Source: Caulobacter sp. FWC26 (lineage in GTDB: Bacteria > Pseudomonadota > Alphaproteobacteria > Caulobacterales > Caulobacteraceae). Taken from it: a DNA stretch of 64,000 bases. The stretch covers positions 3,264,001-3,328,000 of the forward strand of contig NZ_CP033875.1 of assembly GCF_002742645.2 (NCBI RefSeq), written 5' to 3'. Below, piece by piece: positions 1 to 64,000 of the stretch. The number at the start of each line of letters is the position of its first letter. Within the stretch, counting starts at the first letter, position 1. A model generated the notes under the pieces. The model saw only the letters and a list, made by a program, of their open reading frames with translations. It had not been told where the DNA came from and did no database searches. The position numbers and the translations under genes were made by a program.

Positions 1-2
1 AC

Positions 3-1220
3 GACATCGCTCAGGGACTGTTCGAGGCCGCGCGCGTCACCGGCATCGAGCTGGAACTGGCGATGGTGGAGTTCTCCGGCCTGGCCAACATGCGCCAGGG
101 CCTTTCACCTGCCGAGGCCGCCGCCCTCGATGTGCGTGTGGCCAGCGCGCTTCGCGCCGAGGCCCACGCCGGCGCGGCCGCCACCAAGCTTTCCGAAGAC
201 CGCTTCGCCGTGCTGCGTCAGCGCGACGACCGCCCAGAGAACATGATCAAGCGCCTGACCCGAATGGTCAGCGCCGAAGCCAGCGCTCATCTGGTCCCGC
301 TGGAAAGCGGCGGCGGCTCGGCCCGCGCGTTGCGGGCGCTACGCTATGCGCTCGACGACTTCCTGCGCGAGGGGCTCAAGGACACCCCGCCGATGAGCCT
401 GTCGGAGGCGATGAACCGCTCCGTCAAGCGCACTCTGGCCCGTGCCGGCGCACTGGGCGTCGCGGTGAGCCAGCGCCGATTTACCCTCGCCTATCAGCCA
501 GTGGTCTCGCTGGCGACGGGCCTGGCGCATCACCACGAGGTCTTGGTGCGGTTCGAGGACGGCGGCAGCCCGTTCGCGCTGATCCGCATGGCCGAAGAGT
601 TCGACCTGATCGAGGAACTGGATCACTCGATCGTCGAACAGGTGGTCAAGAAGCTGGCCAACGACCAGGAGCGCAAGCTTAAGCTGGCGGTCAACATCTC
701 GGGCCAGACGATCGGCAACGAGAGCTTCATCGACCATGTGAGCCGCCTGCTGTCCCGCTATGACGGGGCCAAGGGCCGCCTGATTTTCGAGATCACCGAG
801 ACCCGCGCGATCGACAACCTGACCCTCGCGAACCAGCACATCCAGAGCCTGCGCGCGCTGGGCTCGCTGGTGTGTCTGGATGATTTCGGCGCGGGCTCGT
901 CGTCCTTCGCCTATCTGCAGCAGCTGAGCCTGGACATCGTGAAGATCGACGGCCGCTATGTCCGGGAACTGGCCGACAATGGCCGTGACGGCGCCCTGGT
1001 GCGCCGCCTGGTCGAGCTGTGCCGCGACCTCAAGGTTCGCACCGTCGCCGAGATGGTCGAGACCGCCGAGGTCGAGGAAATCGTGCGCAACGTCGGCGTC
1101 GACTTCGCCCAGGGTTGGCTCTACGGCAAGCCTTCCGACAAGCCGTCCCCCGCCCTGCGCACCACCGCCACGGTCACGCCGCTGGCGCGACGCGCGGGCG
1201 CCAGCGACAGCTGGGGCTGA
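3..1220 (+). CDS. EAL-domain (c-di-GMP phosphodiesterase-type) protein, 5' partial
   Basis: The reading frame is open to the left edge, so the true start lies outside the window; the ATG at 63 is internal. The C-terminal half is an EAL domain. It has a HEVLVRF segment in place of the EAL motif, LAVNIS, FEITET, CLDDFGAG, IVKIDG, AEMVE and AQGWLYGKP, so the Glu, Asn, Asp-Asp, Lys and Gln positions used for metal and c-di-GMP binding are all kept. The visible N-terminal part looks like a degenerate GGDEF domain, with SEDRFAVL where GGDEF would be. No membrane segment is seen in the visible part. Expected role, from the family, is hydrolysis of c-di-GMP to pGpG, or c-di-GMP binding if inactive. 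It ends 40 bp from the converging DUF885 gene. Confidence 0.88.
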   Translation, partial: DIAQGLFEAARVTGIELELAMVEFSGLANMRQGLSPAEAAALDVRVASALRAEAHAGAAATKLSEDRFAVLRQRDDRPENMIKRLTRMVSAEASAHLVPLESGGGSARALRALRYALDDFLREGLKDTPPMSLSEAMNRSVKRTLARAGALGVAVSQRRFTLAYQPVVSLATGLAHHHEVLVRFEDGGSPFALIRMAEEFDLIEELDHSIVEQVVKKLANDQERKLKLAVNISGQTIGNESFIDHVSRLLSRYDGAKGRLIFEITETRAIDNLTLANQHIQSLRALGSLVCLDDFGAGSSSFAYLQQLSLDIVKIDGRYVRELADNGRDGALVRRLVELCRDLKVRTVAEMVETAEVEEIVRNVGVDFAQGWLYGKPSDKPSPALRTTATVTPLARRAGASDSWG

Positions 1221-1260
1221 CCGGCCCTCCCCGCGTGGGAAGGACCGATCAGAACCTCAC

Positions 1261-3084
1261 TCAGGCCTTGCCGCCCTTGGCGACGATGTAGTCGTCGACC
1301 ACGCGTTCCAGCACGGTCAGAGGCGTCATGCCCGACAGCAGGCCCGCGTCGTGGAACTCGCGGATGTCGAACTTCTTGCCGAGCGCCTTCTGGGCCTTGG
1401 CGCGGGCGCGGAGCCAGACGATCTTGCCGATCATGTAGCTGCAGGCCTGGCCGGGCCACACCACGTAGCGCTCGATTTCGGTCGTCGCGCCGCTTTCCTC
1501 ATCGCCCATCGTCTCGGCCATGTACTTGATGGCCTGCTCGCGGCTCCACTTCTTGTAGTGCATGCCGGTGTCGACCACGAGGCGCACGGCGCGGAACAGG
1601 GCGTCGTGCAGCATGCCGATCTGGCCGCGCGGATCGTTTTTGTAGATGCCCATCTCGACGGCGAGCTGCTCGGAATAGAGCGCCCAGCCCTCGGCGTAAC
1701 CCGAGAAGCCGATGATCTTGCGGATCAGCGGCAGGCCCTTGGCCTCGTTCGACAAAGACAGCTGCAGATGGTGGCCCGGAACCCCTTCGTGCACCGTCAG
1801 GGTGGTCAGGGTGTACTTGGCCTGCTCCTTGGTGTCGCGCAGGTTGATCCAGTAGATCCCCGGGCGCTTCCCATCCAGCGAGGGCGAGTTGTAGTAGCCG
1901 CCCGGCGCGCCGGCCTCGATGGCCTTGGGCACGCGACGGATCTCCAGCGGCGCCTTGGGCAGCTGGCCGAAATAGGCCGGCAGCTGCTTTTCGATCCACT
2001 TGGCCTTGTCGTTCAGATCCGCGATCAGCTGTTCCTTGGCCGCGTCGGTGTTGGGGTAGATGTCCTCACCCAGCTTGCGCATCCGATCGCCGACCGTGCC
2101 CTTGGTCATGCCGATCTTCTTGAACAGTTTGTCGGCCTCGGCCTCGATCGACTTGACCATGTCCAGACCCAGCTGGTGGATCTCTTCGGGCGTCAAGGTC
2201 GAGGTCGTGTAGTTCTTCAGCGACACCGCGTAGTAGTCGCCGCCGTCCTTCAGCCGCCAGACGCCCGCGTCGTGGGTGGCCTTGCTCCGCGCGCTCTCCA
2301 TCAGCGCGATCTGGCGCTTGAGCGCGGGCAAGACGGCGTTCTCGTAGATCTTGGAGGCCTCGCCGGCCCAGTCGCCGTCGATCTTCTTGTCCTTGGTGCG
2401 GCGGGCGATCGACTTGACCAGCGGCGCCTCGGCCGTCGGCGTGTCGGCGAAGGCCTTCATCTGGATCAAGGTCTTGTCGATGATGAAGTCGGGCGGGATC
2501 ACGCCGTCGGCGATGTCCTGCTTGGCCAGGGCGGTTTCCTGATCCATCAGGCGCGCGAAGCCCTCCATCCGCGACAGGTAGGCGTCGGCGTCGGCCTTGG
2601 TCTCGATGCTGTGCTGGGTGTCGAGGAAATCCGGCATCTGCTGATAGCTGCCGGTCAGCTGGCTCAGCACATAGGGCGCGCCCGAGCCGCCGCCGCCATA
2701 GCGGAACTTGGCGTTACCCTCATCCTGCACCGACAGCACGAACTCGACCGTGTCGTAATTGACCGCGTCCATGCCCTTGAGTGCGCGGCGGTCGATAACG
2801 CGCAGCGCTTCCAGTTGCTTGCGCGTCTCGGCCTTGCCCGCCTCGATAGCCGCGAACGAGCGATCGCCCAGCAGGCCCTTGGTCCAGGCCAGATCACCGT
2901 GATCCAGGCCCAGGCCCGTCGCCGTCTCGGGAGACTGGCGCAGTTGCTTGGCCATGATCACGTCGAACAGGGCGTTCAGCTTGGCCACCTCGCCCTCGCG
3001 GGCCAGGGCCAGGGTCGGCAGACCGCCCGTCGCGGCGAAGCCGGCCGCGGCCGTGGCGAACATCATGTGACGACGATTGAGCAA
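1261..3084 (-). CDS. Tat-exported DUF885 family protein (putative zinc peptidase)
   Basis: About 607 aa. The N-terminus LNRRHMMFATAAAGF is a twin-arginine signal, so the folded protein is probably exported to the periplasm. The DUF885 signature HEGVPGHHLQ, near the last third, is an HExxxGHH metal-binding motif. The family is annotated as putative metallopeptidases or lipoproteins of unknown substrate. I chose the TTG at 3084 because a strong ribosome-binding site (GGGGAGG, complement of 3091-3097) lies six bases upstream; an ATG at 3105 is the alternative and would overlap that site. A second DUF885 paralogue (about 596 aa) lies at 30510-32300, but with a Sec signal, so two versions are exported by different routes. 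Confidence 0.85.
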   Translation of the reverse strand: MLNRRHMMFATAAAGFAATGGLPTLALAREGEVAKLNALFDVIMAKQLRQSPETATGLGLDHGDLAWTKGLLGDRSFAAIEAGKAETRKQLEALRVIDRRALKGMDAVNYDTVEFVLSVQDEGNAKFRYGGGGSGAPYVLSQLTGSYQQMPDFLDTQHSIETKADADAYLSRMEGFARLMDQETALAKQDIADGVIPPDFIIDKTLIQMKAFADTPTAEAPLVKSIARRTKDKKIDGDWAGEASKIYENAVLPALKRQIALMESARSKATHDAGVWRLKDGGDYYAVSLKNYTTSTLTPEEIHQLGLDMVKSIEAEADKLFKKIGMTKGTVGDRMRKLGEDIYPNTDAAKEQLIADLNDKAKWIEKQLPAYFGQLPKAPLEIRRVPKAIEAGAPGGYYNSPSLDGKRPGIYWINLRDTKEQAKYTLTTLTVHEGVPGHHLQLSLSNEAKGLPLIRKIIGFSGYAEGWALYSEQLAVEMGIYKNDPRGQIGMLHDALFRAVRLVVDTGMHYKKWSREQAIKYMAETMGDEESGATTEIERYVVWPGQACSYMIGKIVWLRARAKAQKALGKKFDIREFHDAGLLSGMTPLTVLERVVDDYIVAKGGKA

Positions 3085-3188
3085 GGTTTTCCTCCCCAGA
3101 GGCATTTTTGAAGTTCAAAGCCGTAAGCCTGCCGTCTGGCGAGGCGAAATTAATTCCGAGTCATCTTGCCACGGCTGAGCGTCGCCGA

Positions 3189-3566
3189 TCAGGCCAAAGT
3201 CACGAAGAGCTCGTTCTCGATGATCCATTGGCCGGTGACCTTCTTCCAAGTGGCTAGATAGGTCCCCGACTGCTCGGGCGCGTCCTTCCAGGTCCCGATC
3301 CAGCGGCCGCGCTCGGCGGCGCGCGAGCCCTCGGCGTTCAGCGTGATCTCTTCGGTGGTGCGGACATAGGCCACAAATCCCCTGTCCGCGAACTGCCCGG
3401 CAAACGCGGCCAGGACATCCTCGGCGCCCAGCAGCAGCGAGCCGTCGCCGGCGATCAAGGTCACGCGGGGGTCGAAGAAGGGCCGCAGCCGGGCGGCGGC
3501 CTTGGCGGCGATCAGCTTGTTGGTCAGCTTGCGACGCGCGGCGATGGCGTCTTGCGGCGTGGTCAT
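3189..3566 (-). CDS. SnoaL/DUF4440-like small protein
   Basis: 125 aa starting MTTPQDAIAARRKL. The pattern of an N-terminal helix, a hydrophobic pocket, RVTLIAGDGSLLLG, and a C-terminal sheet ending in W-x-I-x-E-N-E-L-F-V is that of the NTF2-like SnoaL / DUF4440 fold (small-molecule binding or turnover). The ATG at 3566 has GGAAG six bases upstream; an ATG 16 codons earlier (3614) has no such site. It is divergent from the acetyltransferase gene at 3635. The substrate is unknown. Confidence 0.7.
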   Translation of the reverse strand: MTTPQDAIAARRKLTNKLIAAKAAARLRPFFDPRVTLIAGDGSLLLGAEDVLAAFAGQFADRGFVAYVRTTEEITLNAEGSRAAERGRWIGTWKDAPEQSGTYLATWKKVTGQWIIENELFVTLA

Positions 3567-3634
3567 GATGATCTTCCGGTTCGGGCCAGTCGGTGTAGCT
3601 TGCGCGGCGTTCATACCGCAAACCCTGAGTCCCG

Positions 3635-4168
3635 ATGGCCGCCCCGACCCTCACCACCGCTCGCCTGATCCTGGCTCCGCCCGCCCTCGCCGACTTCGAG
3701 GACAGTCGCGCGATGTGGTCCGACCCGCTGGTCGTCAAGCATGTCGGCGGCCGCGCCTTCACCGAAGAGGAAAGCTGGACCCGTCTGATGCGCGCACGCG
3801 GTCTTTGGGAAGTGCTCGGCTTTGGCTACTGGGCGGTTCGCGAGACCGCCACGGGCCGCTATGTCGGCGAGGTCGGATTCGCCGACCTGCGGCGCGAGCT
3901 TGAGCCCAGCCTCTACGGCCTGCCCGAAATGGGATGGGTGCTGGCGGCCTGGTCGCATGGGCAGGGCTTTGGAACCGAGGCGGTGCGCGCGGGCCTGGCC
4001 TGGATCGACCAGGCCCTGGCCCCCGAGGTGGTGCCATGCATCATCAACGTGGAGAACAGGCCCTCGATCGCTCTAGCCGAAAAGGTCGGCTTCCAGCTGA
4101 AGACCCACGCCCAGTACAAGGGTTCGCCGATCCTGATGATGGAGCGACGCCGGTCGTCCGGCCGCTGA
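3635..4168 (+). CDS. GNAT family N-acetyltransferase
   Basis: 177 aa. It begins with the usual RimJ/RimL-type opening TLTTARLILAPPALADFED and contains the GNAT fold landmarks: an EVGFADLRRE beta strand, an acetyl-CoA loop region around HGQGFGTEAVRAGLAW (Q/R-x-x-G-x-G/A-like), and a C-terminal N-x-x-S-I-A-L-A-E-K-V-G-F segment. The family transfers acetyl groups to amines such as protein N-termini. The target cannot be told from sequence. It is followed closely by a small hypothetical gene on the same strand. Confidence 0.88.
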   Translation: MAAPTLTTARLILAPPALADFEDSRAMWSDPLVVKHVGGRAFTEEESWTRLMRARGLWEVLGFGYWAVRETATGRYVGEVGFADLRRELEPSLYGLPEMGWVLAAWSHGQGFGTEAVRAGLAWIDQALAPEVVPCIINVENRPSIALAEKVGFQLKTHAQYKGSPILMMERRRSSGR

Positions 4169-4209
4169 CCGTCTGACGCTTGCGCGCCGAAACGTGCTAT
4201 GGCCGGCGC

Positions 4210-4536
4210 ATGGTTCGCAAAGTCACCGCCAAGCTCGTCGCCGTCCCCGATCCCACCGCCGAGGCGGACCGCGCCTGGTTCGAAGCCCATCCCGAACGGC
4301 GCTTTCGCCTGCGCGACCCGGCGCCGGTCGAGTTCAAGGACCCGCTGGGCGATCCCGGGGAGGGCTTTTCCTGGCGCGTGCTGATCGCCCGCCTGCCCGA
4401 AGGCAGCCGGCTAAGGTTGCCGGTGTCGCTGTCGTGGGAACTGCACAACGACCACGCCAAGGACCAGCACCTGCAAATCCTGTTCGATCAGGTCGCCCCG
4501 CCCGAGGCCAAGGCGCGTATCGCTTTCAAAAGTTAG
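4210..4536 (+). CDS. hypothetical protein, 108 aa
   Basis: Starts MVRKVTAKLVAVPDPTAEAD and is rich in charged residues, with the repeated HPERRFRLRDP / SRLRLPVSLSWEL style of a small soluble beta-rich protein. No signal peptide and no membrane segment. I do not recognise the family. The ATG at 4210 was preferred to an upstream GTG at 4180 because the extra residues (RAETCYGRR) are not protein-like. Codon use is like its neighbours. A hairpin follows immediately (4535-4583). Confidence 0.6.
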   Translation: MVRKVTAKLVAVPDPTAEADRAWFEAHPERRFRLRDPAPVEFKDPLGDPGEGFSWRVLIARLPEGSRLRLPVSLSWELHNDHAKDQHLQILFDQVAPPEAKARIAFKS

Positions 4537-4583
4537 AGCATTTTCGGCCCGATAACCGTTTCACACGTGTCGGAAAAGGCTCT
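4535..4583. repeat. imperfect inverted repeat (AGAGCATTTTC / GAAAAGGCTCT)
   Basis: AGAGCATTTTC at 4535-4545 pairs, apart from one mismatch, with GAAAAGGCTCT at 4573-4583. It sits just after the stop of the 108-aa gene and before the LuxR-type gene. AGAGC...GCTCT hairpins of this kind are common between alphaproteobacterial genes. It could act as a terminator or be a small dispersed repeat. Confidence 0.5.
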
Positions 4584-4621
4584 GCCTTGACGCGCCGCGC
4601 GGTTCGAGCACCCTTTCGCCC

Positions 4622-5035
4622 ATGATCCGCACGGTCGTTCTCTGGGCGCTGGTCCTGGCGCTGAGCGCCTTCGCCCTGCAGTGGCTGGAGTACGGCTTCG
4701 TCGTGCGGGCCTTCTCTTGGCAGGTCTATGTCGGGCTGATCGGCGCGGCGTTCGCGGCCGGCGGCGTCTGGGTCGGCTGGCGGCTCGCCGCCCGCGCGCG
4801 CCCGGAGGTGTTTCAGCGCAATGACGCGGCTCTGGCCAGCCTTGGCCTGACAGGCCAGGAGATCAAGGTCCTGGAACGTTTGGCGGCCGGCCGCTCCAAC
4901 AAGGAGATCGCCCGCGACCTTGGCCTCTCGCCAAACACCGTAAAGACCCATGTTGGGAACCTCTACGGCAAGCTGGAGGTCAGCCGTCGCACCCAGGCGG
5001 TCGGCAAGGCCCGGGACCTGTCGCTCATTCCGTAG
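4622..5035 (+). CDS. membrane-anchored LuxR-type HTH regulator
   Basis: 137 aa. Residues about 5-22 and 32-58 form two hydrophobic segments (IRTVVLWALVLALSAFALQ; VYVGLIGAAFAAGGVWVG). The C-terminal half is a complete LuxR/GerE DNA-binding domain: LTGQEIKVLERLAAGRSNKE, IARDLGLSPNTVKTHVGNLY, GKLEVSRRTQAV. There is no receiver domain, so the regulator is probably tethered to the inner membrane. The next gene encodes a DUF4199 membrane protein; this pairing suggests that the membrane partner or its state controls the regulator (inference). It might act on its own operon. Confidence 0.85.
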   Translation: MIRTVVLWALVLALSAFALQWLEYGFVVRAFSWQVYVGLIGAAFAAGGVWVGWRLAARARPEVFQRNDAALASLGLTGQEIKVLERLAAGRSNKEIARDLGLSPNTVKTHVGNLYGKLEVSRRTQAVGKARDLSLIP

Positions 5036-5156
5036 GGTTGACCGACGCCCGATCGGGCGAAACTGTCGTTCTCACCCTTTTGGGCGATACCGTTTCCCCG
5101 GGGAAACAAGACAGCTTGCGGGGCGCGTCGCAGGGGGCGGCGCGGAGGAGGACTCC

Positions 5157-5687
5157 ATGCAACGCACCATTCTCATCCACGGCCTGGCGTCGGGCGCGAT
5201 CATCATCCTGGGCATGATCGCCACCATCGTGCTCTCCAAGGGCGGCGCGCCGCATTCCAACGTCTGGCTCGGCTATCTGATCATGCTGGTCGGGCTGTCC
5301 GCGATCCTGATGGCGGTCAAGTCGCACCGCGACAAGGCGCTGGGCGGCGTCATCCGGTTCTGGCCCGCGCTGCTGATCGGTCTTGGCGTGGCGCTGGTGG
5401 CGGGCCTCGCCTATGTCGCGATCTGGGAAGTCTATCTGGCGCTGACCGACTACGCCTTCATGGAGCAGTATGTCGCCGCCACGCTGGCCCAGAAGAAGGC
5501 CGCCGGTCTCAGCGGCGCCGAGTACGCCAAACTGGCCGCAGACCTGGAAGCGATGAAGCACAGCTACGCCAACCCGCTGCTCCGAATGCCCATGACCTTC
5601 GCAGAGATCTTCCCGGTCGGGGTGCTGGTGGCTCTGGTCAGCGCGGCGCTGGTACGCAATCCGAAGTTCCTGCCAGCCAAGGCCTGA
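5157..5687 (+). CDS. DUF4199 family membrane protein
   Basis: 176 aa starting MQRTILIHGLASGAIIILGM. A strong ribosome-binding site, GGAGGAGG, lies just before the ATG at 5157; a longer reading frame from 4950 is a shadow of the regulator gene. Four hydrophobic helices are visible: about 8-28, 38-56, 68-93, and a last one near 150-168. The layout and the family motif fit DUF4199, which has no known biochemical role. It lies 121 bp behind the membrane-anchored LuxR-type regulator and is probably co-transcribed. Confidence 0.8.
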   Translation: MQRTILIHGLASGAIIILGMIATIVLSKGGAPHSNVWLGYLIMLVGLSAILMAVKSHRDKALGGVIRFWPALLIGLGVALVAGLAYVAIWEVYLALTDYAFMEQYVAATLAQKKAAGLSGAEYAKLAADLEAMKHSYANPLLRMPMTFAEIFPVGVLVALVSAALVRNPKFLPAKA

Positions 5688-5727
5688 CGGTCCAGGCTCC
5701 GCCGTCACTCCCGGAGCGCGGCGGGCC

Positions 5728-7803
5728 TCAAGCGGCTTGCAGCTGCTGCTTGACGCGCTCGGCCAGGGTCTTGATGTCGATCGGCTTGGGCAGGAAGGTC
5801 ACGCCCGTCTCGCCTTCCAGCAGGTCGCTGAACTCGGCCTCGGCATAGCCGGAGATGAACATCACCGGCGCCGTCCCAAGGTAACCGCGCGCCTTCTTCA
5901 ACAGGGTCGGACCGTCAATCCCCGGCATGATCACGTCGGAGATCAACAGGTCGATCGTGCCGGCGTTCTCTTCGGCGATCAGCAGGGCCTCCTCGCCGTC
6001 CGCGGCCTCCAGCACCTCGTAGCCCCGGGCGCGAAGCAGGCGGGCGGCGACGCTGCGCACGGCGTCCTCGTCCTCGACGAACAGGATTCGGCCGGCGCCC
6101 GACAGGTCGCGCGCGGCGCGCGGCTTGGCTGGCTCGGCGGCGACTTCGGCGGCCACGGCGCCGGCCGGCGCTTCGTAGACCGGCAGAAAGATGCGGAACG
6201 CCGCGCCCTCGTTGGGCCGGCTGTGGACGTGGATCCAGCCATCGCTCTGCTTAACGATGCCGTAGACGGTGGCCAGGCCCAGACCCGTCCCCTCGCCCAC
6301 CGGCTTGGTGGTGAAGAACGGGTCGAAGATCTTGCCCATGACGTCGGGCGGAATGCCGGGACCGTCGTCGCTGACCTCGATAAAGGCGGTGTCGCCATCA
6401 GCGGCCGGGAAGCCGAGCTGGATGGCCTCGTCACGGGTCAGGCGCGCGGTGCGGATACGCACGACGCCGCCGCCCTTGGCCGCACGCACGGCGTCACGCG
6501 CGTTGACCGCCAGATTCATCACCGCCGTCTCGAGCTGGCTCTTGTCGGCGCGCACCTGCGGCAGGTCGCGGCCGTAGTCGGTGATCAGCTTGACGTCTTC
6601 GCGCAACAGACGGCGCAGCAGGACTTCGAACTCGCTGATCAGTTCGCCCAGGTCCAGCACCTCGCGCTGAACGGTCTGCTTACGCGAGAAGGCCAGCAGC
6701 TTGCGCACGAGATCGGCGGCGCGGACGCCGGTCTGGCGGATTTCGTTCAGCCCCTCGTACGACGGGTCGCCGACCGGGTGGCGGTGCAGCAGCTCGTCCA
6801 GGCGCAATTGGATCGCGGTGAGCAGGTTGTTGAAGTCGTGCGCCACGCCGCCGGCCAACTGACCGATGGCCTGCATCTTCTGGGCCTGGGCCAGTTGCAG
6901 CTCGATCTGCTTCTGCTCGGACACGTCGATCATGTAGGCCACCAGGCGGCCTTCGGCGCGGTATAGATAGAGATGGGCGATGCGGGCGGGATCGCGCGCC
7001 AGCCGCACCTCATAGGGACCCGCGCGCCCTTCGTTCAGGCGCGTCTCAGCCTCGGCGCGCGAAGCGGCGTCGATCAGGTCGCCGAACACGACGCCAGGCT
7101 TGGCGCCGGTCATCGTGGTGAGGGCCGGATTGGTCTCGAGCACACGCGAGGTGAAAGGCTCAACGCCTTCCAACAAGGCCGCGCCGAACGGCGAAGCGCC
7201 GGCGAAGGCGTCGAGCGTGCTGGGCGGCGGGGCCGCGCGTTCGGCCACCGGCGCGGGCGAAGCGTCTTCGGCGGCCGTCTCGGCGACGACGACGGGCGAC
7301 AGCCGGATCAACAGCCGGCCGCCGGCCAGGCGCGAAACCTTGGCCGTGTAATCGACGCCTCCGGCGCTCAGCACGCCCTCGGCCATCTCGCCCTTGCGCG
7401 CCTGGACCAGGGCCGCGAATAGGCTGGAGCCGGCCACGCCCTTGGGAAGCCGGCGCTGCTCGCCCATCACCTCTCGCCACGGCCCGTTGGCGGCCAGGAC
7501 GCGGCCATCGGCGGCGGCGAGGCTGGCCGGCTCGCTAAGCGCCTCGATGAAGCCCTCGGCCTGATCGGCGTCACCGCCGGAAAGCGCCGAGCCGCGAATG
7601 GCCACGAGGCCCAACACCACGACGCCCGAAACGCCCAGAAGCAGCAGCAGGCCCGCCAGGGTGGTCGGACCGGCCTTCAAGGCGGGCGCCGCCGACAAGG
7701 CCGCAGCGACCACAAAAAACAGCGCCGCGCCGACCAGCCATGGATCGAAACGCCGACGCGGCGCGCCGGTCGAAACCTTGTCCTGAAGCTGCAAGTCGGC
7801 CAT
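5728..7803 (-). CDS. cckA: CckA, cell-cycle hybrid histidine kinase
   Basis: 691 aa from the ATG at 7803 ([10 protein letters not shown]), the same length as C. crescentus CckA. An upstream in-frame start 16 codons earlier is unlikely. Order: two membrane helices (about 22-44 and 48-69), PAS-like sensing domains (about 80-300), a HisKA domain with [13 protein letters not shown] placing the phospho-acceptor at His322, a HATPase domain ([36 protein letters not shown]), and a C-terminal receiver ([13 protein letters not shown], Asp in [10 protein letters not shown]). CckA drives phosphate through ChpT to CtrA and CpdR in the swarmer cell and reverses as a phosphatase when c-di-GMP or DivK activity is high. 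It lies next to the flhB-fliR-fliQ block on the same strand. Confidence 0.97.
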
Positions 7804-7906
7804 CGGCTGGGTAGCACCTTTGGTTACGGCGAGCCCGCGACTCACCCGCAATTGGAGAAAGAATAGCCTTTTCTAGAGGCTAGGTCAGTTTTCCCAAGAA
7901 TGTGGC

Positions 7907-8992
7907 TCAGAGAGGACGCGCCCGGGATTGAGGCTTCTTGCCGTTCAGGATGAAGCTGATGACCTTGGCGACGGCTTCGAAGTGCTCGACGGGGATTTCT
8001 TCGTCAACCTCGACGCTCGCGTAGAGGGCGCGGGCCAGCGGCGGGTCTTCCAGGACCGGCACGCCATGCTCCTCGGCGATGGCGCGGATCTTCAGGGCCA
8101 GCTCGTCGACGCCCTTGGCCACGCAGAGCGGCGCGGGCGTCTCGCCCTGCTCGTACTTCAGCGCCACGGCGTAGTGGGTCGGGTTCATGACCACGACGGT
8201 GGCCTTGGGCACGGCCTGCATCATCCGCTGGCGCGAGCGCTGCATCTGGATCTGCCGGCGCCGGCCCTTGATATGCGGATCGCCGTCGGACTGCTTGAAC
8301 TCGTCCTTGACCTCCTGAAGCGTCATGCGCATGCGCTTCATGAACCGTATCCGTTGCCAGAAGTAATCGAAGGCCGACGTGGCCACGAGCAGCAGGATCA
8401 CCGCGATCAGCAGGCTCTTGGAGAGCTTCATCGCCTCGGGAATCAGGGCCGCCGGGTCCATGCCGACCAGGTTCCGCACCTCGCCGACGTGGGGCTTGAG
8501 CACGAAATAGGCGATCACGCCGGTGACCAGGAACTTCACCGCAGACTTCAGGAACTGAACGATCCCGTCGGGACCGAAGATGCGCCCCAGCCCCTTGATC
8601 AGATCCAGCTTGTTGAAGTCGGGCTTGATCTTATCGGGTGTCAGCAGAAAGCCCGTCTGAGCGATGTGCGCTGCGGCGCCCGCGAAGGCGGTGACCACCA
8701 TCACCAGCACCAGCGGCGGCAGCGCGGCCATCAGCGCCTGCTTGAGCACCACCATGGCCCCGCCGCTGGTCAGGTCGATCGTGCCGGCGTGGGCGATGAA
8801 CGGCGTCAGGGCCGCCATCAGGTCGCGGGTCAGCCAGCCGCCGGCCAACAGGATCACCGACACCGCCCCGGCCAGCGAGGCCAGCTGCGGGATATCGGCC
8901 GACTTGATGACATCGCCCTTGGCGCGGGCGTCCGACAGCTTCTTGGCTGACGGCTCTTCTGTTTTCGATTCTGGATCCGTGTCGTCCGCCAT
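7907..8992 (-). CDS. flhB: FlhB, flagellar export apparatus switch protein
   Basis: 361 aa. The N-terminus DPESKTEEPSAKKLSDARAK is the standard FlhB opening. Four membrane segments follow (about 38-60, 88-112, 145-168, 190-210), then the cytoplasmic domain with the autocleavage motif NPTH, cleavage between Asn270 and Pro271. FlhB switches the flagellar type III export gate from rod/hook to filament substrates. It is nine bases behind fliR and is the last gene of the fliQ-fliR-flhB operon, 103 bp upstream of cckA. Confidence 0.97.
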   Translation of the reverse strand: MADDTDPESKTEEPSAKKLSDARAKGDVIKSADIPQLASLAGAVSVILLAGGWLTRDLMAALTPFIAHAGTIDLTSGGAMVVLKQALMAALPPLVLVMVVTAFAGAAAHIAQTGFLLTPDKIKPDFNKLDLIKGLGRIFGPDGIVQFLKSAVKFLVTGVIAYFVLKPHVGEVRNLVGMDPAALIPEAMKLSKSLLIAVILLLVATSAFDYFWQRIRFMKRMRMTLQEVKDEFKQSDGDPHIKGRRRQIQMQRSRQRMMQAVPKATVVVMNPTHYAVALKYEQGETPAPLCVAKGVDELALKIRAIAEEHGVPVLEDPPLARALYASVEVDEEIPVEHFEAVAKVISFILNGKKPQSRARPL

Positions 8993-9001
8993 GCGCGCCC
9001 C

Positions 9002-9757
9002 CTAGACGAAGATGTCCAAGAGTTCGCGGTAACGGTCGGTCCAGACCATGGCGATGCCGCCCAGCGACAGCGCCAGCAGGGACAGGCCCAGGATCACGCT
9101 GAGCGGCGAGGCCACGAAGAAGATCTGGAAGGCCGGCATGATACGCCCGACCAAGCCCGTGGCGAGATTGAAGACCAGAGAGAACACGATCACCGGGGCG
9201 GCCAGCTGCACGCCCAGGGAAAACGACTGCGCCACCGTCCGCACCGCCAGGGCGGCCGCGTCATTGACCGGCACGGCGCGGGTGAACGGGAAGATCGTGT
9301 ACGATTTCACGATGGCGCCGATGAACAGGTGATGCAGGCCGGTCGCCATCACCAGCGTCAGGCCCAGCATAGACAGAAACGTCGCGACCGCCGTGCTCGA
9401 ACCCTGCATCGACGGGTTGGTGCTCTGGGCGAACGAGAGGGTCGTCTGCATCGAGATGATTTCGCCCGCCGTCGTCAGCGATGTCATGAACAGGCGCAGC
9501 ACCGAGCCGACCATCAAGCCGATCAGGACCTCATGGATCACAGCACCGCCCAGTCCGCCCAGGGTCGTCGGGATCGGGCCGACGGTGTCCTGCACCAGGG
9601 GGGCGAGGATCAGCGCCATCAGCAGGGCGAACGACAGGCGGATACGGGCGGGAACGGACTGGTCGCCGATGCCCGGCATGGTCATGACCATGGCGCCCAC
9701 CCGTGCGAACACGAGGGCGGCGACATAGACCTGAAAGGCCGTGGCGAAGGCGTTCAA
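9002..9757 (-). CDS. fliR: FliR, flagellar export gate protein
   Basis: 251 aa, almost wholly hydrophobic with about six membrane segments. It contains FliR landmarks: FARVGAMVMTMPGIGDQ near the N-terminus and GLVGRIMPAFQIFFVASPL near the C-terminus. It forms the export pore with FliP and FliQ. The start codon is TTG at 9757 (frame MNAFATAFQVYV), with an AGGAGGCGAGGGG stretch just upstream overlapping the end of fliQ. The gap to fliQ is 14 bp. Confidence 0.97.
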   Translation of the reverse strand: MNAFATAFQVYVAALVFARVGAMVMTMPGIGDQSVPARIRLSFALLMALILAPLVQDTVGPIPTTLGGLGGAVIHEVLIGLMVGSVLRLFMTSLTTAGEIISMQTTLSFAQSTNPSMQGSSTAVATFLSMLGLTLVMATGLHHLFIGAIVKSYTIFPFTRAVPVNDAAALAVRTVAQSFSLGVQLAAPVIVFSLVFNLATGLVGRIMPAFQIFFVASPLSVILGLSLLALSLGGIAMVWTDRYRELLDIFV

Positions 9758-9771
9758 GGGCCCCTCGCCTC

Positions 9772-10035
9772 CTACATGCCGGCGATGCGAGCGGCGATCT
9801 GGCGCATGAAGCCGCTCATCAGCGAGCCCATCAGCGGCAGGAAGATCAGCAGTGAGATGAAGATCGCCACGATCTTGGGCGCATAGACCAGCGTGGCTTC
9901 CTGTATCTGGGTCAGGGCCTGGAACAGGCCGATCGCGACGCCGACGACAAGGCCGACGATCAGCACCGGCGCGCAGAGCTGAAGCGTCAGCCAGATCGCG
10001 TCCCGGCCGACATCAAGAACCTCGGCGCCCGTCAT
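9772..10035 (-). CDS. fliQ: FliQ, flagellar export gate protein
   Basis: 87 aa from the ATG at 10035 (MTGAEVLDVGRDAIWLTLQL). Two membrane helices, separated by QALTQIQEATLVYAPKI, the most conserved stretch of FliQ/SctS. It joins FliP and FliR in the export gate. It is the first gene of the operon and has a CtrA-type box about 70 bp upstream (10104-10118), as known for C. crescentus fliQ, an early class II flagellar gene. Confidence 0.97.
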   Translation of the reverse strand: MTGAEVLDVGRDAIWLTLQLCAPVLIVGLVVGVAIGLFQALTQIQEATLVYAPKIVAIFISLLIFLPLMGSLMSGFMRQIAARIAGM

Positions 10036-10103
10036 CAAAAGCCTCGTGGGAATCGGCCGGACCGGCCGCCTGGAATCGAGGCTTCAAGATGCGCGGAATA
10101 TGG

Positions 10104-10118
10104 TTAACAGGGCGTTAG
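10104..10118 (-). promoter_or_regulatory. CtrA box upstream of fliQ
   Basis: On the minus strand this reads CTAACGCCCTGTTAA, that is TTAA-N7-TTAA with one mismatch. It lies about 70 bp before the fliQ start and matches, from memory, the CtrA site of the C. crescentus fliQ promoter. It would limit export-gate expression to the predivisional cell. Confidence 0.8.
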
Positions 10119-10185
10119 GGGTTGCGGAGCTGAGCCCTGCTGTCGGCGGCCACGACGCTGTGTCCCGACCGCCGTCAGAGCGTGA

Positions 10186-10488
10186 TCAGCGGATGCGGAT
10201 GCGGACCGGAACCTGGATGTAGGAGCCGGCGCGGCTCTTGCCGTCGGGCCCCAAAAGGTCGACCTGGAACTGAGAGGCCATCGACAGAGCGGCTTGACCA
10301 ACGCCCAGGTCGTTGGGGCTCTCGTCCTGCACGGTGCAGGCGGTGAGGTGACCGTCATTCTTGACCAGGCAGTTGAGTACGGCCACCGCGATGCGCGGCT
10401 CCGACACGGGCTTCAGCAGGTCCGTCGAGGCCTGGGCCGGAGCGGCGTCGGCGACGATGGCGGCGGCGAGAGCGAGCGAAGCGATCAC
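10186..10488 (-). CDS. small exported TonB-C-like protein
   Basis: 100 aa with a GTG start at 10488. A short signal peptide (about residues 1-20, ending APAQAS) is followed by a single domain with VLNCLVKNDGHLTACTVQDE, SPNDLGVGQAALSMASQF and IQVPVRIRI. This is the pattern of the TonB C-terminal / energy-transducer-like domain (V-x-C-x-V-x-x-D-G-x-L-x-x-C-x-V-x-x-E-x-P). There is no N-terminal anchor or Pro-rich linker, so it is not a working TonB. The two Cys residues may form a disulphide in the periplasm. Function unknown. Confidence 0.7.
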   Translation of the reverse strand: MIASLALAAAIVADAAPAQASTDLLKPVSEPRIAVAVLNCLVKNDGHLTACTVQDESPNDLGVGQAALSMASQFQVDLLGPDGKSRAGSYIQVPVRIRIR

Positions 10489-10551
10489 GTGTTCATCCCT
10501 GTACTGGTCTTTTTATCGGCGGGCCTTTCGCCGCCTGTGTTCCGTTTAGGA

Positions 10552-11919
10552 TCAGACGGCCTGGGCGTGCTTGAGCCGTTGCAGACCCTGTGCCGCCAGA
10601 TCGGTCAGCGACCGCAGGCCAAGCTCGGAGAAGACGTCGAACGCCCCGGCCAGGGCAGCGCCCGCGCGGGCCAGCCGCCCGTCGTCGCGGCCGGTGATCT
10701 CCACCCGAGCCTCGTAAAGCCGAGCGAGGTTCATCTGGGCGACGGCCCAGCTGGCTGGGTCGCGCCCGCCCGGCGCGGCCGCCAGCTCGGCCTTGAAGGC
10801 CAACTCGGCGGCGTCGAGCACCGCCAGATCGGCGGTCAGCTCCGCGCAGCGCGCCAGACACAGCGCGCGATTGTTGGCCACCACCGCACGCAGGGCCAAG
10901 GCCGGCTGGATCTTCAGCGCCTGGGTCGCGCGGTCGTAGGCCATCACCGCCTGCTCGAAGACGCGCTCGCTGGTCGAGGCCTCGCCCATCGCCTGCAGCG
11001 CCGCGCCCAACGAGGCCTGGGCCCTCGCCCAGTCCATGGGACTGTGATCGGCGGGAACCGCCTCCACCGCTTCGGTCAGAGCCTCGACGCCGTCGGCGAT
11101 CCGCGCGATCTCACCATCCAACTCGCCCAGCAGCACCAGCGCGCCGCCTCGCAGCCCTTGCAGGCGCGCCCAGGCCAGCGGCTCGAAATCCGGATCAAGC
11201 GCCGCGGCCGCCGCCTCGGCCTCGTTCGCGGCCTGCTCGGCCAGGGCCCGGTCCTTGCGGCGTTCGGCGCACGACAGGATCAGCTCAACCCGCGCCGCGC
11301 GCTGCTCGGCCAGCAGCAGGCGCGCCGAGCCGCCTTTTACGCGCTTGGCGGACGCGAGCGTCCGCAGCGGCGCCTCGAACGCCTGCACCGCATCCAGGGC
11401 GCGATCGACATTGTTCTCCGACAGCGCCGCGCGGCCTTCCAGCCCGGCGGCCAGCGCGCCGCATTGGGCGGTGCGATTGTGAGCGGGCGTGCGGGCCAAG
11501 GTCGCCGACGCCGCAGCCACCAAACCCTCGTCGCCAAACAGGTCCGCGCCCAACACCGCCAGTACGGCCTGCTCGCAGCGGGCGGCGGCCAGGGCGTCCT
11601 GTCGCCGTTCGGTCTCGAAGAGCTTGGCGGCGGCCTCGGCCTGGGCGGCGCCCTTGCGCAAAGCGGCGGCGTCGCCCGTGCGACGGGCCAGCTCGCGCCA
11701 GACGACGGCGGCTTCCAGCAAGCGCGCGCCGCGATCCTTGGCGCCGATGCGTCCGGCCACAACGTCGGCCGAACGCGCCTCGTTGGCCAGAAGACGCACG
11801 TCCAGCAGCTCCAGCAGGGAGGTGTCCCCGCCGGTCAGCCCTTCGCGCCACGTCGCCTTGAAGCCGCCCTCGGCGTCGACGCCGAACAACCGCTTCAGAT
11901 CTCGCCCGAACTCGAACAT
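10552..11919 (-). CDS. alanine-rich TPR-like repeat protein
   Basis: About 455 aa, almost entirely alpha helical and Ala/Leu/Glu-rich. Degenerate tetratricopeptide-type pairs repeat through it, for example around WARLQGLRGGALVLLGELDG, WARAQASLGAALQAMGEAS, YDRATQALKIQPALA and VAQMNLARLYEARVEI. It has no signal peptide or enzyme motif, so it is probably a cytoplasmic scaffold. Start chosen at ATG 11919 (MFEFGRDLKRLFG); a GTG at 11952 is possible. A perfect CtrA box lies about 90 bp upstream (12012-12026), so it may be cell-cycle controlled (inference). Confidence 0.7.
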   Translation of the reverse strand: MFEFGRDLKRLFGVDAEGGFKATWREGLTGGDTSLLELLDVRLLANEARSADVVAGRIGAKDRGARLLEAAVVWRELARRTGDAAALRKGAAQAEAAAKLFETERRQDALAAARCEQAVLAVLGADLFGDEGLVAAASATLARTPAHNRTAQCGALAAGLEGRAALSENNVDRALDAVQAFEAPLRTLASAKRVKGGSARLLLAEQRAARVELILSCAERRKDRALAEQAANEAEAAAAALDPDFEPLAWARLQGLRGGALVLLGELDGEIARIADGVEALTEAVEAVPADHSPMDWARAQASLGAALQAMGEASTSERVFEQAVMAYDRATQALKIQPALALRAVVANNRALCLARCAELTADLAVLDAAELAFKAELAAAPGGRDPASWAVAQMNLARLYEARVEITGRDDGRLARAGAALAGAFDVFSELGLRSLTDLAAQGLQRLKHAQAV

Positions 11920-12011
11920 CGCCTCGCGCACTCCGCTTACGGATCGTCCCACCCCGGGACAGCCCAGAGAAGGTTCAACGCCTGAGCAGCAAAACCGGAG
12001 CCAGCGAAATT

Positions 12012-12026
12012 AACAAGCCGTTAAGA
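12012..12026. promoter_or_regulatory. perfect CtrA box TTAA-N7-TTAA
   Basis: TTAA at 12012-12015 and TTAA at 12023-12026 are separated by exactly seven bases (CAAGCCG). A second CtrA-type half site, TTAACCAT, follows at about 12044-12051. The gap lies between the divergent TPR gene (minus) and the RNase H-like gene (plus), so the box could serve either; it is closest to the TPR gene. Confidence 0.65.
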
Positions 12027-12114
12027 AGTGTTTAGCGCGCGTTAACCATAAATATTTTCTCTTTTTTTACACCTTGATCAAAATTCCACCCATATTGGGC
12101 GAAGTTGTATTGAA

Positions 12115-12132
12115 TTGGCACGGTTCTTGCTT
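12115..12132 (+). promoter_or_regulatory. sigma-54 (RpoN) -24/-12 promoter
   Basis: TTGGCACGGTTCTTGCTT fits the sigma-54 consensus TTGGCACR-N4-TTGCW at every key base, with GG (12117-12118) and GC (12129-12130) ten bases apart. Transcription would start near 12142 and run rightward into the RNase H-like gene, leaving a leader of about 170 nt. In Caulobacter, RpoN serves late flagellar, stalk and pilus genes. Confidence 0.75.
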
Positions 12133-12310
12133 ATTCCAATACAGCAAAGACCGCAGGCAGGCTCACCCTCCTAGAACTTTGTTCACCGAACTGAAGATGA
12201 CGTTAACCCTAAGTTTTAAGCCAGGGTTTACCGTTCGTTCCCATCGACCCTCCCCTCAACGGTGCGAAGCAGGTTAGAAGACAGAGGAATCGTCGACTTC
12301 GGAGCCCGAC
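12133..12310 (+). other. leader region of the RNase H-like gene
   Basis: No convincing gene. A 26-codon frame from the ATG at 12197 (MTLTLSFKPGF...) has no ribosome-binding site. The stretch is less GC-rich than its surroundings and holds a TTAACCCTAAG half site near 12202. It could be an untranslated leader or encode a small RNA driven by the sigma-54 promoter. Confidence 0.4.
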
Positions 12311-12790
12311 ATGGCCTCTGTCACCGTGTGGATCGCCAGCCTCTGCCGCGCCGACCCGGGCTACGGCGGATGGGCTTATGTCCGGAAGATGGACGGCGAG
12401 ACCGGCGCTGCGGCGATCAAGGGCGCGGCGGGCGGCGAGCGCCGCACCAGCGGCGCCAAGATGAGCCTCACCGCTCTGACCGAGGCGCTGGAAAGCCTCG
12501 CCGACCTTCCGGCCGAGGCTCGGGTCACTCTGCGGTTCCTCGATCCGGACCTGGCGGGCCAACTGGTCGCCACCGACGGCGCCTACGCCACGGCGGAGCC
12601 GGAGGCCTGGGCCGCCGCGCGCGCCGCCGTCGCCTCACGCCCCGTCCTGGATCTCGTCCCGTCTTCGCCGGGCGAGGCGACCAGCGGCTTCCTCTCGGCC
12701 TGGGCGGAGTTTGGGCTGGATACGGCCAAGTCGCGCGGCAGCTTCAAGGCCGCGATCCCCAAGCCGAACCTGATGAAGTTCCCGGCCTAG
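12311..12790 (+). CDS. RNase H-fold protein lacking catalytic residues
   Basis: 159 aa; the ATG at 12311 has GGAG six bases upstream. The first 70 residues follow RNase HI: a first strand VTVWIASLCRADPGYGGWAY (RNase HI has D-G-S-C-x-x-N-P-G-x-G-G-W), then R-R-T-S-G-A-K-M-S-L-T-A-L-T-E-A-L where RNase HI has T-T-N-N-R-M-E-L-x-A-x-x-x-A-L. The first catalytic Asp is Ala/Ser-like and the second acidic residue (Glu of R-M-E-L) is Ser, so hydrolysis is unlikely. The end, KAAIPKPNLMKFPA, is basic. It may bind nucleic acid. Probably transcribed from the RpoN promoter at 12115. Confidence 0.65.
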   Translation: MASVTVWIASLCRADPGYGGWAYVRKMDGETGAAAIKGAAGGERRTSGAKMSLTALTEALESLADLPAEARVTLRFLDPDLAGQLVATDGAYATAEPEAWAAARAAVASRPVLDLVPSSPGEATSGFLSAWAEFGLDTAKSRGSFKAAIPKPNLMKFPA

Positions 12791-13173
12791 CTAGTCGCCT
12801 CGTAGCCGGCCACAATCAGATCGGCCGTAGCGGCGTTGCAGGCGAAGGGGATGTCGTACAGCGTCGCCAAGCGGATCAGCGCCTTGATGTCGACGTCGTG
12901 CGGCTGAGGCGATAGCGGATCGACAAAGAAGATCAGCGCGTCCAGCCGCCCCTCCGCGATCATCGCGCCCAGTTGCTGGTCGCCGCCCAGCGGACCGCTC
13001 TTCAGTCGCATAAGGTTCAGGTCGGGCAGCGCCTCCAGGATTCGGCCGCCGGTCGTGCCGGTTGCGAACAAGGCCTTGTCCTTCAGAAAGCCCTGGTGCG
13101 CCACGATCCACTCGACCAGCGCGGTTTTCTTGTCGTCATGGGCGACCAGGCCGATGGCCAGGGGAGCGGGCAT
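12787..13173 (-). CDS. mgsA: methylglyoxal synthase
   Basis: 128 aa. All MgsA landmarks are present: the LVAHDDKK opening with the active-site His and Asp, FATGTTGGRI for phosphate binding, KSGPLGGDQQLGAMI with the catalytic Asp, and LIFFVDPLSPQPHDVDIKAL with the His/Asp pair. It converts dihydroxyacetone phosphate to methylglyoxal and phosphate in the cytoplasm, a bypass of lower glycolysis used when sugar phosphates build up. Its 3' end overlaps the converging RNase H-like gene by four bases. Confidence 0.95.
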   Translation of the reverse strand: MPAPLAIGLVAHDDKKTALVEWIVAHQGFLKDKALFATGTTGGRILEALPDLNLMRLKSGPLGGDQQLGAMIAEGRLDALIFFVDPLSPQPHDVDIKALIRLATLYDIPFACNAATADLIVAGYEATS

Positions 13174-13344
13174 GGTGGGTGTCCTGAAGCGGTCCTAGCC
13201 GCACTCATTTCGCGCCGACGCAGCCAAGGCAAGCCCGTCCCTGCCCGCACCTTGGGCGCCGCGCGATTTCCTCGCCGAGGAGCCCTTGCACGCCGCCCGG
13301 CATAGGCGCGTCCTAGCGCCATCGATTGAAGGGGGAGCAAGACC

Positions 13345-14574
13345 ATGGCCAACGAAATGTCCAACGAACGCGCGCTGGCGCGGCGCGCCTTCCTGCGCAG
13401 CGCGGCCTTCCTGGCTACGGCGGCGCCGATCATGACCGAGGCGAGTCTGGCGCACGCGGCCCAGACCGCCACGCCGCCATCAGGCATGGCGCTCCATGGC
13501 CAGGGCCCCACCGCGCCGCCCTCGAGCATGGTGCTGATCAACGCCAACGAAAATCCGCTCGGCCCCAGCAAGGCGGCCTGCGACGCCATCGCGCGGGTGG
13601 CGCCGCTGGGCGGGCGCTATGACCTGACCGGCGAAACCGAGCGCCTGACCAAGACCATCGCCGCGCAGAGCGGCCTCAAGCCGGAGTTCATCGCGGTCTA
13701 CGCCGGCTCGTCCGAGCCCCTGCACTACAGCGTGCTGGCCTTCACCTCGCCGACCAAGAGCTTCGTCACCGCCGATCCGTCCTACGAGGCGGGTATGTTC
13801 GCGGCCAGGACCAGCCAGGCCAAGATCATCAAGACGCCGCTGACCAAGGACTACGCTCACGACGTCAAGGCGATGGTCGCCGCCGACGCCCAGCCCGGCG
13901 TCATCTATATCTGCAACCCCAACAACCCGACCGGCACGGTGACGACCAAGCAGGACATCGTCTGGGCGCTGGAGAACAAGCCGGCAGGGTCGATCCTGCT
14001 GGTGGACGAAGCCTATATCCACCTGACCGACGAGCCCGACACCCTGGACCTCGTCGCCCAGGGCAAGGACCTGATCGTGCTGCGGACCTTCTCGAAGATC
14101 TACGGCATGGCCGGCATCCGTTGCGGCTTTGCGGCGGGGCGTCCGGACCTCTTGGCCAAGCTCAAGCCGTTTGGCCAGAACGCCATGCCGATCACCGGCT
14201 CGGCCGCCGCCCGCGCCTCGCTGGAGGATCCCCAGCTGGTTCCCGAGCGCCGCAAGATCATCGGCGATACGCGGCGCGACACGATCGCCTGGCTGAAGTC
14301 CAATGGCTACAAGGTCATCGGCGATCCGCAGACCAACTGCTTCATGATCGACACCGGCCGCAACGGCCGGAGCGTGATGGCGGCCATGAAGGCCAAGAAC
14401 GTCCTGATCGGCCGCACCTGGCCGATCTGGCCCAACGCCGTGCGCGTCTCGGTGGGCACGCCCGAGGAAATGGCGGCGTTCAAGACAGCCTTCAAGGCGG
14501 TGATGGATGGCCCGCCTCTCGCAGAAGCCGACCACGTTCAACTCGCGCAACTCGACGGTTACGTGGCGGTGTAG
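13345..14574 (+). CDS. HisC-like PLP aminotransferase with Tat signal
   Basis: 409 aa. Residues 11-36 (ARRAFLRSAAFLATAAP, then AHA) form a twin-arginine signal peptide. The rest is a fold-type I aminotransferase of the histidinol-phosphate type: INANENPLGPS substrate loop, YICNPNNPTGT, LLVDEAYIHL, and FSKIYGMAGIRCG with the PLP-binding Lys. Family enzymes swap amino groups between histidinol phosphate or aromatic amino acids and 2-oxoglutarate. Export makes a role in histidine synthesis unlikely; a periplasmic aminotransferase or racemase-like role is more likely (inference). It is isolated, followed by a repeat-bearing gap. Confidence 0.88.
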   Translation: MANEMSNERALARRAFLRSAAFLATAAPIMTEASLAHAAQTATPPSGMALHGQGPTAPPSSMVLINANENPLGPSKAACDAIARVAPLGGRYDLTGETERLTKTIAAQSGLKPEFIAVYAGSSEPLHYSVLAFTSPTKSFVTADPSYEAGMFAARTSQAKIIKTPLTKDYAHDVKAMVAADAQPGVIYICNPNNPTGTVTTKQDIVWALENKPAGSILLVDEAYIHLTDEPDTLDLVAQGKDLIVLRTFSKIYGMAGIRCGFAAGRPDLLAKLKPFGQNAMPITGSAAARASLEDPQLVPERRKIIGDTRRDTIAWLKSNGYKVIGDPQTNCFMIDTGRNGRSVMAAMKAKNVLIGRTWPIWPNAVRVSVGTPEEMAAFKTAFKAVMDGPPLAEADHVQLAQLDGYVAV

Positions 14575-14673
14575 GCGCCGGTCGACAAGGCGAGATTGGC
14601 GGCGCCTCTGCGGAGTTTGAGGCGCCAACATCTCGTTTCCGGCGTTGGTCGGATTTCTGTTCCCGACCCATAC

Positions 14674-14793
14674 TCGCCCCCTCCGCGCCTTCGGCGCTCC
14701 GCCCCCATAGGGGGAAGAAGGGAGCGCACCTTCTGCCCCCTATGGGGGCGGACGACCATGCAAAGCATGGTCCGGTGGAGGCCTGCGGCCTGT
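14674..14793. repeat. Caulobacter GC-rich palindromic repeat, copy 1
   Basis: Within the 317-bp gap between the aminotransferase and prfC. It contains CTCGCCCCCTCCGCGCCTTC, a GCCCCCATAGGGGG hairpin, CCCCTATGGGGGCGGACGAC, and a CCATGCAAAGCATGG hairpin ending GGTCCGGTGGAGGCC. The same order of blocks is found at 43866-43981. The rest of the gap holds no gene that I can support. Confidence 0.75.
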
Positions 14794-14891
14794 CCGACTT
14801 ACACCCTCAGTCGCCCATCCGAACCGCCGCTTCGCGGCGACCGCTACCCGCAGCGCCAGGGCTCCAAGCAAAGAGCCGCCAGCCGCCTCTC

Positions 14892-16496
14892 CTACGCCCG
14901 TTCCTTGGTTCGCTCGAACCGCACCTTCGGGTACTTGTCGGCGACGTAGCCGATCTCCCAGGCGCTCTTGCCCAGGAACACCGGCGCTTCGTCGATGTCC
15001 TGGCCCATGGCCGACTTGTGCTTGTCGACGAAGTCCTCGACGGCGGCGCGCTCGCCGACCAGCCAGCGGGCCTCGGCGAACGGGCTATTCTCGAAGATCA
15101 CGTCCAGCTGGTACTCGTTGGACAGGCGATCGGCCATGACCTCGAACTGCAGCTGACCGACGGCCCCGACGATGAAGTCGCTGCCGATCATCGGACGGAA
15201 CAGCTGGGTGACGCCCTCTTCGGCCAGGCCTTCCAGCGCCTTCTTCAGGTGCTTGGCCTTCAAGGGATCCTTCACCCGCACGCGGCGCAGGATTTCCGGC
15301 GCGAAGTTGGGCAGGCCGGCGAAGCGCAGCGTACCGCTTTCGGACAGGCTGTCGCCCACCCGCAGCACGCCGTGGTTCGGAATGCCGATCACGTCGCCGG
15401 CGAAGGCGTCCTCGGCCAGTTCGCGGTCAGAGGCGAAGAACATGATCGGCGCATTGACGCTCATGGCCTTGCCGGTGTTCTGGGCCTTCAACTTCATGCC
15501 GCGCGTGAAGCGGCCGCTGGTCAGGCGCAGCATGGCGATGCGGTCGCGATGGTTGGGGTCCATGTTCGCCTGGACCTTGAACACAAAGCCCGAGACCTCC
15601 TTGTCGCCGGGCTCGACGCTGGTCGGCTCACCGTTCTTTTCGGCCTTCATGGCCTTGGGCGACGGGGCGTAGGCGCCGATGCCGGCGAGCAGCTCCTTGA
15701 CGCCGAAGTGGCGCAGGGCCGAGCCGAAGAACACCGGCGTCATGTGGCCTTCCAGGAACGACTGCACCTCGAAGGTCGGATAGCCGCCGCCGACCAGTTC
15801 GGCCTGCTCTTCCAGCTCGGCCTTCCCGGCGTCTTCCAGGAACTGGTTGATCGAATTGCCGTCGAAGGCGACCGGCTCGGGATGGCCCTCGTCGTCGCCC
15901 GAACCGCCGGTCCGCTTGGCGTAGGGGATGAAGATCCCCTCGCGCATGTCCAGCATGCCCTTGAAGCGACCGCCCGACCCCGCCGGCCAGTAAAGCGGCG
16001 CCGGATCCAGCGCCAGCTTGGAGGCGATCTCGTCCAGCAGCTCGATCGGGTCCTGGGCCTCGCGGTCCATCTTGTTGATGAAGGTGATGATCGGGATGTC
16101 GCGCAGGCGACAGACCTCGAACAGCTTCAGGGTCTGGGGCTCGATGCCCTTGGCGGCGTCCAGCACCATGATCGCCGCGTCGGCGGCGGTCAGGGTGCGG
16201 TAGGTGTCTTCCGAGAAGTCCTCGTGGCCCGGCGTGTCCAAGAGGTTGAACATCTTGCCGTCGTGATCGAACGTCATCACCGAGGCGCTGACCGAGATCC
16301 CGCGCTCGCGCTCGATCTTCATCCAGTCCGACCGGGTGCGACGGTTTTCGCCGCGCGCACGCACGGCGCCGGCGGCCCGGATCGCCCCGCCGGCCAGCAG
16401 GATGTTTTCCGTCAGGGTCGTCTTGCCGGCGTCGGGGTGGCTGATGATGGCGAAGGTGCGCCGACGGGCGGCTTCAGCGGCGGGTGCAGTGCTCAT
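14892..16496 (-). CDS. prfC: peptide chain release factor 3
   Basis: 534 aa from the ATG at 16496 (MSTAPAAEAARRRTFAIISH). A longer reading frame runs upstream, but only through the neighbouring gene. GTPase motifs: G1 SHPDAGKTTLTE, G3 LDTPGHEDFSEDTYRTL, G4 FINKMDREAQDP. The C-terminal part (VGAVGQLQFEVMADRLSNEY) is typical of RF3. RF3 uses GTP to remove RF1 or RF2 from the ribosome after peptide release. It is ten bases from the next gene upstream on the same strand. Confidence 0.96.
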   Translation of the reverse strand: MSTAPAAEAARRRTFAIISHPDAGKTTLTENILLAGGAIRAAGAVRARGENRRTRSDWMKIERERGISVSASVMTFDHDGKMFNLLDTPGHEDFSEDTYRTLTAADAAIMVLDAAKGIEPQTLKLFEVCRLRDIPIITFINKMDREAQDPIELLDEIASKLALDPAPLYWPAGSGGRFKGMLDMREGIFIPYAKRTGGSGDDEGHPEPVAFDGNSINQFLEDAGKAELEEQAELVGGGYPTFEVQSFLEGHMTPVFFGSALRHFGVKELLAGIGAYAPSPKAMKAEKNGEPTSVEPGDKEVSGFVFKVQANMDPNHRDRIAMLRLTSGRFTRGMKLKAQNTGKAMSVNAPIMFFASDRELAEDAFAGDVIGIPNHGVLRVGDSLSESGTLRFAGLPNFAPEILRRVRVKDPLKAKHLKKALEGLAEEGVTQLFRPMIGSDFIVGAVGQLQFEVMADRLSNEYQLDVIFENSPFAEARWLVGERAAVEDFVDKHKSAMGQDIDEAPVFLGKSAWEIGYVADKYPKVRFERTKERA

Positions 16497-16506
16497 GGGC
16501 GGGGAC

Positions 16507-18033
16507 CTACCCGTCCACGGCGTCCTTGTCACCTGCGCCGGACGACGCGGCCGGTTTGCGGCGGGCCATGATGTCGTCGAACTGCTTGCGCCAGGCCTTG
16601 ACCCTCTCAGGCGGAGCGTGCGGATCGTTGAGCAGGGGCTGCAAGAGGACGGCGGCCTCCTCGAACCGGTCGCGACGCACCAGGCCATCGACCGCGCCCA
16701 GCCGGAACGCGGCGACCTGAGGCGCGATGGCTTGCGCCTTCAGCAGAACATTGAGGATGTTGTCGCTGGGGTAGGACGGCTCGCCGCGCCGGGTCATGGC
16801 GTAGTCGTACAGCACCAGCGGGTTATCGGGATCGAGCTTGAAGGCTGCGGCGAGGTGGTCGCGCGCCTCCTCCAGCCAACGCGCCGCCTGGGCCGGCACG
16901 GCGCGAGCCTGCAGCATGCACGACCAGCCCAGTATCTGCAGCGCCTCTACATCGGCGGGGTCGGCGGCGATGCGTCCGCGCAGCAGGGTCTGAGCCTTGG
17001 CCCGATCGCCAAAGTCGTTCTCCGCGCGGGCCAAGGTCAGTTCGGCGAAGCGATCACCGGGGAAGCGCGCCGCCCGCTCGCGGATCAGCGCCAGAAGCGC
17101 GGGGCGGTCGGCCGTAGGGACGCCCATCTTCAGCCGCTGGTTTTCCAGGATCAACGCGTCCGTCGAGGGCGGCAGGGCGGTGAAGGTCAGGTTCAGCGCT
17201 GACGACGGTGGCCTGGGCATGCGCTTGCCCGGCAGGGCGACCATGTAGCGCTTGAGGGTCTTCTCCAGGTCGGCGAAGGGAATGCCGCTGGCCTCAGGAA
17301 ACAGGGCGACCGGATCGCCGCCCGCCGCCACGCTTCGCGCATAGGCCGCCAGGCGCTTCAGGCGCTCGGGATCGGACATCATGTAGTGGGTCAGGATCCA
17401 GGCCTGGGCATAGAAGGCCGAGATGTCTGCTCGCTCTCCGGTCAGCGCCCGCCGTCCCAGGATTGTCTCGAACGGCGACCAGATCTGGCCGCGCAGCCAG
17501 CCGATACGGGGATTGGTGACGCCCACCTCAACGACGTCGCTCTTGAACCGCGCCGTCATCATGTACTCGGCGTAGCCCTCGACCAGCCAGGAGGGATAGG
17601 CGGCGGGCGCGTGCTGCATCATGAAGTGGTGGGCGTACTCATGGAACATGACCCTCAGCGCCACGTCGCTGTCATTGCCGGCGGTCAGCACCGCGAAGAC
17701 CTCGCCCACGCCCGCCGAAAAGAACCCGCTGATATTCTGGTCGCCTGGCCGCACGCGCTTAAAGTCGGCGCGGGTCGGCGCCAGATAGATCGGCAAGCGC
17801 CGCACCGGCGGGGCGTCGCCCATGCCGTGCAGGGTGCGAAGAAGTCCGTCGAAATCCTCAAGGTCCCGCGCCATCTCGCGCAGGGTCTTCTCCCCCTCGT
17901 TGCCGAAGAGTGCGAAAGAGCGGCTCTCGGCCTTAAGCCAGCGGCTCTCGGCCAGCGCCGTTGAAGGCAGGCCTAGCGCGACGGGGGCGGCGACGGTCGC
18001 CAGCAATGCGCGACGCGAGATCAATCGGGACAT
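16507..18033 (-). CDS. Tat-exported peptidase-MA-like protein with TPR tail
   Basis: 508 aa; ATG at 18033 preceded by AGGAG. The signal SRLISRRALLATVAAP is twin-arginine. Residues about 30-230 resemble the DUF1570 / peptidase MA family: VMFHEYAHHFMMQHAP (HExxH) followed by WLVEGYAEYMM (third ligand Glu), a gluzincin pattern. The C-terminal half has TPR-like helices (LQILGWSCMLQAR, HLAAAFKLDPDNPLVLYDYA). Probably a periplasmic zinc peptidase or a protein-binding relative. A second copy, 31% or so similar by eye, is directly upstream at 18119-19651: a tandem pair. Confidence 0.8.
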   Translation of the reverse strand: MSRLISRRALLATVAAPVALGLPSTALAESRWLKAESRSFALFGNEGEKTLREMARDLEDFDGLLRTLHGMGDAPPVRRLPIYLAPTRADFKRVRPGDQNISGFFSAGVGEVFAVLTAGNDSDVALRVMFHEYAHHFMMQHAPAAYPSWLVEGYAEYMMTARFKSDVVEVGVTNPRIGWLRGQIWSPFETILGRRALTGERADISAFYAQAWILTHYMMSDPERLKRLAAYARSVAAGGDPVALFPEASGIPFADLEKTLKRYMVALPGKRMPRPPSSALNLTFTALPPSTDALILENQRLKMGVPTADRPALLALIRERAARFPGDRFAELTLARAENDFGDRAKAQTLLRGRIAADPADVEALQILGWSCMLQARAVPAQAARWLEEARDHLAAAFKLDPDNPLVLYDYAMTRRGEPSYPSDNILNVLLKAQAIAPQVAAFRLGAVDGLVRRDRFEEAAVLLQPLLNDPHAPPERVKAWRKQFDDIMARRKPAASSGAGDKDAVDG

Positions 18034-18118
18034 CACTTCTCCTGGGTCCCCAACGCCGAAACCACCGGCCTCGGCTCATGGGCTTCGCCTCCCCACCCCG
18101 TCAATGGACGGTGGATGC

Positions 18119-19651
18119 TCATGAGCTCGGGCCGGCTGTCTCGGGCCCTGCACTCTGGCCGCTCCCACCGGGCGCGCCGGCCGCCGCCTCATCGATCGCC
18201 TTGACCATCGCCTGCGCGGCGTCGACCGCTTCCCCCCCGTGGGGGCTGCGGGCCAGGGGCATCAGCACGGCCTTGGCGATGACCGGCTCCTTGGTCGCGA
18301 TCAGCGCCCGCGCCGCCTCCAGCCGATAGAGTCCCACCTCGGGCCCCATCTCCACGGCCTTGAGGCGGATATCCACGAGGCGGGACGTCAGGGGTTCGAG
18401 CGCCTTGCTGTTGGCGTAACCGCGCAAGACCACCGGATTGTCCGGATCGAGCTTGAAGGCGCGGGCGAACAGCTTCGCCGCCTCGGCGAAGGCGGCGGCG
18501 CGGATCGCCTCGTCGGCGGCTCCCGCGGCCAGACGGCTTTCTCCCAAGGCGATCAGGGCCTCCAGATCCTGGGGGTCGGCCGCCAAAAGCGCGTTGAGCA
18601 TGCCCTCCCCAAGGGCGCGGTCGCCGTAGCGGGTTTCGGCTCGGGCCAGCACCACCTTGGCGAAACGGTCATCTCCCGCCTTGGCGGCCGCCTTACGCAC
18701 GGCGGCCAGAAAGGCCGGCTGATCGGCGTCGGCCACGCCGATCTTCATGCGCTGCGATTCCAGCAACAGACCATCGGCGCTGGCCGGCAGCCGGGTGATG
18801 GTCATCGTCGCTTCGCCACTGTCGGTTCGGAGAAGAGCCCCGCCGGGGATCGGCTTGCTCATATAGTCCTGCAACTTGAGACGCAGAGCCTTCGGGTCGT
18901 CGCCGTAGACGCGCTTCCAGGCCCCGACGGCGTCACGGCTGTCGCGCGCGTCGTCGAGATAGGCCTTCAAGCGCTTGTACCGCTCGGGATTAGAGATCAC
19001 GTAGTGGGTCAGCAGCCAGGCTTGGGCGTAGTAGGCCGCGCCCTCGTCGCGCCTCACCGCCCCCGGTCGCTTGGTCAGCACATCCTCGATCGGGATCCAG
19101 CTCCCCGGCTGGGTCAGGGTGCGGGCGCGGCCTCGGTTGACCCCGCCGAAGACCAGCTGCTTCGCGCCCAGATCGGCGGTCATGTAGTATTCGGCGTAGC
19201 CCTCGACGAGCCAGGCCGGATAGGCGCTTGGATAGTAGCGCAGCATGAAGTGATGCACGTACTCGTGCAGCACCGCATCGTCGCCCTTGTTCTCGTCGTT
19301 GTCGCCCGTGACGCCGTCGCGAACCGCCACGACGAACGTTTCCCCCGGAGATGGAAAATAGACCCCCGCCGCGCGCTCCAGCTTCGGCTGAATGCGTTGC
19401 AGTTCGGAGAGGCTGCTGACGAGATAGACAGGCAGCTTTCGCGGCGTGGCCTCGTCCTTGGGCCGGCCGTGGCGTCGGCGCAGGAGTCCGTCAAAATCCT
19501 CGAGCTGCGTCGCGTAGAGACGAACCGCGCGCTCGCTCCGGCCATAGACGACGAAGTGCGCGCTCTCGGCTCTCAGCCACTCGGCGTGCGCCGCGCCGCC
19601 CACCAAGAGAGCCGCCAGCGCCACCGCCGCGCCCCAGACTTTCGTTCGCAT
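18119..19651 (-). CDS. Sec-exported peptidase-MA-like protein with TPR tail
   Basis: 510 aa from the ATG at 19651 (MRTKVWGAAVALAALLVGGA), a Sec signal cut after AAHA; an upstream start would add 62 non-conserved residues. It keeps the same architecture as its neighbour: EWLRAESAHFVVYG opening, LEDFDGLLRRRHG, LHEYVHHFMLRYYPSAYPAW (HExxH), EGYAEYYMTADL, and a TPR-like tail with FARAFKLDPDNPVVLRGYA. The two genes are 85 bp apart on one strand, so they are probably one operon from a tandem duplication, but they use different export systems. Confidence 0.8.
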   Translation of the reverse strand: MRTKVWGAAVALAALLVGGAAHAEWLRAESAHFVVYGRSERAVRLYATQLEDFDGLLRRRHGRPKDEATPRKLPVYLVSSLSELQRIQPKLERAAGVYFPSPGETFVVAVRDGVTGDNDENKGDDAVLHEYVHHFMLRYYPSAYPAWLVEGYAEYYMTADLGAKQLVFGGVNRGRARTLTQPGSWIPIEDVLTKRPGAVRRDEGAAYYAQAWLLTHYVISNPERYKRLKAYLDDARDSRDAVGAWKRVYGDDPKALRLKLQDYMSKPIPGGALLRTDSGEATMTITRLPASADGLLLESQRMKIGVADADQPAFLAAVRKAAAKAGDDRFAKVVLARAETRYGDRALGEGMLNALLAADPQDLEALIALGESRLAAGAADEAIRAAAFAEAAKLFARAFKLDPDNPVVLRGYANSKALEPLTSRLVDIRLKAVEMGPEVGLYRLEAARALIATKEPVIAKAVLMPLARSPHGGEAVDAAQAMVKAIDEAAAGAPGGSGQSAGPETAGPSS

Positions 19652-19796
19652 GACGCCCCCACAGAAGCACGATCGGGCGTACGGCCCGGGCGCGCAATCT
19701 TGAATTGAGCTTAGGCGAGAACGGGGAGCGGCTTCAACTCTTTCTTGTTCCGGCGAGAGGCCGCGACGAGGCCCGGTTCGTCGCGGCCCGCCGTCT

Positions 19797-22187
19797 TTAG
19801 AACTTCGCCGCCAGGCGGGCGTACCAGAGGCCGCCATCGGTGTCGTAAGGCGCGTTGCGCGAATAGATCAGACCGCGCGAGGCCTGGAACGTCGCCTCGT
19901 CCGGATAGGTGTCAAACAGGTTCTCGGCGCCGACCGTCAGCTTGATGGCGGGCGTGACCTGGGCGCTCACCGACAGGTCGATAAGGGTCTTGCCCGCGAA
20001 GGTCTGGATCAGGTCGGCCGCGCCGTTGGCCTGGGCGTCCGTCCACTCGCCCGACCAGCGGGCGCGGATCAGGCCGCTGAACATGCCGCGCGCATAGTCG
20101 AACGATACGTTGGCGGCGTTCTGCGGCAAGCCGTCTTCCAGGTTGACCTTGGCCAGACGCGACACCTCGGTCAGCTTCGACCGCGTGACCTTGGTGTCGT
20201 TCCAGTTCCAGGCGGCGGTCAGGCCGGCCCGGCCGCCCCACAGAGCCCCACGCCAGGCGCCGACGACATCCACGCCCTGGGTGCGGGTGTCGAACGAATT
20301 GGTGAAGTAGCTGACGGTCGTCAGGCTGTCAGCGCCGGGAACGCCGGCCGCCACCAGTTGAGCGCGCAAGGCCGGCGTCACCGTGAAGTTCGGCGAGACT
20401 GCAAAGCGGTTGTCGACCTCGATGCGGTAGTAGTCGACCGAGGCGGTGAAGCCGCCCTGGCGGAACACCGCGCCTAACGAGAGGTTCTGCGACTCTTCCG
20501 GCTCCAGCGGCTTGCCGCCAAGCGCCACCGCGATCGGGTTGACCGGGGACAGGCGACCCGAGGTGAAAAGCTGCAGGGTCGTGGTGTTCAACCCCTGCGA
20601 GGTGCGGGTGTTGTTGATCTGGCCGGCGGTCGGAGCCCGGAAACCCGTCGAGACCGCGCCGCGAAGGGCGAAGTTCGGCGTGAACTCATAGCGGGCGGCG
20701 ATCTTGCCGTCGGTGGTCTGACCGAACTCCGAAAAATCCTCGTGACGGACGGCGATGTCGACGCCGAACTTGTCGGTGAACGGCAGATCGAGATCCACAT
20801 AGCCCGCATAGCTTGTCTGATCCCAGGAGCCCGCCTGGCTGGGGGCGTAGCCGGGGAAGCCGTTCGAGCCGCTGGGCAGGCCAGCCGCCGCGCCTGGACC
20901 CACGTCCCAAGAGAAGCGGTCCCCGGCCTTGATTTCGTAGGTTTCCTTGCGCGCTTCCAGGCCGACGGCCAGGTTGGCCGGCTTTGCCAGGAACGACCAG
21001 ACCAGCGGACGCGAGGCGTCCAGGTTCAGGGTGCTTTCCTTCTGGATCAGGGCGCCGGCGTTGAAACGCGTCGGCGACTGCGGCCCGAACGAGGCGTTGA
21101 TGCTGTTGCTCAGCACGTAGTCGACCCGATCCTCACCCCAGCCGGCCGAGAGGTCCCACGACCAACCCATGGCGTCGCCGCGCAGGCCGCCGTTCACCGA
21201 GCTGTTGGTCTCGTCCTGGCCGAACTTCGGGGAGAACCCGGCCGGATAGATCTGGCTCAGCGACCAGCCCGGGAACACCGTCGAGGTGCGATACGAGCTG
21301 TCGGTGGACGGGTTACGCCAGTTGAAGTCGGTGACCCCCGTCATGTCGCTGTAGGTCACGAAGCCGTAGGCCTCGACCGCGTCATTGATCGGCAGGACCA
21401 GGTTCAACGAACCGCGCCACACTTCCCGATCCGGCTGGCCCCAGCGCTGGACGGGGTTGGGCACCTTGATGTTCGGGTTGGCGGCCTGAAAGGCGATCGC
21501 GTCCGGGCGCTGGCGGGTGCGCGACGTGGCCTCGGCCTTGGTGTAGTCGAGCGCGGCGACCAGGCTGCCGCCCTGACCGAGGGCGAAGCCATAGCGCGCG
21601 CCGAGCTCGGTCTTGTCGCCGTCGCCCGCATAGTAGCGGCCATACTGGCCGTAGCCCTCGAAGCCGGTCTTGCTGGACAGGATGATGTTGATCACCCCGG
21701 CGATGGCGTCCGAGCCGTACTGGGCCGAGGCGCCGTCACGCAGCACTTCGATGCGCTCCAGACCGCTGGTCCCGATCGACGCCAGGTCGACGCCCTGTTG
21801 GCCACGCCCCCCCAGAACCGCCGAGCGGTGGCGGCGCTTGCCATTGACCAGCACCAGGGTCTGGTCGGGCGAGAGACCGCGCAGGGTCGCCGGGCGCACG
21901 AAGGCCTGGCCGTCGGCGGCCGGCAAACGCTGAACGTTGAACGACGGCGTCGTGGCCGCCAGTTTGTTCATGATCTCGTCCGAGACGATGCTCTTCAGCG
22001 TCTCCTGGCTGACCACGTCGATCGGCGCGGCCGACTCGAAGGCGGTGCGATCAAGACGGCGCGTTCCGGTCACCACCACCGTCTCGACTTCCGTGGCGGT
22101 CGATTGGGCGGGCGCCTGCTGGGCTTGGGCTTGGCTGGCGAGCGCCAGGGCGAGCACGCCCCAGGCGCTGGTGGACAGGAGCTTCAT
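19797..22187 (-). CDS. TonB-dependent outer-membrane receptor
   Basis: 796 aa. Signal peptide about 1-22 (MKLLSTSAWGVLALALASQA, QAQ). The periplasmic segment ETVVVTGTRRLDRTAFESAA is the TonB box / plug entry, followed by the plug (LRGLSPDQTLVLVNGKRRHR, SIGTSGLERIEVLRDGASAQ, YGSDAIAGVINIIL). A 22-strand barrel ends with the C-terminal Phe (WYARLAAKF) used by the Bam machine. The ligand is unknown: the GLSPDQTLVLVNGKRRH type is found in Caulobacter and Xanthomonas receptors for large nutrients. No transporter or regulator neighbour points to the substrate. Confidence 0.92.
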   Translation of the reverse strand: MKLLSTSAWGVLALALASQAQAQQAPAQSTATEVETVVVTGTRRLDRTAFESAAPIDVVSQETLKSIVSDEIMNKLAATTPSFNVQRLPAADGQAFVRPATLRGLSPDQTLVLVNGKRRHRSAVLGGRGQQGVDLASIGTSGLERIEVLRDGASAQYGSDAIAGVINIILSSKTGFEGYGQYGRYYAGDGDKTELGARYGFALGQGGSLVAALDYTKAEATSRTRQRPDAIAFQAANPNIKVPNPVQRWGQPDREVWRGSLNLVLPINDAVEAYGFVTYSDMTGVTDFNWRNPSTDSSYRTSTVFPGWSLSQIYPAGFSPKFGQDETNSSVNGGLRGDAMGWSWDLSAGWGEDRVDYVLSNSINASFGPQSPTRFNAGALIQKESTLNLDASRPLVWSFLAKPANLAVGLEARKETYEIKAGDRFSWDVGPGAAAGLPSGSNGFPGYAPSQAGSWDQTSYAGYVDLDLPFTDKFGVDIAVRHEDFSEFGQTTDGKIAARYEFTPNFALRGAVSTGFRAPTAGQINNTRTSQGLNTTTLQLFTSGRLSPVNPIAVALGGKPLEPEESQNLSLGAVFRQGGFTASVDYYRIEVDNRFAVSPNFTVTPALRAQLVAAGVPGADSLTTVSYFTNSFDTRTQGVDVVGAWRGALWGGRAGLTAAWNWNDTKVTRSKLTEVSRLAKVNLEDGLPQNAANVSFDYARGMFSGLIRARWSGEWTDAQANGAADLIQTFAGKTLIDLSVSAQVTPAIKLTVGAENLFDTYPDEATFQASRGLIYSRNAPYDTDGGLWYARLAAKF

Positions 22188-22476
22188 GGCGAACCCTCGG
22201 TATGTCTGGTCCGCCGGGGTTAGCGATCGCCCTTGTCAGATGGGCGACACGCTCATGTTGGTTCCGTGAAGGGTTTGCGTCATTCACCCTCCGGTCGAAC
22301 TGAGGCGAAATGCTCGCGATCAGCCGCCTTAGAGTTCGCGGGACGGGCGCAACGCTCCGTCGGCAAACCGCCACTTCGCGTCAAAATGCCCCTATTCGAA
22401 GAGGGGGTTTGGAGTCATGCTCCAGCTGTCGCACCGGCAGGCGTCAGATCGCCGGGCGTATGGAGGAAATCGAAAG
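22188..22476. other. intergenic stretch, nothing recognised
   Basis: Between the divergent receptor and a small membrane ORF. It will hold both promoters. I see no RNA gene, repeat or clear binding site. Short reading frames across it have no ribosome-binding site. Confidence 0.4.
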
Positions 22477-22608
22477 ATGGCCCTGCTCGACCATCATCGC
22501 GGCCCGGCGCGTCAACACCCTGCGGGAAGCGCGCTATGTTTCGGTCTCACCATCGCGGGCCTGACCGCCCTGGCGGTGGCGCTGAGCTGGGCGATGAATT
22601 TCGTCTAG
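22477..22608 (+). CDS. small single-pass membrane protein, 43 aa
   Basis: Starts MALLDHHRGPARQHPAGSAL and ends in one hydrophobic helix (FGLTIAGLTALAVALSWAMN). A good ribosome-binding site, GGAGG at 22462-22466, lies ten bases before the ATG. The tail ends at the membrane, so topology would be N-in with almost no periplasmic part. I do not recognise it. It converges on the gene at 22619. Confidence 0.5.
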   Translation: MALLDHHRGPARQHPAGSALCFGLTIAGLTALAVALSWAMNFV

Positions 22609-22618
22609 GGCGACGCCC

Positions 22619-22999
22619 CTAGGCCGCCAGCCGGCGCCAGACTTGGCGATCGGCCTCGATGTTGGTCAGAGCGCCGCTGTTCTGGCGCTCCAACAATGTG
22701 GCCATGATCTCGATTCCGAGTTGGGCGTACCGCACCTGCACGTCAGCGACCCGACAGCCACGCCCCGGCGCGATGAACAGCGCGGCGTTGACGTCCGGAG
22801 CCTTCGACACGATCAGGGCCGCGAGGCGCTCGGCGCGCTCCCGGTCCTTGAGGTGCAGCAACGGCTCCTCGGAGAACAGTTCCTTGCCCAGTTCCCCCAC
22901 ATAGCTCAGCGAGAGCTTGGCGAAACGGTCGCGCGTGACCGGCGGGGTCAGTTCCGCCGGGTCGAAGCTCAGGACCACATCGTTCAGGAGGAAAAGCAT
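22619..22999 (-). CDS. conserved hypothetical protein, 126 aa
   Basis: From the ATG at 22999 (MLFLLNDVVLSFDPAELTPP); TTTCCTCCTG on the plus strand gives an AGGAGG site in front. Soluble, alpha/beta. The run DRERAERLAALIVSKAPDVN, AALFIAPGRGCRVADVQVRY and LERQNSGALTNIEADRQVWR suggests a compact globular domain. I do not recognise a family. Neighbouring DUF1491 gene is on the same strand 128 bp upstream. Confidence 0.6.
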   Translation of the reverse strand: MLFLLNDVVLSFDPAELTPPVTRDRFAKLSLSYVGELGKELFSEEPLLHLKDRERAERLAALIVSKAPDVNAALFIAPGRGCRVADVQVRYAQLGIEIMATLLERQNSGALTNIEADRQVWRRLAA

Positions 23000-23126
23000 G
23001 GCGGGGACTACGGGCGACCGTGGGAGGAACAGGAACCCCGCCATCATGCCCGACCACGATTTCGCTCCGGTTTAGGAGCAAGGTTAACGTGGTGACGTCC
23101 TCGACGGCTTCACCCCGTTTCGTGCG

Positions 23127-23456
23127 TCAGGCTTCGACCGGCTCGGTCAGAAAATGGCGCCCCTCGCGATCCTCGATCTCGACCACCCAGACATCCGGAT
23201 CGATCCGCGCCGCGCGTTCGGCGTAGGCGTCGAGATCAGGCTCGAAGGTCGAGCGGACCGGCTGCATCCAGAAGCGTTCGCCATCCCCGCGCGTGGCCTC
23301 GCTGAACAGGCGCGCGGTCCCTTCCCGGCGATCCAACACCTTGACCAGCACCGCCCCGGCCCGCGCGTCGCCCTTGCGACCGACCGTGGCGAAGGCCCCG
23401 CCCAATTCGGCGCGGCGGATCAAGGCGGCGACCCAGATATCCGTCGAAAGAAGCAT
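23127..23456 (-). CDS. DUF1491 family protein
   Basis: 109 aa. It fits DUF1491, a short alphaproteobacterial family: LSTDIWVAALIRRAELGGAF, KGDARAGAVLVKV, and the C-terminal DPDVWVVEIEDREGRHFL. Cytoplasmic; function unknown. The ATG at 23456 gives the usual family length. Confidence 0.82.
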   Translation of the reverse strand: MLLSTDIWVAALIRRAELGGAFATVGRKGDARAGAVLVKVLDRREGTARLFSEATRGDGERFWMQPVRSTFEPDLDAYAERAARIDPDVWVVEIEDREGRHFLTEPVEA

Positions 23457-23524
23457 CGCTAACCGAACCGCAACCCGGGCGCGTCTAGAACCCGTCCTTC
23501 AAGTTTCGTCACTCCCATAGGCCA

Positions 23525-24415
23525 ATGACGTTCGCAGAGCACCAGAAAGGTCGCGTTCGACGCGCGATCGCCTTGGCGATCGGTGTGGCGGCGTCCGCCT
23601 GCCCCGGCGCGCTGCTCGCCGCTAACGCCGGCGATCAACTGTACGAGCGGACCTTGATGACGGCGGCCGATGCGCGCTGCCGCCTGTTCTCCCCGACCAT
23701 CTCGGCCGCGCTCGACGCCTCCCGCGCCCAGGCCCGAGGCGCCACCCTGCGTTCCGGGGCCACCGAACTACAGGTCACGGCGCTCGAGAAGCGCGCCCGC
23801 GCCAAGGCGGCCGGCGCCGCGTGCGACTCCAAGGATCTGACCCTGGCCGCCTCGCGCGTGAAGAAGGCCTTCGAAGGCTATTCGCAGATGCTAAGCATGA
23901 CCTATCCAGGCGATGTCTCGTCCTGGAAGGCGGAGCGGTCGGTTTCGGCGACGATCCCGGTGTGGCGGCTTTCACAGCCCTCCAGCTTCGGCGCCAATCG
24001 CGTGTTGTTCGGCCTGGCGGGTCGCACCAAGGCGGTGATCGCCGTGGCCACCTTCGAGAATGGTCAACGCCCCTATGTGGCGCGGGTCATTCTGCGCGAC
24101 ACTAGCCGCACGCTCGGCCCCTATATCGACCCGCGCTCGGGCAAGAACCTGGCGGGCAAGGTCGCCCCTCGCAACGCCAGCCTCGTCTTTACCGCCGAGT
24201 CCCGCGATGAGGCGCCGCTGACCCTGCTGCCAACCGGCGCCAAGACGGGGTTGGCCTTCCGCTTCCCGCCGGCGGTGGCTCAAGCCATGTCGCAGTTGGA
24301 CCCGCGAGAGGCGGTCGTCATCGAATTCGCCTTCGCCGGACGCGGCGAAGAGGACACGCGAAAGGCCTATATCGAGGTGGGCGACTTCGCGGCGGGGATG
24401 GCCTTCCTGCGCTGA
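23525..24415 (+). CDS. exported hypothetical protein, 296 aa
   Basis: Residues about 12-33 form a signal peptide (AIALAIGVAASACPGALLAA). The mature part has two Cys (ARCRLF; AACDSKDL) that may pair, and an N-terminal helical region: TLMTAADARCRLFSPTISAA. It ends with a beta-rich domain (PYVARVILRDTSRTLGPYID, AVVIEFAFAGRGEEDTRKAY). I do not recognise a family. Divergent from DUF1491 and convergent with divJ. Confidence 0.7.
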   Translation: MTFAEHQKGRVRRAIALAIGVAASACPGALLAANAGDQLYERTLMTAADARCRLFSPTISAALDASRAQARGATLRSGATELQVTALEKRARAKAAGAACDSKDLTLAASRVKKAFEGYSQMLSMTYPGDVSSWKAERSVSATIPVWRLSQPSSFGANRVLFGLAGRTKAVIAVATFENGQRPYVARVILRDTSRTLGPYIDPRSGKNLAGKVAPRNASLVFTAESRDEAPLTLLPTGAKTGLAFRFPPAVAQAMSQLDPREAVVIEFAFAGRGEEDTRKAYIEVGDFAAGMAFLR

Positions 24416-24430
24416 CGCCGCGCGACCGGC

Positions 24431-26170
24431 TTAGCGCGGCGCGAAGGCGATGATGTTGTCGCCCAGGCTGGTGGGCGGCGGCGTCTCGAGGGGCGGGACG
24501 GGCTCCGGCGTGGGCTCCTGCGAGGGCGTCGCCGCCGAGACCATCGGGGCCAGAAGCACCGGCAGGCGCACCGACACGGTCGTTCCCACCCCAAGCCGGC
24601 TTTCGATCATCATTTCGCCGCCGTGCAGCTGGGCGAAGGCGCGCACCAGCGACAGACCCAGACCTGTGCCGCGCGCGCGCTGCTCCACGCCGCCAGCCTG
24701 TTCATAGGGCCGGCCCAGGCGCTCCAGGTCTTCAGGACTGATGCCGACGCCAGTGTCGGCCACCACGATCTCGAGCACGCCGTCATAGCCGTGGGCGGTC
24801 ACGGTGACCTGCCCGCCGCGCGGCGTGAACTTCAGGGCGTTCGACACCAGGTTCAGGACAATCTGCTTCAGGGCGCGCCGGTCGGCGTCGACCTCCAGCT
24901 CGCCAGGCGGCAGCACGCCGCGCAGCTGCACGCCCGCCGTGTCGGACTGCACCCGAAGCAGACGCATCGCCGCCTGCACCGCCTCGCGGGCGTCGAACAC
25001 CCCGCGCTGCAGCTCGAACCGCTCGGCCTCGATCTTGGACATGTCGAGCACGTCGTTGATCAGGTCCAGCAGATGGCCGCCGCTTTCGTGGATCAGCTCG
25101 GCGTACTCGGCATATCGGTCGCTCAGCGGGCCGAACATGCGCGCGCGCATGATATCGGAGAACCCCATGATGGCGTTCAAGGGCGTGCGCAGCTCGTGGC
25201 TCATATTGGCCAGGAAACGCGCCCGACCGGCGGCCAGGGCTTCGGCGTCGACCCGGGCCCGATCCAGGGCGCTTTCGCGATCCCTTTCGATCGTGATGTC
25301 CCGCAGCACGCCCACAAGCTGGTTCGGCGCAACCCGATGCAGGTCCAGAGCCACCAGCCGCTCGACGCCCAGCGCGGGGTTGAAGGCCAGGCTGGCCGCC
25401 CCCTCGCGGTGCGCCTGCGAGATGGCGGCGGTCAGGCGCTGGCGGTCGCCTGGGGCCGCAGCGCCCGACAGGCCGCGCGTCATCAGGTCCGCCTTGGTGA
25501 CGCCGGGCGGCGGCGCGCCGCGCGCAGCGATCACCTCGCCGGCGCCCCGAACGGCCAGAGCCAGATAGGGCAGACCGTCCAGCAGGGTCTCGAGTTCGAT
25601 GATCTCGCCGGCGTGGCGATCGTCGCGCGCGCCCTGTCGGCGGCGGCCGATGAGCAGTCCGGCGGCCAGACCAAGACCCGTCGTCACCAGCGACAGGAAC
25701 CCCAGCACGAAGGCCAGGGGGCCGGTCGGCGCCGCAGGGGCCAAGCCGGACAGTTGGGTCAAGGCCGCGACGCAGGCGCCGATCAGGGCCAGGGCCGCGC
25801 CTTCAGCCAGGCGCTTGGGCTGGTCCAGGGTGGACGCGGCCGCCACCGGCGCGAGGCACCAGGCGGCCATGGCGCCGGCCACGCCGCCGGTCAGCACGGC
25901 GGCGAGCGAACCGCCCACCGCCCACAGGACCAAGAGCAGAGATTGGGTCCGCTCGTCCTGGCGAGTGAACACCAGCGACGTCAGGGCTGGCGCGGCGCCC
26001 GCTCCGAGCGCGGCCCAAGTGGACCATGCGCCGGAATCGGCGGTGAACAAGGCTGCGGCCGCCGCCAGGCAGACAGCCGCCAGCCACCCGAGCCGCCAGG
26101 CGCGCGCGGGATCGAAGGCGGCGGCCGCGCCGGGGCGGCTCTTCAGGTCTGCAAGCGTCTCGAAGTCCAA
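24431..26170 (-). CDS. divJ: DivJ, cell-fate histidine kinase
   Basis: 579 aa. Hydrophobic N-terminal half with about six membrane helices (residues 28-175), a PAS-like linker (about 190-295), then HisKA with FLANMSHELRTPLNAIMGFS; the phospho-acceptor is His325 (His338 in the longer C. crescentus protein). The DHp then reads MFGPLSDRYAEYAELIHESG, typical of the DivJ/PleC group that uses DivK and PleD. HATPase: LNLVSNALKFTPRGG, VVADTGVGISPEDLERL, RGTGLGLSLVRAF. DivJ sits at the stalked pole and phosphorylates DivK and PleD. Start codon TTG at 26170 is the first in frame after a stop; no clear ribosome-binding site. In C. crescentus, divJ likewise lies close to cckA. Confidence 0.9.
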   Translation of the reverse strand: MDFETLADLKSRPGAAAAFDPARAWRLGWLAAVCLAAAAALFTADSGAWSTWAALGAGAAPALTSLVFTRQDERTQSLLLVLWAVGGSLAAVLTGGVAGAMAAWCLAPVAAASTLDQPKRLAEGAALALIGACVAALTQLSGLAPAAPTGPLAFVLGFLSLVTTGLGLAAGLLIGRRRQGARDDRHAGEIIELETLLDGLPYLALAVRGAGEVIAARGAPPPGVTKADLMTRGLSGAAAPGDRQRLTAAISQAHREGAASLAFNPALGVERLVALDLHRVAPNQLVGVLRDITIERDRESALDRARVDAEALAAGRARFLANMSHELRTPLNAIMGFSDIMRARMFGPLSDRYAEYAELIHESGGHLLDLINDVLDMSKIEAERFELQRGVFDAREAVQAAMRLLRVQSDTAGVQLRGVLPPGELEVDADRRALKQIVLNLVSNALKFTPRGGQVTVTAHGYDGVLEIVVADTGVGISPEDLERLGRPYEQAGGVEQRARGTGLGLSLVRAFAQLHGGEMMIESRLGVGTTVSVRLPVLLAPMVSAATPSQEPTPEPVPPLETPPPTSLGDNIIAFAPR

Positions 26171-26365
26171 GGCCGGTCGACTTTTTACGCGGCGGGAGGA
26201 TCACCGTCGCCAAACCTTAACGCGGCGCGCCCCCCACCTCCAACCCCACACAATCTTCGGGCGATTATTCGTGGTGGAAGCACTGTGGACGGAAACGGAA
26301 TCGTAAGCGCCTGCCGCCATGATCGCCCCTCGAATTCATCACGGACAGAAGGTCCGGGAGATCCC

Positions 26366-27157
26366 ATGGCAGAGCCGGCGATACTGGACGCGTCGCATGA
26401 CAGCGCCCCCCCGAGCCCGCCGGCTGACCGCCGCGCGGCGGCGGAAGAACGTCGTCGCCTGGCGCTCGACAATCGGAAACGCTCGTTCCTGCGCATGGTC
26501 AGCCATGAGCTGCGGACCCCGCTGAACGCTGTGATCGGCTTTTCCGAAATCCTGTCGCAGGAGCTCTACGGCCCATTAGGCAGCCCGCAGTACCGGGAAT
26601 ATGCCGCGATCGTGCACGAGAGCGGCCTGAAGCTCTTGAAGCTGGTCAACCAGATCGTCGAACTCGCCCGCCTGGAAGGCCAGGCCACTGATATCGAGAT
26701 GACGCCCGAGCCCCTCGACGAGGCCATCGAGGATGTCGTCGAAAGCCTGCGCGCCGAGATCGCGCGCCGGGACGTGATCGTTCATGTGATGGGCGCGGGC
26801 GCCCTGCCCTGCGTCCAGGCCGACAGCAGAGGTCTGCGGACCATGCTGACCAACCTGCTGCAGAACGCCGTGACCCACTCGCCCGCCGGAGGCGTGATCC
26901 ACGTCACGGCCGCGCGGGTGGATGGCGAGATCGAGATCGCCATCCGCGACCAGGGGCCGGGCGTCGAAAGCGCCGAACTCCCCCGCCTGCTGCAGCCGTT
27001 CGAGCAAGGCGGCTGCGCGCTGACGCGAACCAACGAGGGCGCGGGCCTGGGCTTGCCGATCGTGGATCTGCTGTCGCGCGCCATGGGCGGTCAGTTGAAG
27101 CTGTCCTCCAGCCTCGGCGCCGGCTTCCTGGCCCGCCTGATCCTCAGAGCCGCCTAG
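26366..27157 (+). CDS. soluble histidine kinase of the DivJ/PleC DHp type
   Basis: 263 aa from the ATG at 26366. No membrane segment and no sensor domain: about 35 linker residues lead straight into HisKA (SFLRMVSHELRTPLNAVIGF, His47) and HATPase (LLQNAVTHSPAGG, IRDQGPGVESAELPRLLQPF, GAGLGLPIVDLLSRAMGG). The DHp helix 1-2 region (YGPLGSPQYREYAAIVHESG) is close to that of DivJ, which is divergently encoded 195 bp away, so it may share DivK/PleD as partners (inference). From memory, C. crescentus has the same pair. The input must come from another protein or from abundance. Confidence 0.88.
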   Translation: MAEPAILDASHDSAPPSPPADRRAAAEERRRLALDNRKRSFLRMVSHELRTPLNAVIGFSEILSQELYGPLGSPQYREYAAIVHESGLKLLKLVNQIVELARLEGQATDIEMTPEPLDEAIEDVVESLRAEIARRDVIVHVMGAGALPCVQADSRGLRTMLTNLLQNAVTHSPAGGVIHVTAARVDGEIEIAIRDQGPGVESAELPRLLQPFEQGGCALTRTNEGAGLGLPIVDLLSRAMGGQLKLSSSLGAGFLARLILRAA

Positions 27158-27199
27158 CTGCCGCTTGCGTTGGCGCGGCGAGGCGCCTAAACGCCCCGC

Positions 27200-27625
27200 A
27201 TGACCAGCCCCATCGACGCCGCCCTGACCGACCTCGCCGACGAGTTCGAGCTGCTGGGCGATTGGGAAGAGCGCTATCGCTACGTGATCGAGCTGGGCAA
27301 GGACCTGGCGCCGCTGACCGACGCTGAACGCTCCGAGCAGAACAAGGTCAGAGGCTGCGCCAGCCAGGTTTGGCTGGTGACCGAACCGCAAGCCGATGGC
27401 TCGATCATCTTTCGCGGCGACAGTGACGCCCATATCGTCAGCGGCCTGATCGCCATCCTGCTGCGGCTCTATTCGGGCCGCGCCGCCGCCGATATCGCCA
27501 GCTTCGACGCCAAGGCCGCCTTTGATCGCCTGGGCCTGTCGGAGGCGCTGTCGTCGCAGCGCTCGAACGGTCTCAAGTCGATGGTCGCTCGCATCCAGCG
27601 CGACGCGCAGGCCGCTCTTGGGTAA
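27200..27625 (+). CDS. sufE: SufE, cysteine desulfuration protein
   Basis: 141 aa. The conserved block EQNKVRGCASQVWLVTE carries the sulfur-accepting Cys53. SufE takes persulfide sulfur from the SufS cysteine desulfurase and passes it to SufB for Fe-S cluster assembly. It is not beside a suf operon here; it overlaps the next gene, trhO, by eight bases and is probably cotranslated with it. Confidence 0.92.
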   Translation: MTSPIDAALTDLADEFELLGDWEERYRYVIELGKDLAPLTDAERSEQNKVRGCASQVWLVTEPQADGSIIFRGDSDAHIVSGLIAILLRLYSGRAAADIASFDAKAAFDRLGLSEALSSQRSNGLKSMVARIQRDAQAALG

Positions 27626-28565
27626 CTACCGCGTCGCAGCCCTCTATCGCTTCATGCGGTTTCCGGATCCGGCGGCGATCCAGGGACCGCTGGCGGCCTT
27701 GTGCTGCAGCTTGGGCGTCAAAGGCACCTTGTTACTGGCGCGCGAGGGGATCAACGGCACCGTCGCCGGCGAGGACGCCGCGATTGAGGCCGTGCTGGCC
27801 CATATCCGCGCGCTGCCCGGCTGCGCTGACCTGGCGCCGAAGACCGCCTGGGCCGAACGCATGCCCTTCTACCGGATGAAGGTCCGGCTGAAGAAGGAGA
27901 TCGTCACGTTGGGCGAGCCCGACCTCGATCCGACCGACGCCGGAACCTATGTCGAGCCCGCCGACTGGAACGCGCTGATCAGCGACCCTGATGTCCTGGT
28001 GATCGACACCCGTAACGCCTACGAGGTGGCGGTCGGCCGCTTCGAAGGCGCGATCGACCCGAAGACCGCCAGCTTCGCCGATTTCCCCGCCTGGTTCCGC
28101 GACTGGCGCAAGACGGTCGAGGCGCAGCGCGATCCGCAAGCGCCCCTGAAGGTGGCGATGTACTGCACCGGCGGCATCCGCTGTGAGAAGTCGACCGCCT
28201 TCCTGAAGGCCGAGGGCGTCGAGCAGGTGTTTCACTTGAAGGGCGGCGTTCTGGACTATCTGGAACAGATTCCCGAGCCCGAGAGCCTCTGGCGCGGCGA
28301 GTGCTTCGTCTTCGACGAGCGCGTCTCGGTAGGCCACGGCCTGACCAAGGGCGATCACGTCCTATGCCGAGGCTGCCGCATGCCGGTCAGCCCGGAGGAC
28401 CAGACCTCGCCGCTTTACGTCGAAGGCGTGGCCTGCCCGGCCTGTCATGACCAGCGCAGCGAGGAGCAGAAGGCGCGCGCCGCTGAGCGCCACCGTCAGG
28501 TGCTGCATTGCGAGGCTCTGGGCGTCGACCACGTCGGCGCGACCCTTCCAAGCAAGACGGGCTGA
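27618..28565 (+). CDS. trhO: TrhO/YceA-type rhodanese, tRNA uridine-34 hydroxylase
   Basis: About 315 aa with a TTG start at 27618 inside the end of sufE (frame LGNYRVAALYRF). Later ATGs would cut the conserved N-terminal strand. Domains: N-terminal acylphosphatase-like part (GTLLLAREGINGTVAG, MPFYRMKVRLKKEIVTLG) and a rhodanese domain (VLVIDTRNAYEVAVGRFEGA, catalytic loop YCTGGIRCEKS), then a C-terminal Zn-ribbon-like tail with two CxxC pairs (LCRGCRMPV, ACPACHDQ). The family makes 5-hydroxyuridine at wobble position 34 of tRNA with O2. Confidence 0.88.
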   Translation: MGNYRVAALYRFMRFPDPAAIQGPLAALCCSLGVKGTLLLAREGINGTVAGEDAAIEAVLAHIRALPGCADLAPKTAWAERMPFYRMKVRLKKEIVTLGEPDLDPTDAGTYVEPADWNALISDPDVLVIDTRNAYEVAVGRFEGAIDPKTASFADFPAWFRDWRKTVEAQRDPQAPLKVAMYCTGGIRCEKSTAFLKAEGVEQVFHLKGGVLDYLEQIPEPESLWRGECFVFDERVSVGHGLTKGDHVLCRGCRMPVSPEDQTSPLYVEGVACPACHDQRSEEQKARAAERHRQVLHCEALGVDHVGATLPSKTG

Positions 28566-28624
28566 ACCGTTCGACCTCGCCCCGCGTTGACACGGCTCCC
28601 CTTCCCCAAACGCGGAGCCCTGCG

Positions 28625-29074
28625 ATGCACACCAACGAAGACCACATCAAGCTCGTCAACGGCCTGGTCGAAACCACCATCGACAGCGCCGACGGTTACG
28701 ACGAAGCCGCCAAGGACGCGGACAACTCCCGCTATACCGAACTGTTTCAGCGTCGCGCCCAGGAGCGCCGATCCATCGCCTCGGAACTGCAGGACGAAGT
28801 CCGTCGCCTCGGCGGCGAGCCCAAGGACGACGGCACCATCCTGGCCGCCGCCCACCGCGCCTTCCTGAACCTGAAGGACGCCGTGACCAAGGGCGACGAG
28901 GCGGTGATCAATGAGGTCGAGGCCGGCGAGGACTACATCAAGGGCAAGTACGAAAAGGCCCTGCAGGACACCGACGTCGATCCGCAGACCCGCCGGGTGA
29001 TCGAGAAGGCTTGGACCTCAGTGAAGTCGGGTCACGACCAGATGCGCGATATCAAGCACATGCTGAAGCACTGA
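28625..29074 (+). CDS. PA2169 family four-helix-bundle protein (DUF2383)
   Basis: 149 aa, all helix. Matches the PA2169 / DUF2383 family: NGLVETTIDSADGYDEAAKD near the start, FQRRAQERRSIASELQDEVR, and GDEAVINEVEAGEDYIKGKY. The fold is ferritin-like, and several members occur next to stress genes, but the role is not known. No signal peptide. It is followed by a clear terminator at 29098-29126. Confidence 0.85.
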   Translation: MHTNEDHIKLVNGLVETTIDSADGYDEAAKDADNSRYTELFQRRAQERRSIASELQDEVRRLGGEPKDDGTILAAAHRAFLNLKDAVTKGDEAVINEVEAGEDYIKGKYEKALQDTDVDPQTRRVIEKAWTSVKSGHDQMRDIKHMLKH

Positions 29075-29097
29075 CAGCGCATCGCGGCGCACGAGAC

Positions 29098-29126
29098 GGG
29101 CGGGATCGGAAGATCCCGCCCTTTTT
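29098..29126 (+). terminator. Rho-independent terminator
   Basis: GGGCGGGATC (29098-29107), loop GGAA, GATCCCGCCC (29112-29121), then a run of T. A perfect 10-bp stem, ending the DUF2383 gene. Confidence 0.9.
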
Positions 29127-29153
29127 CGAGGTGACGTCTTACCGAGGACGACG

Positions 29154-29885
29154 TCAGACCATTCGATAGTGCCGCGCCAGGGCCTGCAAGGCGAGCTTCA
29201 GCACGGTCTTGCCCGAGCGGCGAGGCAGTTTCAGCGAGCGCTCCGCGGCCTCCAGCGCCGAGCCCATCAGACAGACCCGCTCCAGAATCTCCCGGAGCCC
29301 AGGTCCAACCGCCGCCAGCGCCCTGGCGATACGCTCGCGCGTGGCGTGGTCTCGCTCCACCGGAGACAGTGAAGGCGCGCCGCCGTCGACGCGCGGCGCC
29401 GCGTCCCAGCGCATCGTCATCCGGCCCAGCGTTCCCAGCCGCTCGTAATCCTCGCGCAGTCGCTCGGCGGCGGCGGCCTCGACGGCCGACAACCAGGGCT
29501 TTCCCCGGCTATCGCGGCGGCGCGCTAGCCAGGCGATCGGCGACTCGCCGAGATTGCGTTGAACGATCCGGTTCTCGACCTCGACAGCGGCCTCAACGAC
29601 GCCGGGTCGCCCTGCAGGCGGCGAGTGGGTTTCCGGCCGGGCGACCATGCTCCACCCGCCTTCCGGGCGCGGCTTCAAGGTCGCTTCACGGGCCAGCATC
29701 GTAAAGGCCGCCTCATCCAGCACCAGCATCGCGCGGCGCCGACGACTGGCCCCCAGTCGGACCCCGTACGCGCCATTGCACGCCTCCACCACCGCGCCGG
29801 GCCGCTCCAACAGCCGCATGGCGCGTTCAGCGCGTCTGCGGGCCTGAAGTTCGGCCTCGAAGCGTACGTCCGGAGACGGGTTCAT
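29154..29885 (-). CDS. DUF6456 family protein
   Basis: 243 aa from the ATG at 29885 (MNPSPDVRFEAELQARRRAE). The C-terminal half, SPIAWLARRRDSRGKPWLSA, VEAAAAERLREDYERLGTLG, and RIARALAAVGPGLREILERV...LKLPRRSGKTVLKLALQALA, is the DUF6456 domain, a basic helical region likely to bind DNA or to be a regulator partner. Its start overlaps the stop of the upstream DnaA-C-like gene in an ATGA, so the two are translationally coupled. Confidence 0.75.
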   Translation of the reverse strand: MNPSPDVRFEAELQARRRAERAMRLLERPGAVVEACNGAYGVRLGASRRRRAMLVLDEAAFTMLAREATLKPRPEGGWSMVARPETHSPPAGRPGVVEAAVEVENRIVQRNLGESPIAWLARRRDSRGKPWLSAVEAAAAERLREDYERLGTLGRMTMRWDAAPRVDGGAPSLSPVERDHATRERIARALAAVGPGLREILERVCLMGSALEAAERSLKLPRRSGKTVLKLALQALARHYRMV

Positions 29886-30253
29886 TGCGGCAATTCCTGC
29901 GCGTGGGACGGCGCCTGGCGCAGGCACGCCTCAAGTTCGGCCAAACGCCGATCGAAGGCCTCGTTCTCGCGTAGGTCCTCGATCTTCCGGCAGGCATGGC
30001 CGCAGGTGGTGCGGTCACGGCCGAACGCGAAAGCGACGCGGGCGAGCGACCAGTGGAACGTGATGTGCGTCAGATAGATGGCGAGCTGCCGCGCGCGGAC
30101 GGCGGTGTGCGACGCGCGCCTGGGCGCCGCGATCTCCGCCGCCGGCACGCCGGTGGCCAGGGAAACGAGATGGGTGACAAAGCCGACCGTCAGGCGGTCG
30201 CGTCGGGGATCGGGCGAGATCGCCCACATATCCTCAAAGGCTTGAACCAGCAT
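29882..30253 (-). CDS. stand-alone DnaA domain IV-like DNA-binding protein
   Basis: 123 aa. Residues about 45-100 follow DnaA domain IV: HTAVRARQLAIYLTHITF, WSLARVAFAFGRDRTTCGHA and CRKIEDLRENEAFDRRLAEL. In DnaA, the signature is R-D-H-T-T-V-x-H-A-x-x-K-I; here it is R-D-R-T-T-C-G-H-A-C-R-K-I, so the helix-turn-helix and the base-contact Arg/Thr are kept with changes. There is no AAA+ domain, so it cannot load helicase. It may compete for DnaA-box-like sites or be a transcription factor. First gene of a two-gene operon with DUF6456. Confidence 0.8.
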   Translation of the reverse strand: MLVQAFEDMWAISPDPRRDRLTVGFVTHLVSLATGVPAAEIAAPRRASHTAVRARQLAIYLTHITFHWSLARVAFAFGRDRTTCGHACRKIEDLRENEAFDRRLAELEACLRQAPSHAQELPQ

Positions 30254-30509
30254 GGCGTCCTCTCATCCAGGCCGCGAGCGCGACCGGCGAACACCACTAT
30301 AGGTATATATTCCGCGCCGAGGAAGATATTCCTATTGCGCACGAGACTCAGCCTTTCATGACCTTGTATTTGCTGGCTAATTGCATCGATAATCCCATGG
30401 GCATTCGGGGATAGACGCAGATAGAATCCAGCCCGCCGCCCTTAGGCGACGGGAGAATTCGCCAAAACGATTCGCCCCGACATGCGCGAGCGTGCTCATG
30501 CCAATCAGA

Positions 30510-32300
30510 TCAGCCCTTGGGCTTCGTGGGCGCGGTGGGCTTGGCCAGCTGCTGAGCGGTCCAGACGTCGATCCGGGTTTCAAGGACGGACAGCGGCAGA
30601 GAACCGCGCAAGAGCACAGCGTCGTGGAAACCGCGCTCGTCGAACTTGTCGCCCAACTTGGCCTCAGCGCGCTTACGCAGCTCCAGCAGCTTCAGTTCGC
30701 CCATCTTGTAGGCCAGGGCCTGGCCGGGCCAGGAGACATAGCGCTTGAGCTCGACCTCGATATTGGTCGGCGACAGGGCGGTGTTGTCGGTGAAGCAGGC
30801 GCGGGCCTGGTCGATGCTCCAGCCCTTCCAGTGCATGCCGGTGTCGGCCACCAGGCGGCAGGCGCGCCACATCTCGTAGGACAGTCGGCCGAACAGCTCG
30901 TAGGGATCGCGGTAGATGCCCATCTCCTCGCCCAGCCATTCAGAATAGAGACCCCAGCCTTCACCAAAGGCGGTGAAGTAGAGGTTCTTGCGGAAGTCGG
31001 GGACGTTGGCCTGCTCGGCCGCGAGAGACGTCTGGATGTGATGTCCCGGCGCGCCCTCATGCAGCACGAGGGCGGGCAGTTCGTAGAGCGGCCGCTGGTC
31101 CAGCTCGGAGGTGTTGATCATCAGGCCGCCGGCGCGGCCGACCTTGGCGTCGCCGCCGAAGTAGCGGCCGGTGGTGTAGCCCTTCTCGATGCTGGCCGGC
31201 ACAGCACGCACGCCGTAGGGCAGACGCGGCAGCACGCCAAAGTGGGCCGGCAGCTGGTCGTCGGCGCGCTTGGCGATCTCGCTGGACTTCTCCAGCAGTT
31301 GCTGGCGGCTGGTGGCGTAGAAACGCGGGTCCTTGCGCAACATGGCGATGAAGGCCGGGAGGTCGCCCTGGAAGCCAGCGGCCTTCATGGTCTCTTCCAT
31401 GCGGGCCCGGATGCGCTTCACCTCGGCCTGGCCGATGTCGTGGATCTGGTCGGGCGTCAGGGTCGTGGTGGTGTGACGACGCGCCAGGAACGCATAGTAG
31501 CGCTTGCCGTCGGGCAGGTCGGACGCCGCGAGGCTCTTGGCTGCCCGTGGCACGTACTCTTCGGCCATGAACTTGACGAAGCTGGCGCGGGCGGGCGCGA
31601 CGCTGTCCTTGATCGCCTTCTCGCCCTCGGCCAACAGCGCCGCTCGGGTCGCTTCAGGAACGCTGGCGGGCAGAGCGCGCAGCGGGGCCAGCAGCGGATC
31701 GTCGGCCAGCGGCGTGGCGGCGGCGCGCTGGGCGCGGTCCTGAACGGCCTGGGCGGTCGAGACGGCGTGGACGAAGCCCGTGCTCACGCCGCGCCGGGCG
31801 TTGGCGATGTTGGCGGCGTACCAGGCTGGCATGCGGTTCAGCAGAGCGATCCAGCGCCGCGCCTCGGCCTCGGTCTTCAGGCGCATGCCACTGGCGCGAT
31901 ACAGCATCATCACGTCAAAGCCGCCGTCGCTGCTGAACGGCATTCGGGCCTCGTCGAAGCCGCCCGCCTCGACGCGGTCCTTCACCGCCCACAGCAGCAG
32001 GTCCCGCGTCAGCTTCTCGTCGTCGGAGAGCCCCGTCACGTCCATGGCCGAGAGGTCGGCGGCGATCGTCTTGAGCTTGGTCAGCTTCGCGGCGTCGGCG
32101 GCCGGCGAAACATCGGGCAGACGCCAGCGCGCCGCGTCACCGCCGCCGTCGTCAGGGTCGCCGTCCGCATTACCCAGCGCCTCGTAGCGCGCGACCAGGC
32201 CAGTGAGGGTTTCGGCGGGGCCGGCCCAGGCGGATGAAGCGACCAGGGCGGAGAGACAGACGCCGGCCAGGGCGGCGCGCCAAGTGCGATGCTGAGTCAT
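30510..32300 (-). CDS. DUF885 family exported protein (putative zinc peptidase)
   Basis: 596 aa from the ATG at 32300 (MTQHRTWRAALAGVCLSALV), a Sec signal cut after ASSAWA. Contains DUF885 motif LVLHEGAPGHHIQTSLAAEQ (HExxxGHH) and YFTAFGEGWGLYSEWLGEEM, RLVADTGMHWKGWS and YVSWPGQALAYKMGELKLLE, all shared with the Tat-exported paralogue at 1261-3084. Likely periplasmic; substrate unknown. Confidence 0.88.
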   Translation of the reverse strand: MTQHRTWRAALAGVCLSALVASSAWAGPAETLTGLVARYEALGNADGDPDDGGGDAARWRLPDVSPAADAAKLTKLKTIAADLSAMDVTGLSDDEKLTRDLLLWAVKDRVEAGGFDEARMPFSSDGGFDVMMLYRASGMRLKTEAEARRWIALLNRMPAWYAANIANARRGVSTGFVHAVSTAQAVQDRAQRAAATPLADDPLLAPLRALPASVPEATRAALLAEGEKAIKDSVAPARASFVKFMAEEYVPRAAKSLAASDLPDGKRYYAFLARRHTTTTLTPDQIHDIGQAEVKRIRARMEETMKAAGFQGDLPAFIAMLRKDPRFYATSRQQLLEKSSEIAKRADDQLPAHFGVLPRLPYGVRAVPASIEKGYTTGRYFGGDAKVGRAGGLMINTSELDQRPLYELPALVLHEGAPGHHIQTSLAAEQANVPDFRKNLYFTAFGEGWGLYSEWLGEEMGIYRDPYELFGRLSYEMWRACRLVADTGMHWKGWSIDQARACFTDNTALSPTNIEVELKRYVSWPGQALAYKMGELKLLELRKRAEAKLGDKFDERGFHDAVLLRGSLPLSVLETRIDVWTAQQLAKPTAPTKPKG

Positions 32301-32400
32301 GCGGCCAAGATTAGGCCAAGGCCGCGCTGCGTCCACACGCGAATCGACCGTCCCGAAGGAACAAATCGATAAGGTCCAATTGTCGGAGAAGAACCGAGAA

Positions 32401-32475
<75 letters not shown>

Positions 32476-32524
32476 GCTATTCGCGAGATATGGTCTCATC
32501 CAGCCTGCCCGGAAACCGGGAGAA

Positions 32525-32599
<75 letters not shown>

Positions 32600-32767
32600 A
32601 TCGGCGAGGCCCAGAAGAGCGCCCCGCGACGAGGAGGCGGCTTATGGCAGAGCGCTTCGCGGTTTGCAAGCGCCCTTTGAGGGGTTGCGTCGAGGGTTTT
32701 TTCCAAGGCTTGATCCGCTGGGGTTTGGGGCGGGTTTGAAGCCCGGTTCTTGGGGCGGAGTTGGGCC

Positions 32768-33628
32768 TTGCGTCTGTTCGTGTTCGGTATGGGCTATGTG
32801 GGCGCGGCTTTCGCCGACGCGTTGCAGGAACGCGGCTGGGACATCGCCGCCTCCGCGCGCAACCCTGACCAGGCTCAAGCGCTTCGCGACCGGGGGATCA
32901 CCCCCGCCGACCCGCGTGATCCGGAGTCGATGCTGGCCGCCCTGTCGGGCGTGAACGCGATTCTGGTCACCGCCCCGCCGGGCCCAGACGGCTGCCCGGG
33001 CCTGGAATCGCTGGTCCCCGCCCTGGCGCGCGCCCAGGCCTATCCGGACTGGATCGGCTATCTGTCGACGACCGGCGTCTACGGCGACTTCGACGGCCGC
33101 TGGGTGTTCGAGACCTCGCCCCTCAAGGCCCAATCGGTCGAAGGCGCCCGCCGGGTCGGGGCCGAGCGCGACTGGCGCCAGGTCGGGCGTGGCATGGGAC
33201 TGACCGTGACCACCTTCCGCCTGCCGGGGATCTATGGCCCGGGCCGCAGCGCGCTGGACCGCCTGCGCGCCGGCGAAGGCCGCCGGATCGTCAAGCCGGG
33301 CCAGGTCTTCAGCCGCATCCACGTCGACGACATCGTCTCGGGCCTGCTGGCTTCGCTGGATCACCCGCGCGCAGGCGGGATCTACAACCTCGTCGACGAC
33401 GAGCCGGCCCCGCCCCAGGACGTGATGGAACACGCCGCTAGGCTGCTGGGCGTTCCGGTTCCGCCGGACCTGCCGTTCAACGAACTGGGCATGTCGCCGG
33501 CCACCCGGCGGTTCTACGCCGAGAACAAGCGTGTCTCGAACGCGCGAGCCAAGGCCGAACTGGGCTGGCGCCCCAAATATCCGACCTATCGCGAGGGTCT
33601 GGCGGCGATCCTGAAGGCGGGCGGCTAG
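32768..33628 (+). CDS. NAD(P)-dependent epimerase/SDR-like protein
   Basis: 286 aa with a TTG start at 32768 (frame LRLFVFGMGYVGAAFADALQ); GGAG lies eight bases upstream. Rossmann opening VFGMGYVGAAFA; then VNAILVTAPPGPDG and YLSTTGVYGDFDGRWVFET, where an extended SDR has S-S-x-x-V-Y-G. FRLPGIYGPGRSALDRLRAG and SRIHVDDIVSGLLASLDHP are typical of YeeZ/YfcH-type sugar-nucleotide epimerase relatives. The usual Tyr-x-x-x-Lys is not seen in place (DFDGRWV follows VYG), so it may not have classic SDR catalysis. Substrate unknown. Confidence 0.82.
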   Translation: MRLFVFGMGYVGAAFADALQERGWDIAASARNPDQAQALRDRGITPADPRDPESMLAALSGVNAILVTAPPGPDGCPGLESLVPALARAQAYPDWIGYLSTTGVYGDFDGRWVFETSPLKAQSVEGARRVGAERDWRQVGRGMGLTVTTFRLPGIYGPGRSALDRLRAGEGRRIVKPGQVFSRIHVDDIVSGLLASLDHPRAGGIYNLVDDEPAPPQDVMEHAARLLGVPVPPDLPFNELGMSPATRRFYAENKRVSNARAKAELGWRPKYPTYREGLAAILKAGG

Positions 33629-33631
33629 AGC

Positions 33632-34504
33632 CTATTCGTCATCAATCGGCAGTGGACGCGGCGCTATGCCGGTCGCTTCGAGACCAGCGGCATTCCGCAG
33701 CCGCGCCGCGCGCGCCAGGCGGCGGGAGACCAGATCCCCCTCTTCCGGTTCGGCCAGCCCCTTGGCCTCCGTCACGGCGGCGACCAGACGCTCCAGGTCC
33801 TGCGGGCGCGAAAGGCGGTGGTCGCCGTCCTTGATCAGGCTGAAGACGACATTGTCCGAGGTCAGGGCGTTGGCCAGTTCCAGGGCGTGGGTCCAGGGCA
33901 CATCGGGGTCGGCTCCGCCCTGCAGGATACGGACGGGAACATCGATCGGCACGGGGCCGGGCAGAATCGACCACCGCGCACCGTCCTCCAGCAGATCGCG
34001 CGTGATCGGATAGCCGCCGTCGTCGTACTCCGATGGGCGGATCCAGAAGCCGTCGCGGGCGATGGCCGCCTTGGCCTCGGCGGAGAGTTCGGGCGCCATC
34101 AGCTTCTCGGTGAAGTCCGGCGCCGGCGCGATCAGCACCATGGCCTTCACCCGGTCGGGCCGGGCGATGGCCGCGAGGCAAGAGAGCCAGCCGCCCATCG
34201 ACGAGCCGACCAGCACCAGCGGCCCGTCGGTCAGAGCGTCGATCACCGCCAAGGCGTCGTCGCGCCACCTCGTGATCGTGCCGTCCTGGAAGGCCCCGCC
34301 GGACTCACCATGGCCGAAATAGTCGAACCGCAGATAGTTGCCGCCCGTCGCCTTGGCCTGCTCGGCCAGCACCTCGGCCTTGGTTCCCGTCATGTCGGAA
34401 TGGAAGCCGCCCAGCCATACGACCGTAGGGCCTTCGCCGTCCACGCGCCGCCAGGCGAGGGTCGATCCGTCTTCGCGCGTCACGGCGCCCCGGGATTCGG
34501 TCAT
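33632..34504 (-). CDS. alpha/beta hydrolase
   Basis: 290 aa. Nucleophile elbow GSSMGGW (G-x-S-x-G), preceded by LVL; oxyanion region VWLGGFHSDMTGTKA; acid in LQGGADPDVPW; and catalytic His in IKDGDHRLSRPQDLERL. Close to the ABHD10 / palmitoyl-esterase-like group by the opening LAWRRVDGEGPTVVWLGGFH. No signal peptide. Converges with the epimerase-like gene, three bases apart. Confidence 0.9.
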   Translation of the reverse strand: MTESRGAVTREDGSTLAWRRVDGEGPTVVWLGGFHSDMTGTKAEVLAEQAKATGGNYLRFDYFGHGESGGAFQDGTITRWRDDALAVIDALTDGPLVLVGSSMGGWLSCLAAIARPDRVKAMVLIAPAPDFTEKLMAPELSAEAKAAIARDGFWIRPSEYDDGGYPITRDLLEDGARWSILPGPVPIDVPVRILQGGADPDVPWTHALELANALTSDNVVFSLIKDGDHRLSRPQDLERLVAAVTEAKGLAEPEEGDLVSRRLARAARLRNAAGLEATGIAPRPLPIDDE

Positions 34505-34559
34505 GGCGTCGCCCTGATCCTTTCGCTAACTACGGGCCGTTATCGCCGTCGAGACTCGC

Positions 34560-35732
34560 GTGCCCGACCTACCCGCCAATTTCACCTTGCTGCAAGTGAC
34601 GCCGGAACTTGAAACCGGCGGCGCCGAACAGACGACGATTGATGTCGCCCACGCCGTGGTCGCGCAAGGCGGCAAGGCGCTGGTCGCGACCCGCGGCGGT
34701 CGGATGGCCGCGCGCTTGGAGGCCGATGGCGGGCGCCTGGCTCAAATGCCGGCCCAATCCAAGAACCCTCTGGTGATCCTGGGCAACGCGGCGCGGCTGA
34801 TCGACCTTATCCGGCGCGAGAAGGTCAGCCTGGTGCATGCCCGTTCGCGCGCGCCGGCGTTCAGCGCCCTGTGGGCCGCCCACGCCACCAAGGTCCCGTT
34901 CGTGGCCACCTATCACGGCGTCTACAACGCCAAATCCGGCCTCAAGCGCTGGTACAACGCGGTGATGACCAAGGGCGCCGTGGTGATCGCCAATTCCGAG
35001 TACACGCGCGAGCACGTCATCCGCGAGCATGGCGTTTCCGCTGACAAGGTGGTGGCCATCCCGCGCGGCGTTGATCTCTCTCGCTTCGAGCCAGGGATCG
35101 TCAGCGCGGACCGGATTGAGGCCCTGCGCAAGGCCTGGGGCGTCGCGCCCGACGAGCGTCGCCTCAAGGTGCTGCTGGCCGGCCGTCTGACGCGCTGGAA
35201 GGGCCAGGGCCTGCTGGTGCAGGCTATGGCGCTGCTGAAGGCGCGCGGCGAGGACAAGATTCTGCTGCTGCTGGCCGGCGACGACCAGGGCCGTAAGGGC
35301 TATCGGGCCGAACTGGAGACAGCGATCGCCGAGGCTGGCCTGCAGGACGCGGTCAAGCTGGTCGGCCATTGCGACGACATGCCGGCCGCCTACCTGCTCA
35401 GCGACCTGGCGATCGCCCCGTCCCTGGAGCCCGAGGCTTTCGGCCGCACAGCCGTGGAACCGCAGGTGATGGGGCGGCCGGTCATCGCCGCCGACCACGG
35501 CGCAACCCGCGAGACGGTCGTCCCGGGCGAAACAGGCTGGCTGGTCGCCCCCGGCGACGCCGAGGCCTGGGCCGCCGCGCTGCTCAACGCCGCCGACATT
35601 GGCGCTTCCGCACGTCAAACCATGGGACAAGCCGCTCGTTTACGTGCACGGCGGTTGTATTCGGTGGACGCGATGTGCGAAGCGACCCTCAAGGTCTATG
35701 CGCGCGTACTGGGTTTGGAGCGTTCGTCTTGA
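34560..35732 (+). CDS. glycosyltransferase family 4-type protein
   Basis: 390 aa, GTG start at 34560. GT-B fold: N-terminal ETGGAEQTTIDVAHAV (nucleotide-sugar / acceptor loop), the linker HGVYNAKSGLKRWYNAVMTK, then the C-terminal donor domain with AGRLTRWKGQG and the E-x7-E motif around PSLEPEAFGRTAVEPQVMGR. Family 4 retaining transferases add hexoses to lipid A core or exopolysaccharide. It overlaps the next gene by four bases (TTGA), and both point to one cell-envelope sugar operon. Confidence 0.9.
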   Translation: MPDLPANFTLLQVTPELETGGAEQTTIDVAHAVVAQGGKALVATRGGRMAARLEADGGRLAQMPAQSKNPLVILGNAARLIDLIRREKVSLVHARSRAPAFSALWAAHATKVPFVATYHGVYNAKSGLKRWYNAVMTKGAVVIANSEYTREHVIREHGVSADKVVAIPRGVDLSRFEPGIVSADRIEALRKAWGVAPDERRLKVLLAGRLTRWKGQGLLVQAMALLKARGEDKILLLLAGDDQGRKGYRAELETAIAEAGLQDAVKLVGHCDDMPAAYLLSDLAIAPSLEPEAFGRTAVEPQVMGRPVIAADHGATRETVVPGETGWLVAPGDAEAWAAALLNAADIGASARQTMGQAARLRARRLYSVDAMCEATLKVYARVLGLERSS

Positions 35733-36700
35733 GCAAGGAGATCAAGAAGGTCCTGGTCATCAAGCTGGGAGCGCTGGGCGACTTCGTCCTGGCCCTGGCC
35801 GCGATGCGCAAGATCCGCGAAGCCCACCCCAAGGCCAAGATCACCCTGCTGACCACCCCGCCCTTCGAGGCGCTGGCCAAGCTCAGCCCCTATTTCAACA
35901 GCGTCGAGACCGACGGTCGGCCGGAGGACTTCGGCCAGACGCTGGCCATGATCGGGCGTATCCGCAAGGCGCGCTACGACCGCATCTATGACCTCCAGAC
36001 CAACAGCCGCACCAACTGGTACTTCCAGCTGCTGCGTCCGTTTGCGCCGCAGTGGAACGGCATCGCGTTTGGCTGCGCCCTGCCGCAGAAGGGGTCGGCC
36101 CGGCTGCGGATGCACACGCTGGAGCGCCAGGCCGATCAGCTTCGCGCGGCGGGCATCTGGCCGGACGCGCCGACCGAGCCCGGCAGCGCGCCGCCGCCCG
36201 ACCTGTCCTGGATCCTGCGCAAGCACAAGGAGCCCCGTCCGGTTGCGGGCGCTGCGGCGCCGCGTCCCTATGTCCTGTTTATCCCGGGCGGCTCGGCCCA
36301 TCGCCTCGAAAAGCGCTGGCCGGTCGAGAACTACGCCCAGTTGGGTTCACTGCTGAAGGCCAAGGGCCTGGACATCGTCATCATCGGCGGTCCGCAGGAA
36401 AGCGCCATGGCCCGCCAGATCCAGAAGGCCGTGGGCGGCGCCCGCGACCTGACCGGCCGCACCGACTTCGCGCAATTGGCCGTGCTGGGGGCCAAGGCGG
36501 CGCTGGCGGTCGGCAATGACACCGGCCCGACCCACCTGCTGGCGGCCGCCGGCGCTCCGACCATCGCCCTCTTCTCCGACGCTTCGGACCCGGAGCTGTG
36601 CGGACCCCGCGGCCACGTGGCGGTAATCCGCTCGCCCGACCTGAAGGCGCTGCCGGTCAGCACCGTGGCCAGCGCGGCGGTGGCGCTGCTGCCGCACTAA
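35729..36700 (+). CDS. glycosyltransferase family 9 (heptosyltransferase-type)
   Basis: 323 aa with a TTG start at 35729 overlapping the upstream TGA. Family-9 marks: VLVIKLGALGDFVLALAAMR near the N-terminus, YDRIYDLQTNSRTNWYF, FIPGGSAHRLEKRWPVENYA, and AVGNDTGPTHLLAAAGAPTI with the conserved D-T-G/S-x-x-H-L donor site. Family members transfer heptose from ADP-heptose in lipopolysaccharide core. The sugar cannot be named here. Confidence 0.9.
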   Translation: MSKEIKKVLVIKLGALGDFVLALAAMRKIREAHPKAKITLLTTPPFEALAKLSPYFNSVETDGRPEDFGQTLAMIGRIRKARYDRIYDLQTNSRTNWYFQLLRPFAPQWNGIAFGCALPQKGSARLRMHTLERQADQLRAAGIWPDAPTEPGSAPPPDLSWILRKHKEPRPVAGAAAPRPYVLFIPGGSAHRLEKRWPVENYAQLGSLLKAKGLDIVIIGGPQESAMARQIQKAVGGARDLTGRTDFAQLAVLGAKAALAVGNDTGPTHLLAAAGAPTIALFSDASDPELCGPRGHVAVIRSPDLKALPVSTVASAAVALLPH

Positions 36701-37296
36701 TACCCCGCGTAGCGCCCCGGCTTGTGGTTGGCGATGATCACCGCGCTCAGCGCCACCGCGCTGGCGATCGACAAGAGCAACTTGTCGAAGCTGATCGTGA
36801 AGAACGCTGCGGCCACCACCAGGCAATCGGCCGCCATCTGCACCTTGCCGGCGCTGATTCCCCGCCGCTCCTGCAGATAGAGCGCCAGGACCCCGACCCC
36901 GCCGACGCTGGACCGGTGACGGGCCAGCGCCAGAATGCCCATGCCGATGATCGTGCCGCCGAAGACGGCCGAGAAGATCGGATCGATACCCCCGACCTTC
37001 AGCCAGTGCGGCATGCCCCAGGCCAGGGCGGCCAGCAACAGGTTCGTCGCCAGGGTCTTGAGGGTGAACGCCCAGCCCAGCGTGCGCTGCGCCAGGACAT
37101 AGAACGGCAGGTTCAGAACGAAGAACACGACGCCGACCGGCCAGCCGCTGAGATAGGAGACGATCAGCGCCACGCCCGCGACCCCACCCGTCACCAGGCC
37201 GGCCGCCTTCAGCAAAGTCAGCCCCACGGCGATGAAGCTGGAACCGATCAGGAGCGCGTGGATGTCTTCGAGGGCGGTGTGGCGGTGCTCGGGCAT
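36697..37296 (-). CDS. YitT family membrane protein
   Basis: 199 aa, five or six membrane helices. The start HALLIGSSFIAVGLTLLKAA, GLVTGGVAGVALIVSYLSGW and FFVLNLPFYVLAQRTLGW, and the repeated GGTIIGMGILALARHRSSVG, match the N-terminal membrane domain of YitT / DUF161; the C-terminal cytoplasmic DUF2179 domain is absent, so it is the short form. Function unknown. It overlaps the end of the converging glycosyltransferase gene by four bases. Confidence 0.85.
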   Translation of the reverse strand: MPEHRHTALEDIHALLIGSSFIAVGLTLLKAAGLVTGGVAGVALIVSYLSGWPVGVVFFVLNLPFYVLAQRTLGWAFTLKTLATNLLLAALAWGMPHWLKVGGIDPIFSAVFGGTIIGMGILALARHRSSVGGVGVLALYLQERRGISAGKVQMAADCLVVAAAFFTISFDKLLLSIASAVALSAVIIANHKPGRYAGY

Positions 37297-37554
37297 GAGT
37301 CGGTCAGGGGTCTTGGTTCAGGGAAAACTCATCCCCGCCTCGCCGTTTCCGTCCCGATTGGCCCGAATGATCGCCGAGCCAAGCCACAGGGCCAAAAAAA
37401 TGGACCCGCCAGCGTCTGTTTGACCGCCTTCGCTTGATACAGCGCAGCGGGCGCGTCATATATCAGGTTCTCGCGGCGCGCCCAGCGCGGCGCGTATGCG
37501 TTCAGCTATATTCTTAGTCACCGCTCTTCATACCAACAGCCTCGGAGCCGCCCT

Positions 37555-38088
37555 ATTCGCCGTCCTATGCAAACGCCGCCCGTCAAGGATGGGCCGCGTA
37601 TCAACGATGAAATCCGCGTCCCCCGCGTCTTGCTGATCGACCAACACGGCGAAAAGCAAGGCGAGATGCCGACCGCGTCCGCTATGGAAGCGGCTGAGGA
37701 AGCCGGCCTGGACCTGGTGGAAATCGTTCCGAACGCCAATCCTCCCGTCTGCAAGATCCTGGACTACGGCAAGTTCAAGTTCCAGGAGCAGAAGAAGAAG
37801 AACGAGGCGCGCAAGCGGCAAAAGGTGGTCGAGCTCAAGGAGATCAAGCTCCGACCGAACATCGACAAGCACGACTATGACGTGAAGGCCAAGTCGATGT
37901 TCCGCTTCTTCGAGGAAGGCGACAAGGTGAAGGTCACCCTGCGCTTCCGGGGTCGTGAAATGGCGCACCCGGAACTCGGCATGAAGCTGTTGCAGCAGGT
38001 CAAGGCCGACTTCGACGAGGTCGCCAAGGTCGAGTACGAGCCGCGCATGGAAGGCCGGCAGATGATCATGATCCTGGCCCCTCGGTAG
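37555..38088 (+). CDS. infC: translation initiation factor IF-3
   Basis: 177 aa if translation begins at the ATT (37555-37557), reading [22 protein letters not shown] lies at 37544-37547, seven bases upstream, whereas the ATG at 37567 has none. The R-R-P opening is typical of alphaproteobacterial IF-3, and ATT starts in infC are classical: IF-3 proofreads its own rare start and so represses itself. N-domain [20 protein letters not shown], linker [15 protein letters not shown]-domain [18 protein letters not shown]-3 blocks 50S joining and checks initiator tRNA. Confidence 0.96.
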
Positions 38089-38114
38089 GATCGGATCCCA
38101 GGGTAGACACCGAA

Positions 38115-38148
38115 ACGCCCCGGCCCCGCGGCCGGGGCGTTTTTGTTT
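38115..38148 (+). terminator. Rho-independent terminator after infC
   Basis: ACGCCCCGGCC (38115-38125), loop CCGC, GGCCGGGGCGT (38130-38140), then TTTTGTTT. A perfect 11-bp stem, so infC is transcriptionally separate from rpmI-rplT. Confidence 0.93.
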
Positions 38149-38192
38149 TACGGTCGCCAAGATTGGACATCGGGCGTAAATCCCGCCGCCTG

Positions 38193-39383
38193 ATGTCCGA
38201 GCCCGCCCACAGCAACCGCGCCCTGGCCGTCCTTCTCCTGGTTGTCTTCATCAACCTGGTGGGCTTTGGCGTGATCATTCCGCTGCTGCCGTTCTACGCT
38301 CGGTCGATGGACGCCGCGCCGTGGCAGGTGACGACGATGTTCGCCGCTTACAGCCTGGGACAGTTCTTCGGGGAGCCGTTCTGGGGGCGTCTGTCCGACC
38401 GCATCGGCCGGCGGCCGGTGCTGATCGTCACGATCATCGCCAACACCCTGGCCTATCTGGCCCTGGCCTTCGCGCCGAACATCTGGGTAGCCATGGCCAT
38501 TCGGCTGGTTGGCGGCTTTGGCAGCGGCAACATCTCGACCATCCAGGGCTACATGGCCGACGTCACCCCGCCGGAAAAGCGCGCCGGGCGGATGGGCCTG
38601 CTGGGCGCGGCGTTCGGGGCGGGCTTCGTCATCGGTCCGGGCCTGGTGATGGTCATGCGACCAGGCGCCGGCGCCCTAGGCTACCAGTTGCCGCTGTTCC
38701 TGGCCGCCGCCATGGCCGGGACGGCCGCTCTGGGCGTCATCCTCTTCGTCAAGGAAAGCCGCGCGCCATCCGCACCCGGCGCGCCGCAGACCCACCGGCT
38801 GGAGGCCCTGAACCAGGCGGCCGCCCATCCGATCCTCTCGCGCGTGCTGCTGGTCACCCTGATCTCGACCGCCGCCTTCGCGGGCATGGAGTCTGTGTTC
38901 GGTCTCTACGCCGACACGCGCTTTGGCTGGACCGCCAGCCAGGTGGCGGCCTGCTTCGCCTTGATCGGCGTCATCGCCTCGATCGGCCAGGGCGTGCTGA
39001 CCGGCCGCCTGGCCCGACGCTTTGGCGAGGCGCGGGTGCTGACGGCGGGCCTGTCGATCATCGGGACGTCGCTGCTGATCACCCCATTCATTTCCAAGCC
39101 CGCCCTGGCCGTGGTGGCCGTGGCGTGCACCGCGTTTGGCCAGTCGCTGGTGTTTCCCTGCGTCGGGGCCCTGATCTCGCGCGCCACCCCGCCCGATCGC
39201 CAGGGCCAGATGCTGGGTCTGAACATGGCCGCCGGATCGCTGGCCCGAATTGGCGGGCCGCTGCTGGCTGGACCGGTGTTCGGGATCGCCATCGGCGGTC
39301 CCTACTGGGTCGGCGCGGCCCTGATGGTTCCGGCCATCGGTTTCGCGCTCGTCATCGTCCGCCGGACCAAGACGGCCGCCTAA
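38193..39383 (+). CDS. MFS drug-efflux-type transporter
   Basis: 396 aa from the ATG at 38193 (MSEPAHSNRALAVLLLVVFI). About twelve membrane helices. The loop 2-3 motif GEPFWGRLSDRIGRRPVL is the MFS signature A (G-x-L-x-D-R-x-G-R-R), and GFGSGNISTIQGYMADVTPP with P-x-x-x-R-x-x-x-x-G (PPEKRAGRMGLLGAAFG) fits the TetA / DHA1 branch. It likely exports a drug or small solute by proton exchange. It interrupts the usual infC-rpmI-rplT order. Confidence 0.9.
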   Translation: MSEPAHSNRALAVLLLVVFINLVGFGVIIPLLPFYARSMDAAPWQVTTMFAAYSLGQFFGEPFWGRLSDRIGRRPVLIVTIIANTLAYLALAFAPNIWVAMAIRLVGGFGSGNISTIQGYMADVTPPEKRAGRMGLLGAAFGAGFVIGPGLVMVMRPGAGALGYQLPLFLAAAMAGTAALGVILFVKESRAPSAPGAPQTHRLEALNQAAAHPILSRVLLVTLISTAAFAGMESVFGLYADTRFGWTASQVAACFALIGVIASIGQGVLTGRLARRFGEARVLTAGLSIIGTSLLITPFISKPALAVVAVACTAFGQSLVFPCVGALISRATPPDRQGQMLGLNMAAGSLARIGGPLLAGPVFGIAIGGPYWVGAALMVPAIGFALVIVRRTKTAA

Positions 39384-39429
39384 GTGCTTGCCAGAGCCGA
39401 GTCTTTCCTGTAGCTACGCCGCCTTTCCG

Positions 39430-39463
39430 GAACCGCCTGGCCATTGGCATGCCATGGCGGTTC
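39430..39463 (+). promoter_or_regulatory. stem-loop in rpmI leader / after MFS gene
   Basis: GAACCGCCTGGC pairs with GCCATGGCGGTTC (one bulged T), loop CATTGGCAT. No long T run follows, so it may be a weak terminator of the MFS gene or a leader structure for rpmI, whose start is 41 bases on. Confidence 0.5.
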
Positions 39464-39503
39464 GTCATGCTTCTAGAGGACGGGGCGCAAGCTCCGACGC
39501 GAA

Positions 39504-39704
39504 ATGCCGAAGTTGAAGACCAAGTCGGGCGCTAAAAAGCGCTTCAAACTGACCGCCACGGGCAAGCTGAAGGCCGGCGTCGCTGGTAAGCGCCACCGCC
39601 TTATCGGCCACAATGGCAAGTACATCCGCCAGCAGCGCGGCACGAAGGTGATGAGCGAGGCCGACGCCAAGATCATCAAGACCTACCTGCCCTACGGCCT
39701 GTAA
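39504..39704 (+). CDS. rpmI: 50S ribosomal protein L35
   Basis: 66 aa, [20 protein letters not shown] and ending KTYLPYGL; the whole protein follows L35 ([20 protein letters not shown]). Part of the large ribosomal subunit. rplT follows after 15 bases. Confidence 0.98.
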
Positions 39705-39719
39705 GAGGAGCGCTGACAC

Positions 39720-40076
39720 ATGGCTCGCGTTAAACGTGGCGTGGTTGCTCACGCCAAGCACAAGAAGGTTCTCGAGCAAGCCAAGGGCTTCTACGGGCGC
39801 CGCAAGAACACCATCCGTACGGCGAAGGCCGCGGTCGACAAGGCCGGCCAGTACGCCTACCGCGACCGCAAGGTGCGCAAGCGCGCCTTCCGTTCGCTGT
39901 GGATCCAGCGCATCAACGCCGGCGCCCGTTTGGAAGGCTTCACCTACTCGCAGTTTATCCACGGCCTGGACGTGGCGGGTATCGTCATGGACCGTAAGGT
40001 CCTGGCCGATATCGCGGGCAACGACCCGGCTGCGTTCAAGGCCATCGCCGACAAGGTTCGCGCCGCCCTGGCCTAA
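39720..40076 (+). CDS. rplT: 50S ribosomal protein L20
   Basis: 118 aa, usual length. [60 protein letters not shown] and [20 protein letters not shown] are L20. It binds 23S rRNA early in assembly. Co-transcribed with rpmI; a terminator follows at 40111. Confidence 0.98.
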
Positions 40077-40110
40077 GGTCTTTTTGGGTCTTTGATCCAA
40101 CCGATCTTGC

Positions 40111-40143
40111 AAAGCCCCCAGGCGCGAGCCTGGGGGCTTTTTG
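40111..40143 (+). terminator. Rho-independent terminator after rplT
   Basis: AAAGCCCCCAGGC (40111-40123), loop GCGA, GCCTGGGGGCTTT (40128-40140), followed by TT. A 13-bp perfect stem. Confidence 0.92.
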
Positions 40144-40156
40144 CTGTCCGGCGCTT

Positions 40157-40187
40157 TCCTCCTCACCCGTGAAACGGGGGAGGTGGA
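40157..40187. repeat. half copy of the GC-rich palindromic repeat
   Basis: TCCTCCTCACCCGTGAAACG followed by GGGGAGGTGG. It equals the first half of the copy inside the DUF4139 gene at 47190 (CCTCCTCACCCG...GGGGAGGTGG). It lies in the leader of pheS. Confidence 0.6.
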
Positions 40188-40248
40188 TGGGACAAAACCC
40201 AACTATCGGTTCAACCGCCGCTTCAAATCCTCTAGACGGATGCCCGTC

Positions 40249-41322
40249 ATGACCGATCTCAACACTCTCGAAGCCGACGTGCTGGCCCAGGTGGCCGCCG
40301 CCTCGGATCTCCAAGCGCTCGACGCCGTCCGCGTGGCCGCCGTCGGCAAGACCGGCTCGATCTCGGGCCTGCTGAAAACCCTGGGCGCGATGAGCCCCGA
40401 GGAGCGCAAGACCCAGGGCGCGGCGATCAACGCCCTGCGCGACAAGGTCCAGGACGCCATCGGGCAAAAGAAGGCCGCCCTGGAAGCCGCCGAACTGGAC
40501 GCGCGCCTGGCCAGCGAGACGCTGGATCTGTCGCTGCCCGCGCCCTACCGCCGCAAGGGCAGCGTCCACCCGACCATGCAGACCATGGACGAGATGGTCG
40601 CCATCTTCGCCGAGATGGGCTTCGCCGTGGCCGAGGGTCCGGATATCGAGGACGACTTCCACAACTTCACGGCCCTGAACTTCCCCGAGAAGCACCCAGC
40701 CCGTGAGATGCACGACACCTTCTTCTTCAATCCGAAGGAAGATGGTGAGCGCATGCTTCTCCGCACCCACACCAGCCCGGTGCAGGTGCGGACCATGGTG
40801 TCGCAAAAGCCGCCGATCCGGATCATCGCGCCGGGCCGCACCTATCGCTGCGACAACGACGCCACCCACACCCCGGTGTTCCACCAGGTCGAGGGCCTGG
40901 TGATCGACAAGGGTATTCACATGGGCCACCTGAAGTGGACCCTGGAGACCTTCCTGGCGCGGTTCTTCGAGACCGACGCGGTGACCACCCAGTTCCGTCC
41001 GCACCACTTCCCGTTCACCGAGCCGTCGGCCGAGATGGACGTCCAGTGCGACCGCTCAGGCGGCGAGATCAAGATCGGCCAGGGCACGAGCTGGCTCGAG
41101 ATCCTGGGCTGCGGCATGGTTCACCCGAACGTGCTGCGCGCCTGCGGCATCGATCCGGACGAGTACCAGGGCTTCGCCTTCGGCATGGGCGTCGACCGCC
41201 TGGGCATGCTGAAGTACGGCATGCCGGACCTGCGCGACATGTGGTCGTCGGACGTCCGCTGGCTGTCGCACTACGGCTTTAGCGCCTTCGCCGCGCCGAA
41301 CCCGGCCAGCGGCCTGAGCTGA
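40249..41322 (+). CDS. pheS: phenylalanyl-tRNA synthetase, alpha subunit
   Basis: 357 aa from the ATG at 40249 ([20 protein letters not shown]); the ATG three codons upstream is possible. N-terminal coiled-coil (about 1-90), then class II core: motif 1 [19 protein letters not shown], motif 2 [14 protein letters not shown] and [20 protein letters not shown], motif 3 [20 protein letters not shown]. Forms the alpha2-beta2 enzyme that charges tRNA-Phe. pheT follows after a 137-bp repeat-bearing gap. Confidence 0.97.
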
Positions 41323-41329
41323 ATGAATG

Positions 41330-41445
41330 CTCCCCCTAGCGGGGGAGCTCCCGGCGAAGCCGGGTGAGGGGGAAGTCAGCGCAACGCCTGCAGCTACTCC
41401 CCTCTCCACCGCTTCGCGGTCCCCCTCCCCCAGAGGGGGAGGATT
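41330..41445. repeat. GC-rich palindromic repeat between pheS and pheT
   Basis: CTCCCCCTAGCGGGGGAG, GCTCCCGGCGAAGCCGGGTG and a second half, CTCCACCGCTTCGCGGTCCC then CCTCCCCCAGAGGGGGAGG. The second half is shared with the copy at 47270-47320. It could form several hairpins in the pheS-pheT mRNA. Confidence 0.75.
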
Positions 41446-41459
41446 TTGAGAGACCGACG

Positions 41460-43859
41460 ATGAAATTCACCCTGTCCTGGCTCAAGGATCACCTTGAGAC
41501 CACCGCCACCGTCCCCGAGATCGTCGCGGCCATGACCATGGCCGGGCTCGAGGTCGAGCACGTCACTGATCCGGCGACCAAGCTGGCGCCGTTCACGGTC
41601 TGCAAGATCGTCGAGGCCGCGCGTCACCCGAACGCCGACCGCCTGCAGGTCTGCCAGGTCGACACGGTCGACGGCCGCAAGGAGATCGTCTGCGGGGCGC
41701 CGAACGCGCGCGCGGGCCTGACCACCATCTACGCCCCGATCGGCGCCTATGTGCCGGGCCTGGGCGTAACCCTGGTCGAGAAGCCGGTGCGCGGCGTGGT
41801 CTCGAACGGCATGCTCTGCTCGGCCGCCGAGCTGGAATACGCCACCGAGAGCGACGGCATCATGGAGCTGCCCGATAGCCTCGCCGTCGGCACGCCGGCC
41901 GTCGACGCCCTGGGCCTGGAAGCCGTCATCGACTTTGAAGTCACCCCCAACCGCCCCGACTGGCTGGGCGTCGCCGGCATCGCCCGCGATCTGGCCGCCG
42001 CCGGCGTGGGCACACTGAAGGACCTGTCGATCGCGCCGATCCCGGGAACTTATCCGAGCCCGATCAGCGTCAAGGTCGACGGCGAGGCCTGCCCGGCCTT
42101 CGCTGGCCGCTATATCCGCGGCGTCAAGAACGGCCCCTCGCCCAAGTGGCTGCAGGACCGCCTGACCGCCATCGGTCTGCGCCCGATCAGCGCCCTCGTG
42201 GACGTCACCAACCTGATCGCCTACGACCGCGCCCGCCCGCTGCACGTCTATGACGTGGCCAAGCTGTCGGGGAGCGAGATCTCCACGCGCCTGGGCCGTC
42301 ACGGCGTGAACGGCGACGAGCACCTGATCGCCCTGGACGGCAAGACCTACGAGCTGACGCCGGAGATGTGCGTGATCGCTGACGCGGGCGGCGAGCGTCC
42401 GATCGGCCTCGGTGGCGTCATGGGCGGCGAAAGCACCGGTTGCTCGGACGACACCGTGGACGTCTTCATCGAGAGCGCCTGGTTCGAGCCGATCCGCATC
42501 GCCCAGACCGGCCGCACGACCGGCATCGCCAGCGACGCCCAGTACCGCTTCGCCCGCACCGTCGACACCGGCTCGCTGGTGGACGGGATCGAGCTGGCCA
42601 CCAAGCTGATCCTGGAGTTGTGCGGCGGCGAGCCGTCAGAGGTTCTTTATGTCGGCGAGGTTCCGCCCGCGCCGAAGGGCTTCGCCTTCGACCCCGACTA
42701 TGTCGGCCAGCTGTCGGGCCTGGCCGTGACGCCGGAGAAGACCCACCAGATCCTGGCGGCGCTGGGCTTCGACGTCGCGCTGGGCTCGCCCTGGACCGTC
42801 ACCCCGCCGACCTTCCGCCGCGACGTGGAAGGCAAGGCCGACCTCGTGGAAGAAGTCGCGCGCATCGCCGGTTATGGCGCCCTGCCCTCGACGCCGCTGC
42901 CGGAGGTTCCGCGCGCCGTCGGCGGCATCCTGACCGCCAAGCAGGCCCGCGCCCGCGCCGCCCGTCGCGCCCTGGCGGCCGCCGGCTACGCCGAGGCCGT
43001 GACGTTCAGTTTCACCAACCGCAAGACCGCAGAGCTGTTCGGCGGCGGCCAGGACGTGCTGGTGCTGGCCAATCCGATCGCCTCGGAGCTGGACTGCATG
43101 CGCCCGTCGCTGCTGCCCAACCTGATCGAAGCTGCCGGCCGCAACGCCCGCCAGGGCTTCCCGGACGCGGCCCTGTTCGAGATCGGCCCGACCTTCCACG
43201 GTGACAAGCCCGCCGACCAGCGCACCGTCGTCTCGGCGATCCTGGTCCCCAAGGCTCCGCGCGGCTGGGACAAGGCGCCGCAAGGCGACGTCTTCACGGT
43301 CAAGGCCGACCTGCTGGGCCTGCTGGAAGAGCTGGGCGCACCCGTCGCCTCGCTGCAGACGGCGCAAGGGACCGCCTCGTCCTGGTGGCACCCGGGCCGC
43401 TCGGCGCGCCTGCAACTGGGCCCCAAGGCGGTGATGGCCGAGTTCGGCGAGATCCACCCGGCGGTGCTCAAGGCTCTGGACGTCGCCGGTCCGGTCTATG
43501 GCTTCGAGATCACCCTGGAGGCGATCCCCGAGCCGAAGAAGAAGTCGATCAAGACCCGCCCGGCCTTCTCGCCCTCGGCCCTGATGCCGCTGACCCGCGA
43601 CTTCGCGTTCCTGGTGGAGAAGCCCAAGGCCGCCGGCGATCTCGTGAAGGCCCTGGCCGGCGCCGACAAGGCGCTGATCACCACCGCGCGCGTGTTCGAC
43701 GTCTATGAAGGCCCCGGCGTGCCGGAGGGCTTCAAGTCGGTCGCGATCGAGATCGTGGTCCAGCCGCGCGAAGCCACCCTGACCGAAGCCGAGATCGAGG
43801 CCCTGTCGGCCAAGGTCGTCGCGGCGGCGGAAAAGGCCGGCGGCAAGCTGCGGGGGTAA
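41460..43859 (+). CDS. pheT: phenylalanyl-tRNA synthetase, beta subunit
   Basis: 799 aa. [20 protein letters not shown], the EMAP-like tRNA-binding domain ([32 protein letters not shown]), the B3/4 editing domain ([31 protein letters not shown]), B5 and the catalytic-like core ([20 protein letters not shown]), and the C-terminal anticodon domain ([40 protein letters not shown]). It edits mischarged Tyr-tRNA-Phe and binds tRNA. Follows pheS. Confidence 0.98.
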
Positions 43860-43865
43860 TCGCTG

Positions 43866-43981
43866 ACTCGCCCCCTCCGGGCCTGCGGCCCTCCTCCCCC
43901 TTAGGGGTAAGAAGGTTCGCGCGCCTTCCGCCCCCTCCGGGGGCGGACGACCTCGCCAAGCGAGGTCCGGTGGGGGCGAGT
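43866..43981. repeat. Caulobacter GC-rich palindromic repeat, copy 2
   Basis: Begins ACTCGCCCCC and ends GGGGGCGAGT, perfect 10-bp terminal inverted repeats. Inside are the same blocks as at 14674-14793: CTCCCCCTTAGGGG, CCCCTCCGGGGGCGGACGAC and CCTCGCCAAGCGAGGTCCGG. Confidence 0.8.
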
Positions 43982-44123
43982 GCTGAATTTCCAGGCGCCC
44001 CGCCTCGCCGAGGGCAAAACCGCCCCGTCCCGCGACCGATCGCCTCTTTCGCCGGCAAGACCTTGCGCAACCGAAAACCCCGCGCTACCTCTAGGCTGCG
44101 CTAACGGAAATCATCGCTTCCAC

Positions 44124-44273
44124 ATGCAATCGACCTTCGCCTTCGCCGCCTTTATGACCACCGGCCTTACCGCCGTGGCCGTGATGTCGTGCGCCGTGGC
44201 GATGTGGAACATGATTAATCAGATTAAAACCGTCCGAGTTCGAACGGGGCAAAATCGGCGCAAGCAGCGGTAG
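44124..44273 (+). CDS. possible small membrane protein, 49 aa
   Basis: MQSTFAFAAFMTTGLTAVAV gives one hydrophobic helix (about 5-30), followed by a basic tail (KTVRVRTGQNRRKQR). There is no strong ribosome-binding site, so the call rests on the hydrophobic-plus-basic pattern and codon use. A terminator follows 42 bases later. Confidence 0.45.
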   Translation: MQSTFAFAAFMTTGLTAVAVMSCAVAMWNMINQIKTVRVRTGQNRRKQR

Positions 44274-44315
44274 GAAACCCTACCAAACCCAAAGCCGAAG
44301 GATCGCAAGATCTCC

Positions 44316-44347
44316 AAAAAGCCCCGCTCCCACGAGCGGGGTTTTTT
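44316..44347. terminator. Rho-independent terminator, bidirectional
   Basis: AAAAA, then CCCCGCTC (44322-44329), loop CCAC, GAGCGGGG (44334-44341), then TTTTTT. Eight-bp GC stem with T runs on both strands. Confidence 0.88.
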
Positions 44348-44398
44348 GTTGCGCGGTTCCTCGGTCCTCCAAGTCTCTCAAGCCAAGGATCGACCCCA

Positions 44399-44695
44399 AT
44401 GAGCTACCTGCCCTCTCCACCCGCCTTTCATAGCGACCATGACGGCGTCACGGTCCACCAATTGCTGCTGGCCGCTCAGGACGCCCCCAGCGCTCTGGAA
44501 GCCGTGCGCCAGGGCCTCGCCGACAGCGGCGCCGAACTGTGCGGCCTGACCATGAAGCCCGTGGGCCAGATCGTCGAAGCGTCGCTGAAGGTGCGCCATC
44601 TGGGCGACCAGGCCGCCCGTCTGCTGGCGCGTGATCTCGCCGCTTGGCCGGGCGTCAATTCGGCCTCGGTCGAGCACCAGTGGTTCCGTCCGTGA
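44399..44695 (+). CDS. small ACT-like domain protein A
   Basis: 98 aa, soluble. The secondary-structure order is strand (VTVHQLLLAAQ), helix (APSALEAVRQGLADSG), strand (ELCGLTMKPVG), strand (IVEASLKVR), helix (DQAARLLARDLAAW), strand (VNSASVEHQW). This beta-alpha-beta-beta-alpha-beta order, with small residues at the turns, is that of ACT domains such as the acetolactate synthase small subunit IlvM. Sequence identity is low, so this is a fold guess. It overlaps the next gene by four bases (GTGA). Confidence 0.55.
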   Translation: MSYLPSPPAFHSDHDGVTVHQLLLAAQDAPSALEAVRQGLADSGAELCGLTMKPVGQIVEASLKVRHLGDQAARLLARDLAAWPGVNSASVEHQWFRP

Positions 44696-44982
44696 GCGAC
44701 CGCGTAGATCCGCTCAAACAGCAAGGCGGCGACCTTGCGTCCCTGCGTCGCCGCCTCTTCCTGGTCACCGCCGACGACACCCCCGACGCGCTGATGCGCG
44801 TGCTGGGCGTGGCCTCGGTGCAGCAGGCCCGCCTGCGCGCCCTGTCCGCCGTTCCCGAGGGGGCGCACATGGCTATTCGCCTCGAGATCGACGACCAGGG
44901 CGACGACCGCGCGCAAGTTTTGGCCTCGCGGCTGGCGGCTTGTCCCTCCGTGCGCGGCGTCGGATTCGGCTGGCGGCAGTAA
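44692..44982 (+). CDS. small ACT-like domain protein B
   Basis: 96 aa, GTG start at 44692. Same strand/helix order as its upstream partner: RLFLVTADDTPDALMRVLGV, ARLRALSAVPEGAHMAIRLE, RAQVLASRLAACPSVRGVGF. The overlap with gene A implies coupled translation and a stoichiometric pair, which would suit an ACT heterodimer. No enzyme gene is adjacent; msrA follows after 51 bases. Not recognised further. Confidence 0.55.
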   Translation: MSDRVDPLKQQGGDLASLRRRLFLVTADDTPDALMRVLGVASVQQARLRALSAVPEGAHMAIRLEIDDQGDDRAQVLASRLAACPSVRGVGFGWRQ

Positions 44983-45033
44983 CCGATCCGCGCCGGCGTG
45001 CGTATCTGTAGAACCATACCTCCGGAGTTCACG

Positions 45034-45618
45034 ATGCGCCGCCTGATCATCCTTATCGCCGCCACCCTCGCCATGCTGGCCGCTCCCGCCCTGGCGGCCC
45101 CGAAGACCGAGACCGCCGTCTTCGCCGGCGGATGCTTCTGGTGCATGGAGCACGACATGCAGGGCGTGCCCGGCGTGCTCAAGGTCGAAAGCGGCTACAC
45201 CGGCGGCCACCTGAAGAACCCGACCTATCGGGACGTCACCAGCGAGACCAGCGGCCACTACGAGGCCGTCCGCGTCACCTATGATCCGGCTAAGCTGGAC
45301 TATGGGTTCCTGCTCTATCGCTACTGGAAGCTGGTCGACCCCACCGACGACGGCGGCCAGTTCTGCGACCGGGGACCGTCCTACCGCCCCGCCGTATTCG
45401 TCACGCCCGCCCAGCGCCCGATCGCCGAGAAGTCCCGCGCCGAGGCCGCCAAGCGCCTGAAGACCGGCGCGATGAAGACCCCCATCCTGCCGCTGCAGAC
45501 CTTCTATCCGGCCGAGGAATACCACCGCGACTACGCCAAGCGGAACAAGCTGAACTATATGGCCTATCGCACCGGCTGCGGTCGTGACGCGCGCCTGAAG
45601 CAGGTCTGGGGCGGCTAG
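45034..45618 (+). CDS. msrA: periplasmic methionine sulfoxide reductase MsrA
   Basis: 194 aa with a signal peptide (MRRLIILIAATLAMLAAPAL, cut near AAPK); GGAG lies six bases before the ATG. Active site AGGCFWCMEHDM (Cys34), SGYTGGHLKNPTY, DPTDDGGQFCDRGPSYRPAV, and YPAEEYHRDYAKRNKLNY. A C-terminal Cys (RTGCG) can resolve the disulphide. Reduces Met-S-sulfoxide in exported proteins; the electron source is a periplasmic thiol system not seen here. Confidence 0.93.
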   Translation: MRRLIILIAATLAMLAAPALAAPKTETAVFAGGCFWCMEHDMQGVPGVLKVESGYTGGHLKNPTYRDVTSETSGHYEAVRVTYDPAKLDYGFLLYRYWKLVDPTDDGGQFCDRGPSYRPAVFVTPAQRPIAEKSRAEAAKRLKTGAMKTPILPLQTFYPAEEYHRDYAKRNKLNYMAYRTGCGRDARLKQVWGG

Positions 45619-45631
45619 CCTTCCACCGATT

Positions 45632-45724
45632 TTCCCGGCGAACGCCGGGGCCCAGATCGTAAGGCGCAGGCGCTCTAGAGGTCCGCCACTCTGCCTGAAG
45701 CTGGGTCCCGGCTTTCGCCGGGAA
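45632..45724. repeat. 24-bp inverted repeat element
   Basis: TTCCCGGCGAACGCCGGGGC then CCAG (45632-45655) and CTGGGTCCCGGCTTTCGCCG then GGAA (45701-45724) are reverse complements with two mismatches. A common type of alphaproteobacterial intergenic element. It lies between msrA and the first DUF4139 gene. Confidence 0.75.
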
Positions 45725-45807
45725 GTTCGGATTGGGAAGCGCTCAACCGCCTCGACACCGCCTCAATCCCGTGTAGCTTACCTCTGTAAATACACGGGAG
45801 GACGTCG

Positions 45808-47181
45808 ATGAACCGCCGCATGCTGCTGGCCTCGGCCGCGCTGCTACTGGCCCCGCTCGCCGCCCTCGCGCAGGAGCGCGAGGTCTCGGTCACCATCTAC
45901 AATTCCAACCTCGCCCTGGTGGAGGATGCTCGCCCGCTGGACCTGAAGGCCGGGCGTCAGAAGCTGGAGTTCAAGGACGTCTCCGCCGCGATCCGCCCCG
46001 AGACGGTCAGCCTGTCGGCGCCAGGCGTGACGATCCTGGAGCAGAACTTCGACTACGACCTGCTGACGCCCGACAAGCTGATGCAGAAGGCGGTCGGACA
46101 GCAGGTCAAGATCGTCCGCACCAACCCCGGCGACGGCAAGGAGACCACCGAGGTCGCCACTGTCCTGGCCGCAAACCAGGGCGTCGTCCTGAAGATCGGC
46201 GACCGGATCGAGGTTCTGCGCGACGACGGCGTGCCGACCCGCGTGATTTTCGACAAGGTGCCCGAGACCCTTCGCGCCCGTCCGACCCTGTCGGTCAATG
46301 TCGAGGCCGCCACCGCCGGTCCGCGCCAAGCCAAGCTGAGCTACCTGACCTCGGGCCTGTCCTGGAAGGCCGACTATGTCGCCCTGTTCGACGAGGCCAA
46401 GGGCGCTCTGGATCTCCAGGGCTGGATCACGCTGTCCAACAACTCCGGCACGCCGTTCGAAAATGCGCGTACCCAGTTGGTGGCGGGCGACGTCAACCAG
46501 TTGAACGACGGCGGCGGTTTCCAGCCGCGTCGGTCGTCCGGGATGATCAGCGCTGGCGTGGAAAGCGGCGTGGGCGAGCGGGTCGCCGACTACTACGTCT
46601 ATCCTCTGCCCGAGCGGACCACGATCGCCTCGAACCAGAGCAAGCAGGTCGGCTTCCTGTCGGCCCAGGGCGTCACCGCCAAGAAGGTCTATGAAGTCCG
46701 CGAAGGCTGGTTCACCAGCCAGGCCGAACCCGTGAAGGCCGTCGTCGCCATCCAGTTCAGCAACGCCAAGCTCGCGGGCCTGGGCAGCCAGCTCCCCGCC
46801 GGAACGATGCGCGTCTACATGCGCGACGCCGCCGGGGATCCCAAGTTCGTCGGCGAGAACGCCATCGGCCATACGCCCGGCGGCTCGGAACTCTCCATCA
46901 AGACCGGCGAGGCCTTCGACGTCTCCAGCCAGGCGACCCTGGTGGCGGAGTCCCGCGTCTCCAAGCGCCTGACCCGCTACGAGATGAAGTACCTGCTGCG
47001 CAACGCCAAGGACCAGCCGGTGACGGTGGAACTGCGCCAGGGCGGCCTCGGGCGCGATAGCACCGTAAAGACCGAAAGCCTGAAGGGCCGCCGTATCGAC
47101 GCCAACACCCTGGGCTGGAGCGTGCCGGTTCCGGCCAATGGCGAAACCGTGCTGACCTTCACGGTCGAGACGGGGTGGTGA
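45808..47181 (+). CDS. DUF4139 exported protein
   Basis: 457 aa. Signal peptide MNRRMLLASAALLLAPLAAL, cut near ALAQ. Mature part: TIYNSNLALVEDARPLDLKA, TYLTSGLSWKADYVALFDEA-like block (LSYLTSGLSWKADYVALFD), LDLQGWITLSNNSGTPFENA, and a Ser/Thr-rich beta-sandwich tail. These are DUF4139 marks; the family is of unknown role, perhaps a surface or periplasmic beta-rich protein. Its stop overlaps the start of a paralogue at 47181. Confidence 0.85.
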   Translation: MNRRMLLASAALLLAPLAALAQEREVSVTIYNSNLALVEDARPLDLKAGRQKLEFKDVSAAIRPETVSLSAPGVTILEQNFDYDLLTPDKLMQKAVGQQVKIVRTNPGDGKETTEVATVLAANQGVVLKIGDRIEVLRDDGVPTRVIFDKVPETLRARPTLSVNVEAATAGPRQAKLSYLTSGLSWKADYVALFDEAKGALDLQGWITLSNNSGTPFENARTQLVAGDVNQLNDGGGFQPRRSSGMISAGVESGVGERVADYYVYPLPERTTIASNQSKQVGFLSAQGVTAKKVYEVREGWFTSQAEPVKAVVAIQFSNAKLAGLGSQLPAGTMRVYMRDAAGDPKFVGENAIGHTPGGSELSIKTGEAFDVSSQATLVAESRVSKRLTRYEMKYLLRNAKDQPVTVELRQGGLGRDSTVKTESLKGRRIDANTLGWSVPVPANGETVLTFTVETGW

Positions 47182-48902
47182 TGAACAGATCCTCCTCACC
47201 CGCATCGCGGGGGAGGTGGCGCGATGCGAATACGCGTCGTGACGGAGGGGGCGTCGCCTCCAGTCTCAAGCGCCCCCTCCACCGCTTCGCGGTCCCCCTC
47301 CCCCGTTTCTCGGGGGAGGAGAAGCTGCTCGCGGCCAGCGCCCTTGCCCTCGCCGCCGCGCTCCCGGCACACGCCGAAACCCTCGCCTCGCGCGCGCCCG
47401 AGACGGTCGCGATCACCCTCTATCGCGACGGTGACGGACCGTTCCAGGCGATGTCCCCCTGGCTCCGACAGCAGTCGCGCGAAAAGGGTCTCGTTCTGGT
47501 CACCGAGACGCGCACCGTCGACCTGCCGGCCGGCCGCCACACGCTCCGCTTCGACGGCGTCGCCGAGGGCCTGATCCCGCAAAGCGCGGCGTTGGAGGGC
47601 CTGCCGGGCAAGGCGGTCGAGCGAAACTACGACTATGCCCTGCTGAGCCCCGGAACCCTCGTGGAACGTTCGCTGGGCCAACCGATCAAGGTGGTGCGCA
47701 CCAATCGAACGACCGGTCGCCAGCAGACCGTCGACGCGACGCTGATCCAGGCCCCCTACGGTCTGATGGTCCGCACCGCCGAGGGCGTGGAGGCTCTGGG
47801 CTGTTCGGGCGGCCCCGAGCGCCTTGTGCTCGACCGCGTCCCCGATGGGCTCACCGACAAGCCCAGCCTCTCGACCGTCGTCGAGGTTCCCTCGCCCACG
47901 CGCGCCAAGGTGACCCTGTCGTATCTGGCGCTCGGCGTGAACTGGCAGGCCGACTATGTGGCGCGCATCCATCCCGACGGGCGCCGCCTGGACCTGACCG
48001 GCTGGCTGACCCTGGTCAACAGCGGCGGCAGCCAATTTGTCGGCGCCAAGACCCAGGCAGTGGCCGGAAAGCTTTCGCGCACCCCCGTGCGCGTGGACAG
48101 GGGGCAGTCAAAGACCATCTATCGCGCCTGCTGGCCGATGGACACCACCCACTACGGCCAGGCCCCGCCGCCGCCCCCTCCGCCCGCGCCGCCGCTCCCG
48201 ATTCCGCCGGTCATGTCGGCCGTCCCCATGTTCGCCCCCTCGCGCGGCGAGGTGGTCGTCACCGGCGCGCGCGCCAAGCTGGCCGAGCAGTCGAACCTGG
48301 GCGACTACAAGCTCTATACCTTGCCCGAGCCGGTCACCCTGAACGCCCGGCAGACCAAGCAGGTCGCCTTCCTCGACCAGAAGGATGTGGCCTTCCAGCG
48401 GCTCTATGCGGTCGCAATGGACAGCTACAACGACTACGGCGAGGCCGACGCGCCGTTCGTGACGCCGGATGTCGTCCTGCGCCTCGAGAACAAGACCACC
48501 AACGGCCTCGGCAAGCCGCTGCCCTCAGGCGCCCTGTCGGCGATCGAAACCGCCGAGGGCCGCCCAACCTTCGCCGGCGAGCAAGCCGTACGCGACGTGG
48601 CGGTCGGCGAACCGATGGACCTGGTGATCGGCCGCGCCATGGACGTCCGCGCGCGCCCGCGTCTGGTCGAGGAACGCCGCCTTTCCAAGGACCGTGTGCG
48701 GCGGACCTACGAACTCGACCTCACCAACGCCAAGTCAGTTCCGGTCACGGTGGAGATCCGCCACGATCCCAGCGCGCCGCGCTTCAAGGTCGTGGCGGAG
48801 CCCCAGAAGCACGATATTCGGCAGGGTCAGGTCGCCTGGCGCGTGCGGCTGGCGGCGGGCGAGCAACAGACCTTCCGTTATGCGGTAGCCTTCAGCCGCT
48901 AA
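47181..48902 (+). CDS. DUF4139 exported protein with repeat-expanded N-terminus
   Basis: 573 aa. The ATG at 47181 overlaps the upstream stop (TGATG arrangement). Residues 4-46 (SSSPASRGRWRD..., ...PRFSGEE) are encoded by the GC-rich palindromic repeat at 47190-47320. Only then comes the signal peptide LLAASALALAAALPAHA, normally at the start. The mature part repeats the paralogue: VAITLYRDGDGPFQAM, LSYLALGVNWQADYVARIHP, LDLTGWLTLVNSGGSQFVGA, and a Pro-rich insert near residues 325-345 (PPPPPPPAPPLP). Whether a start after the repeat is used is unclear, as no ATG is there. Confidence 0.78.
   Translation: MNRSSSPASRGRWRDANTRRDGGGVASSLKRPLHRFAVPLPRFSGEEKLLAASALALAAALPAHAETLASRAPETVAITLYRDGDGPFQAMSPWLRQQSREKGLVLVTETRTVDLPAGRHTLRFDGVAEGLIPQSAALEGLPGKAVERNYDYALLSPGTLVERSLGQPIKVVRTNRTTGRQQTVDATLIQAPYGLMVRTAEGVEALGCSGGPERLVLDRVPDGLTDKPSLSTVVEVPSPTRAKVTLSYLALGVNWQADYVARIHPDGRRLDLTGWLTLVNSGGSQFVGAKTQAVAGKLSRTPVRVDRGQSKTIYRACWPMDTTHYGQAPPPPPPPAPPLPIPPVMSAVPMFAPSRGEVVVTGARAKLAEQSNLGDYKLYTLPEPVTLNARQTKQVAFLDQKDVAFQRLYAVAMDSYNDYGEADAPFVTPDVVLRLENKTTNGLGKPLPSGALSAIETAEGRPTFAGEQAVRDVAVGEPMDLVIGRAMDVRARPRLVEERRLSKDRVRRTYELDLTNAKSVPVTVEIRHDPSAPRFKVVAEPQKHDIRQGQVAWRVRLAAGEQQTFRYAVAFSR
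47190..47320. repeat. GC-rich palindromic repeat inside the DUF4139 reading frame
   Basis: CCTCCTCACCCGCATCGCGG then GGGAGGTGG (matching the half copy at 40157), and CCCCTCCACCGCTTCGCGGT, CCCCCTCCCCC...GGGGGAGGAG (matching the copy at 41397-41445). It keeps the frame open. Confidence 0.75.
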
Positions 48903-48950
48903 ATACCGTCACGCTTGCGTCCTAGACGGAACGGCGGAGCGGAGATTCGG

Positions 48951-49478
48951 ATGAAGAAGCCCATCGTGGAAACCTGGCTGGAACGCGGCCTGTTCGCCTC
49001 GCGTTGGCTGATGGCGCCGTTCTATGTGGGCCTGGTCCTGGCGCTGGCGGCGCTGCTGGTGGTGTTCTTCCAGGAACTGTTCCGCGAACTGCCGCACATT
49101 CTGTCGATGAAGCCCGAGGACGCGATCCTCATGGCGCTCACCCTGATCGACCTGTCGCTGGCGGCCAACCTGATGGTGATCGTGATCCTGTCGGGCTACG
49201 AGAACTTCGTCTCCAAGATCGACACCGCCAGCCACGAGGACCGTCCGGACTGGATGGGCACCGTCGACTTCTCGGGCCTGAAGATGAAGCTGATCGCCTC
49301 GATCGTCGCGATCTCGGCCATCGCGCTGCTGAAGGCCTTCCTGAAGCTCACCGAGCCCGGCGTCGCCCTCGACCAGGCCCGCCTGCTATGGCTGGTGGTC
49401 GTGCACCTTTCGTTCGTCGTCTCGGGCGTGCTGCTGGCGGTCATGGACTGGCTCAACAGCAGGGTCGAAAAGCACTGA
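48951..49478 (+). CDS. UPF0114 (YqhA) family membrane protein
   Basis: 175 aa from the ATG at 48951 (MKKPIVETWLERGLFASRWL). Four membrane helices. MAPFYVGLVLALAALLVVFF, ALTLIDLSLAANLMVIVILS, GYENFVSKID and WLVVVHLSFVVSGVLLAVMD match the YqhA family. Function unknown. Confidence 0.88.
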   Translation: MKKPIVETWLERGLFASRWLMAPFYVGLVLALAALLVVFFQELFRELPHILSMKPEDAILMALTLIDLSLAANLMVIVILSGYENFVSKIDTASHEDRPDWMGTVDFSGLKMKLIASIVAISAIALLKAFLKLTEPGVALDQARLLWLVVVHLSFVVSGVLLAVMDWLNSRVEKH

Positions 49479-49500
49479 CGACCGAAACCGGCCCTCCGAC

Positions 49501-50220
49501 CTAGAACGGCAGCTTGCGACGCTTGCGGCTGTAACCGAGGTAGCCGACGTTGGCGCCCAGGCGCAGGCCCACGCCCGCACGGATCGGCGCCAGCGTGATT
49601 TCGTCAGCTCGCTGATAGTTCACGCCCAGCCCGCCGATGAGGTAGGCGCTGCCCTCCACGCCCGGGAAGCGGCGGAAGATCGCGTCCGGGTACTGCAGAT
49701 CATAGCACAGGGTGAAGACGCGGCTGGCGTTGCCGCCCCAGTCCCAGCCGATGGTCGGTCCCTGCCAGAACACCTCCAGCGTCGGCCGCCCCTTCATGTA
49801 GAGCAGGCCTCGGCCGTAGCGCAGCCCCGCGACAAAGGCGCCGGAGCCCTCTTCGCCGGCGATGTAGCCGGTGGGCTGGCCCTTGTCCTTGAAGATCTTC
49901 TCGATTGCCGCGCCGGCGCTTTCGGCCGTGACGCCCAGGAAGTCCGAGGTGGCGCGGATCATCTCATCGGCCGAGTAGGTCTGGGCCCGGCCGGTGTCGT
50001 AGGTCGGGGTCATCCCGCTGGACGCCGGGGCGGGGCCGGCCTGCGCGGCGGGCGCGGGGTAGGTCTCGCGCGGCGCGGGCGGCGGCGGCGCGTTGGGATC
50101 GGTGATCGGCTGAGCCGGCGGCAGCTGCTCGGCGGTGATCCGCTGACGCGCCAGGGCTTCCGAAGCCACGGCGGACAGGCCGAGGGCGGCGCTTGAGAGG
50201 ATCAGCTTGCGACGGTCCAT
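49501..50220 (-). CDS. DUF1134 exported protein
   Basis: 239 aa from the ATG at 50220 ([20 protein letters not shown]). Signal peptide of Tat-like type ([13 protein letters not shown]). A Pro-rich linker (about 30-75) leads to the DUF1134 domain: [80 protein letters not shown]. The family is EipA-like in Brucella, linked there to cell-envelope integrity; I infer a periplasmic role. A CtrA box lies 71-85 bp upstream. Confidence 0.85.
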
Positions 50221-50290
50221 GTCAGGGCCTCCGGATCGAGTTGTTTGCAACACTGTTGCAAGCCATTGCGTCCGGTTTGGGGCTCCAAAC

Positions 50291-50305
50291 TTAACGCGCG
50301 GTTAA
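50291..50305. promoter_or_regulatory. perfect CtrA box between DUF1134 gene and lepA
   Basis: TTAA (50291-50294), CGCGCGG, TTAA (50302-50305): TTAA-N7-TTAA. It lies between divergent genes; the closest start is DUF1134 at 50220. Confidence 0.65.
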
Positions 50306-50382
50306 GCATAACCGCCGCTCACGCCCCCACCGCGACCGCAACGCCCCTCGCGAAGCAGCGCAAATGTGATATGCGCACGCGC

Positions 50383-52191
<1,809 letters not shown>

Positions 52192-52225
52192 TCGGGGCGG
52201 TTAGCGCTGGATTGTTGAGCTTGAA

Positions 52226-52260
52226 GCGCCCCCGCCGGGAGACTGGCGGGGGTGTTTTTG
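52226..52260 (+). terminator. Rho-independent terminator after lepA
   Basis: GCGCCCCCGCC (52226-52236) and GGCGGGGGTGT (52245-52255), two G-T pairs at the base, loop of eight, then TTTTTG. It ends lepA just before the accessory operon on the other strand. Confidence 0.85.
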
Positions 52261-52328
52261 ATTCATCTCTGCCGTTCGGAATGTCTGCTTCCTGGCGGTG
52301 ACGGAGGCGCGAGCAACATCGATCCTGA

Positions 52329-54851
52329 TCACACCGGCACGGTGATCGGCGGCTTGATGGCAAGGCGGTTGCGTACTTGAGTATAGATTCCTGCCACGCC
52401 GGTCATCTTCAAGGTGACAACCACGGCATAGGGTGTCGGGTCGATCACGTCGTCGACCTGACGCTGAATGACGATGTCAAAGGTGGCGTCCTGGCCAAAC
52501 ACCGCCGCCTTGTCGCCCTCCCAACGGCGATGAGCGACCGTGCCATTATGGATCTGATTATAGTCAGGCTGGCGGCCGCCCGCCGTGACCGCAAGGGCGG
52601 CGGCCGACTCCTTCGGCTCAATCATCTTGATCTGCACGCCACGATACTTGGGGGCCCCGATACGCGGCGGCGCGAGCCAGGCGACGGTCACCGCTACCTC
52701 ATGAGGCGTGGCCTTGCCGACCATGGCGACGGGTAGCGGTACGCGCACGGTGTGGGCCTGATCGGAGTTAAGCCGGCCCACGCTCCAAAGCGTCGCCCGA
52801 TCCTCGGCGCAGTCTAGGATGACGTCGCCGTCGATCGCGCCAAACCCCAGGAAACGACGGACGTTGTCCTTCTGCTGGACGCTGAACTTGCCGCTGGCCG
52901 GCCCGAGGGTCTCGACAATGAGGTCGCGCGCTTCGGTCCACCGGGCCGAATGCACCAGCATGGCCTTGAGCAGAACCGCCCGATGGGCCGAGGGAATGTC
53001 TAGGAAATCGTCGTAGACGGCCTCAAGCGCCTCATGGGCCCGACAGGCCAAGCCGGTCACCTGGGCAGCCGCCACGCTAGTGCCGATTGAGCGGGCCAGC
53101 GGGGCTGCCGCAGGATTAGTTGCGGTCGGGGGCGCGGCGACGAGAATGCCGCCGAAAGTTCCAGCGTTCTTACCCATGGGCCGCAGCGCATGGCCCGCGC
53201 CCTTGGGCATCAGTCGGACGTGATGCCGTCCGCCGGGCGCAAGGATATCGGGTTTGACCGCGCCGCCGTGACCGGGACCGAGCGCGCTGGAAACGGTGGA
53301 TAAACCGGTCTGGCTCCAGACATCGAAGGTCGAGGCGGGCAAGGGTCCAACCGGCGCGTTGTCTTGATGCAGCGCTCCGACCGTGATGGCGTTAATCGAC
53401 TCGGCTGGCGCCAGGACACGGCGATAGGCCATGGCCGAACCGCTGGCCTTCAAGGCAAGTTTCGCGCGTTCGAGCGGCGCTAGGTCCTCGAAGGCGATCG
53501 TATTGACCTCGTCGTTCACGAGGTCGGTGCCGTGATTGCCGGCGCTGATCACGAAGAGGATGCCGTAGGCATGGGACAGATAGTCGACGACGCGGGCCCA
53601 GCCAGACATCTTGCCGGAGAAAGGCTTGTTGCGGTCGCCCAGTGAAGCGTTGACGATAATCACTCCGGGCGCCGTCGGATCGGGCCCGGACTTCATACGC
53701 ACGATGGCCTCGTGAAACAGGTCGGCAGGCAAGCGATCGGGAAAACGCTCGTCGTCATCGATCTGCGGTGGGGCGAACATTACGTTAACGAAATGGACGC
53801 GCCGCGTCAGCGGTGGCGATTGCGGCGCCAGAAGGTCGCCATGCACGACAGCGGACGCCATCGCCGTGCCGTGAAGGCGCGGTCCGACTGCCTGGGGCTC
53901 AAGACCGAAGGGATCCTCAATCGACAAACGTCCGGCCAACTGAGGGTGCAGCGCCAGCGGTACTGCGTCGAAGATCGCCGCGATCGGCGCGCCGTCCGGC
54001 AAGGGGGTCCCGCCATTGATGGTCCCGCCATCCTGGGCCTCGAAGGTGGTCAGATGCACGGCGCTTTGCGGTCGGATGTGCATAACTGCCTCGGAGGCTA
54101 CGATACCCTCGTAACCCCGCGCGAGGATCGCCTGGATTTCCGCGATCGGCACGTCGGCCAGCATGGCGTGGTAGCGCGCGCCGTCGATCCGGGTCGAGGA
54201 GATGACTACGCCGCCTCGGGCCACGACCGAGGCGGTTGCCTGCGCTTGAACGCCCTGCGCCTCAGCGCGATAGACCAGTTCCAGCTCGATTCTGACCAGA
54301 CCGCGGGCGTCGGCGCGTTGCTCGGCGAGCACGGCGCGATCCTCCAGAGTCAGGCGGTCTTCCGGCCCCCAAGCACGCAGATCCTTCATCTGCAGGAAGA
54401 GGTCGCGCCAAGGCGCGAAGCCTTGCGGCAGGGCTCGCCCGGCGGCGTGCTGACGCCACAGGCCGACCATCTGGGTCAGCGCTCTGGCGTCGGGGATCAT
54501 CAAGTAGACCGCCGGATCACGGTCGCCGTCCTGGGCTTCAAGCTCGTCAGCCCCGACGAACTCGAGGCCTGGAACCCTGGCCGCGGCGCGCATGAACCCG
54601 CTGACGTCCGCCGTTAGATCAAAGACCAGCAGGCGCTCGGGCGCGATGCCGGCGGGGTCGGCCCTGAGCTGCAGCGCGTTGGCGCCGGGCGTCAGTATTT
54701 GGGCTAGGCGCTGAAGACGTTGACCGGCCGGCTTCTGCAGCTGTTCAGCGGTCGGAATCTGCCTTGGGCGCGGGAACCCGATCCTTGTCACGCGCGCGCG
54801 ACCGGTTGGGTCGTCGAGTCTCAATAGCGGACGGTTCGGACGCTTCGCCAT
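52329..54851 (-). CDS. ietS: large subtilisin-like serine protease (S8), IetS-type
   Basis: 840 aa, no signal peptide, so cytoplasmic. N-terminal about 280 residues are a family-specific region (RPLLRLDDPTGRARVTRIGF). Then the S8 catalytic domain: Asp295 in AAIFDAVPL, His327 in RLHGTAMAS, oxyanion Asn439 in SAGNHGTD, Ser592 in SIGTSVAAAQVTG. The C-terminal 200 residues form a beta-rich domain. The protein is encoded just behind an AAA+ ATPase gene, with a 107-nt overlap. That pair matches IetAS, an anti-phage system of a subtilase and an ATPase. How the protease is triggered is not known to me. Confidence 0.85.
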   Translation of the reverse strand: MAKRPNRPLLRLDDPTGRARVTRIGFPRPRQIPTAEQLQKPAGQRLQRLAQILTPGANALQLRADPAGIAPERLLVFDLTADVSGFMRAAARVPGLEFVGADELEAQDGDRDPAVYLMIPDARALTQMVGLWRQHAAGRALPQGFAPWRDLFLQMKDLRAWGPEDRLTLEDRAVLAEQRADARGLVRIELELVYRAEAQGVQAQATASVVARGGVVISSTRIDGARYHAMLADVPIAEIQAILARGYEGIVASEAVMHIRPQSAVHLTTFEAQDGGTINGGTPLPDGAPIAAIFDAVPLALHPQLAGRLSIEDPFGLEPQAVGPRLHGTAMASAVVHGDLLAPQSPPLTRRVHFVNVMFAPPQIDDDERFPDRLPADLFHEAIVRMKSGPDPTAPGVIIVNASLGDRNKPFSGKMSGWARVVDYLSHAYGILFVISAGNHGTDLVNDEVNTIAFEDLAPLERAKLALKASGSAMAYRRVLAPAESINAITVGALHQDNAPVGPLPASTFDVWSQTGLSTVSSALGPGHGGAVKPDILAPGGRHHVRLMPKGAGHALRPMGKNAGTFGGILVAAPPTATNPAAAPLARSIGTSVAAAQVTGLACRAHEALEAVYDDFLDIPSAHRAVLLKAMLVHSARWTEARDLIVETLGPASGKFSVQQKDNVRRFLGFGAIDGDVILDCAEDRATLWSVGRLNSDQAHTVRVPLPVAMVGKATPHEVAVTVAWLAPPRIGAPKYRGVQIKMIEPKESAAALAVTAGGRQPDYNQIHNGTVAHRRWEGDKAAVFGQDATFDIVIQRQVDDVIDPTPYAVVVTLKMTGVAGIYTQVRNRLAIKPPITVPV

Positions 54852-55818
54852 GTCCCTCCGGCGTCACTCTGGACGCCCACAACGCCAGCTCGTCACTCAG
54901 GACCTGCCGAAGCGACTCACCACCCTGAGCGAGAATATGTCTGCGACGCACGTTTTGGCAGAACTCGGACACTTCGGCAAAGCTTACCGCACCCAGTTTT
55001 TGGGCGACCTTCTCCGCCGATAGGCCGGAGGGCTCGGGCCAAGAATCCATAAAACGAGACACCAGCACTGCTCGGCCGGCGGCGTCCGGCCTTGGCATTT
55101 CGAGCCGAAGCTGGAAGCGACGCCAAACCGCGCGGTCGAGTAACTCGGCGTGATTGGTCGCGGCGACGGCGACGACATAACTGGGCAGTTGATCTAGCTG
55201 CATGAGCAGGAAGGAGACGACGCGCTTGATTTCGCCGGTCTCGTGAACGTCGCCGCGCTCCTTACCGACGGCGTCAAACTCATCGAAGAACAGAACGCAC
55301 GGTATAGCGCGGGCATATTCGAACAGGCGCGCCATCCTGGCGTTAGTCTCGCCCAGATAGGCACCGACCAGGGCGTCGTAACGCACGGTCAACAGCGGTA
55401 AGGCAGTGGCCTGGGCGATCGCTTCGGCCAGCGAAGTCTTGCCGTTGCCCGGAGGACCAGACAGAAGGATTCGGTGACGCGGCTGCATGCCCTGCGCTCG
55501 CAACAGATCAGCCCGCAGCTGCTCTTGGATTAGTTGCTGGCTAAGCCGCTTGGCCGGCAATGGCAGGATCAGATCGCTTAGTTCGACCCGCGCCTCACTC
55601 TCGATCACGAAGTCGCGCCCGCCGGTGCTGCTGCGACGCAGATCCGCCGAATTGGTCACCGGCACCGACTGCAGGGCCCGCTCCAGTCGGTCCGCCAGCA
55701 CATGATGGCTGCGTGACTTCTCCTCGGCGACGATCGCCTCCACGGTGGTGGTCAGCATCGAGCGATCGCCCGCCGCGCCAGCCCGAACCAGAGATATCAG
55801 CAGATCGCTTCGTGCCAT
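54745..55818 (-). CDS. ietA: AAA+ ATPase, IetA-type, partner of subtilase
   Basis: 357 aa. AAA+ core: Walker A GPPGNGKTS (residues 121-129), a pore-loop-like region RYDALVGAYLGETNARMARL, Walker B CVLFFDEFDAVG (174-185), sensor 1 AATNH (Asn222), arginine fingers RAVWRRF (233-234). Before it, a helical N-terminal part with DLRRSSTGGRDFVIESEARV. The tail is basic (RRPNRSRARDKDR) and overlaps the start of the protease gene. ATPases of this sort are thought to sense infection or unfold substrate for the protease (inference). It is not adjacent to any phage or transposon gene here. Confidence 0.85.
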   Translation of the reverse strand: MARSDLLISLVRAGAAGDRSMLTTTVEAIVAEEKSRSHHVLADRLERALQSVPVTNSADLRRSSTGGRDFVIESEARVELSDLILPLPAKRLSQQLIQEQLRADLLRAQGMQPRHRILLSGPPGNGKTSLAEAIAQATALPLLTVRYDALVGAYLGETNARMARLFEYARAIPCVLFFDEFDAVGKERGDVHETGEIKRVVSFLLMQLDQLPSYVVAVAATNHAELLDRAVWRRFQLRLEMPRPDAAGRAVLVSRFMDSWPEPSGLSAEKVAQKLGAVSFAEVSEFCQNVRRRHILAQGGESLRQVLSDELALWASRVTPEGHGEASEPSAIETRRPNRSRARDKDRVPAPKADSDR

Positions 55819-56186
55819 GTCACCAACCTGCGGCCGCGCGCAGAATCTCCTTAAACGCTATCACAGGATCAACGCAGCGGGGAGCGAACTCCGTCCCAGC
55901 GGCCCCTGCGGCCGCCTTTAAGTCCGTCGATGCCGCAGATGTCCAGCTAAACACACCGTTGCGCCAAAAACGGACGAAGCGCCGTTGCCCTAACGCATTC
56001 ATCGGTCGCAGGAAGTCTGCTCACGCAGGATGCGAATGAAGGTCGTTTTCCTGGAGCGATCTTAGAGTCCGCTCATGGCCCAACTCCCCACCTCTCCCAG
56101 GTCTAACCCCCTGAAATCCCTCACCCCGACCCCGCTCTACGCCCCGCTGCGTCCCCGGTGTCCGGAGCGGCCGTATTCTACGGCTC
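55819..56186. other. upstream region of the ietAS operon
   Basis: A 60-codon frame at 55820-56002 (minus), MNALGQRRFVRFWRNGVFSW..., ends one base before the ATPase ATG, but its own start has no ribosome-binding site. Past it the region is 184 bp of divergent promoter DNA. No repeat, tRNA, or attachment site is seen. Confidence 0.4.
55820..56002 (-). CDS. doubtful 60-aa ORF in front of the ATPase gene
   Basis: MNALGQRRFVRFWRNGVFSW, and so on to KEILRAAAGW. The stop codon is followed by one base and then the ATPase ATG, an arrangement that would allow coupled translation, and the ATPase has no clear ribosome-binding site of its own. No family is recognised and no hydrophobic segment is present. 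Confidence 0.25.
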   Translation of the reverse strand: MNALGQRRFVRFWRNGVFSWTSAASTDLKAAAGAAGTEFAPRCVDPVIAFKEILRAAAGW

Positions 56187-57203
56187 ATGAGCAAGTCCCA
56201 TCCCGACGCCCCCGCCACCTGGTTCCGCCTCTCGGAGGCCTCGTGGGCCCAGATCGCCGAGGAGTACAAGAACGGCGCGACCGCCGCCGAGCTGGGGGCC
56301 AAGTGGAAGGTCTCGCCGACCAGCATCTATCGCCACGCCTGCAAGAACGGCTGGACCAAGAAGGCGCACAGCGATGCGGTGGCGCGCGAGCACGCGGCGG
56401 CCTTCGAGGCGCAGGCGGAGGCCGCGCGGCGGGCGGCGCTGGGCGGCGCGGGGGCGCTGCCGGGCGAGCTGTGGCTGACCGGCGATGAGGACGCCGACGC
56501 CGAAGCGCTTGACGCCTTCGATCCGGCCTTCGCCGCCGCGTCGGGTCGGGCGCCGCCCCCGCCTCCGCGGCCGCCCCCGCTGTCGACCGATCCGTCCGAC
56601 CTGAAGGCCGCGACGCTGGCGCGGCTGGCGGCGGCGATCCAGTCGGGGCGCGACCAGGAGGCGCTCAGGCTGGCCACCCCGGCCGACCGGCTGACGCGGC
56701 TGGCGACGGCCGACCAGGAGGGGCTGGGGTCGTTTCCCGGCGACGGGTCCAACGGCGATGAGCCCTATGACGCCGAGCGGGCGCGCCTTCTGATGACCGG
56801 CTTTGTCGACTGGCGGCCGTCGCGGGCCCAGGTCGAGCACGAGACGGCCTACATGTTCCGCTCGATCTACCTGATCGCCCTGGCCATGCTGGTGAGCCCC
56901 GACAGCGTGCCGGGCCTGTTCAAGCGGCGGGTCCGGCGCTTTCGCCGCGACTATCTGGGCGAGGACGATCCCGAGGCGTTGGAGGCCGCCGAGATCATCA
57001 CCGAGGCCCTGCTGCGCCAGCAAGAGGTGGTGGCCATGGACTTCACCGGCCCGACGCCACAGCCGGCCCGCAAGCTGCCGGCCCGCACCTGGCCGCCGCC
57101 GCGTCCGCCCTACCCCTCGCGCAAGGACCTGGCCAGGGAGGCCACGCCCCTGCCGCCGGCCGAGCCGCCGCGCGGGGCGGTGCGGTATGGGCGGCGGCGC
57201 TAG
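56187..57203 (+). CDS. hypothetical protein with N-terminal HTH and Pro-rich tail
   Basis: 338 aa. Residues about 12-55 (WFRLSEASWAQIAEEYKNGA, TAAELGAKWKVSPTSIYRHA) are a homeodomain-like helix-turn-helix of the kind at the start of phage terminase small subunits. A Pro-rich stretch (PPPPPRPPPLSTD) and a helical middle with RSIYLIALAMLVSPDSVPGL follow; the end is Pro/Arg-rich. No enzyme motif. It may be a DNA-binding protein; not a real terminase, since nothing phage-like is near. Confidence 0.65.
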   Translation: MSKSHPDAPATWFRLSEASWAQIAEEYKNGATAAELGAKWKVSPTSIYRHACKNGWTKKAHSDAVAREHAAAFEAQAEAARRAALGGAGALPGELWLTGDEDADAEALDAFDPAFAAASGRAPPPPPRPPPLSTDPSDLKAATLARLAAAIQSGRDQEALRLATPADRLTRLATADQEGLGSFPGDGSNGDEPYDAERARLLMTGFVDWRPSRAQVEHETAYMFRSIYLIALAMLVSPDSVPGLFKRRVRRFRRDYLGEDDPEALEAAEIITEALLRQQEVVAMDFTGPTPQPARKLPARTWPPPRPPYPSRKDLAREATPLPPAEPPRGAVRYGRRR

Positions 57204-57225
57204 AGCGTGAGGCCGCCCCCTCGCC

Positions 57226-58005
57226 TCACCCGAACGGCGGCTTGACCCGGTAGAAGCGCCCTTCGCCCAACAGGTCGTAGACGCGGATGACGCGGAAGGC
57301 GTCGGGCTGGGCCTGGGACAGGTCCTGCTCGGCGCTGGTCAGGGCGAACGGGGCGAACTCGCCGGCCAGGGTGGTCTTGACCACGATCAGGCGCGGCGTC
57401 TCGTCGAGCCCGAAGCCGATGACGTCGCAGCCGTCAGGATCTCCGCCGCGCGCCGGGCGGACACGGGCGCCGATGTCGGGACGGCCGTGGTCGGACAGGC
57501 GGCGGGCCTCGTGGGCGACGACGCTGGCGACGCCCAGGGCTCCCAGAAAGCGGTCTTCCTGCGCGCGCCGGCCCATGTCGAAGCGCTGCAGCACCTGCAT
57601 CAACCGCTCGCTCCTCGCCGCCGGCGGGGGCGGCGCGGTTTCGACCAGGGGCACAGCGTCGGGCGCGGCGAACAGGGCGTCGGGGCGTATGACGGCGGCC
57701 AGCAGGGCGGGCTTGGCGGCCAGCTGCTCCTCGACGGCGTCCAGCAGGGCGTCGTCATAGCTCCAGCGGGGCGGCTGGTCCTTCAGGATCGGCAGGCCGA
57801 TCAGCGACAGCACCGCCGAGATCTCGCCCTGCTTCCAGCTGATCGGGCCGTCGGCCTTGCCGGTGACGAAGCGCACGGTGCGGGCGTGGGCGGCGCGGTC
57901 GACGGGCTTGCCGGCCAGGGTCTTTTCCAGCTGGGCGACATAGTCGCCCACCACCACCGCGAGGTCCGCCCCCGTCCACTCACGCCCGACCGATTCCCCC
58001 GTCAT
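57226..58005 (-). CDS. DUF3883 protein with altered ExK motif
   Basis: 259 aa. The C-terminal part follows DUF3883: HEARRLSDHGRPDIGARVRP, GCDVIGFGLDETPRLIVVKT and FALTSAEQDLSQAQPDAFRV. DUF3883 normally reads I-E-V-K-T-T, a PD-(D/E)xK-type nuclease core; here Glu is Val (L-I-V-V-K-T), while the upstream Asp (GCD) remains. Thus a nuclease fold with possibly no activity. The N-terminal part is helical and includes KADGPISWKQGEISAVLSLI. It converges on the hypothetical gene at 56187. Confidence 0.72.
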   Translation of the reverse strand: MTGESVGREWTGADLAVVVGDYVAQLEKTLAGKPVDRAAHARTVRFVTGKADGPISWKQGEISAVLSLIGLPILKDQPPRWSYDDALLDAVEEQLAAKPALLAAVIRPDALFAAPDAVPLVETAPPPPAARSERLMQVLQRFDMGRRAQEDRFLGALGVASVVAHEARRLSDHGRPDIGARVRPARGGDPDGCDVIGFGLDETPRLIVVKTTLAGEFAPFALTSAEQDLSQAQPDAFRVIRVYDLLGEGRFYRVKPPFG

Positions 58006-58050
58006 GGCGCGATGATGCGGCAGCCGCGCCCGGCGCGCCAGCGGTGAAGC

Positions 58051-58608
58051 TCAGCGCGCGCCGGAGGCCACGGCCGAGGGGGCGTCCTGGACGGGCGTCT
58101 GGTCGTCATTGAGGCCGGCCGCCTGCATCGCGCGCCGCATCGTCGTCACCGGGGCGTCGGCGCCGACCTTGAAAGTCAGGACAGCGGTCTCGGCGGGATT
58201 GTCGCCGAGGTTGGCGAAGCCGCCCGCACGCTCGGCGTTCAGGGTGACGCCGTAGGTCCGGTTCGGCAGCACGCGGCACAGCAGGACGAAGGTCTTCTGG
58301 TCCGACAGCAGGCGGGGCGTCTTCACGCAGTCCATCGGCTCGGCGCCGGCGGCCGGGGCGTAGTTCCAGGCGGTCGGCGACATCTGCTGGTCGAAGGCGA
58401 CCTTCAGGATCAGCACGCCGGGGGCCACCACCTGATCGCGCGCGGGATAGGTCGAGACCAGCTTGGGCGGCAGGGTCGGCGGCAGGATCAGCACCGGCGA
58501 CACCGCGTTCGGCGCCTCCGGCGGCGGCTTCTGCGCCTGGGCCTGGACGCTGGCTCCGCCCAAGGCGGCCAGAAGGATCGAGACGGGAACCAGGCGACGG
58601 CGCGACAT
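58051..58608 (-). CDS. exported Ig-like (SbsA/Big_5-type) protein
   Basis: 185 aa from the ATG at 58608 (MSRRRLVPVSILLAALGGAS), signal cut near VQAQA. After a Pro-rich link, the domain LVSTYPARDQVVAPGVLILK, VAFDQQMSPTAWNYAP, TFVLLCRVLPNRTYGVTLNA is a Big_5 / SbsA Ig-like fold, with two Cys (CVKT, LLCR) likely paired. Periplasmic or surface; role unknown. Confidence 0.72.
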   Translation of the reverse strand: MSRRRLVPVSILLAALGGASVQAQAQKPPPEAPNAVSPVLILPPTLPPKLVSTYPARDQVVAPGVLILKVAFDQQMSPTAWNYAPAAGAEPMDCVKTPRLLSDQKTFVLLCRVLPNRTYGVTLNAERAGGFANLGDNPAETAVLTFKVGADAPVTTMRRAMQAAGLNDDQTPVQDAPSAVASGAR

Positions 58609-58671
58609 CTTTCCAGACTGACGTTCAAGCGCGGCCTTCTCAAGGCGCCATTGCAGGCCTACATCGCATCC

Positions 58672-58848
58672 ATGACCGACAAGACCGACACCGCCCCCGA
58701 CGGCGAGACGCCGATGCAGCGGGCCCTGCGCCTGAAAAAGGCCGCCCAGGGCCGCCATGGCCATGGCCCCAAGGCCTCCAGCGGCAAGGTCGAGCGCGCC
58801 AGCGCCGCCGCGCCGACCGGCAAGTCCAAGCCCTGGATGACGCGATAA
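58672..58848 (+). CDS. small basic protein, 58 aa
   Basis: MTDKTDTAPDGETPMQRALR, then LKKAAQGRHGHGPKASSGKV and PTGKSKPWMTR. Lys/Arg-rich and without hydrophobic core, so probably intrinsically disordered and nucleic-acid binding (guess). Start at 58672; the preceding ATG at 58651 is less likely. Divergent from the Ig-like gene. Confidence 0.55.
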   Translation: MTDKTDTAPDGETPMQRALRLKKAAQGRHGHGPKASSGKVERASAAAPTGKSKPWMTR

Positions 58849-58868
58849 CGCCTGAGGGCGCTTGACGT

Positions 58869-59882
58869 CTAAGACTCGGGCGGAGAGTCGGTGACCGGCT
58901 CCGAGCCGGCTTGCGGCAGGCTCGAGATCGGCCGTCCCGGCAACAGCGGCTCGCCGGTCCACTCCCAGTGCCAGGGCTCGTAGACGTAGTTCACGAACCC
59001 GAAGCGGCCCGCATTCGCCACCATCCAGCGATAGGCGGGCGAGCGGGCCATCGCCAGGCGGTTGACGTCGTCGGTGGACGCCGGTCCGAACCCGGGCGCG
59101 CCCTCAAGGACCAGATCGACCGCCAGCCCTGTCCGGTGCGCCGAGCAGATCGTCCGCACAAGGCCCTGGCAGTTACGCTCCGCAGCGCAACGCGCCGCGT
59201 CGGTGTCAGGCGCGCGGAAGCCCGAGAAGATCGCCAACTGGCCGGCGCGGATGGACACGTCGTCAGCCCTCGCCGCCTCAACCATGCGCCGATAGGCCGC
59301 CAGAGCGGCGGGGCGGAGGCGCACGATCTTGCCGCCATAGGTCTCGGCGGGGCCCGCCGCGACCAGGGTCGCCTCGGGCGGCGCGCCGGGACACAGGCCC
59401 TGCCGGTTCACGCGCACGAAGGGCCGCGCCAGATGCCAGCCCGGCGCCATCGCGGCGAAGGTTTCCGGGCCGAACAGACCGCTCGGCGCCAGGCCGCGCG
59501 CGCCTTGCCATCGCGCCAGGGCGGCGGCGAAGGCTCGCGTCTGCGGCCCGCACGTCGCGCCGATCTCGGCGGCGATCCGCGGCCCATAGATCTCCCAGCC
59601 CTGCTCGGGCTTTCCGAAGGGCGACCAGGCCAGGGTCGAGAGCGACCGCGCATTGGCGGCGGCGGCGCCTGGCGGCGCAGATCCCTGATCGCAGGCTTGC
59701 GGACCACCGGCGCTGATCGCGGATCCTGCTGGCGGATCGATGGACGGGATGTAGGCGCTTTCCGCCCCCTCAGCCCTTTGAGGCGCGTCGCTGTCCGGCG
59801 TCGACGGCCACCACAGCCAGAGGCCGCCGGCCACGCCGATCAACAGGACAAATCCCAGCATCAGCCGGCGCAGCGCGCTCAC
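58869..59882 (-). CDS. VanY-type D,D-carboxypeptidase (M15), membrane-anchored
   Basis: 337 aa with GTG start at 59882 and GGGAG upstream. One N-terminal membrane helix (LMLGFVLLIGVAGGLWLWWP). A peptidoglycan-binding-like part (RAFAAALARWQGARGLAPSG, LFGPETFAAMAPG) is followed by the VanY domain: IFSGFRAPDTDAARC, SAHRTGLAVDLVLEG (zinc His and Asp) and YVYEPWHWEWTGE (third zinc His). It trims D-Ala from wall peptides in the periplasm. An L,D-transpeptidase gene diverges 74 bp away. Confidence 0.88.
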   Translation of the reverse strand: MSALRRLMLGFVLLIGVAGGLWLWWPSTPDSDAPQRAEGAESAYIPSIDPPAGSAISAGGPQACDQGSAPPGAAAANARSLSTLAWSPFGKPEQGWEIYGPRIAAEIGATCGPQTRAFAAALARWQGARGLAPSGLFGPETFAAMAPGWHLARPFVRVNRQGLCPGAPPEATLVAAGPAETYGGKIVRLRPAALAAYRRMVEAARADDVSIRAGQLAIFSGFRAPDTDAARCAAERNCQGLVRTICSAHRTGLAVDLVLEGAPGFGPASTDDVNRLAMARSPAYRWMVANAGRFGFVNYVYEPWHWEWTGEPLLPGRPISSLPQAGSEPVTDSPPES

Positions 59883-59956
59883 GTCGATCTCCCGCCTGAT
59901 GGAACTTCGCCATGGCTCAAGGTTTGAGACGGGAGAGTGTTCCGCCTGGAGAGCGT

Positions 59957-61036
59957 ATGACTGGTCTGGCTTCCCGTATCGCCCTTCTGGCTGTTCTGGC
60001 CCTCACCGCTTGTGACGATCCCCAACCGGCCAAGCCGCCATCCGGACGCACGGTGCAGAAGGTCGAGACGCCCAAGCCCCCCGCGCCCGCCGCCCTGGCC
60101 TCGCGCTCCCCCGTGGCCCGGGCGCTCAATGCGGCGCGGTTTGACCCGAACGCTTCGACGCCTGAAGCGCGACGCGACGTCTTGGTGCGGATCCAAACGC
60201 TTCTGGACCGCGCGCATTTCTCTCCCGGCGTGATCGACGGCCGCGACGGCGCCAACCTGACCCTGGCGATCAAGGCGTTCCAAACCGCGCGAAAGATCAC
60301 GCCGGACGGACAGGTCAGCCAGGCCTTGCTGGACGCCCTGACGACGGCCGACGGCGGCCCCGTTCTGGTCGACTACAGCATCACCGCAGAAGACGTGGCC
60401 GGCCCGTTCACCCCCGCCATCCCCAAGGACGACTACGAGGCCATGGCGGCCCTGCCCGCCCTCAACTACGCGACCCCGCTGGAGATGCTTGCGGAGCGGT
60501 TCCACATGGATGAGGCGCTGCTCCAGATGCTGAACCCCGGCGTGGACTTCGGCGTCGCGGGAACCACGATCGTCGTCGCCGCCGTCGGAAACGACACCCT
60601 GGACCGCAAGGTCGAGCGGATCGAGATCGACAAGACCCTGGGCCAGGTCCGGGTGTTCGACGCGGCCGGGGCTCAGCTCGCCGTCTACCCCGCGACCGTC
60701 GGCAGCGCCGAGCGCCCGGCCCCCGAGGGTGAGTGGGCGGTTCGCACGCTGGCCCCGCGTCCGACCTACACCTACGATCCCTCACGTCTGACATTCGGCA
60801 AGGCGAAGGCCAAGCTCACCATCAAGGCTGGGCCCAACAACCCGGTCGGCTCGACCTGGATCGACCTCACCAAGGACACCTACGGCATCCACGGCACGCC
60901 GGATCCCCACCTGGTCAACAAGCGCGCCTCGCACGGGTGCGTGCGGCTGACCAACTGGGACGTCGCCGAACTGGGCGCGGCGGTCGCCAAAGGCGCGCGC
61001 GTCATCTTCATGGGCCAGGAAACGCGGGCGGCCTAG
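59957..61036 (+). CDS. lipoprotein L,D-transpeptidase (YkuD family)
   Basis: 359 aa from the ATG at 59957, with GGAG five bases upstream; an ATG at 59912 lacks one. Lipobox LALTAC. Residues about 65-125 are a PG_binding_1 domain (RVRIQTLLDRAHFSPGVIDG-like, LAIKAFQTARKITPDGQ). The YkuD domain (about 215-355) has HGTPDPHLVNKRASHGCVRL with catalytic Cys328. It forms 3-3 cross-links or attaches proteins to peptidoglycan. Divergent from the VanY-type gene. Confidence 0.9.
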   Translation: MTGLASRIALLAVLALTACDDPQPAKPPSGRTVQKVETPKPPAPAALASRSPVARALNAARFDPNASTPEARRDVLVRIQTLLDRAHFSPGVIDGRDGANLTLAIKAFQTARKITPDGQVSQALLDALTTADGGPVLVDYSITAEDVAGPFTPAIPKDDYEAMAALPALNYATPLEMLAERFHMDEALLQMLNPGVDFGVAGTTIVVAAVGNDTLDRKVERIEIDKTLGQVRVFDAAGAQLAVYPATVGSAERPAPEGEWAVRTLAPRPTYTYDPSRLTFGKAKAKLTIKAGPNNPVGSTWIDLTKDTYGIHGTPDPHLVNKRASHGCVRLTNWDVAELGAAVAKGARVIFMGQETRAA

Positions 61037-61084
61037 AGCCTCGCGCGTCAATACGGAATCGTTTTGACGCGATAATGAGGCTCT
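61035..61084. repeat. hairpin/cruciform after the L,D-transpeptidase gene
   Basis: AGAGCCTC (61035-61042) pairs with GAGGCTCT (61077-61084), and CGCGTCAA (61044-61051) with TTGACGCG (61064-61071). Two nested perfect stems between convergent genes; it may terminate both. Confidence 0.65.
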
Positions 61085-61109
61085 GAATCAAATACTTGGA
61101 GCGTGGTCG

Positions 61110-61862
61110 TCACTTCGGTTTGCGGAACTTCAGGATGAACTGATCGGTCTTGCCGCGAATGGCGGGGTCGAAGACGTTGATCGTACGTGCATCCGCCGGA
61201 TCGGCCAGCAAGGCGCTTTCTGCCTCCAGCTTGAAGCCCGCCGCCTCGACCTCCGCCTTGACCGCGGCGATGTCGATGCGGTGCAGGGTGTCGGCGGCGG
61301 TGATCCCCGAACCGGCGACCGCCGAGTGATCGATCACCAGGAACACGCCGCCCGGCTTTAGCGACTTGAAGATCTCGGCGTTGGCCTTGGCGGCCGTGTC
61401 CGTCGGGAACGGCTTCAGATGCATGTCATGATAGTTCTGGACGGTGATCACGGCGTCGACATTGTCGGGCAGGTCCAGCGCGGTCATCGGGCCGTCCAAC
61501 GGCTTGCTGTTGGCCAGGGCTGCGGTCACCGATTTCAGGCTCTCGCCGTAGCGAGCCGCGAACTTGATGAACTCGGCCGGCTGGTAGGCGTAGACGACGC
61601 CCTTGGGCCCGACAGCGCCCGAGATGATCCGCGTGAAGTATCCCCCGCCCATGATGTAGTCGACGACCATGTCGCCGGGCTTGAGCTCGGCCATGGCCAG
61701 GATCTCACCCGGATGCCGGGCGGCGTCGCGGGCGGTGTCCGCAGCCGGGCGCGCCGGATCGGCGACCGCCTTGGCGATGTTTTCGGGAACCTGAGCGAAC
61801 GCCGGCGCGGCGATCGCGAACGCTAGAACAGCCAAAGCCGGAACCGTAAACCTGCGAGCCAT
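61110..61862 (-). CDS. exported class I methyltransferase-like protein
   Basis: 250 aa from the ATG at 61862 (MARRFTVPALAVLAFAIAAP), a clear Sec signal cut after AFA. The mature protein has a SAM-dependent fold, with ELKPGDMVVDYIMGGGYFTR in place of the usual G-x-G-x-G (G-G-G-Y). Then VDAVITVQNYHDMHLKPFPT, KSLKPGGVFLVIDHSAVAG and AGFKLEAESALLADPADART. Resembles COG4798, a predicted methyltransferase. There is no SAM in the periplasm as far as is known, so it may have another role. Confidence 0.82.
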   Translation of the reverse strand: MARRFTVPALAVLAFAIAAPAFAQVPENIAKAVADPARPAADTARDAARHPGEILAMAELKPGDMVVDYIMGGGYFTRIISGAVGPKGVVYAYQPAEFIKFAARYGESLKSVTAALANSKPLDGPMTALDLPDNVDAVITVQNYHDMHLKPFPTDTAAKANAEIFKSLKPGGVFLVIDHSAVAGSGITAADTLHRIDIAAVKAEVEAAGFKLEAESALLADPADARTINVFDPAIRGKTDQFILKFRKPK

Positions 61863-62025
61863 CGCGCGCCTCCCTGATGTCCGCCCCTGTCGTATCAGGC
61901 CCGGAGCGCCCAACGAACGGCGTTATCATGAAGTTTCGGCAAGGTTTGGTCGAACCCGGCCCTTTCCCCCGTCCGCCCCGCCCCGCATGATCGTCCCTAA
62001 CGAACAAGGGACGGGGGAGACGGGG

Positions 62026-64000
62026 ATGAAGTGGATCCTGCGCGGGATCGGCGGGCTGCTGGCGCTTGTGGTGATCGCGGCCCTGGCCCTGATCGCCATC
62101 GATCGCTCCAGCCTGCCCAGGGCGCCCAGCCGGCAAGCGCTGCTCGACAAGGCCAAGCTCTACGACGTCCGGATCCGCCGCGACGAATGGGGCGTGCCGC
62201 ACGTGCTGGGCGCCACCGACGCCGATGCGGCCTTCGGCCTTGGCTACGCCCAGAGCGAGGACGACTTCGAGACCCTGCAGGATGTGGTGCTGGCCACGCG
62301 CGGCGTGCTGGCCCGCAGCAAGGGCGCCAGCGCCGCGCCGACCGACTATGTGGTCTCGCTGCTGGAGGTCTGGCCGACCGTCGACAAGCACTATGACGCG
62401 TTGCCGGCGGACCTGCGCGCGATCATGGAGGCCTATGCCGATGGGGTCAGCCTCTATGTCGCCAAACATCCGGAGAAGGCCAAGCCCGGCCTTCTGCCCG
62501 TCACCGGCAAGGACGTCGCCGCCGGCTTCATCTTCAAGCAGCCCTTTTTCTACGGCCTGGACGGCGAGCTGCGCCGGATCACCGCCCCGGCGACAAAGGG
62601 ACCACCGCCCAAGGGGTCCAACGGGCTTGCGACGGCCCCCTCGCGCAGCGTCGACGGCGCCACGCGGCTGTTGGTGAACTCCCACCAGCCCTACACCGGC
62701 CCGGTCGCCTGGTACGAAGCCGTCGTTCAGAGCGGCCAGGGCTGGCACGTGGCCGGCGGCTTCTTTCCCGGTTCGCCGTTCATGTTGCACGGACACAACG
62801 CAACGCTCGGCTGGGCCAACACCGTCTCCAAGCCCGACCTGGTCGACGTCTATCGTCTCACCATCAACCCGGCCAACAAGAACCAGTACCGGCTGGACGG
62901 CCAGTGGAAGGATTTCGACAAGCGTTATGTCACCCTGCGCGTGAAGCTTTTGGGCCCCATCGTCCTGCCGGTCCGCAAGGCGGTGCTGCGCTCCGCGCAC
63001 GGGCCGGTGCTGGAGACCAAGCAAGGCGTCTTCGCCATCCGCTATGCGGGCATGGGCGAGTGGCGCCAGCCGCTGCAGTACTGGCGGCTCAACCGGGCGC
63101 GGACCCTCGAGGACTGGCGCGCCGCGATCGCCACCCACGCCATCCCCAGCCTGAACTACGTCTATGCCGACGCGGCCGGAAACATCGGCTTCGTGCACAA
63201 CGGCCAATACCCGAACCGCAAGGCCAAGGCCGACTGGAGCGGCGTGTTGCCCGGCGATCGCTCCGACCTGATCTGGCAAGGCTATTTGCCCGTCGAGCAG
63301 AGCCCGCAACTGTGGAATCCGAAGTCGGGCCTCGTCTTCAACTCCAACAACACGCCCTTCGAGGCCAGCGAGGCGGCCGATAACCTCAAGCCGGCGGACT
63401 TCCCGGCGTCCATGGGCCTGCAGACCAACATGACCAACCGCGCCTGGCGGGCCCTGGAGACCTTCGGCGCCGACCGTGCGATCACCGAGGCCAGCTTCCG
63501 CGCCCACAAGTTCGACGTCGCTTTCAGCGATCGTTCCAGCGTCATGGCGATGGTGCGCGAGGTGCTCGCGGTCGATCCCAAGGGCGACGCCGACCTCGCC
63601 GAGGCCCAGGAGATCCTGCGCGCCTGGAACAAGCAGGCCGACCGCGCCAACCGCGGCGCGGCCCTGGCCGCGCTGATGAGCCAGCCGATCCTCTTCGCCA
63701 ACACGAACGGCGACCCGGCGCCCGCGCCGATCGACAGCCTGCGTGCGGCGATCAAGACGCTGAAGACCCACTTTGGCCGCCTGGATCCGGAGTGGGGCGA
63801 GGTCAATCGAATCCGACGCGGCAAGGTCGATCTGCCGATCGACGGCGCCGCCGACACCTTCCGCTCGGTCTGGGGCAAGCCCCAGAAGGACGGGACCACC
63901 ACCGCCGACGGCGGCGACACGCTCGTGATGTTCGTGACTTGGGACAAGGCGGGCGGGCTGCGATCGGAGAGCATCCACCAGTTCGGCTCGGCGACCCTGG
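62026..64000 (+). CDS. penicillin acylase family N-terminal hydrolase, 3' partial
   Basis: 658 codons to the window edge without a stop. Start MKWILRGIGGLLALVVIAAL, an N-terminal anchor or signal helix; a GGGGAGACGGGG stretch precedes the ATG. IRRDEWGVPHVLGATDADAA is the standard alpha-chain opening. The autoprocessing site is KGSNGLA: Gly197 / Ser198, with Ser198 the beta-chain nucleophile. Later LVNSHQPYTGPVAWYEAVVQ, HVAGGFFPGSPFMLHGHNAT, LGWANTVSKPDLVDVYRL. The family hydrolyses amide bonds of penicillins, acyl-homoserine lactones or aculeacin. Substrate unknown. Confidence 0.9.
   Translation, partial: MKWILRGIGGLLALVVIAALALIAIDRSSLPRAPSRQALLDKAKLYDVRIRRDEWGVPHVLGATDADAAFGLGYAQSEDDFETLQDVVLATRGVLARSKGASAAPTDYVVSLLEVWPTVDKHYDALPADLRAIMEAYADGVSLYVAKHPEKAKPGLLPVTGKDVAAGFIFKQPFFYGLDGELRRITAPATKGPPPKGSNGLATAPSRSVDGATRLLVNSHQPYTGPVAWYEAVVQSGQGWHVAGGFFPGSPFMLHGHNATLGWANTVSKPDLVDVYRLTINPANKNQYRLDGQWKDFDKRYVTLRVKLLGPIVLPVRKAVLRSAHGPVLETKQGVFAIRYAGMGEWRQPLQYWRLNRARTLEDWRAAIATHAIPSLNYVYADAAGNIGFVHNGQYPNRKAKADWSGVLPGDRSDLIWQGYLPVEQSPQLWNPKSGLVFNSNNTPFEASEAADNLKPADFPASMGLQTNMTNRAWRALETFGADRAITEASFRAHKFDVAFSDRSSVMAMVREVLAVDPKGDADLAEAQEILRAWNKQADRANRGAALAALMSQPILFANTNGDPAPAPIDSLRAAIKTLKTHFGRLDPEWGEVNRIRRGKVDLPIDGAADTFRSVWGKPQKDGTTTADGGDTLVMFVTWDKAGGLRSESIHQFGSATL

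Follow-up and report, generated by a model that had tools for sequence, protein, structure and literature searches.

An overlapping ietA/ietS pair behind lepA in Caulobacter sp. FWC26, a putative anti-phage module at a site where relatives exchange defence genes

The window analysed here, a stretch of 64,000 nucleotides from Caulobacter sp. FWC26, carries downstream of lepA two overlapping genes for an AAA+ ATPase and a subtilase. The pair and the parts of its products are laid out as follows.

54745..55818, minus strand: ietA, AAA+ ATPase of 357 aa; Walker A at 55435-55458, Walker B at 55279-55293
52329..54851, minus strand: ietS, cytoplasmic S8 subtilase of 840 aa; D295 at 53967-53969, H327 at 53871-53873, S592 at 53076-53078
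54745..54851, minus strand: overlap of the ietA 3' end with the ietS 5' end, 107 nt, out of frame
54854-54859, minus strand: GGAGGG, ahead of the ietS ATG
54069..54635, minus strand: two beta-alpha-beta-beta-alpha-beta (ferredoxin-like) domains, IetS residues 73-160 and 185-261, located where a subtilase prodomain would lie
52812..53993, minus strand: S8 catalytic domain of IetS, about residues 287-680
52365..52799, minus strand: C-terminal beta region of IetS, about residues 685-829

Both reading frames are intact, and Pfam recognises AAA in IetA and Peptidase_S8 in IetS. The earlier note had read the locus as a tight operon of an AAA+ ATPase with Walker A and B motifs and a large cytoplasmic subtilase with an intact Asp295/His327/Ser592 triad, a description that our analysis confirms throughout. 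The ATPase motifs lie at IetA residues 121 (GPPGNGKT), 176 (LFFDE), 219 (AATNH) and 233 (RRF), and the catalytic residues of IetS (D295, H327, N439 and S592) are invariant both in an alignment of close relatives (36 of 36 rows, the window included) and in a wider one (74 of 74). A simple hydropathy count found no hydrophobic signal or membrane stretch in either protein, and a simple terminator/promoter scan found no sigma-70-like promoter. The G+C content of the pair (0.651) is lower than that of its flanks (0.674 and 0.704). Elsewhere in the window, positions 32401-32599 hold a tandem pair of tRNA-Gly(GCC) genes.

The presence of two ferredoxin-like domains ahead of the IetS protease domain is a new observation. 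At E-values up to 0.01, Pfam returned only Peptidase_S8 for IetS, with no match to an I9-type prodomain/inhibitor family, and a comparison of the IetS sequence with PDB chains gave nothing at E 1, although the absence of a fold match carries no evidential weight here.

Both proteins match the IetAS models of PADLOC over almost their full length: IetA aligns with PDLC04232 at 1.4e-140 (residues 1-322 on profile positions 1-324 of 330) and IetS with PDLC04233 at 8.3e-249 (residues 1-835 on positions 1-849 of 855), values that exclude a chance match. The locus shows the features of IetAS in PADLOC's sense: a match to each protein, adjacency on the same strand, and intact ATPase motifs and protease triad, and the profile search proposed in the earlier note places neither protein in an unrelated family. 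The IetAS assignment made there stands in PADLOC's sense but does not extend to the NCBIfam equivalogs, where IetA reaches 230.3 of the 510 bits required for IteA (NF042959) and IetS 80.8 of the 900 bits for IteS (NF042956), the latter match covering only residues 156-638. Since both cut-offs are missed by far, we regard the pair as a distant branch of PADLOC's IetAS that lies beyond the NCBIfam equivalogs, and as a predicted member of a system type already known. Named close homologues come from Caulobacteraceae, including Brevundimonas. In an 81-row tree of IetA the window sequence clusters with the copy in a second genome of the genus, G025 (support 100/93), but several branches of this tree are implausibly long and it was therefore put to no further use. 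No phage-tested example of this IetAS branch was found in the open-licence literature.

We then compared the arrangement of the two genes across 79 loci, the best 79 of 126 found in named genomes with a related IetS; by title many are alphaproteobacterial, with Nitrospira, Gemmatimonadota and others also represented. An IetA match lies immediately upstream of IetS in 76 of these best 79, and in two of the three exceptions it is lacking because IetS sits at a contig end. This recurrent partnership bears on whether IetS could be a PatA-like peptide-maturation protease that processes a small precursor with IetA as helper; many other subtilases match IetS as well, and the neighbours given to Pfam include no biosynthetic-looking gene, so that we consider such a role extremely improbable. 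Among the 76 pairs, 41 have an IetS at least 38% identical to that of the window, and in 40 of these the genes overlap by 50-113 nt (194 nt in the remaining one); the 35 more distant pairs mostly overlap by 1-50 nt or not at all, with five overlapping by 83-197 nt. Codon positions were compared in 29 members, the window and G025 included, whose overlaps measure about 85 nt or more. Throughout these, the start of the protein in the ietS frame is kept (PLLRLD and similar), and variation at ietS codon positions 1/2/3 within the overlap is 0.490/0.412/0.656, highest at position 3 as it also is outside the overlap, where the values are 0.413/0.343/0.683 for ietS and 0.441/0.325/0.673 for ietA. The tail of IetA within the overlap is variable by eye. 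By these codon positions the ietS frame is constrained within the overlap, and from its conservation we conclude that the long, 840-aa start is real and that the database cluster P0001, a shorter ietS of 820 aa which we considered and rejected, has been cut short. The conserved out-of-frame overlap, 107 nt long in the window, is a new observation.

The distribution of the pair is patchy. A close IetS occurs in two of 75 genomes of the genus, that of the window and G025, and 11 of the 75 have any match to an IetS model (E 0.001 or better), a distribution that led us to reject core-genome status for the pair within the genus. In a sample of the family, a close IetS is encoded in four of 249 genomes, in one of which it is broken across two frames. 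The pair in G025 shares 92% identity with that of the window; its 265-kb contig also carries a plasmid-type replication gene, whereas lepA is on the other contig of that genome; the only relaxase match in G025 is on contig C1 and none is on the IetAS contig (C2), so the plasmid reading rests on the replication gene and the contig size. Near this copy, a reading frame (L066:17711-18643) resembles an IS3-type transposase by eye. The earlier proposal of an acquired module agrees with these data, given that the same pair is far from universal in the genus and that the second copy lies away from lepA. In the genome of the window itself there is a second, divergent AAA+/subtilase pair (L068:7576-11191; C3 2071575-2075190), which scores 3.5e-68 to an IetA model, 96 bits for the subtilase to an IetS model and 6.7e-46 to Pfam S8, and has a Septu PtuA match (1.8e-175) together with type I restriction genes in its neighbourhood.

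Relatives of IetS are also found on plasmids: 96 plasmid records carry one, 43 of them predicted to be conjugative, and 60 of the 72,556 records searched do so at a query coverage of at least 80%, none of them at an identity of 60% or more. Related IetS is absent from the 50,697 phage records searched. These records, together with the plasmid-like contig in G025 and the grouping of IetAS with toxin-antitoxin systems in PMC11878078, would suit a conflict module directed not against phage but against plasmids or conjugation, or else a plasmid-addiction pair. The family is nevertheless described as anti-phage, and anti-phage systems occupy the same site in relatives, the latter a weak argument because restriction systems act on plasmids too; on balance we judge a plasmid-directed role to be quite unlikely. 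Ordinary protein quality control by a two-part AAA+ protease, in which IetA would unfold damaged host proteins for degradation by IetS, is in keeping with the resemblance of IetA to p97/CDC48-type unfoldases and proteasome-activating nucleotidases, and with the retention of the catalytic residues in IetS. We think this very unlikely for a system whose close form is so rare in the genus, whose IetS has plasmid-borne relatives, and whose site holds defence genes instead in related genomes, as described below.

The segment in which the pair lies can be delimited on both sides.

50245..52191, plus strand: lepA, left-hand anchor; mechanically listed start, with a later start at 50371 fitting codon use better
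52223..52258, plus strand: terminator hairpin of lepA, marking the left limit of the variable segment
56074..56096, no strand: right edge of the variable segment, where homology to five relatives with other cargo resumes
56187..57203, plus strand: 338-aa gene without a Pfam match, serving as right-hand anchor

The lepA terminator mentioned in the earlier note is a real hairpin (-31.9 kcal/mol, z -5.8), although it is absent from the list of the simple terminator scan. No exact repeats of at least 9 bases, direct or inverted, are present between the two edges. Beyond the right-hand anchor, a NOV_C-like gene (57226-58005) matches the PADLOC candidate PDC-S36 (3.5e-66) and is matched in 32 of 72 lepA flanks of relatives. 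These flanks derive from the 73 of 75 genus genomes with a lepA match, G000 included, of which the other 72 were fetched; 64 of the 72 extend at least 3 kb past lepA. The 338-aa anchor has some match in 12 of the 72, short or weak in some, the closest of them lying some 2.9 kb beyond lepA. An empty site, with lepA adjoining this anchor, was not seen among the 72; G061 and G070 approach it most nearly, as one called gene, some 180 aa long, separates lepA from the NOV_C gene there.

The earlier note had expected a quiet chromosomal site, which it is not: the lepA flank is a busy exchange site, where the comparison among relatives reveals gain and loss, with cargo that differs between genomes and often consists of other defence genes. 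These comprise Hachiman, DRT3, another IetAS lineage, and type II, IIG or IV restriction genes. Thirty proteins were run through PADLOC, and the remaining flanks were searched by tblastn with a chosen set of these. Defence genes were counted in 17 of the 72 flanks, a lower bound obtained without a random-site control (G005, G007, G011, G019, G023, G026, G027, G039, G043, G044, G047, G053, G056, G063, G064, G069 and G073). Three of these (G027, G044 and G047) are included for 28-50% identity to Vsr or Dcm, two others (G053 and G056) for an HNH endonuclease; G024 (a kinase) and G054 and G055 (matches to candidate models) were left out. As the right-hand anchor is missing in more distant flanks, our claim is limited to nearness to lepA, with starts within about 5 kb. 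Four of the 11 genus occurrences of four rare families (close IetS, 2; HamA, 3; Drt3b, 2; IetS model PDLC02199, 4) lie behind lepA, each family having been chosen because one copy was found there. Judged by gene content, the lepA 3' flank is a new defence hotspot; titles and abstract openings in the open-licence literature yielded no paper on one at lepA. Behind lepA we also noted, in G023 (L058:400-3105), a 901-aa HD-CE plus HATPase protein with G+C near 0.5 and, in G038 (L091:8565-11664), genes of 815 and 216 aa with lower G+C, none of them with a PADLOC match. The G023 protein and the 815-aa protein of G038 are candidate defence genes.

The locus is thus an intact, overlapping AAA+/subtilase operon, patchily distributed, with a plasmid-like copy in a relative, at a defence exchange site; the site supports the interpretation of the earlier note more strongly than the sequence alone could. 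Its position, at a spot where relatives carry other anti-phage systems, makes an acquired defence module very probable, and we are confident in reading it as one of IetAS type that would act against phage. IetAS was reportedly first described by Gao et al. 2020. In such a module, an IetA hexamer would recognise a phage-induced state in infected cells and would most likely spend ATP to activate IetS or to pass it substrates. IetS would be held in check until infection, with the two ferredoxin-like domains occupying the prodomain position, and once activated would cut phage or host proteins, halting infection, probably by sacrificing the cell. Translational coupling through the overlap would keep production of the two subunits balanced. 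For IetAS elsewhere, PMC10732053 names phage replication proteins as activators.

A more specific, joint proposal, which we put forward tentatively and think rather doubtful as a whole, combines a cytoplasmic IetS zymogen opened by IetA, overlap-linked evolution and a genus-wide lepA slot. Here the ferredoxin-like domains would shut the subtilase until IetA, on encountering a phage signal, pulled them off. This switch would be driven by ATP, unlike that of secreted subtilases, which release themselves by self-cleavage. The long overlap, which encodes the basic tail of IetA in a different frame from the ietS start, would make tail and protease start evolve tied together, and modules would be swapped at the lepA flank by recombination between the flanking genes.

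Two papers, of 2023 and 2025 (PMC11878078 is one of them), call the mechanism of IetAS unknown. A branch with an intact operon of overlapping genes, naturally located where relatives carry other systems, offers clean material for addressing it. Unknown defence genes may also be sought in the lepA flank, for example among cargo that PADLOC does not score. For the specialist, the exchange site and the conserved overlap may be the points of interest.

Compared with IetAS as modelled by PADLOC (PDLC04232/PDLC04233), the window pair has the same AAA+ gene upstream of a subtilase gene with near-full-length matches, and no tested feature sets it apart. It shares the same two enzymes with NCBIfam IteA/IteS at detectable homology, but far below equivalog scores. 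The G011 IetAS (PDLC02195/PDLC02199) is likewise an AAA+/S8 pair, flanked by lepA and the right-hand anchor gene, but lies in the opposite orientation, with IetA 42% and IetS 25% identical over the matched parts, from which we infer an independent arrival. ProN-Tk-SP (3afg, with a prodomain) and KP-43 (1wmd, with a C-terminal beta domain), which are secreted subtilases, differ from IetS, which is signal-less and has two ferredoxin-like domains and an AAA+ partner.
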